Shown one piece after another: positions 1-20,149 of a stretch of DNA of 20,149 nucleotides. Below the pieces are notes generated by a model, which saw only the letters and a program-made list of their open reading frames with translations, had not been told where the DNA came from and made no database searches. Source of the DNA: a virus; the IMG/VR virus record IMGVR_UViG_3300029319_000683, positions 1 through 20,149 of that record. The stretch is one strand, 5' to 3'. The position numbers and the translations under genes were made by a program. The stretch's first letter is position 1; the number at the start of each line of letters is the position of its first letter.

Positions 1-2
1 TA

Positions 3-80
3 CCAAGGGAAGACTTCAAAGTCCATCCAAAAACAGGAAAAGCAGACTCAAAATACGTAAATGACCCCTCTACTACCTAG
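3..80 (+). CDS. C-terminal end of an upstream gene (partial, unknown)
   Basis: The frame starting at base 3 stays open from the window edge to a TAG at 78-80 and gives 25 hydrophilic residues that look like an ordinary protein tail (rich in K, D, P and T). The other two forward frames also run to stops near 60 and 64, so the frame choice rests on composition only. By T7-like gene order the gene upstream of the HNH and terminase cluster should be a virion or tail protein, but too little is visible to name it. Confidence 0.4.
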   Translation, partial: PREDFKVHPKTGKADSKYVNDPSTT

Positions 81-111
81 TCCAAAACATTACTTACACA
101 ATTTAATAACC

Positions 112-390
112 ATGACAAGTTCAGATTCTAAACGGCTCTGGAGAAGAGCTGTGAAACAGCACTTTAATTGTACATGTGTTTATTGCGGAAAAACTTATGA
201 AGAAAAAGAACTTACACTCGACCACGTCATACCTCTTAGCAGAGGTGGAGAAACTCTTACGAAAAATATCGTATGTGCCTGTCGGAAATGTAACCAAGAC
301 AAAGGTAGTAGCCATTGGCTCGGATGGATGCGAAAAGCATTTGGATTTCAGCCAATTAGAGAATTATTAATTCATCAACATATAAGGTAA
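112..390 (+). CDS. HNH endonuclease, small phage type
   Basis: This 92-residue protein has the layout of a free-standing HNH nuclease: a first zinc knuckle (CVYCG), the catalytic block LDHVIPLSRGG, a following Asn in the TLTKN stretch, and a second knuckle CRKCNQDKG. HNH nucleases cut DNA with a single metal ion. Those sitting next to the large terminase in many phages help cleave DNA during packaging, while others are homing or mobile nucleases. The frame is open from an ATG at 61, which would overlap the upstream gene by 20 bases. I prefer the ATG at 112 because family members usually begin shortly before the W-R-R-A-V segment and because this removes the overlap. Neither start has a clear ribosome binding site. 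The stop TAA shares a base with the next ATG, indicating co-translation. The nuclease family is certain; the role is inferred. Confidence 0.85.
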   Translation: MTSSDSKRLWRRAVKQHFNCTCVYCGKTYEEKELTLDHVIPLSRGGETLTKNIVCACRKCNQDKGSSHWLGWMRKAFGFQPIRELLIHQHIR

Positions 391-1088
391 TGATTAGCAA
401 ACCTAAAAGATCTGATTTTCCAACAGGTAGGCAAGGTTCGGAGTCTTATAATGCAGCTCTGAAAAAATATCGAGATGCTGTAAAAAGACAGAAATCAAAA
501 GACCCTAGACCTACATACTCAGATTCAAAATACCCAAACTACGAAGCTTTTCGTAAAGATGTAAAAGCTTGGAAAGAAAGAAACCAAAAACCAAAAAAAC
601 AAAAACAACGTTTAAGTCCATACGAACGTAAACATGGTAAAAAACAACCGGGAGTTGGTAACAACAATTTAAAAATTAACAAAGGCAAACCTTTTGCAAA
701 AGATAGAGTTGGAAAAGTTGATTTAGAATCTTCAGAATATAAAGAAGCAAAAAGAATTAACGAACGAGTATCTAAAAAAGAAGTTAAAAAAACAAAGGAC
801 GGTAAAAAGAAAAACAATAACAATACTCCTTCCTTAGAAAAGTCTGTTGAATATTTAAATAAAGACAAAAAACAAAAACCGGAAGTTACTTATAAAGACT
901 TTGAATCGGACAACAAAGACAACGGTAAAAAAACAGAAGACAAAAAAACAAAACCAAAACCAAAACCTAAGTTTATCAGAAATCCTAAAACTAAAACTTT
1001 AGTTAGAACAACTTCACAGAAAGGTAAACAACTTTTAAAAATTCAAGAAAGAATTAAAAAGCGTAATAAAAGATTATTTGGAAAATAA
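390..1088 (+). CDS. Lysine-rich, probably disordered basic protein
   Basis: This 232-residue protein is about one quarter lysine, with many Asn, Pro, Thr and Arg residues, no cysteine and almost no hydrophobic runs. It contains KPKPKPK-type stretches and Asn runs, and ends in a very basic tail (residues 215-232). The sequence suggests an intrinsically disordered nucleic-acid-binding protein, and I see no enzymatic domain. It starts on the last base of the HNH stop codon and ends 6 bases before the next gene, so it belongs to an HNH, basic protein, 323-aa protein, terminase run. A role in the virion (DNA condensation, internal protein) or in packaging would fit the position, but that is inference. 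DNA composition is very A-rich, reflecting lysine codons (AAA, AAG). I do not recognise a named family. Confidence 0.75.
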   Translation: MISKPKRSDFPTGRQGSESYNAALKKYRDAVKRQKSKDPRPTYSDSKYPNYEAFRKDVKAWKERNQKPKKQKQRLSPYERKHGKKQPGVGNNNLKINKGKPFAKDRVGKVDLESSEYKEAKRINERVSKKEVKKTKDGKKKNNNNTPSLEKSVEYLNKDKKQKPEVTYKDFESDNKDNGKKTEDKKTKPKPKPKFIRNPKTKTLVRTTSQKGKQLLKIQERIKKRNKRLFGK

Positions 1089-1094
1089 ACAGTC

Positions 1095-2066
1095 ATGGCA
1101 AAAAAAGTTGGCATTAACGCTGTAGTCGATGCTGCTGCCAAGCGTTTAAAAAAGATTCGTGACATACCTAATTATCGAGATTCACAAGAGTATAAGGTAT
1201 TAAACGACAAGATAAAACAGCATCAATGGACTACGGACGATAATAATTTTTTAAAACTAGATACTGATGAACAAATAGAAATACATCAACAATTACTGTA
1301 TCATGGTGGAAGTACTAGAACTAAAGTTATTTCTGACATGTTTGAAGACCAACCTTGGATGCAAGACATACCATCAATGGGTAATGTCAACAAAAAAGGT
1401 AAACCTAGTCGTGTAAAAGCAAAACGTGCCTTTGGTAAAATTGAAGACCCTAGTGAAATAGGTTATAACGACGATGTACGTTATAAAGGTACGCAAGCTA
1501 AACAAGCAGCAGACCGAGCATACAATTTAGCTGAAGGCACTACTGGATATGATGCAGTACATACAAGATTAGAAGAACTAGACTCTTATTTAAAAGAAAT
1601 TATCCCAAATTATAACAAGGAAAGTATGTTTAACGAACTGAAACGTTTTAACATTAGAACTGTTAAGGATAAACTTGATAAAATTGCACAAATGAATGCA
1701 GCCCTTAAAGCAAAAGGAATAACAGACCCAGCAGAACTTTATTCTTCTGGACATGGTTATTCTAGAGCTGCTGGCGGTCCTGCTACAGCGCGTAACTATG
1801 GATTTCCAGAATTAGGCAAAGATAACTACAAAACACAGAACAGACAAGATTTATCTAAAGCAGACCTTGAAGAGATAGGTATTGATACATCATGGTCAAT
1901 GTTTGTTGATAGGTATTTAAGTGATGTTCATGCAGCTAATCTTGTACAAAAAACTGATGCTCAAAGATATTTAAAAGATACAGATTTATTAGATATCCTT
2001 TCTAGAAAAATTGATTGGAAAAGTGCTCTAAGCAAGCGTATAGCCGATCAAAACAACACTGTATAG
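1095..2066 (+). CDS. Hypothetical protein upstream of terminase, weak nuclease-like signature
   Basis: This 323-residue protein is of unrecognised family. It is mostly charged and predicted helical, without signal peptide or membrane segments. The N-terminus (1-45) is basic and the middle (about 135-215) looks helical. Residues 219-249 read SGHGYSRAAGG followed by spaced N, E, N and N residues (N234, E239, N244, N249). That spacing loosely recalls His-Me finger (HNH-like) nucleases, where a GH or DH is followed by GG and Asn residues. The match is weak and no zinc-binding cysteines accompany it. The gene ends 8 bases before the terminase start and follows the lysine-rich gene by 6 bases. T7 has its small terminase gp18 just before the large one, but this protein is far longer than gp18, so I do not transfer that name. 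Confidence 0.7.
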   Translation: MAKKVGINAVVDAAAKRLKKIRDIPNYRDSQEYKVLNDKIKQHQWTTDDNNFLKLDTDEQIEIHQQLLYHGGSTRTKVISDMFEDQPWMQDIPSMGNVNKKGKPSRVKAKRAFGKIEDPSEIGYNDDVRYKGTQAKQAADRAYNLAEGTTGYDAVHTRLEELDSYLKEIIPNYNKESMFNELKRFNIRTVKDKLDKIAQMNAALKAKGITDPAELYSSGHGYSRAAGGPATARNYGFPELGKDNYKTQNRQDLSKADLEEIGIDTSWSMFVDRYLSDVHAANLVQKTDAQRYLKDTDLLDILSRKIDWKSALSKRIADQNNTV

Positions 2067-2074
2067 ATTCGTAT

Positions 2075-3805
2075 ATGACCGACGTTTTAACGTCCTTACA
2101 GGGCGATTTTAAGCTGTTTTTACAAGCTTTGTGGGACCAGCTTGATCTACCCTCTCCTACTAGGGCACAATACGCCATTGCAGACTATTTACAATACGGA
2201 CCAAAACGTTTACAGATTCAAGCCTTCCGAGGAGTCGGAAAAAGTTGGATTACTGGAGCGTTTGTGTTGTGGACTCTGTTTAATGACGCAGAAAAAAAGA
2301 TAATGATTATATCAGCTTCTAAGGAAAGAGCTGACAACATGAGTATCTTTTTACAAAAACTTATTATTGAAACACCATGGCTAAGTCACCTACAACCAAA
2401 GAGCGACGACGCGAGATGGTCAAGAATTTCCTTCGACGTTCTATGCTCACCTCATCAGGCACCATCAGTCAAAAGTGTTGGTATTACTGGTCAGTTAACG
2501 GGAAGTCGCGCAGACCTAATGATTCTGGACGACATAGAAGTACCGGGAAACAGTATGACGGAGTTGATGCGTGAAAAATTACTTCAACTTTGTACGGAAG
2601 CCGAGTCAATCCTTACGCCAAAAGACGATAGCCGTATTATGTATCTCGGGACTCCTCAGACTACTTTTACTATTTATCGTAAGCTGGCAAGCAGGAATTA
2701 CAAACCATTTATTTGGACCGCGCGATATCCCAGAAACAATACCCCTTACGAAGGACTTATAGCTCCACAACTACAAGAAGACATAGACAAAGGAGTAACA
2801 CCATGGACACCTACAGATGACAGATTTAGTGAAGATGACCTTGTTGAACGAGAAGCATCTATGGGACGTAGCAACTTTATGTTGCAGTTTATGCTGGATA
2901 CAAGTCTGTCAGACGCTGAAAAGTTTCCTCTCAAAATGGCTGACCTTGTTGTTACTAGCGTTAATCCTACTAAAGCACCCGACAATATCGTATGGTGCTC
3001 AGACCCAAGAAACGTACTCAAAGATTTGCCAACAGTCGGTTTACCGGGAGACTACTTTTACTCACCTATGCAACAACAAGGCGAGTGGACAGATTATCAA
3101 GAAACAATCTGCTCCGTTGACCCCTCCGGTAGAGGAGCCGACGAAACGGCAGCCGCCTACATATCGCAAAAAAATGGCTTACTCTATTTACACGAGATGC
3201 GTGCCTATAGGGATGGGTATTCCGACGGCACCCTGTTGGACATACTAAGAGGTTGTAAAAAATACAACGTAAATACACTCGTAATAGAGTCTAACTTTGG
3301 TGACGGTATAGTAGCAGAATTATTTAAGAAACACTTACAACAGACAAAACAACGTATATTGGTAGAAGAGGTAAGAGCTAATGTTAGAAAAGAAGACAGG
3401 ATTATTGATACTCTCGAGCCTGTGCTTAATCAGCACCGTCTTATTGTTAACAAGTCTGTCATCGAATGGGATTATAACTCCAACAGAGAAGCTCCTCCAG
3501 AAGAAAGGCTTTTATACATGTTGTTCTATCAAATGAGTCGTATGTGTAGACAAAAATATGCAGTTAAGCACGACGATAGGTTAGATTGCCTAGCGCAAGG
3601 CGTAAAATACTACATAGATGCACTGTCTATATCAGCACAGGAACAGATCAAGCTAAGAAAAAGAGAAGAATGGAACGATATACTAGAACAATTTATAGAT
3701 GACCCACAGGCAATGACCAACCATTTGGTACTAGGAATGGACGTAGAGCAGCGTAAAGAGGCTCGAGGTAAGTCTAGCAGCAAAGGCTGTCATACGTGGG
3801 TCTAA
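2075..3805 (+). CDS. terL: Terminase large subunit (T7 gp19-like)
   Basis: This is the DNA packaging motor and headful/concatemer nuclease, 576 residues. The ATPase half shows a Walker A AFRGVGKS (50-57), the hydrophobic Walker B ADLMILDD (146-153, acidic D152/D153) and the coupling motif LGTPQ (191-195). The RNase H-like nuclease half shows ICSVDPSGRGADE (346-357, metal ligand D349), LVIESNFGDG (402-411, E405) and KHDDRLDCLAQG (499-509, D500/D504). Length and motif order match T7 gp19 and cyanopodovirus TerL. The frame extends upstream to an ATG at 2015 inside the preceding gene. I chose the ATG at 2075, which begins 8 bases after that gene's stop and gives a family-like N-terminus. It acts at the portal in the infected cell. 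Confidence 0.95.
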   Translation: MTDVLTSLQGDFKLFLQALWDQLDLPSPTRAQYAIADYLQYGPKRLQIQAFRGVGKSWITGAFVLWTLFNDAEKKIMIISASKERADNMSIFLQKLIIETPWLSHLQPKSDDARWSRISFDVLCSPHQAPSVKSVGITGQLTGSRADLMILDDIEVPGNSMTELMREKLLQLCTEAESILTPKDDSRIMYLGTPQTTFTIYRKLASRNYKPFIWTARYPRNNTPYEGLIAPQLQEDIDKGVTPWTPTDDRFSEDDLVEREASMGRSNFMLQFMLDTSLSDAEKFPLKMADLVVTSVNPTKAPDNIVWCSDPRNVLKDLPTVGLPGDYFYSPMQQQGEWTDYQETICSVDPSGRGADETAAAYISQKNGLLYLHEMRAYRDGYSDGTLLDILRGCKKYNVNTLVIESNFGDGIVAELFKKHLQQTKQRILVEEVRANVRKEDRIIDTLEPVLNQHRLIVNKSVIEWDYNSNREAPPEERLLYMLFYQMSRMCRQKYAVKHDDRLDCLAQGVKYYIDALSISAQEQIKLRKREEWNDILEQFIDDPQAMTNHLVLGMDVEQRKEARGKSSSKGCHTWV

Positions 3806-3820
3806 GGGTAATGACGGGCT
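3804..3820 (+). repeat. 17-bp direct repeat, copy A (post-terminase)
   Basis: These 17 bases, starting at the terminase stop codon, are identical to 9608-9624 inside the RNA polymerase gene. Both copies continue with one mismatch, then ATA and a G4-G5 run. Only these two copies were seen. Confidence 0.6.
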
Positions 3821-3824
3821 AATA

Positions 3825-3849
3825 GGGGAGAGAAGGGTGGACTCTCCCT
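3825..3849 (+). terminator. Stem-loop after terminase, possible terminator
   Basis: GGGAGAG (3826-3832) pairs with CTCTCCC (3842-3848), extended by a G-T pair, around a 9-base loop. It lies 20 bases after the terminase stop and before the next small gene. There is no U-tract, so it may be an RNA processing or stability element rather than an intrinsic terminator. The G-rich run before it (AATAGGGGAGAG) vaguely resembles the start region of T7-type promoters. A second weaker palindrome pair GATATC / GATATC lies at 3872-3890. Nothing else is evident in 3806-3917. Confidence 0.4.
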
Positions 3850-3917
3850 CCTAATACAACAATGTTAGCTGGATATCCATTATAGATATCACCTCTACCT
3901 ACTTACGTTAACTAGAT

Positions 3918-4193
3918 ATGGAACATAAGTTAAAAATTAATCACTTTAAAGAGTTATATAAGAGTCTGAAGACTCCTTTTCCACCCCTTAACTTTCTGAT
4001 ACTAGGCATGTTAATCGGTTTAGAAAACAGATGGATAAACCTAAAAACACAGCAAACCGTAGACATGGCTATAGACGAATACCATACAAAAATGGATGAG
4101 TTGTCAGAACCAGTATACAAAGCTGTTGTAGAAGAAACTGAAGATGGTGGATTTACCATTGGGTATTTTCCGGAGAAAAAAGATGAATCATAA
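3918..4193 (+). CDS. Hypothetical protein, 91 aa
   Basis: This is a small protein of unrecognised family. Residues about 24-36 form a short hydrophobic patch (LNFLILGMLIGLE), too short for a confident membrane span. The C-terminal half is acidic and ends in a basic-acidic tail. It is preceded by a 112-base spacer containing the post-terminase hairpin and followed, with overlap, by a 27-codon hydrophobic ORF and talC, so these three probably share a message. A lysis or membrane-associated role is possible by position, but the sequence does not show one. Confidence 0.65.
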   Translation: MEHKLKINHFKELYKSLKTPFPPLNFLILGMLIGLENRWINLKTQQTVDMAIDEYHTKMDELSEPVYKAVVEETEDGGFTIGYFPEKKDES

Positions 4194-4266
4194 TTTAATA
4201 TTTGACATAGCATTTTGGACTTTATTGACTTTATACTTTCTTAAACTAACAGGAGTTTTAAAATGA
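4183..4266 (+). CDS. 27-aa single-span membrane micropeptide
   Basis: This short reading frame starts inside the last codons of the 91-aa gene and stops at TGA within the ATGA that starts talC. It encodes about 17 consecutive mostly hydrophobic residues (LIFDIAFWTLLTLYFLK), so it could insert in the membrane. The double overlap (start inside the upstream gene, stop overlapping the talC start) is the usual pattern of translational coupling in this phage, which supports it being translated. The talC ribosome binding site AGGAG lies within its last codons. Its function is unknown. The ORF could be a by-product of the AT-rich spacer, so confidence is limited. Confidence 0.45.
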   Translation: MNHNLIFDIAFWTLLTLYFLKLTGVLK

Positions 4267-4913
4267 AGCTGTTCTTAGATTCAGCAATTATTAAAGATAT
4301 AGACAGCAGACTAGCATCTGGTGTTATATCAGGCGTGACCACCAACCCTACGCTGATAAAGAAGAGTGGAAAAGACCCTGACGACATATATGCAGATCTT
4401 ATACAAGATATAGGCGTCAAAGACTTATCAATAGAGGTAAACGGACAGTTTGCTGACCAATTAATAGAAAATGGCATTAAATATGGTAAGTTATGGTCGA
4501 ATGAAGCAACTATTAAGCTGCCCTGCACACCAGAGGGTATAAAAGCCTGTAAAACGCTTAGTTACATGGGCATACGAACCAACATGACGTTGGTGTTTAG
4601 CGTGTCACAAGCGATTCTATGCGCGTTAGCGGGCGCATCCTACGTATCACCGTTTGTTGGACGTTTAGACGACAACGGGCACGATGGTATAGGACTAATA
4701 CGTGAAATAGCTAAAGTATACTGTCATAACAGAACAGATACTAAAATACTAGCTGCCAGCATTCGTGATGCTGCTACAGTTGGTAAAGCATTTCAAGCCG
4801 GTGCACATATTTGCACCATACCGCCGAAAGTCTTCGACGATATGTACAAACATGTGCTCACTGATAAAGGACTGTTTCAGTTTATTGTAGACTCAGGACA
4901 GATTAACCCTTAA
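4263..4913 (+). CDS. talC: Transaldolase, TalC / fructose-6-phosphate aldolase type
   Basis: This 216-residue (beta/alpha)8 aldolase is of the short transaldolase family carried by many cyanophages. Visible family features are D6 in the first strand (MKLFLDSA), TTNPTL (26-31), the Schiff-base lysine K85 in IKLPCTPEG, N107 in TNMTLVFS, SPFVGRLDD (129-137) and ASIRDA (165-170). The enzyme moves a dihydroxyacetone unit between sugar phosphates. In cyanophage infection it is thought to push carbon through the pentose phosphate pathway, making NADPH and ribose for nucleotides. A clear ribosome binding site AGGAG (4252-4256) precedes the ATG. The gene is last before the non-coding junction, as in P-SSP7 where talC closes the genome map. 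It is full length with intact active-site residues. Confidence 0.96.
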   Translation: MKLFLDSAIIKDIDSRLASGVISGVTTNPTLIKKSGKDPDDIYADLIQDIGVKDLSIEVNGQFADQLIENGIKYGKLWSNEATIKLPCTPEGIKACKTLSYMGIRTNMTLVFSVSQAILCALAGASYVSPFVGRLDDNGHDGIGLIREIAKVYCHNRTDTKILAASIRDAATVGKAFQAGAHICTIPPKVFDDMYKHVLTDKGLFQFIVDSGQINP

Positions 4914-5039
4914 ATTTTAGCAAAAATGTCTGAAGTGGTATATATAACGTGATGGAATGGACGCAACCCCCGTGGGGGGTATCTAAAACGCAGGCGCGCA
5001 CGCGATCAATTAACGCGCGCCCGTGTCCAATGCGAGTCC

Positions 5040-5153
5040 AGACCGCTCGCTTCGCTCGCTCCATCCTAGTCATACCAAGGGATGTCACGATGTGTAGTAC
5101 TGCCAAGTAGACAGTACTGCCGTTGTGGGAGCGAGGCGCAGCCGAGCGGGTCT
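5040..5153. repeat. Long imperfect inverted repeat with GC-rich arms
   Basis: AGACCGCTCGCTTCGCTCGC (from 5040) continues to CTCC at 5062 and is complementary, with a few bulges, to 5128-5153 (GGAGCGAGGCGCAGCCGAGC then GGGTCT). The 65 bases between the arms contain two smaller hairpins, CATCC/GGATG and AGTACTG/CAGTACT. The latter is embedded in a direct repeat of AGTACTGCC at 5097 and 5113. The whole could fold as a branched RNA or extrude as a cruciform. Confidence 0.6.
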
Positions 5154-5194
5154 AAACATTCGCGACATGCGAGACGCGTGAGACAAGCGATCTG

Positions 5195-5222
5195 TTGCCA
5201 AGTCAAACAACAATAATATACT
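5195..5222 (+). promoter_or_regulatory. Sigma70-type promoter candidate P1
   Basis: TTGCCA (5195-5200) and TATACT (5217-5222) each match the -35 and -10 consensus at five of six positions with a 16-base spacer. The predicted start near 5229 falls within a palindrome. Position ahead of the first early gene fits an early promoter read by host RNA polymerase. Confidence 0.5.
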
Positions 5223-5243
5223 ACTACGTAGTTATATATTGTT
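5211..5243. repeat. Palindrome at the P1 start site, possible operator
   Basis: The perfect 10-base palindrome ACTACGTAGT (5223-5232) is flanked by further AT-rich complementary arms (AATAATATA on the left, TATATATTGTT on the right). It overlaps the -10 element and expected start site of promoter candidate P1, the position of a typical repressor site. Function is inferred. Confidence 0.45.
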
Positions 5244-5261
5244 ACAGAATGTTAAGATGAT

Positions 5262-5291
5262 TTGTAATGGTTGCCAACTACCGACTATACT
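5262..5291 (+). promoter_or_regulatory. Sigma70-type promoter candidate P2
   Basis: TTGTAA (5262-5267) and TATACT (5286-5291) are separated by 18 bases. It lies 40-95 bases after P1, in tandem on the same strand, and its expected start is just before the long hairpin at 5304-5377. Confidence 0.4.
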
Positions 5292-5303
5292 GGAGAAGTA
5301 GCT

Positions 5304-5377
5304 AGAGTTGTTTACGTTATGTTATATTCTCTCTCCTAGAATAGGTGAGAGAGATAATATAACTTAACTACAACTCT
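5304..5377 (+). repeat. Long stem-loop ahead of the first early gene
   Basis: The left arm starts AGAGTTGT (5304-5311) and ends GTTATATT-CTCTCTC (to 5335). The right arm runs GAGAGAG-ATAATATAAC to ACAACTCT (5370-5377). The arms pair over about 25 of 32 positions, and the tip can close as CCTA-GAA-TAGG. There is no U-tract. It sits in the leader of the first early gene, 31 bases before its ATG, so it could be an RNase III site, a 5' stabilising hairpin or an attenuator. Confidence 0.6.
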
Positions 5378-5407
5378 CTACTCATTGTTCAATTACAACT
5401 TTCGATT

Positions 5408-5716
5408 ATGTTCACTTCAATTCCAAACCCTCGTACATCAGAAGCTGTTGAGGCTATCAACGTTAACCCTTTTACAAGGGTTGTTAACGTCAGGTTCACC
5501 AATGGCTATGAGTACAAGTACTCAAATGTTAGCAGAGCTAAGATTGTTAATCTTATGATTAACCCTAACATGAGCTTCGGGTTCTGGATTCAAGAGCTCA
5601 GCAAGAATGCTGTTAGAGCTCTTAGTTACCTAAGAGGTAACACCGTTGCTACTGGCAAGCTATGCTATGAGCAAACTGGTGTGTCTGCATTCAGAGGTGA
5701 TACACTACCTTTCTAA
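5408..5716 (+). CDS. KTSC-domain-like small early protein
   Basis: This is the first gene of the early block, 102 residues. Residues about 22-65 (TRVVNVRFTNGYEYKYSNV, then a helix ending MSFGFWIQEL) resemble the KTSC domain, a small beta-beta-alpha fold with a V-x-F-x-N-G-x-x-Y-x-Y-x-x-V core and a G-x-x-h-x-x-x-I turn. That domain is common in short phage and bacterial proteins and is sometimes fused to nucleic-acid enzymes. No catalytic residues are evident. Codon use is G/C-richer at third positions than in the late genes. The coding sequence contains an inverted repeat CGTTAAC/GTTAACG (5461-5489). No strong ribosome binding site precedes the ATG; the long hairpin and promoter candidates lie just upstream. 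Early position suggests host take-over, but the function is unknown. Confidence 0.75.
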   Translation: MFTSIPNPRTSEAVEAINVNPFTRVVNVRFTNGYEYKYSNVSRAKIVNLMINPNMSFGFWIQELSKNAVRALSYLRGNTVATGKLCYEQTGVSAFRGDTLPF

Positions 5717-5729
5717 GGTAGTTGTATCT

Positions 5730-5772
5730 AGCGTCTGGGTTTTCACTTGCGGTTCAACTCCGCAAGGACGCT
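5730..5772 (+). ncRNA. tRNA acceptor/T-arm-like hairpin in leader
   Basis: AGCGTC (5730-5735) pairs with GACGCT (5767-5772). Immediately inside on the 3' side, CTTGCGG (5746-5752) pairs with CCGCAAG (5760-5766) around the 7-base loop TTCAACT. The loop fits the tRNA T-loop pattern TTCRANY, and the two 3' strands abut as in a real acceptor/T-stem stack. A 10-base strand (5736-5745) replaces the D and anticodon arms, and no CCA follows. It could be a tRNA relic, a tRNA mimic or a chance hairpin. A second small hairpin TAACCC-TTTA-GGGTTA (5774-5789) follows it. Confidence 0.4.
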
Positions 5773-5816
5773 CTAACCCTTTAGGGTTAATTGTCCACCG
5801 TTACATCCATCCTGTC

Positions 5817-6518
5817 ATGTTTGTCCACATCACCAAAAAATCAAGCAATGCAAAAACAGGCAGAATGCCTGTTACGACTACTGAGTCGAGCTCATGTCCC
5901 ACTACTTGTCCACACATCAACGGAAATTGCTACGCAAAATCTGGATTTCATTTAGCTCAGCATTGGAAAAAAGTCAGCTCTCGAGAGAGAGGTGGTTCTT
6001 GGTCTGAGCTTTGTGACTACGTTAGTAGTCTCAAGCCTCGCCAAATCTGGCGTCATAACCAAGCTGGCGACCTCGGCTATGTAACCGATCAGCAAGGACG
6101 CGAGCTAATCAGACTTGACTTGCTCAAGTCCCTTGTTGACGCTAACAAGTCTAGCAAAGCTAGAGGTTATACTTACACACACCACAAGTTAGATTATTTA
6201 CATAATCTAGAGGCAGTCAAGTATGCCAACAACAACGGCTTCACAGTTAACGCCAGTTGTGAGACTATGTCTCAAGTTGACGACGCCATCGCTCAAGGTA
6301 TTCCGGCGGTAGTTGTCGTAGACAACAGCAAGGACGTACCAACACATACACCAAACAACAATAAAGTTGTTGTCTGTCCAGCTCAAACATCTGATACCAA
6401 CTGCGTTGACTGCGGTCTTTGTGCTCAAGCCAAACGCAAGTGTGCAGTTGCATTCTTAGCTCATGGCAACAGAGCAAAAAAACTTAATCAAACATTGGAG
6501 GCACTACAAAATGGATAA
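5817..6518 (+). CDS. Cysteine-rich phage protein (DUF7227-like), probable metal or Fe-S binding
   Basis: This 233-residue protein resembles a family found in many phages and plasmids and often left unnamed. An N-terminal block SSSCPTTCPHINGNCYAKSG (C27, C31, C38) is followed by RHNQAGD (79-85), a middle part with YTYTHHK, and a C-terminal block with C187, C196, C199, C202 and C209 (CVDCGLCAQAKRKC). The conserved cysteines suggest zinc or an iron-sulfur cluster, and the overall layout has been compared with TIM-barrel, radical-SAM-like folds, but the reaction is unknown. The frame is open from an ATG at 5646 inside the previous gene. I chose the ATG at 5817 because the family begins shortly before the first Cys block and the upstream 100 bases contain a non-coding hairpin. 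Its stop overlaps the next ATG. Confidence 0.8.
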   Translation: MFVHITKKSSNAKTGRMPVTTTESSSCPTTCPHINGNCYAKSGFHLAQHWKKVSSRERGGSWSELCDYVSSLKPRQIWRHNQAGDLGYVTDQQGRELIRLDLLKSLVDANKSSKARGYTYTHHKLDYLHNLEAVKYANNNGFTVNASCETMSQVDDAIAQGIPAVVVVDNSKDVPTHTPNNNKVVVCPAQTSDTNCVDCGLCAQAKRKCAVAFLAHGNRAKKLNQTLEALQNG

Positions 6519-6678
6519 CCATATTTTTATGGTTTATGATGACAGCTCGCCCGAGGCTACACGTCGTGCAGACGAAACGCATAAGTCCTTGCTAGACAAG
6601 GGCTTTCGGGTAATTCACAAGGAGGCAGGATATAATTCTGCCCGTTATGAATATGCTAGAGTTGTAGTTAATTCTTAA
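6511..6678 (+). CDS. Small hypothetical protein, 55 aa
   Basis: This gene starts 8 bases before the end of the cysteine-rich gene in another frame, with a purine-rich stretch ATTGGAGGCAC about 10 bases upstream serving as ribosome binding site. The 55 residues are polar and look like a compact fold (helix 14-30, strand FRVIHKEAG, then RYEYARVVV). I do not recognise the family. It is the last gene before the terminator at 6707, so it ends the first early transcription unit. Confidence 0.7.
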   Translation: MDNHIFMVYDDSSPEATRRADETHKSLLDKGFRVIHKEAGYNSARYEYARVVVNS

Positions 6679-6706
6679 TTATTAATATAATTAAATATCG
6701 CTGAGA

Positions 6707-6747
6707 CCTCAGTCTATGACTGGGGTTTTGCCCTTTTTATTTTTTTT
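6707..6747 (+). terminator. Rho-independent terminator
   Basis: CCTCAGTC (6707-6714) pairs with GACTGGGG (6718-6725) across a 3-base TAT loop (one T-G pair), followed at once by TTTT, GCCC and a long T-rich tract. This is the best intrinsic terminator in the window and closes the 5408-6678 unit. Confidence 0.85.
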
Positions 6748-6755
6748 CACTATCA

Positions 6756-6820
6756 TCACAATCATTCACAATCAAGGACGCACACTCATCATGTCACAAT
6801 CATTCACAAGCATGGACGCA
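6756..6820 (+). repeat. Two-copy 27-bp direct repeat across a start codon
   Basis: Bases 6756-6782 and 6794-6820 match at 25 of 27 positions (38-base period). The repeat opens TCACAATCATTCACAA and ends GGACGCA, so each copy carries a GGACG motif. Copy one is in the leader. Copy two is codons 2-10 of the 78-aa gene. Confidence 0.8.
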
Positions 6821-7027
6821 AGGACGCAACCATTTGCTGTCGATTCTCACGTCAAACATATTGACCAAGATATACAAGGACGCGTAGTTAATTCTAATCA
6901 CAAGGACACAACGATATATGATAAAGATTGCCCTGACGATGACGACCCTAACGGTAGTCTTTTAACATTCCGTAACTACGACTTGGTGCCAGTATATCCA
7001 GAACCAGAAGGTGACCCATCATATTAA
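6791..7027 (+). CDS. Small acidic hypothetical protein, 78 aa
   Basis: The frame is open from 6716 in the terminator, but the ATG at 6791 is the sensible start. It follows the terminator, has AAGGA 12 bases upstream, and avoids translating the T-tract. The protein is polar, with an acidic run DCPDDDDPN around residues 47-55 and the pattern V-x-H-I-D-Q-D-I-Q-G-R-V near 22-33, which suggests a small SH3-like beta barrel (a variable-length H-x-D-x-x-x-x-G-x-V opening is common in those), though this is a guess. It contains codons 2-10 duplicated from the leader. Family and role are unknown. Confidence 0.65.
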   Translation: MSQSFTSMDARTQPFAVDSHVKHIDQDIQGRVVNSNHKDTTIYDKDCPDDDDPNGSLLTFRNYDLVPVYPEPEGDPSY

Positions 7028-7093
7028 GAATTGTTACAATATCACACGGACGTACACATTACCAATTAGACTACTGTTAGTTCATCACCTACT

Positions 7094-7291
7094 ATGACTA
7101 TCTTTGAATTTAACGAACAGCTTTGCGAGATCATCGCAGGCGAGGACGGCTACTACAATTATGACAAACAAGAAATTCTTGATTTAGCCAAACAAATGAA
7201 AACCTCAGCAGAAGAGTATCAAAACATGCTTGATTGCAAGGACGCTGCTGAAGTGCACGAGTTAATGAATCCTGCGGTATGTGACGTATGA
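7094..7291 (+). CDS. Small hypothetical protein, 65 aa
   Basis: This is an acidic, predicted mostly helical protein of unrecognised family. The 66-base gap before it has no gene or clear promoter; it holds one CACGGACGT motif. Its stop overlaps the start of the next ORF (ATGA arrangement), beginning a chain of coupled small genes that continues to 8131. A copy of AAGGACG is in its codons (K-D). Confidence 0.65.
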   Translation: MTIFEFNEQLCEIIAGEDGYYNYDKQEILDLAKQMKTSAEEYQNMLDCKDAAEVHELMNPAVCDV

Positions 7292-7431
7292 ATAAATTAA
7301 ACGACGAGCAAATTGAGAATTTAACTTATTCTCTTTACACAAATTTAATGGATTTCAAACAACTCAATACTGGATTCATGCCATCTAGAGAAGACATTAT
7401 TAAATGCCTTGACTACGCATTAAAACAATGA
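7288..7431 (+). CDS. Small hypothetical protein, 47 aa
   Basis: This short frame runs from an ATG overlapping the previous stop to a TGA that overlaps the next ATG. The predicted peptide is hydrophilic and helical (IENLTYSLYTNLMDFKQL, then REDIIKCLDYALK). Being exactly tiled between two neighbours by ATGA overlaps is the main evidence that it is translated. No family is recognised. Confidence 0.6.
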   Translation: MNKLNDEQIENLTYSLYTNLMDFKQLNTGFMPSREDIIKCLDYALKQ

Positions 7432-7547
7432 TTACTCCAAACTGGCGACACCACAGCGACAAGCAGCCCAAGTACAAGAAACATGTACGCATCATTCAAG
7501 CTGCAAAGAAACGCACTAAACAACTAATTAAAAAACTCACCACATGA
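7428..7547 (+). CDS. Very small basic protein, 39 aa
   Basis: This is a lysine- and histidine-rich peptide with a predicted basic helix at its C-terminal half (HVRIIQAAKKRTKQLIKKL). It overlaps its neighbours on both sides by ATGA junctions (7428-7431 and 7544-7547). Small basic early peptides of phages often bind nucleic acid or host enzymes; here that is only a suggestion from composition. Confidence 0.55.
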   Translation: MITPNWRHHSDKQPKYKKHVRIIQAAKKRTKQLIKKLTT

Positions 7548-7732
7548 CTATCGACATCACCCAACAACTCAACTACTCTCAAGCAGTACGTAGAGCACGT
7601 CCAGAATGGGACGACGACAAAGTAAGAAGAGCGGCAGAGTACTTAGTTCTATACATGGACGTAAGGCTCAAGCCATACAAAGTAAATGAAAAACTCAACG
7701 AGTTTGATAAAGACGGAGGCTTTCTTTTTTAA
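7544..7732 (+). CDS. Small hypothetical protein, 62 aa
   Basis: The protein is charged, with a likely helix at residues 11-38 (SQAVRRARPEWDDDKVRRAA) and a second at 41-55. I recognise no family. It is joined to neighbours by ATGA at its start and TAATG at its end, so it is part of the same coupled chain. It contains one CATGGACGT variant of the early-region motif. Confidence 0.65.
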   Translation: MTIDITQQLNYSQAVRRARPEWDDDKVRRAAEYLVLYMDVRLKPYKVNEKLNEFDKDGGFLF

Positions 7733-7932
7733 TGAAACCTAGAACACTAACAGCCACATTTCCTGATGGCACCATCCTAAAGCGTAGAACCGCAAGGACA
7801 TACACGCATGTTGTATCAAGTGAAGGACGTATCAACCCACGTAACTGTAGTTGGTGTGGTAGACCTGACCTTGTACAGGCAAGACTCAAGGACTTTGACA
7901 ACCCAGTTGTAGGAATAGTAAACAATGACTGA
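7732..7932 (+). CDS. Small hypothetical protein with a CxxC pair, 66 aa
   Basis: The N-terminus (TLTATFPDGTILKRRTARTY) looks like a beta-hairpin rich in Thr and Arg. One CSWCG pair at residues 39-43 could coordinate a metal if the protein dimerises or if His26 takes part. No family name can be assigned. It begins on the last base of the previous stop and overlaps the next gene by 8 bases. It contains one AAGGACG and one AAGGACA in different frames. Confidence 0.65.
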   Translation: MKPRTLTATFPDGTILKRRTARTYTHVVSSEGRINPRNCSWCGRPDLVQARLKDFDNPVVGIVNND

Positions 7933-8131
7933 ATACAATGACCTTATGAAACAGGCGGAAGAGCACAACAAACAGCTTCACCGTACCAAGGACGTCAACA
8001 TTGCTGACATTCTTACATGGGAAGACAGGGACGCAATAGCCAAAATTGTAGATAATCGTGTTGCCAAGGAATATGGTGACATGTACCCGTTTAGATGGCA
8101 ATTTAGCTGTTCTGGTCATTTTGTCTGCTAA
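7925..8131 (+). CDS. Small hypothetical protein, 68 aa
   Basis: This is a predicted helical acidic protein ending in FSCSGHFVC. It starts 8 bases before the previous stop and is the last gene of the overlapping chain that begins at 7094. The following 81 bases are non-coding. It includes AAGGACG at 7988 and CAGGGACGC at 8025. Its function is unknown. Confidence 0.6.
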   Translation: MTEYNDLMKQAEEHNKQLHRTKDVNIADILTWEDRDAIAKIVDNRVAKEYGDMYPFRWQFSCSGHFVC

Positions 8132-8175
8132 TTTGCCCTCTCAGAATCGCCTACAAGGTGCCTGAAAAAAAGCTC

Positions 8176-8191
8176 GGGTACGTTTGTACCT
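8176..8191 (+). terminator. Small hairpin in the 8132-8212 spacer
   Basis: GGTAC (8177-8181) pairs with GTACC (8186-8190) around GTTT, followed by the T-rich TTCATATT. It is a weak intrinsic terminator at best. The rest of the spacer shows nothing. Confidence 0.3.
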
Positions 8192-8212
8192 TCATATTCA
8201 CACACATTTGCC

Positions 8213-8365
8213 ATGATTTACAAAGTCGACTATTGTATAAAAGGCGAGCCAAAACGCAAGTCACACATGTACACACGTGCAAAAACTGACGAAGATGCCG
8301 CCTATTTTGCCCTTGACTGGGTAGTAACACACAATTACAATTTAATAAACGTAACAAGATTATGA
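8213..8365 (+). CDS. Small hypothetical protein, 50 aa
   Basis: Reading from the ATG at 8213 gives a 50-residue peptide (beta strand MIYKVDYCIKG, then KRKSHMYTRAKTDEDAAYFA and a final strand), a pattern often seen in small alpha/beta phage proteins. Its TGA overlaps the ATG of the next, well supported gene, which supports translation. An open frame on the opposite strand across this stretch is most likely a shadow. No family is recognised. Confidence 0.6.
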   Translation: MIYKVDYCIKGEPKRKSHMYTRAKTDEDAAYFALDWVVTHNYNLINVTRL

Positions 8366-8697
8366 AAAGACGTAAGTACTACCCAAACAACTGGGATGCT
8401 ATCAAAGCATGCCCACCTAATTATTTTCCTGCAATGGAATATGAAGAGCTACGAGCATGGAAGATACATGGCTATCAATTACCAAGCTCACACTTTGGTA
8501 TAGTTAGGATAGAAGACAAGGACACAGGGAAGATAACAGAACATACATATAAGTCTGAACATCATACTAAACGCAGACTAATGAAAGAAGTAGGAACTAA
8601 TAAGCACATAACACTAGCAACAGATGAAGGTGTCTATCACCTGATTCCAAATCCATTCAACATTGATTTCAATAACGATGCACCAAACAACTTTTGA
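8362..8697 (+). CDS. Conserved small early protein of T7-like cyanophages, 111 aa
   Basis: The protein starts MKRRKYYPNNWDAIKACPPNYF, goes on with a Y-E-E-x-x-x-W-K-I-x-G-Y-x-L-P-S-S segment (27-43), a beta-rich middle (FGIVRIEDKDTGKITEHTY) and ends acidic. I recall proteins of this kind just ahead of the RNA polymerase in marine T7-like phages, but no function is known. It overlaps the upstream 50-aa ORF by ATGA and the next 38-aa ORF by 20 bases. The 8517 AAGGACA is a near match of the early motif. Confidence 0.75.
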   Translation: MKRRKYYPNNWDAIKACPPNYFPAMEYEELRAWKIHGYQLPSSHFGIVRIEDKDTGKITEHTYKSEHHTKRRLMKEVGTNKHITLATDEGVYHLIPNPFNIDFNNDAPNNF

Positions 8698-8794
8698 ACG
8701 TAGGTTACAACAGTTAACAATACTTGTTGAAAACCACCCACACAAAGAAGAACTCATTGCTATAATGCAGGAGCAAATCAAAGACGACAACTAA
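8678..8794 (+). CDS. Small helical protein before RNA polymerase, 38 aa
   Basis: The ATG lies within the last codons of the 111-aa gene. The peptide is a single predicted helix (FERRLQQLTILVENHPHKEE and a second short helix), with an acidic end. The gene ends 6 bases before the RNA polymerase start. Tight placement and a protein-like sequence support it. Its function is unknown. Confidence 0.6.
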   Translation: MHQTTFERRLQQLTILVENHPHKEELIAIMQEQIKDDN

Positions 8795-8800
8795 ACCTCA

Positions 8801-11134
8801 ATGTTAACTGAACAACAAATACAAGATCAGCAGGACTACGAGCGTAAACAAATACAAGGAGGCTTACATAAGTTACGTGCTAACACTACAAAGTTAGAAG
8901 AAAAAACCTATGCGAGTGCTACCGTTTATGGCTCAGCATGCGTTAGTTCAATATTGCCTGATCTCATTGCATTCATTGATAGTAAAAAAGAAAAGTATTT
9001 AAGATTTAATGCGGCGAAAGATAAACACATCTTTCACACACATATCTTGCCTAGCGTTACAGAAATACAAGCTTTGCTTACATGCAAGGTTGTGTTTGAC
9101 CATGTGTTTTCTCCACAACAGAAAAAACATAGTGTCACAGTTATTGCTATGGCTATCGGTGCGGCTATTGAAGCTGAAGCACAGATGGAATATTACGACA
9201 AGGAGGCACCCGCCTTATTAACTACGTTAAAAAAGAACTACTGGCACCAATCCAAAGGTACAGAGTACAAACGTAAGTGTATTCAGACATTGATGCACAA
9301 GACAAACATATCCCCTTGGGTACATTGGGATAAAGCAACCAAAGTCAAGGTCGGAACCTTTCTTATGGACTGCCTGATGGAAGTATCAGGGTGGTTCGAG
9401 AGAGATTTAGTGCGTAAAGGTAGAAAAACCATAGCAATATTTGTACCGTCCTCTCTACTTACTAAACAACATGACGAAATCATGCGAATGGCAGAGCTAT
9501 TTAGTCCTCTTGCTAAGCCTATGCTCATTCCTCCCCGTAATTGGCACGCTCTCCAAGATGGCGGTTATTACCTTAACGATTTAACACGTTGTCATCAATT
9601 AGTTAGAAAGGGTAATGACGGGCTTATACAGGGGGAAATACCTTACGAGTTTATTAACAAAATCCAACAAGTTTCTTACAAGCTAAATCCTTTTATAGTA
9701 AAGGTAGCGAAAGACTTAGAGGATAGAGGAATTAGCGTAGGAAAGTTTAGACCTGTTATTCAACATGATATCCCTCCAAAGCCTCCAGAAGAGGCAAGCA
9801 AGGAGGTATGGAAGAGTTGGAAAAAAGAAGCAACGATAGCTAGAAACTTGCAGGCGGCTGAAGTACGTAAGTCCTGCCGAACTCGTATGACTATGGAAGT
9901 AGTACGAGAGTTTGAAGATGAGGTATTTTATATACCTTGGAGTTTTGACTATCGTGGTAGAGCATATCCAATACCTAGTTTACTTACACCACAAGACACA
10001 GACTTTGGAAAAAGTTTAATTTTATTCAACGAAGGTGCTAAGATAACTAAGAAGGGTATGGATTGGATAAAGTTCCAACTTGCTACAACGTATGGTTTAG
10101 ACAAAGCAACCATGCAAGAAAGGTTGGAATGGATAGAAAACGGAGAGAACAGAGAGCTAGTACATCGTGTTTGGTCTGACCCTGTTGGTAACATTGCTGA
10201 CTGGGAAAATGCAGACGAGCCATGGTTATTCTTAGCCGCATGTGTAGAATGGTACGAGTTGTATTACGAGCATCGCTCTCACACACATCTGCCAGTCGCG
10301 GTAGACGCTACATGTAGTGGTCTACAGATTCTCGCCGGTCTCGCCAAAGACGCGTCCACTGCTCGTATGGTAAACGTCATAGGGAGTGAAAAACCCCAAG
10401 ATGCTTATGCAACTATTGCATCAAAAAGCATGGACGCAATCCCTGATCGGCTAAAACCCCACTGGGATAGAAAGGTGACGAAGCGTTGTGTGATGACCAT
10501 ACCATACAATGCCAAGCCTTTCTCTAATCGTTCTTATATCAGGGACGCATTCAAAGACAAGGGAGTAGACGTAGACAAAGAAGAGTTGACACAATGCGTA
10601 AAAGCTGTACGATCTGCCATGAACGAGGTAGTTCCGGGAGCTATGAGCGTAATGAAATGGATTGAACAAGAAGTAGCACGAGCTATAAAAGCTGGAGCTG
10701 GTGAAATCAGATGGACAACCCCATCAGGTTTCAATGTTAAGCAAAAGTTAATGAAGTATAAGTCAACTGTTATACGAACACAATTAATGGGTAGGTGTGA
10801 GATACACATAGCCGGAGCTGAAACAGGTGTTGATCTAAATCATCACAAAAATGCTACTGCACCTAATCTAATACATTCATTAGATGCTAGTTTGTTACAC
10901 CTTGCTACAACATCCACTAACTTTCCCATTGCATTAATACATGATAGTGTATTATGTAGAGCTACAGACATGTGCAAGCTATCGAGCCTTGTACGTAAGA
11001 CTTACATGCACCTGTTCGCAGAGCATGAACCCCTAACCGACTTCGCCCTAGCAATAGGAGCTGAAGAACAACCACCGATTATTGGCGACCTTAAACCGGA
11101 AGCTGTAATTGATTCACAATATTTTTTCTGTTAA
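8801..11134 (+). CDS. Single-subunit DNA-directed RNA polymerase (T7 gp1-like)
   Basis: This 777-residue enzyme transcribes the phage middle and late genes in the host cytoplasm. Catalytic landmarks line up with T7: DYRGRAYP (383-390, T7 DWRGRVY region), VDATCSGLQ with catalytic D502 (T7 D537), R557 and K561 with Y569 in RKVTKRCVMTIPYNAK (T7 R627, K631, Y639, the same spacings), and IHDSVL with H714 and D715 (T7 H811, D812). It is shorter than T7 (883), mostly in the N-terminal promoter-binding half, as in other cyanopodoviruses. The C-terminus is YFFC rather than the FAFA 'foot' of T7. The start has no strong ribosome binding site but follows the upstream ORF by 6 bases. The last base of its TAA begins the SSB ATG. 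Its promoters could not be identified from sequence. Confidence 0.97.
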   Translation: MLTEQQIQDQQDYERKQIQGGLHKLRANTTKLEEKTYASATVYGSACVSSILPDLIAFIDSKKEKYLRFNAAKDKHIFHTHILPSVTEIQALLTCKVVFDHVFSPQQKKHSVTVIAMAIGAAIEAEAQMEYYDKEAPALLTTLKKNYWHQSKGTEYKRKCIQTLMHKTNISPWVHWDKATKVKVGTFLMDCLMEVSGWFERDLVRKGRKTIAIFVPSSLLTKQHDEIMRMAELFSPLAKPMLIPPRNWHALQDGGYYLNDLTRCHQLVRKGNDGLIQGEIPYEFINKIQQVSYKLNPFIVKVAKDLEDRGISVGKFRPVIQHDIPPKPPEEASKEVWKSWKKEATIARNLQAAEVRKSCRTRMTMEVVREFEDEVFYIPWSFDYRGRAYPIPSLLTPQDTDFGKSLILFNEGAKITKKGMDWIKFQLATTYGLDKATMQERLEWIENGENRELVHRVWSDPVGNIADWENADEPWLFLAACVEWYELYYEHRSHTHLPVAVDATCSGLQILAGLAKDASTARMVNVIGSEKPQDAYATIASKSMDAIPDRLKPHWDRKVTKRCVMTIPYNAKPFSNRSYIRDAFKDKGVDVDKEELTQCVKAVRSAMNEVVPGAMSVMKWIEQEVARAIKAGAGEIRWTTPSGFNVKQKLMKYKSTVIRTQLMGRCEIHIAGAETGVDLNHHKNATAPNLIHSLDASLLHLATTSTNFPIALIHDSVLCRATDMCKLSSLVRKTYMHLFAEHEPLTDFALAIGAEEQPPIIGDLKPEAVIDSQYFFC
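9608..9624 (+). repeat. 17-bp direct repeat, copy B (in RNA polymerase gene)
   Basis: Identical to 3804-3820 just after terL. Here it encodes residues around KGNDGL (270-275) of the RNA polymerase and is followed by TATACAGGGGG. Confidence 0.6.
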
Positions 11135-11709
11135 TGAGAAACATACACGTAACACCCGAGCCTGTAACCCTAGAAGGATTCCAAGCTGTGTTAAAGCCAA
11201 GTAAGTTTGGCTATTCATTAAAAGCTATAGTTGGAGATGAGTTAATCTCTAAACTAGAAGATGAAAGAGCGGACTGCCTTAAATGGGCAGAGAGTAAACT
11301 TAAGAACCCAAAGAGATCTACACTAAAACCTACACCATGGGAAGAGGTATCTGAGGGTAAGTATCTAATTAAATTTTCTTGGTCAGATGAAAAGAAACCT
11401 CCAGTTGTTGATACTGAAGGTACACCAATCAAGGACGAATCAACACCAGTATACTCAGGAAGCAAAGTTAAACTTGGATTTACTCAGAAGCCATACATAC
11501 TTAAAGATGGCGTGACCTACGGTACATCACTAAAGCTATCTGGAGTACAGATTGTAAGTGTGCAGTCAGAGGTAGGTGTAGACACAGGTGACCTTGACGA
11601 GCAAGGAGCGGCTGACTTATTTGGTAGTACAGCAGGCTTCAAAACATCAGAACCAAACGTAACACCTGATACAACTCCTAGCTCAGTAGAGTTAGAAGAT
11701 GACTTTTAG
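11134..11709 (+). CDS. Single-stranded DNA-binding protein (T7 gp2.5-like)
   Basis: This 191-residue protein is placed directly after the RNA polymerase, as gp2.5 is among the T7 replication genes. It has an OB-fold-like middle (strands around 95-150, with YSGSKVKLGFTQKPYILKDG and GTSLKLSGVQIVSVQ) and a long flexible acidic C-terminus ending VELEDDF. In T7 the terminal Phe and acidic tail contact the polymerase and primase-helicase and protect the DNA-binding cleft, so the ending is strong evidence. It coats single strands, promotes annealing and coordinates the replisome. It shares one base with the RNA polymerase stop and overlaps the endonuclease start by 11 bases. One AAGGACG copy lies at 11431. 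Confidence 0.92.
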   Translation: MRNIHVTPEPVTLEGFQAVLKPSKFGYSLKAIVGDELISKLEDERADCLKWAESKLKNPKRSTLKPTPWEEVSEGKYLIKFSWSDEKKPPVVDTEGTPIKDESTPVYSGSKVKLGFTQKPYILKDGVTYGTSLKLSGVQIVSVQSEVGVDTGDLDEQGAADLFGSTAGFKTSEPNVTPDTTPSSVELEDDF

Positions 11710-12064
11710 ATCAGGACTGGAGGAAAAGGTAGCAGACCTATTGGTATCACTGGGCGTCGACTATGAATATGAGGAGACGTCCTATCCTTACACAATTCAA
11801 CATAATTATACTCCTGACTTTGTGCTACCAGACAACGGAGTAATCCTTGAGGTCAAAGGGTATTGGGACCCACCATCAAGGCGTAAGATTCGACAAGTAA
11901 TCAAAGATAACCCAACCATTGACCTTCGCATGGTATTTCAAGACCCTTACAAAAGAATTAGTAAGAAGTCAAAGACAACATACGCGAAGTGGTGCGAACG
12001 CTATGGTATTAAATGGTGTGCCGCACATTGTATTCCAGTTGATTGGCTGAAATGTGGGACTTAA
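11699..12064 (+). CDS. Endonuclease I / Holliday junction resolvase (T7 gp3-like)
   Basis: This 121-residue nuclease has the archaeal-resolvase-like core of T7 gp3: an N-terminal RSGLEEKVADLL helix (E8/E9), YTPDFVLPD with D40, and ILEVKGYW with E51 and K53 (T7 D55, E65, K67). T7 endonuclease I cuts branched DNA, resolves junctions before packaging and helps degrade host DNA. The gene overlaps the end of the SSB by 11 bases and is followed by two oxygenase-like genes that are absent from the T7 order. It is full length for the family. Confidence 0.93.
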   Translation: MTFRSGLEEKVADLLVSLGVDYEYEETSYPYTIQHNYTPDFVLPDNGVILEVKGYWDPPSRRKIRQVIKDNPTIDLRMVFQDPYKRISKKSKTTYAKWCERYGIKWCAAHCIPVDWLKCGT

Positions 12065-12066
12065 AC

Positions 12067-12768
12067 ATGAATACCAAAGTTCAAACTTATGAATTATTTG
12101 GTACAAAACTGTATGTTGTAGATGATATTTACAAATATCCAGACAAAGTTGCAAGATATTTATTTGCAAGAGAAACAGGATGGCACAAGGTCGGAGAACC
12201 TTGGTCACGAAATGGTAAAGATTTTGAAGACAGAAGGTTTTTTGGTTATGATAATCAGGCAGTTCCTTTGTATTGGTTCTGTTCTAATCTAGCTGGACAA
12301 CATTTATATTCAGAGCATTTACTGACTAATGTTATGCGTTGGAAAGATAATAAATTCAATGCAAAATATAAAACACACTACTGGTGGTCACATATTGATA
12401 ATGGCTACAACGGTATTGTGTACTTTAACCATGGAAAGGATTTGAATGGTACAAATATTTATCACCCAAAAGTATTACAAGCTAAATGGTTTATAGATAT
12501 TTTAGAAATTAATGCTAAAGAAGGATATGGTGAGCATTCGCACCCTTGGATGGAAAGAAGTAAGTTAGAAGTAATACATCATATTGAACCAAAATATAAT
12601 CGACTTGTATTATTTGATGGAGCAAAACTACCTCACGGATGTGCCGTAGAGGATAAAAGATATTTTACTAAAGACTTACATAAAAAAACACATTGGGAAA
12701 ATTACAGAGTTAATCAAGTTTTTTTCCTAGATAAAACTAAACCACTAAACAAATGCCCGCAGACATAA
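12067..12768 (+). CDS. 2-oxoglutarate/Fe(II)-dependent oxygenase-like protein (DUF6445-like)
   Basis: This 233-residue protein has the facial-triad pattern of double-stranded beta-helix oxygenases: HID (H109, D111) in YWWSHIDNGYNGIVYFN, a distal H190 in LFDGAKLPHG, and R214 in ENYRVNQVFF for 2-oxoglutarate. Such enzymes hydroxylate proteins, nucleic acids or small molecules; the substrate here cannot be read. ATGs in frame also occur at 12043 and 12052, overlapping the endonuclease. I chose 12067 because it lies 2 bases after that gene's stop and gives a natural N-terminus (TYELFGTKLYVVDD). The DNA is noticeably more AT-rich than the endonuclease and primase around it, suggesting an acquired cassette with the next gene, which it overlaps by 16 bases. 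Confidence 0.8.
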   Translation: MNTKVQTYELFGTKLYVVDDIYKYPDKVARYLFARETGWHKVGEPWSRNGKDFEDRRFFGYDNQAVPLYWFCSNLAGQHLYSEHLLTNVMRWKDNKFNAKYKTHYWWSHIDNGYNGIVYFNHGKDLNGTNIYHPKVLQAKWFIDILEINAKEGYGEHSHPWMERSKLEVIHHIEPKYNRLVLFDGAKLPHGCAVEDKRYFTKDLHKKTHWENYRVNQVFFLDKTKPLNKCPQT

Positions 12769-13289
12769 CAGTAGTAGATGACTTCTTAGATGAAGAAGAA
12801 TTTAAAATTGTAAAAGATTTGTTTTATCATCCTGAAACAACTTGGTTTATAGGAACAGGTATTTCGGATTCAGATCAAACAATGAATGAATTTAATCCTT
12901 TAGATAACTGGTATTTAGTTCATACTGTATATAATGCGTATGAACCTCAAAGTAATGCTTGGAATCAATTAGCAGGAATCTTTATTCCTAAAATGAAACA
13001 AAGATTAGGCATTCAATTTCAAGCTTTAACAAGGATAAAAGCTAACTGCTACCCCCATACACATGTATTACAAGAACATCCTTTTCATGTTGACTCACAC
13101 GATCAGCATGGATTACAAGGAGCAGTATTCTCACTAAATACTTGTGATGGTTACACAGCATTTATTGATGGTACAAAGGTAGATAGTGTTGCAAACAGAA
13201 TGGTATTTTTTGACGCTACGCAAAAGCATCACTCAACATCTACAAGTAATGCACCACAAAGAATGAACATCAACTTTAACTTTTTATGA
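12753..13289 (+). CDS. 2-oxoglutarate/Fe(II)-dependent oxygenase-like protein
   Basis: This 178-residue protein is of the type common in marine phages. It opens with the usual 'VVDDFLDEEEFKIVKDLF' segment and carries HVD (H112, D114), H159/H160 in ATQKHHST, and R170 in QRMNINFNF, the metal triad and 2-oxoglutarate Arg of this fold. Between them are the strands LQGAVFSLN and GYTAFIDG. The substrate is unknown. T4-like cyanophages carry many such genes, with suggested roles in nucleotide or protein hydroxylation. It overlaps the upstream oxygenase by 16 bases and directly abuts the primase-helicase (stop 13289, start 13290). AT-rich codon use is shared with its partner gene and with the third oxygenase at 18.8 kb. 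Confidence 0.85.
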   Translation: MPADITVVDDFLDEEEFKIVKDLFYHPETTWFIGTGISDSDQTMNEFNPLDNWYLVHTVYNAYEPQSNAWNQLAGIFIPKMKQRLGIQFQALTRIKANCYPHTHVLQEHPFHVDSHDQHGLQGAVFSLNTCDGYTAFIDGTKVDSVANRMVFFDATQKHHSTSTSNAPQRMNINFNFL

Positions 13290-14846
13290 ATGGCTGAGTT
13301 CATAAGACATGAGCCATGCGAAGTGTGTGGCTCCTCTGATGCAAAGGCTATTTATGATGATGGCAATACATTTTGTTTTAGCTGTCAAACATTAACAAAA
13401 GCAGATAATCACACACATCACATGACCACCAATGTGCAATTTAAAGGCTCAGCCCAAAGGCTGCAAAAACGAAGAATTAGTGAAGAAACCTGCCAACACT
13501 ACAAAGTCTACAGGGACGGAGAGCTTCTACGCTTCCCTTATTACAGCAGCGACAAAACACTTCAAGGATTCAAAACAAAAACTAAATTAAAAGACTTTAA
13601 GTATGAAGGTAATACTACTGACACTCTTTTTGGTCAGTCTCTTATTCCTTCTACTGGTAAACGCATCATGGTCTACGAAGGCGAGCTCGATGCACTATCG
13701 GGCTGGGAGGCTTACCCGAACTGGGCGCATGTCTCACTTCCTCACGGAGCTGCGTCAGCTAAAAAGGACATACAAAAACAACTTCAACTTTTTCAAGGTT
13801 ATGAAGAAATTGTCCTTTGTTTCGATAAGGACGAAGCCGGTAAGCTGGCGACGGAAGCAGTGGCTGCGCTCTTACCGTCTGGGAAAGTTAAGATTGCTCA
13901 TTTGCCAGACCCGTATAAGGATGCGTCTGACGCATTGCAAAATAATGATGCTGAAGCGATCAGAAAAGCTATCTGGAATGCTTCGCCGTATCAACCGGAT
14001 GGAATAGTAGATGGTAAAAGTCTACTAGAATTAGTAACAAACCCTAGCCCACCATGTGACTTCGAGTATCCCTTTGCTGGTTTGCAAAGACTAACTCATG
14101 GATGCAGATACGGAGAGCTTACTGTTATAAGCGCAGGCACAGGGCAGGGTAAATCAACGCTAACAAGACAGTTGGCAACTCATTTTTTAAACTTAAATGA
14201 GCGTGTCGGGTATATTGCTCTGGAAGAGTCAAACAGGAGAACAGCTTTAGGACTTATGTCTGTAGCTACTGGTAAAGCGTTACATCTTGGAGAACATAGC
14301 AAAGAAACACTACAAGAAGCATATGATTACACCCTCAAAGACTGGAATCTCTACCTTTATGACCACTTCGGCAGTGCTGACCCTGATATTATTTACAGTC
14401 GTATTGAATATATGGCACTCGCGCTCGAAGCAAAAACAATCTTCCTCGACCACTTATCCATATTAATATCTGGTTTAGATGGTGATGAGAGAAAGATGAT
14501 AGACAATACTATGACTAAATTACGTAGTCTAGTTGAAAAAACTGGCATCAAGTTATTCTTGGTATCCCACCTACGTAGAACACAGACAGACAAAAACCAC
14601 GAAGAAGGAGCACGCGTAACTTTAGGACAACTTAGAGGGTCTGCTGCAATATCTCAGCTTGCGGACGAAGTTTGGGGACTCGAAAGGAACCAACAAACGG
14701 AAGCTGTAGACCAGACTATCCTACGTGTACTAAAAAATCGTTACTCTGGAGAGGTAGGCGTCGCATGTCAATTAAAATATAATAAAGAAACATGTAAATA
14801 CGATGAAACTACGGACCCAATTTTCAATCCCAGCACAGACTTCTGA
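13290..14846 (+). CDS. DNA primase-helicase (T7 gp4-like)
   Basis: This 518-residue bifunctional replisome protein has an N-terminal zinc-binding domain (C10, C13, C29, C32), a TOPRIM primase domain (VYEGELDAL with E130, and LCFDKDEAGK with D179 and D181), and a RecA-like hexameric helicase with Walker A AGTGQGKST (282-290, K288), Walker B TIFLDH (383-388, D387) and the H427 'sensor' in VSHLRR. It makes RNA primers and unwinds the fork using nucleotide hydrolysis. M45, just after the zinc domain, sits where T7 has its internal start for the helicase-only gp4B form, but no ribosome binding site is visible there. It is slightly shorter than T7 gp4 (566). It abuts the upstream oxygenase; a small ORF overlaps its 3' end. 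Confidence 0.96.
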   Translation: MAEFIRHEPCEVCGSSDAKAIYDDGNTFCFSCQTLTKADNHTHHMTTNVQFKGSAQRLQKRRISEETCQHYKVYRDGELLRFPYYSSDKTLQGFKTKTKLKDFKYEGNTTDTLFGQSLIPSTGKRIMVYEGELDALSGWEAYPNWAHVSLPHGAASAKKDIQKQLQLFQGYEEIVLCFDKDEAGKLATEAVAALLPSGKVKIAHLPDPYKDASDALQNNDAEAIRKAIWNASPYQPDGIVDGKSLLELVTNPSPPCDFEYPFAGLQRLTHGCRYGELTVISAGTGQGKSTLTRQLATHFLNLNERVGYIALEESNRRTALGLMSVATGKALHLGEHSKETLQEAYDYTLKDWNLYLYDHFGSADPDIIYSRIEYMALALEAKTIFLDHLSILISGLDGDERKMIDNTMTKLRSLVEKTGIKLFLVSHLRRTQTDKNHEEGARVTLGQLRGSAAISQLADEVWGLERNQQTEAVDQTILRVLKNRYSGEVGVACQLKYNKETCKYDETTDPIFNPSTDF

Positions 14847-14949
14847 GCTGGATAAACTAAAAAAACCAAACCCACCCAGTAAACAAGCTAAAAAGAGAGC
14901 AAAGTTTAAGGATAAAACCTATGTCGCAAAGCCAAATGCTCGTCTTTGA
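14803..14949 (+). CDS. Small basic protein bridging helicase and polymerase genes, 48 aa
   Basis: This frame starts 44 bases before the primase-helicase stop and ends 29 bases into the exonuclease part of the polymerase, covering the 74-base gap between them. The product is polar and basic, with LDKLKKPNPPSKQAKKRAKF in the middle, and reads like a real small protein. I have a weak memory of similar short ORFs between these genes in related marine phages. It could affect the replisome, but this is inferred from position only. Confidence 0.55.
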   Translation: MKLRTQFSIPAQTSELDKLKKPNPPSKQAKKRAKFKDKTYVAKPNARL

Positions 14950-15454
14950 TTGCGAAACTAACGGACTATTACATGACGTTTCTGAGGTACACTGCATTGC
15001 CATATACGACGCCAAAAAAGAAGAGACGTTCGTATTTAATAATCAACCTAGTAACACCTACCCAATCACGGAAGGTTTGCATTGGCTCACCTCTGCTGAT
15101 GTCATCGTTGGTCATAATATTATTGGCTACGATTTACCTGTTCTTCGGAAAATTTATCCTTGGTTTGAGTATAGTGGCACTATTATTGATACTCTTGTGT
15201 TATCTAGGAATTACCATCCAAATATGATGGAGATAGATAAGAAAAGAAATGTACCAAGAATGCCACTCCAACTTTATGGTCGCCATAGCTTAGAAGCATA
15301 TGGTTACAGATTAGGAGAATACAAAGGAGAGTTTGGTAAAACAAGTGACTGGAGTGAATGGTCACAAGAAATGCAGGATTACTGCGTACAAGATGTAAAA
15401 GTTACCACCAAATTATGCGAACACTTCCGCCCTTACATGACGCGGATAGGTTAG
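14921..15454 (+). CDS. DNA polymerase, 3'-5' exonuclease part (T7 gp5-like)
   Basis: These 177 residues correspond to the proofreading domain of a family A polymerase. Exo I is VFDCETNG (8-15, D10 and E12), Exo II GHNIIGYDLPV (64-74, N66 and D71), and Exo III YCVQDVKVT (154-162, Y154 and D158). Frame A ends with a TAG at 15452-15454, immediately after CEHFRPYMTRIG. The homologous continuation (ADRLEHRVAEIL and onward) is encoded from about 15436 in the frame one base back. In T7 the two parts are one chain. So this is either a real split gene, a frameshifted product, or a single-base sequence error, for example in the CCC run at 15430-15432. Both domain sequences are otherwise intact. Confidence 0.9.
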   Translation: MSQSQMLVFDCETNGLLHDVSEVHCIAIYDAKKEETFVFNNQPSNTYPITEGLHWLTSADVIVGHNIIGYDLPVLRKIYPWFEYSGTIIDTLVLSRNYHPNMMEIDKKRNVPRMPLQLYGRHSLEAYGYRLGEYKGEFGKTSDWSEWSQEMQDYCVQDVKVTTKLCEHFRPYMTRIG

Positions 15455-16680
15455 AACACCGCGTCGCAGAAATACTAACAGAACAAGAAATACATGGATG
15501 GACATTTGACGAACAGAAAAGTCAGCAACTTGAGTCACATCTCAGAAGAGAGATGGAAGAACTTGTTGAAGTACTTCGGGGACAATTCCCTGTCGTTGGA
15601 GGAGCGTTGTTCACTCCTAAACGAGATAACTCTACACAAGGATATAAAGAAGGAGCAACCTTCCAAAGACTAAAAGAGTTCAACCCAACATCACGAGACC
15701 ATATAGCATGGATACTGACGACACATTTCAAAGTCAAATTGAGCAAGATCACTACGACTGGGAAACCAATTATCGACGAGATTACATTGACGGAGATAAA
15801 TATTCCCTTCTCGAAAGCATGTGCGAAATGTTTGACGATAAAGAAGAAACTTGGAATGATATCCGAAGGCGTGAACGCATGGAACAGGCTTGTTACGACT
15901 AAAGGCAGAATCCACCACAACTGCTCGGTTAGTACGAACACATTTAGATGTGCTCATCGTAAACCGAATTTAGCGCAAGTTCCTGCGGATAAAGAATTTA
16001 GAGAACTATTTACAGCCAGCCCACGTATGGTAATGGTGGGTGCAGACTTGAGTGGTATTGAACTGCGAATGCTTGCACATTACCTTGGCAGATATGACGG
16101 AGGTCGATATGCCGACATATTACTGAATGATGATATACATCAAGTTAACGCTGATAAAATAGGTATCACTCGCCGACAAGTTAAGACCGTGACATACGCC
16201 TTCTTGTACGGTGCAGGCAATGAAAAATTAGGAATGAGTTATGATAACTCTTTACAACCCAAGGAAGCCCGTAAAAAGGGACAAGAGATTAGAGAGGCTT
16301 ACGTATCTGCAATCGAAGGACTCAGTGACTTACTGGGAGCGGTTTCAAATAAGGCTACTAACGGTTACCTCTTGGCATTGGACGGACGAAGGGTGTTGGT
16401 CGATTCACCGCACAAAGCATTAAACTATTTACTACAATGCTCGGCAGGAATTGTTGCAAAGCGTTGGATGGTAATAGCTAACGATGCTATACATAATCCT
16501 CACACACATCAACTAGCATTCGTACACGACGAATTGCAGTATGAAACACCAGAAGAAGATGTTACAAATTTAATGAATCTTCTAGAAAAAGCAGCAGAAC
16601 TAGCTGGCGAATACTACGATTTACGTTGTCCTATCGCTGCCGAAGCAAAGCAAGGCAAAACGTGGGCTGACGTACATTAA
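15415..16680 (+). CDS. DNA polymerase, polymerase domain (T7 gp5-like)
   Basis: This is the nucleotide-adding domain of the family A polymerase. Motif A is GADLSGIELRMLAH, motif B RRQVKTVTYAFLYGAG and motif C FVHDELQ, each close to T7 (DASGLELR, RDNAKTFIYGFLYGAG and VHDEIQ). The domain-typical RLEHRVAEILTEQEIHGWTF opens it and AEAKQGKTWADVH closes it. The frame is open from an ATG at 15358; an ATG at 15415 (MRTLPPLHDADRLEHR) is nearer to the domain boundary, giving 421 residues and a 40-base overlap with the exonuclease frame. Neither ATG has a ribosome binding site, which argues against independent translation. Exonuclease plus this part total about 590 residues, suggesting that nothing is missing beyond the frame change. 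The thioredoxin-binding loop of T7 is shortened. Confidence 0.9.
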   Translation: MRTLPPLHDADRLEHRVAEILTEQEIHGWTFDEQKSQQLESHLRREMEELVEVLRGQFPVVGGALFTPKRDNSTQGYKEGATFQRLKEFNPTSRDHIAWILTTHFKVKLSKITTTGKPIIDEITLTEINIPFSKACAKCLTIKKKLGMISEGVNAWNRLVTTKGRIHHNCSVSTNTFRCAHRKPNLAQVPADKEFRELFTASPRMVMVGADLSGIELRMLAHYLGRYDGGRYADILLNDDIHQVNADKIGITRRQVKTVTYAFLYGAGNEKLGMSYDNSLQPKEARKKGQEIREAYVSAIEGLSDLLGAVSNKATNGYLLALDGRRVLVDSPHKALNYLLQCSAGIVAKRWMVIANDAIHNPHTHQLAFVHDELQYETPEEDVTNLMNLLEKAAELAGEYYDLRCPIAAEAKQGKTWADVH

Positions 16681-16683
16681 CTT

Positions 16684-17433
16684 ATGAAAATATTAATAGA
16701 TTGCGACTATATAGTCTACAAATGCTGTGCAGCAGCAGAAACCGAAATGGATTTTGGAGATGACGTTATAGTTGTCACTTCTAACTTCTCTGATGCTTAT
16801 AAATGCGTAAAAAGAGATTTAGACCGTATTCAATCTGATTTAGGTTCTTTCGATGATGAATTAATTTTGTTTTTTACAAGTCCTCAAAATTTTAGGAAAA
16901 AAATTCTGCCCGAATACAAGGGTCATCGACAGAGAAAAAAGCCCTGTGGATTCAAAAGGGTCATATCAGAATTGAAAAAAAATTATCGAGTTATCCTCAA
17001 GGATACACTTGAAGCTGACGACGCGTTAGGTATTTACGCAACAAAGTACCCCGGTAATATTATTGTCTCTCCTGACAAAGACATGAGACAGATACCCGGA
17101 AAATTATATGACTTCAAAGAGACAGTAAGTATTAGTCCAGAAGAAGGAGCTAAGTGGCACCTAATTCAAACGATGGCAGGCGATAACACTGATGGTTATG
17201 CAGGCGTGCCGGGAATAGGTGTTAAAAAGGCAGAAAAAATCTTTGAAGAGAAAGGATACACATGGAAAGCAGTCGTTGAAACATTTGTAGAAAAAGAACT
17301 GACTGAAGAAGATGCCCTTGTAAATGCAAGGCTCGCAAGAATACTACAAACAAGTGATTACGATCACAAAAATAAAGAACCTATACTTTGGACACCACCA
17401 AGTGACTACACAATTACCAAACAAGATAGCTAG
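16684..17433 (+). CDS. 5'-3' exonuclease (T7 gp6-like, FEN/PIN family)
   Basis: This 249-residue nuclease removes RNA primers and degrades host DNA, feeding nucleotides to the phage. Family acids are visible: MKILIDCDYIVYK (D6, D8), LEADDALG (E110, D112, D113), SPDKDM (D131, D133) and GDNTDGYAGVPGIGVKKA (D167, D170 with the helix-hairpin-helix DNA-binding turn). FRKKILPEYKGHR (70-82) is the usual arch segment of the phage enzymes. Length is near that of T7 gp6 (300), with the C-terminus shorter. The start follows the polymerase stop by 3 bases; the end overlaps nrdA by 32 bases. Confidence 0.93.
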   Translation: MKILIDCDYIVYKCCAAAETEMDFGDDVIVVTSNFSDAYKCVKRDLDRIQSDLGSFDDELILFFTSPQNFRKKILPEYKGHRQRKKPCGFKRVISELKKNYRVILKDTLEADDALGIYATKYPGNIIVSPDKDMRQIPGKLYDFKETVSISPEEGAKWHLIQTMAGDNTDGYAGVPGIGVKKAEKIFEEKGYTWKAVVETFVEKELTEEDALVNARLARILQTSDYDHKNKEPILWTPPSDYTITKQDS

Positions 17434-18805
17434 AACTGGTCGAGTTCAGCAATGGATTGATAATCCAACAAACCGTCTACCCGTAAGCTGCACAATCTTC
17501 AACGTGCAGGATAGTATGGAAGGCACCGATGGAATCGAAGCAAGCTGGCGATTTGTATCGCATGCTCTTAGGTATGGAGCAGGAGTTGCGGTCCACTTGT
17601 CGGACCTTAGACCCAAAGGAACTACAACAAATAAGGGACCTGATTCACTTGTTGCATCAGGACCTGTCTCATTCGGAAAAATTTACTCAACATTAAATGA
17701 AATTCTTAGGCGCGGAGGCACGTACCGCAACGGTGCTGTGGTCCTCCATCTTGATATTAATCACCCCGATATTCTTGAGTTCGTGCAAGCAGAAAGAGCC
17801 GAGCTCCCATGGGTTAAGCGATGTGTTGACCTCACCCCAGAACTCTGGGCTAATACGGAAGCTAGAACAAAGAAGGCAATCCTACGAGGAATTGCAAAAG
17901 GAGATGTTTGGCTCAACAAAATAAAACATGATACAAATGGCAACAGGATTAGAAGCAACGTCTGTCTTGAGGTTTACTTGCCCTCACGTGGCACATGTCT
18001 CTTACAGCACATCAATCTCGGTGCCTGTCTTATCGGCGACTTACGCCCGGCTTTCCGTGACGGCATGTCCGAGCTGTGCAGTCTCCATGGCAGGACAGGT
18101 GTTGGAAAATTTGGAGAGTACCTTAAACCAGAAAACGACAGACAAGTAGGATTAGGAATGCTTGGCTTAGCTAACTTCTTAGCCAACAACAACATTACCT
18201 ATGCCGAGTTTGGTAAGGCTCTTACAGCGACGAATAACGCTGAGCCTTACGAAGGTTACGCGGGATTAGCTGCACGTGAGCTCTTCCTCGGCATACAAGA
18301 GGCAGCTAACATAGCACGTGAGAACAACATGGAACGAGCATTCGCGATAGCTCCTACCGCCAGTTGTTCTTACAGGAGTAGAGATTTAAAGGGCTTTACT
18401 TCTACACCAGAAATTGCACCACCAATTAGTCGAGTAGTCGACAGGGATTCAGGTGAGTTTGGTGTTGAACAGGTAAAATATGGCGACGTTCAAATCGCAT
18501 CCGAGGTAGGATGGGAGACTTACAAGTTAGTAGCAGATCAGATAATGATTATGCTTGATAGAACAGGATTGCTTCATGGCTATAGCTTCAATTCTTGGAG
18601 TGACATGGTGACTTACGATGAGGCTTTTATAGAAGAGTGGCTTAACTCACCACAAACTTCTTTATACTATGCCCTGCAAGTGATGGGAGACACTCAAGAT
18701 AAGACAGATGCTTACGCAGCACTAGAAGATCAAGAGGTTGAAAATTATTTAGCAGACATTATGAGTAACAAACCAGACGAAATGGCTTGTGACTGTCAAC
18801 AATAA
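17402..18805 (+). CDS. nrdA: Ribonucleotide reductase class I, catalytic (alpha) subunit
   Basis: This enzyme reduces ribonucleotides to deoxyribonucleotides. From a GTG start at 17402 it is 467 residues, far shorter than bacterial NrdA (about 760), because the N-terminal ATP-cone and part of the helical domain are absent. Core residues are intact: C30 (LPVSCTIFN) and C199 as the redox pair, N186, C188 and E190 in the SNVCLEV finger loop, the tyrosine pair Y422-Y423 in SLYYALQ that carries the radical in class I enzymes, and a C-terminal C463/C465 pair for re-reduction. An ATG exists at 17324, deep inside the exonuclease gene. I prefer the GTG because VTTQLPNKIARTGRVQQW reads as the proper N-terminus. 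The Tyr pair, plus nrdB downstream, argue for class I although such cyanophage enzymes have often been labelled class II. Confidence 0.93.
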   Translation: MTTQLPNKIARTGRVQQWIDNPTNRLPVSCTIFNVQDSMEGTDGIEASWRFVSHALRYGAGVAVHLSDLRPKGTTTNKGPDSLVASGPVSFGKIYSTLNEILRRGGTYRNGAVVLHLDINHPDILEFVQAERAELPWVKRCVDLTPELWANTEARTKKAILRGIAKGDVWLNKIKHDTNGNRIRSNVCLEVYLPSRGTCLLQHINLGACLIGDLRPAFRDGMSELCSLHGRTGVGKFGEYLKPENDRQVGLGMLGLANFLANNNITYAEFGKALTATNNAEPYEGYAGLAARELFLGIQEAANIARENNMERAFAIAPTASCSYRSRDLKGFTSTPEIAPPISRVVDRDSGEFGVEQVKYGDVQIASEVGWETYKLVADQIMIMLDRTGLLHGYSFNSWSDMVTYDEAFIEEWLNSPQTSLYYALQVMGDTQDKTDAYAALEDQEVENYLADIMSNKPDEMACDCQQ

Positions 18806-19343
18806 ACCTTTTTCACAAAAAATCTTTTATAAAACTAATCCACAATTACCTAAATTAATACTGCAAGAAATGGTTAAGTCTACTGAAAAGTTAGACTATG
18901 TAAAGAGTGAAACCTTTGGGAATCAACCTACATTAAGAACATCATCACAGTATTGGTTACAATGGGATACTTGGATAGCTGGTATCATGCACAATATATT
19001 TATTAGTGCTAACAATGATTACTTTCATTATGACTTAGACCATTTTGAATCTGGCATACAAGTAACTAACTATGAAGTGGGTGAAGAATATAATTGGCAC
19101 ATGGATATGGGAATTGATGAAACCAGATCACGTAAATTATCAATGAGTTTATTGCTAACTGATGATTTTACTGGTGGTGAATTAGAAATCTATGACCTAT
19201 CTATAAATAAAAATGTTATTGTTCCACTTAAAGCTGGAGAAGTCGCAGTGTTTCCGTCGTGGGTACCACACCGTGTTAAACCGGTCACTGCTGGTAGACG
19301 TATAAGTCTAGTGGCATGGATGAACGGACCAGAATTTAAATGA
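18789..19343 (+). CDS. 2-oxoglutarate/Fe(II) oxygenase, prolyl-4-hydroxylase-like
   Basis: This 184-residue protein has the classic PKHD-type signature: YNWHMDMG with H104 and D106, a strand-rich core LSMSLLLTDDFTGGELEIY (117-135), VFPSWVPHRVKPV with H161, and R171 in RRISLVAWMNG. The enzyme would use iron, oxygen and 2-oxoglutarate to hydroxylate an unknown target. The start is a GTG at 18789 that overlaps the cysteine-rich end of nrdA by 17 bases. The stop lies 1 base before the nrdB ATG, so all three are co-translated. It is AT-richer than nrdA and nrdB. Placement between the two reductase subunits is unusual for cellular operons, and a functional link to nucleotide reduction is only an inference. 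Confidence 0.9.
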   Translation: MTVNNKPFSQKIFYKTNPQLPKLILQEMVKSTEKLDYVKSETFGNQPTLRTSSQYWLQWDTWIAGIMHNIFISANNDYFHYDLDHFESGIQVTNYEVGEEYNWHMDMGIDETRSRKLSMSLLLTDDFTGGELEIYDLSINKNVIVPLKAGEVAVFPSWVPHRVKPVTAGRRISLVAWMNGPEFK

Positions 19344-19344
19344 A

Positions 19345-20058
19345 ATGAATCCCTATATAAAACTACTGTCCCGGAAACGTACTTGGACACCCGTACAAAC
19401 ATCTAAAGGAAAATTAAAAGAAGGTGCAGAAGAAACCATCTACCGTGCTCTTGCAATACGCCATATGGAGTTACCAGTTGGCGAGTTCATTACAGAAGCA
19501 CTTGATAAAGAAGTTCCCGACTCTGCCAGAGCACTTCTAGAGTCGAACGTTAAGGACGAGATCAAGCATGATCTTGCTCTTGGCTATATCACCAACGCAC
19601 TAGGCGTCGATGACCAAGCCGAAGCTGAAGCACTGCGCTTACGTGCAGCGTGGGAACAACATCCAGATCACACAATCTGCAAGGCGTTAGTAGCAGAGAG
19701 AGCAATCTTTTTTGTATTACTACCGTTCTTTAGATTCTGTGGTGACGCCGGTCTAAGAACTGTTAGTGCAGATATATCAAGAGATGAGCAAGTCCATGTG
19801 GCAGCTAACTCATTGGTATGTACAGAGCTAGGTCTCAAGCCTAGTCAATCACTAGACAAATTAAGAAAGGCAACTATCAACTGGGTTATGCAACCTTTAA
19901 AACAGAATGCCGATAGATATTTGGACAAAAAATTTTGGTTAGATGCCAGCGACAGACTTATGTACGAAGGCAAAGCACCAGAGTTTTCACAAACTAAGGC
20001 AGCTAGAATGCCTGCATTCTTTGAACACTCAAATGTCAATCTCCCTCAATACTCTTAA
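19345..20058 (+). CDS. nrdB: Ribonucleotide reductase class I, small (beta) subunit, no radical Tyr
   Basis: This 237-residue ferritin-like protein holds the metal cofactor that starts radical chemistry in NrdA. The carboxylate-histidine ligands are visible: probably E42, then E72/H75 in KDEIKHD, E118 in LVAERAIFF, and E148/H151 in SRDEQVHV, spaced as in E. coli NrdB (D84, E115/H118, E204, E238/H241). The residue four after H75, where E. coli has radical Y122, is L79, so a stable tyrosyl radical at the usual place is impossible. Tyrosine-less class I subunits (Ic to Ie types) use other metals or modified residues. Length is well below the 375 of E. coli. Harrison and colleagues (2019) re-annotated a cyanophage P-SSP7 reductase as class I with such a small subunit, and this fits. 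It overlaps the next gene by 26 bases. Confidence 0.88.
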   Translation: MNPYIKLLSRKRTWTPVQTSKGKLKEGAEETIYRALAIRHMELPVGEFITEALDKEVPDSARALLESNVKDEIKHDLALGYITNALGVDDQAEAEALRLRAAWEQHPDHTICKALVAERAIFFVLLPFFRFCGDAGLRTVSADISRDEQVHVAANSLVCTELGLKPSQSLDKLRKATINWVMQPLKQNADRYLDKKFWLDASDRLMYEGKAPEFSQTKAARMPAFFEHSNVNLPQYS

Positions 20059-20149
20059 ACTACACAACGAGAAGCTCGATGATTTAGTTGACGAGTTAGA
20101 ACAGAACTTTGGGTGGAAACCTATTCACCCCAAAGAAGATATAAATACT
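20033..20149 (+). CDS. Hypothetical protein, N-terminal part, runs off window
   Basis: The frame opens at an ATG inside the last codons of nrdB and stays open to the window edge (39 codons). The visible residues are a charged helix (LKLHNEKLDDLVDELEQNFG) followed by W-K-P-I-H-P. I do not recognise the family. The overlap with nrdB is consistent with the coupled gene arrangement in this phage, and the next genes beyond the window in related phages are often small hypotheticals, hli or psbA. Confidence 0.5.
   Translation, partial: MSISLNTLKLHNEKLDDLVDELEQNFGWKPIHPKEDINT

Follow-up and report, generated by a model that had tools for sequence, protein, structure and literature searches.

The GC-rich hairpin cluster at 4941-5189 of the window (the whole 20,149-nt stretch of viral DNA analyzed here) is very probably the direct terminal repeat (DTR), or concatemer junction, of a T7-like Prochlorococcus phage, and what had appeared as an odd group of hairpins becomes a predicted genome end. 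As a repeat it is of an ordinary kind; its boundary is cleanly marked by two motifs, and ATCTGT is strikingly avoided on one strand. We describe its position, its homology to a sequenced repeat and its boundary motifs, together with the avoidance of this polymerase terminator hexamer on a single strand, which is very strong.

Position and composition of the predicted terminal repeat

By megablast the whole 20,149-nt stretch is a T7-like phage whose best relative is Prochlorococcus phage P-GSP1 (genus Lingvirus), which covered 79% of the window at 88.8% identity, and on this comparison we place it as a T7-like cyanophage near P-GSP1. The GC-rich segment lies between talC (end at 4913) and the first early ORF (start at 5408), and hence in the position of a T7-like DTR, between the terminase and last late gene on one side and the first early gene on the other. 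In P-SSP7, Sabehi and Lindell reported a 206-bp direct repeat from ends sequenced from phage particles (PMC3350473), and when the two are compared side by side this sequenced DTR occupies the place equivalent to that of the window segment, within the same gene order of terminase, talC, DTR and early genes. The window contains one junction only, the second repeat copy and the physical ends lying outside its view; assemblers are reported to close DTR genomes of this sort into circles (PMC3350473).

The preliminary description of this DNA had marked a GC-rich, branched-fold segment at 4952-5160 and had offered three readings of it, namely a structured non-coding RNA, a packaging or replication signal, or a mobile palindromic element acquired from a bacterium. 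The segment is genuine and the element is slightly larger, at 4941-5189. The sharp difference in composition was confirmed, with a GC content of 0.58 over 4943-5189 versus 0.32 in the following 220 bases, and the stems named there are all present, including the long arms in the predicted fold. The packaging reading is the one borne out, as a predicted DTR and concatemer junction, by the position of the P-SSP7 repeat and by the boundary motifs. The features used below are as follows.

2015-3805, plus strand: ORF of the terminase large subunit (DNA maturase beta), the presumed nuclease
4915-4940, plus strand: left-boundary box TTTTAGCAAAAATGTCTGA (4915-4933) plus 7 nt, stopping at the predicted left cut
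4941-5189, no strand assigned: predicted DTR of 249 bp, concatemer/assembly junction, from the two boundary rules and from homology and synteny with the P-SSP7 DTR
4966-4980, no strand assigned: hairpin of a C-run and a G-run, ACCCCC-GTG-GGGGGT, lying about 25 nt in from the left cut
4993-5021, no strand assigned: element ATCAATTAACG, found in reverse orientation in many relatives, enclosed by the stem GGCGCGC/GCGCGCC
5042-5150, no strand assigned: long arms CCGCTCGCTTCGCTCGCTCC (about 5042-5062) and GGAGCGAGGCGCAGCCGAGCGG (about 5128-5150) of the predicted fold
5096-5118, no strand assigned: hairpin AGTACTG/CAGTACT; a stem here is also among the pairs of the 23-segment alignment fold
5187-5199, plus strand: right-boundary box, GCG followed directly after the predicted cut by ATCTGTTGCC, with the predicted phage RNA polymerase pause site ATCTGTT at 5190-5196
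8801-11134, plus strand: ORF of the T7-like single-subunit RNA polymerase, the presumed reader of the pause site

Elsewhere in the window, the DNA polymerase is seemingly split into two overlapping ORFs (14921-15454 and 15358-16680), as it is annotated in P-SSP7. ARAGORN called a 93-nt tRNA-Arg (tct) at 5681-5773, overlapping the early ORFs 5408-5716 and 5646-6518, and this may be a false call or an unannotated tRNA-like element.

Boundary motifs in sequenced repeats and in relatives

Eight records with identical ends were available for comparison, with repeats of 160 bp (T7), 174 bp (SP6), 180 bp (S-SBP1), 206 bp (P-SSP7), 216 bp (gh-1), 231 bp (T3), 237 bp (Syn5) and 414 bp (phiKMV), all lengths being those of the identical ends in the deposited records and the end-mapping method being known for P-SSP7 only. 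The 249-bp repeat of the window falls within this range of 160-414 bp and shares boundary motifs with these records, from which its cuts are predicted to lie before 4941 and after 5189. At the left end, a box resembling TTTTGRCANAAATNTSTGA followed by 7 nt runs precisely up to the boundary in P-SSP7, Syn5 and S-SBP1; judged by eye, a TCTGA-containing box plus 7 nt stands at the left cut of T7, T3 and gh-1, while SP6 has no clear left box. At the right end, the bases directly after the repeat are ATCTGTT in T7, T3 and Syn5, ATCTGTC in S-SBP1 and ACCTGTT in P-SSP7. In SP6, ATCTGTT begins one base earlier than in these records, and in gh-1, ATCTGTC forms the last 7 bases of the repeat with a second ATCTGT 3 nt beyond it. 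No ATCTGT is found at the repeat end of phiKMV, and the HTVC011P record has no terminal repeat; gh-1, phiKMV and HTVC011P each carry one plus-strand ATCTGTT, those of gh-1 and phiKMV lying away from the repeat end.

The closest likeness is to P-SSP7, which has the left box, a C-run hairpin 26 nt in, and GCG then CTGTTGC at the right end, and which differs from the window in reading ACCTGTT rather than ATCTGTT, in its length of 206 versus 249 bp and in its interior modules. By eye, P-SSP7, P-GSP1, P-SSP2 and P-SSP3 all share with the window the left-end C-run hairpin and, at the right end, CG, the cut and A(T/C)CTGTTGC. The T7 and T3 junctions have, by eye, the TCTGA-type left box plus 7 nt; ATCTGTT forms the first bases after their right end, and T7 carries CCCCCATAGGGGG at 26-38 near its left end, resembling the C-run hairpin of the window; in contrast, their interior sequence is unrelated by eye, and ATCTGT is avoided less strictly, with 3 copies on the transcribed strand in T7 and 5 in T3. 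Syn5 and S-SBP1 resemble the window in the left box at the left cut, in ATCTGTT or ATCTGTC at the right cut and in a single ATCTGT on the transcribed strand, whereas they lack a perfect C/G hairpin and differ in the interior. Since Syn5, T3 and S-SBP1 keep a C-run at that place without a perfect C/G palindrome, pairing of the C-run is common and not obligatory.

In order to sample relatives, IMG/VR was scanned with the early ORF (45 loci), with TalC (59 loci) and with an 18-nt right-end pattern (4 loci). Removal of 4 loci shorter than 150 bases and of 41 lying within others reduced the 106 loci with a usable region to 61 regions; these include the window's own copy (L001) and the named phages, and near-identical regions were kept. 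The left box was present in 55 of 58 family loci, the remaining three being too short upstream, and both boundaries were found in 52 of the 58, with DTR lengths of 193-289 bp (median 260). A C-run stood 24-26 nt past the left cut in all 55 left-box loci and was palindromic in 52. In a count anchored on the motif itself, the right-boundary motif was present in 55 of 61 regions (47 ATCTGTT, 7 ATCTGTC and 1 ACCTGTT); the others are L004, which is the P-SSP7 record end, L060, L074 and L097, which stop before or at the motif, L052, which begins beyond it, and L107, distantly related by TalC, in which the motif is lacking. The predicted right cut is precisely where L097 ends, and L047 begins 4 nt from the predicted left cut; contig ends were dropped as proof of physical ends, other contigs stopping elsewhere.

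Among complete genomes, the left-box regular expression occurs once per genome, on the plus strand, in 8 of 8 cyanophages, although in its strict form it misses the window (A for G at the fifth base), T7, T3, SP6 and gh-1. In P-GSP1 the left box reads like TTGACA..TATAAT. A sigma-70 promoter was considered and rejected for the window, where a pattern scan shows no site there; we treat the sequence as a boundary box and not a promoter because it ends at the cut in the sequenced repeats. The two-motif rule predicts both ends of T7-like cyanophage genomes and places repeats of 175 bp in NATL1A-7 and 221 bp in S-CBP4, in addition to the following.

P-GSP1, HQ332140.1 13169-13397, minus strand: predicted DTR from the boundary rules, 229 bp
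P-SSP2, GU071107.1 6569-6791: predicted DTR from the boundary rules, 223 bp
P60, NC_003390.2 43096-43325: predicted DTR from the boundary rules, 230 bp

Judged by its two boundary motifs, the deposited P60 record (NC_003390.2, 43070-43332) is rotated, with the genome end predicted at about 43325, inside the annotated gp51. In a further relative, contig IMGVR_UViG_3300031785_000008 (L041), about 0.6 kb of extra, possibly coding sequence lies between talC and the DTR (about 850-1460). The gene-free leaders of P-SSP7 (L003, 430-660) and P-SSP3 (L006) share the short blocks TTAAGTAGCTCG and AAAACGTAAC; by eye, a sequence like the T-arm of a tRNA closes the P-SSP7 leader, which is a possible non-coding RNA.

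Folding of the hairpins and the question of dispersed copies

The strength of the fold in the window copy is what recommends a structured non-coding RNA, either a 3' UTR or a small RNA made from the intergenic region between talC and the early genes, which late or early transcripts could indeed cross. Folded as RNA, the 209-base segment reaches -94.6 kcal/mol on the plus strand (z -5.07) and -92.6 kcal/mol on the minus strand (z -4.00); on neither strand did any of 200 shuffles reach this stability, and the window copy thus beats its shuffled controls in the first check that the preliminary description had proposed. The two strands fold about equally well, however, which argues against an RNA, and the result weakens in relatives. 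Across 41 homologous segments (representatives of 54, with 40 shuffles each), the mean z was only -2.07 on the plus strand and -1.82 on the minus strand, with 18 of 41 below -2 on the plus strand, and the window is therefore an extreme case in fold strength. The covariation check proposed at the same time gave little: RNAalifold on the 23 main-type segments, the 18 other-type representatives being folded singly only, returned a consensus of -14.68 kcal/mol with 21 pairs, one of which showed a two-sided change, and pairing of the two long arms was absent from this alignment fold. A branched RNA is unsupported by the folds of the 41 segments and by the 23-segment alignment. A marked excess of perfect hairpins was likewise rejected; perfect stems of at least 6 pairs were mildly in excess (mean 1.54 versus 0.95 per segment), and their count was reached by at least 3 of 30 shuffles in 34 of the 41 segments.

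The orientation of short elements in the relatives also bears upon this reading. Among the 41 segments, 10 had ATCAAT[TC]AACG in forward orientation alone, 16 had it reversed alone and 15 lacked it; AACAAT[TC]AACG was forward in 5, reversed in 8 and absent in 28; and AGTVATWSCA was forward in 31, reversed in 3 and absent in 7. Of eight short elements tested, these two related AT-rich loops and AGTVATWSCA occur in both orientations and four occur in one only, which rules out a general inversion of loops, and GTACTGTC, at 19 to 4 by orientation, is nearly palindromic and hence uninformative. Where a loop is flipped within a GC-rich stem, this would suggest hairpins of DNA rather than of RNA. Together with 0 Rfam matches at gathering scores in the whole window, the inverted loops and the weak whole-segment folds in many relatives make a structured non-coding RNA highly improbable.

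In the region downstream of the segment the mean z was -4.31 (39 measured), probably due to a conserved hairpin there. A long conserved hairpin (..TTATATTCTCTCTCC..GGTGAGAGAGATAATATAA..) lies at 5316-5368, ahead of the first early ORF, with sequence changes in P-SSP2, P-SSP3, P-SSP7 and many relatives, and is probably a leader element of the early transcript.

That the segment is instead a mobile, REP-like palindromic element from a bacterium, lodged in the intergenic region, draws on the recurrence of its 20-nt arm, which is present in 79 genome stretches of unrelated organisms in scattered phyla and in 90 viral-contig stretches, including this phage family, and on the variation of interior modules between relatives. 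None of the titles of the 79 stretches, found by scanning genome contigs with this 20-nt arm, names Prochlorococcus; of the suggested search of host genomes for the repeat, the analysis covered this arm scan. In addition, the 209-bp segment has a single copy in its own 20-kb record, and a blastn search of 8 complete cyanophage genomes with the DTR as query gave matches in the predicted DTRs of P-GSP1 and P-SSP2 alone, with no dispersed copies outside predicted DTRs. The arm motif occurs once each in P-GSP1 and NATL1A-7, inside the predicted DTR, and 0 times in the other six genomes, and the boundaries of the segment are the same as those of sequenced DTRs. The fixed position in IMG/VR relatives is no test of mobility because most of these relatives were fetched by their flanking genes. 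Taken together, these results leave a mobile element with hardly any probability.

One-strand loss of ATCTGT and proposed polymerase pausing

ATCTGTT has one plus-strand copy in the window (5190) and four copies on the other strand; ATCTGT likewise has a single plus-strand copy. Across ten T7-like genomes (P-GSP1, P-SSP7, P-SSP2, Syn5, T7, NATL1A-7, S-SBP1, S-CBP4, P60 and T3), ATCTGTT was found 6 times on the transcribed strand versus 27.0 expected and 87 times on the other versus 73.2 expected, with at most one transcribed-strand copy per genome; its ratio of observed to expected is the fourth lowest among the 210 orderings of its letters. All six copies stand at the junction, as placed by identical ends in T7, T3 and Syn5, by homology in P-GSP1 and P-SSP2 and by prediction in P60. 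In the 8 cyanophages the shorter ATCTGT occurs once on the transcribed strand in 7 of 8, is absent in P-SSP7, and occurs 20-50 times on the other strand of each genome; all seven copies sit at known or predicted junctions. Pooled over the transcribed strands, 7 copies were observed versus 89.0 expected, the lowest ratio among the 3,713 hexamers whose expected count exceeds 40; by z-score ATCTGT ranks second (-8.69) after TAAGCT (-8.95). The other strands of these 8 genomes hold 255 copies.

This depletion extends to coding sequence. In predicted plus-strand ORFs of the 8 cyanophages (stop to stop, at least 240 bases), ATCTGT occurs 2 times, in the junction copies of Syn5 and P60, versus a codon-shuffle mean of 55.5, a null that is imperfect because the complement ACAGAT exceeds it (235 versus 153). 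The corresponding ORF counts and shuffle means are 2 and 6.3 in T7, 3 and 4.5 in T3, 4 and 7.9 in SP6, 4 and 4.4 in gh-1, 4 and 3.9 in phiKMV, and 2 and 5.2 in HTVC011P, and strict avoidance is limited to the cyanophages among the genomes counted; the window, with 0 versus 2.1, is too short to give a signal alone. Loss from one strand fits a transcription signal and not a restriction site. In the literature covered, mainly titles and abstracts with few subscription papers, we found no published account of ATCTGT being avoided on one strand or marking the genome ends of cyanophages.

ATCTGTT is the class II terminator motif of T7 RNA polymerase, and in T7 the pause aids formation of the end. 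Pausing in T7 is reportedly the subject of work by Lyakhov et al. in 1998 (J. Mol. Biol.). In the window the motif lies at 5190-5196 on the non-template strand. Both T7 and Syn5 polymerases are described as giving terminated products on a template bearing ATCTGTT, with the terminated ends mapped by 3'-RACE for T7 polymerase only (PMC9624206). A T-run downstream of the motif is described as a standard terminator feature (PMC11617373); no T-run follows the motif in the window (ATCTGTTGCCAAGTC, 5190-5204) or at T7's own junction (ATCTGTTACAGTCTC), and therefore a pause and not full termination is to be expected.

On this basis, late in infection the phage RNA polymerase would transcribe rightward through talC and the DTR of the concatemer and would pause at ATCTGTT just beyond the right end of the repeat. 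The paused complex, one per genome and directly after the terminal repeat, would mark the right-end cut (after 5189) for terminase, and the left end would be made at the left box by a cut before 4941. Other transcribed-strand copies of ATCTGT would have been purged, as each would pause the polymerase or mis-mark the cut, and the GC-rich hairpins would belong to the repeat as DNA, their overall RNA fold not being conserved. We regard the pausing step as somewhat more likely than not, the avoidance on the transcribed strand giving it indirect support; the cuts in this phage, pausing by its own polymerase and a part of the pause in cutting are inferred. We lean, with slightly less assurance, toward the broader view that in marine T7-like cyanophages the ATCTGT pause hexamer doubles as a genome-end address, selection keeping one transcribed-strand copy per ~45-kb genome. 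Syn5 is reported to have only two promoters for its own polymerase, which a T7 stem-loop terminator does not obviously halt (PMC3950665). The constraint is perhaps stricter than in T7 owing to very few phage promoters; with few promoters stray pauses would be costly, which may explain the stricter avoidance.

The same DTR could be marked in another way, with ATCTGT kept as a recognition sequence of the terminase and no polymerase pausing there. The motif does adjoin the cut, and the R173C mutant of T7 polymerase is described as insensitive to class II sites (PMC9624206) while R173 itself is not conserved, other residues standing in the polymerases of the window, P-SSP7, Syn5, P60 and S-SBP1 in an alignment that is weak there. 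A repeat without pausing also gains some weight because the codon-shuffle null is imperfect and because gh-1 and phiKMV do not conform. A terminase site does not readily explain the loss from one strand, however (7 versus 255 copies in the 8 cyanophages), and the terminated products of Syn5 polymerase on the ATCTGTT-bearing template also count against it. We therefore consider a terminase site without pausing unlikely.

If the proposed double role of ATCTGT is true, the lone copy would let genome ends be read off any assembled sequence. The coupling of transcription pausing to packaging becomes directly testable beyond the T7 group. Six IMG/VR contigs of the family, 30-47 kb long and previously examined only around their junctions, each carry a single ATCTGT on one strand versus 34-44 copies on the other, whereas a control word, the motif read backwards, occurs 3-7 times on one strand and 16-27 on the other in the same contigs. 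The lone ATCTGT is the junction in 6 of 6.

Follow-up and report, generated by a model that had tools for sequence, protein, structure and literature searches.

The window analysed here is the whole of a 20,149-nucleotide viral record from IMG/VR (IMGVR_UViG_3300029319_000683), a 20-kb stretch assigned to a T7-like marine cyanophage by the transaldolase, terminase, T7-type RNA polymerase and primase/helicase genes in its list of open reading frames (ORFs). The closest named relative is the Prochlorococcus phage P-GSP1, whose DNA is 89.7% identical over 1.2 kb spanning the element described below and whose RNA polymerase stands at 95% against that of the window phage. The comparison set is dominated by metagenome contigs, and counts are taken over related sequences. 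Between a KTSC-like gene and a gene for a DUF7227 protein, the window carries a small RNA element resembling the acceptor stem and T-arm of a tRNA, here termed mini-tRNA, which is flanked by two hairpins, H1 and H2:

5408 to 5716, plus strand: KTSC-like gene (phrog_7365) upstream, from the ORF list; its stop codon lies within hairpin H1
5699 to 5728, plus strand: hairpin H1, spanning the upstream stop codon (-14.7 kcal/mol, z -4.4) and ending 2 nt 5' of the 13-bp stack
5730 to 5735, plus strand: acceptor 5' strand (A)GCGUC; A5730 is optional and G5731 would be position +1
5736 to 5745, plus strand: 10-nt linker UGGGUUUUCA in place of the D and anticodon arms; its motif is kept in contigs L212, L228 and L250 despite changed stems
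5746 to 5752, plus strand: T-stem 5' strand CUUGCGG, with covarying pairs
5753 to 5759, plus strand: T-loop UUCAACU; UUC[AG]A[CU]U in 31 of 31 relatives
5760 to 5766, plus strand: T-stem 3' strand CCGCAAG, with covarying pairs
5767 to 5772, plus strand: acceptor 3' strand GACGC and the 'discriminator' U5772 (position 73); the pairing is observed, an RNase Z cut at 5772/5773 is predicted
5774 to 5789, plus strand: hairpin H2, UAACCC-UUUA-GGGUUA, starting 2-3 nt past position 73
5817 to 6518, plus strand: DUF7227 protein gene downstream (Pfam PF23872, E 2e-78)

The KTSC-like protein matches its PHROG family with an E value of 3e-31 and Pfam KTSC with 1.8e-4, the latter short of Pfam's cut-off. 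The DUF7227 gene, which is the cysteine-rich gene of the preliminary description, starts 44 nt 3' of the mini-tRNA; its product contains a cysteine cluster, CPTTCPHINGNCYA, and CVDCGLC near the C-terminus, and judged from its sequence is a possible metal-cluster protein. Upstream of the KTSC gene, at approximately 5321-5363, there is also a long hairpin (GTTATATTCTCTCTCC..GGTGAGAGAGATAATATAAC), with similar ones in the corresponding position of P-SSP7, P-SSP3 and P-SSP2.

The preliminary description had reported an acceptor and T-arm look-alike at 5730-5772, with 10 nt replacing the D and anticodon arms and no encoded CCA, and all of this is borne out: the stem and loop coordinates are exact and the two 3' strands abut at 5766/5767. 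Residues A5730-C5735 pair with G5767-U5772, and both stems of the 13-bp stack do pair, but the outermost A5730-U5772 pair is optional, being unpaired in 14 of the 31 relatives, so that the conserved stack of the main type is 5 + 7 = 12 bp. This is also the length of the acceptor/T stack of a tRNA (7 + 5), the break in the 5' strand being placed elsewhere in the mini-tRNA. The GG of the linker may contact the T-loop as the GG of a D-loop does. The element folds with -17.4 kcal/mol (z -3.05 against dinucleotide shuffles). We scanned the window with a descriptor (acceptor and T-stem each of 5 bp or more, T-loop [AT][TG]CRANY, strands abutting), which found one such site in the window and zero in its shuffles; weaker matches at 19094, 17585, 15915 and 6106 were set aside, as they lie within genes or antisense and score far lower.

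Searches for known RNAs gave the element no other identity. The Rfam tRNA family (RF00005) had no match in the window and none around the element even at an E value of 10. ARAGORN called a 93-nt tRNA-Arg(tct) at 5681-5773, but this call was rejected because it takes hairpin H1, at the KTSC stop codon, for an anticodon arm and because it is not conserved: among the fetched relatives it recurs in only one other contig (L019/L232) and is absent in P-GSP1 and the rest. Neither ARAGORN nor Rfam detected tmRNA in the window, C4 antisense RNA (RF01695) was not matched, whether at the gathering threshold or at E 10, mascRNA had no match in the window, and the window scan placed no Rfam family at the element. 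The locus holds a coaxial acceptor/T-arm stack of 12 bp with the T-loop UUCAACU, which fits TTCRANY, and with compensatory changes. The sequence 3' of the stack is CUAACCC and that 3' of H2 is AUUGUCC, neither being the direct U run of an intrinsic terminator. The heptamer TGTCCAC at 5792-5798, 3' of H2, is found in nearly all relatives. A published cyanophage tRNA-like leader was not found in the open-access literature, although an earlier description elsewhere is possible; no tRNA-like element is named in a large comparative survey that describes the cyanophage RNAs manA, wcaG and PhotoRC-II (PMC2864571).

The element is kept beside the same genes in P-GSP1 and in many cyano-podoviruses of IMG/VR, and in P-GSP1 its stems and loop are unchanged next to diverged coding DNA. 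Among 31 distinct versions from relatives, 96.5% of the cells are paired and 8 carry double changes, compared with 2.0 expected from shuffles; the covariation exceeds that of all 500 shuffles and of the slid controls, and pairing is lost when the 3' strand is slid. The pair 5731/5771 is GC in 31 of 31, a double change from C-G to U-A occurs at 5732/5770, U-A becomes A-U at 5734/5768 in L212 and L228, and the T-stem pair 5750/5762 appears as C-G, A-U, G-C, G-U and U-G. A second subtype (6 of the 31) is short of one T-stem pair on both sides. The MAFFT alignment was excluded from counting because its subtype-B gaps are out of register. Since the 31 versions are related sequences, a stricter test tells more, in which sequences were selected by the linker TGGGTNTTNN and the T-loop alone, without a pairing condition: in all 24 distinct sequences both stems are paired, with the five inner acceptor pairs and a 7-bp T-stem (6 bp in L212), and in L212, L228 and L250 the stem sequences are largely replaced while the linker is unchanged. 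Compensatory changes, on which the preliminary description had staked the element beforehand as a refuting test, are thus present in relatives, and because the stems covary the element is maintained rather than decaying.

The flanking hairpins are conserved in the same manner. An H1-type hairpin lies over or beside the upstream stop codon, a few nucleotides 5' of the acceptor, in 28 of 29 distinct relatives, its stem being exchanged among CACUACC/GGUAGUG, CCUUGC/GCAAGG, CUAACC/GGUUAG and GCUUAC/GUAAGC. Hairpin H2 is present at a fixed distance in every relative with this type of cassette, on very different, covarying stems (for example UAACCC-UUUA-GGGUUA, UAGAUACUAAC..GUUAGCUAUCUA and UGACUAACAGUUACACUGUUUAGUCA). 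The three-hairpin stretch 5695-5800 (106 nt) folds with -40.5 kcal/mol (z -5.5 against dinucleotide shuffles).

The same cassette occurs in L094 and L116 5' of a gene unrelated to DUF7227, and the descriptor scan detected mini-tRNAs with unrelated stems on the coding strand ahead of KTSC, DUF7227, capsid and other genes; dinucleotide shuffles of the scanned sequences gave approximately zero matches. The earlier suggestion of a leader for the cysteine-rich gene alone is therefore too narrow. P-SSP7 has three mini-tRNAs (603-647, 975-1044 and 20632-20678); in P-SSP3 four lie at gene junctions and a further, weaker site was picked up twice, and in both phages all are on the coding strand. Among 21 early elements, ahead of KTSC, DUF7227 and several other small genes, 19 lie 11-60 nt ahead of the first candidate start codon and the other two lie farther away, at 175 and 259 nt. 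Antisense matches in the DUF7227 loci were discounted, being mainly one coding stretch around AGACTTG-AGCAAGT-CAAGTCT. The stack measures 11-12 bp in most stem types, with an apparent range of 11-16 bp, and the T-stem/acceptor split is 7/5 here and 6/5 elsewhere, compared with 5/7 in tRNA. The pair G1-C72 is found in 39 and U75 in 51 of 63 stem types, a set that includes a few chance matches or true tRNAs such as the tRNA-Val in L067. A universal D-loop-like GG contact was considered and dropped: GG is present in 54 of the 63 linkers, several of them long, and is thus frequent but not general, and some capsid linkers carry a mini-arm of 3-5 bp in its place. Many capsid T-loops have G at position 55, which makes pseudouridine-55 modification unlikely as the function.

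Two further observations concern these leaders. The long leader ahead of the KTSC-gene mini-tRNA includes a non-coding stretch, TTAAGTAGCTCG...CGAGG.TAAAACGTAACA, common to P-SSP7 (L003, approximately 461-520) and P-SSP3 (L002, approximately 760-820), which looks like another structured RNA. In P-SSP7, TTATCCACA directly 3' of the first mini-tRNA is similar to a DnaA box, a likeness that may be fortuitous.

The leader of the capsid gene was compared in the 67 loci that include 260 nt or more 5' of that gene, and none is empty. A mini-tRNA is present in 47 of them (43 detected, and four variants outside the loop pattern in L171, L182, L203 and L205); in the other 20 the place is taken by a hairpin whose stem covaries and whose loop is CACCUCAGAGUCGGA (with a difference of 2 nt in L150), here called the CACCUC hairpin. 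When the place was searched for a hairpin with a 7-nt loop, without any condition on loop sequence or acceptor, 46 were found; the loop is T-loop-like in 45 of them, and 44 have an acceptor. This check is weak alone because the leaders are related and a swap of 3' flanks between capsid loci still yields an acceptor in 37%. The CACCUC hairpin, with its invariant 15-nt loop, has no match in Rfam, occurs in at least 120 viral DNA stretches (52 stem types among the matches listed), mostly ahead of capsid-like genes, and is possibly a processing element or ribozyme not yet described. As they occupy the same place in the capsid leader, mini-tRNA and CACCUC hairpin appear mutually substitutable. Complete or reduced tRNAs are found at this site as well, and are listed here after examples of the CACCUC hairpin:

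L180, 1297 to 1311; L155, 1293; L198, 1309; S-CBP1 (L090), 20965; S-SRP01 (L092), 26947: CACCUC hairpins 5' of the capsid gene
L382, 6154 to 6224, minus strand: complete tRNA-Gly(UCC) in the capsid leader (ARAGORN; Rfam RF00005, 70.3 bits)
L184, 628 to 695: tRNA of 67-68 nt without a D-arm and with a UCC loop, at the mini-tRNA site (31.2 bits)

The full tRNA at the capsid site is known from one contig, L382, whose capsid gene is 58% identical to that of P-SSP7; its last base directly abuts the usual leader (UUGGCUUUUGGCC...), 121 nt ahead of the capsid gene. These forms suggest a series from tRNA through reduced tRNA to minihelix, the direction of which we infer from the sequences. The anticodon disappears along this series, whereas the portion measured by RNase P and recognised by RNase Z stays, which speaks for selection acting on processing and not on decoding.

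A Glutamine-II riboswitch in P-SSP7 (L088) is followed by a short ORF (MKVTFVYRGVAYTRVIG) and this in turn by the capsid mini-tRNA (20522-20678 in all); the end of the short ORF overlaps the acceptor 5' strand, and translation of the peptide could therefore compete with the tRNA-like fold. A conserved, hairpin-like sequence, CCGTCTAGACGGTGGGATAGACCACA, lies 3' of the capsid mini-tRNA or CACCUC hairpin in P-SSP7 (20724-20742, where it occurs once) and relatives. The capsid-leader motif GACGGTGGGATAGACCACA was considered as a phage promoter and rejected as a repeated one because it is found once in P-SSP7.

Building on the observed structure, conservation and interchangeability of the mini-tRNA, we propose that it is an acceptor/T-arm stack that phage transcripts retain between genes as a mark for processing ('punctuation'), with a probability of about 0.58; so read, the element would act as a tRNA punctuation mark, yet it is no tRNA by the usual definition. 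Among the readings offered in the preliminary description, that of a mimic bound by a tRNA-handling enzyme agrees best with the evidence, recognition by such an enzyme being presumed. Stacks of approximately 12 bp do lie at junctions of co-oriented genes. The host tRNA-maturation enzymes would recognise the stack in the polycistronic phage mRNA, with RNase Z cutting on the 3' side of position 73 (5772/5773) and RNase P possibly on the 5' side of G5731, and the cuts would separate the upstream from the downstream message. Cleavage would place H2 at a distance of 1-2 nt from the 5' end of the downstream message and leave H1 near the 3' end of the upstream one, and the two hairpins would shield these ends from RNases E and J and 3' exonucleases. 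A hairpin at the extreme 5' end of an mRNA is a classic stabiliser, and bacterial RNase Z is stimulated by uracils downstream of position 73. RNase P gauges the stack of T-stem-loop and acceptor like a ruler and also cleaves RNAs other than tRNAs if they offer such a stack (PMC4919913); a polycistronic mRNA and phage RNAs are among its documented substrates (PMC11143913). Both enzymes occur in cyanobacteria, RNase Z as the product of a single gene (PMC10989914). The features that are kept, i.e. the stack of 11-12 bp in most types, the T-loop, G1-C72 and U75, match what these two enzymes read. A tRNA at the capsid site must be excised by RNase P and RNase Z for use, and the same is plausible for its replacements.

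Several findings count against the punctuation reading: the T-stem/acceptor split is unlike that of tRNA, the stack length ranges over 11-16 bp, there are G55 variants and no CCA, and H2 is very near the site at which RNase Z is predicted to cut. With H1 in place just two unpaired nucleotides precede the stack; so short a single-stranded leader should be an obstacle to RNase P, and we therefore regard RNase Z as the likelier enzyme at 5730-5772, where it possibly acts alone. Since a non-tRNA hairpin substitutes in 20 loci, the tRNA enzymes are not the sole way to fill the role at the capsid site. We suggest tentatively, with the odds somewhat against it, that T7-like cyanophages split their polycistronic mRNAs by interchangeable signals, i.e. 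full tRNAs, tRNAs reduced to acceptor/T-arm minihelices but still cut by the host's RNase P and RNase Z, and, in the same position in other lineages, the CACCUCAGAGUCGGA hairpin as a second, undescribed cleavage site or self-cleaving element.

It is unlikely that the array of H1, mini-tRNA and H2 stays uncut and sets the mRNA stabilities of the neighbouring genes by blocking exonucleases or the movement of RNase E or J. Three stable hairpins do stand in succession, an unrelated hairpin can replace the mini-tRNA at the capsid site, and the host possesses both RNases (PMC10989914), but such a barrier has no need for a T-loop, a 12-bp length or an unpaired linker motif that persists through complete stem changes, nor for interchangeability with a real tRNA. 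We consider equally improbable a cis-regulatory leader whose tRNA-like fold would bind a protein or a ligand and so regulate how the following gene is translated. The position 30-60 nt ahead of many start codons would suit it, as would the P-SSP7 capsid element just past a Glutamine-II riboswitch and overlapping the short-ORF end; however, the same cassette precedes unrelated genes, the start codon is not overlapped, no conserved alternative fold with the start region is present, and the stems have no fixed sequence. Still less credit is due to a decoy, an excised and stable small RNA that would occupy a host tRNA-handling enzyme (elongation factor, CCA-adding enzyme or nuclease) during infection: the T-arm/acceptor half is the part such enzymes grip and there are several copies per genome, but the flanking hairpins and the consistent position between genes are in keeping with a role in cis, G55 variants would be poor targets of pseudouridine-55 synthase, and without an anticodon the mini-tRNA is no decoy for anticodon nucleases. 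An attachment site or a decaying tRNA fragment, both raised in the preliminary description, is hardly credible: tRNA 3' ends are common attachment sites and the related P-SSP7, P-SSP3 and S-TIP37 encode integrases, but the copies are not beside the integrase, P-GSP1 has no annotated one, the 21-nt core TGCGGTTCAACTCCGCAAGGA occurs in a single genome, a Chloroflexi MAG without a tRNA call at that place, among 84,980 species genomes, and the stems vary freely and covary among several different copies per genome, so that of the tRNA relic only the origin may stand, given the full and reduced tRNA-Gly at the capsid site of relatives.

The punctuation reading recalls mitochondrial tRNA punctuation, in which tRNAs between mRNAs are excised by RNase P and RNase Z. 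Both have tRNA-shaped signals at junctions in long transcripts, and L382 has a full tRNA at an equivalent site; the signal here, in contrast, belongs to a phage of bacteria, lacks the D and anticodon arms, is presumably non-decoding and hairpin-flanked, and its cutting is predicted. Known non-tRNA substrates of RNase P, i.e. the C4 antisense RNA of P1 and P7, the phage-induced M3 RNA and a polycistronic mRNA (PMC11143913), share a T-stem-loop/acceptor-like stack, but C4 is an antisense regulator of other structure, whereas the mini-tRNA is an intergenic cassette with H1 and H2 before several genes. The tRNA-like structures of plant RNA viruses and mascRNA/menRNA likewise mimic the acceptor/T-arm half of tRNA, and mascRNA is released by RNase P and RNase Z; the mini-tRNA differs in that it is much smaller, has no CCA and lies in DNA-phage mRNA rather than at a genome 3' end. 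Coliphage T7 has RNase III processing sites, and in both T7 and the cyanophages, which are T7-like (Autographiviridae), a polycistronic transcript is presumably divided; the T7 site is a long hairpin, whereas the cyanophage signal is a 12-bp tRNA-like stack with a T-loop, for which other enzymes are expected.

Two RNA families without a match in Rfam, the mini-tRNA cassette and the CACCUC hairpin, would extend the inventory of well-studied phages such as P-SSP7 and S-CBP1. The mini-tRNAs are natural candidates for minimal RNase P/RNase Z substrates and offer a testable answer to what replaces the RNase III sites of T7 in cyanophages. If the proposal is true, the phages of the most abundant photosynthetic cells would organise their mRNAs via borrowed host tRNA-maturation enzymes; bacterial viruses would then have an equivalent of mitochondrial tRNA punctuation, and a single genomic site would display what may be stages in the reduction of a tRNA to a bare processing signal.
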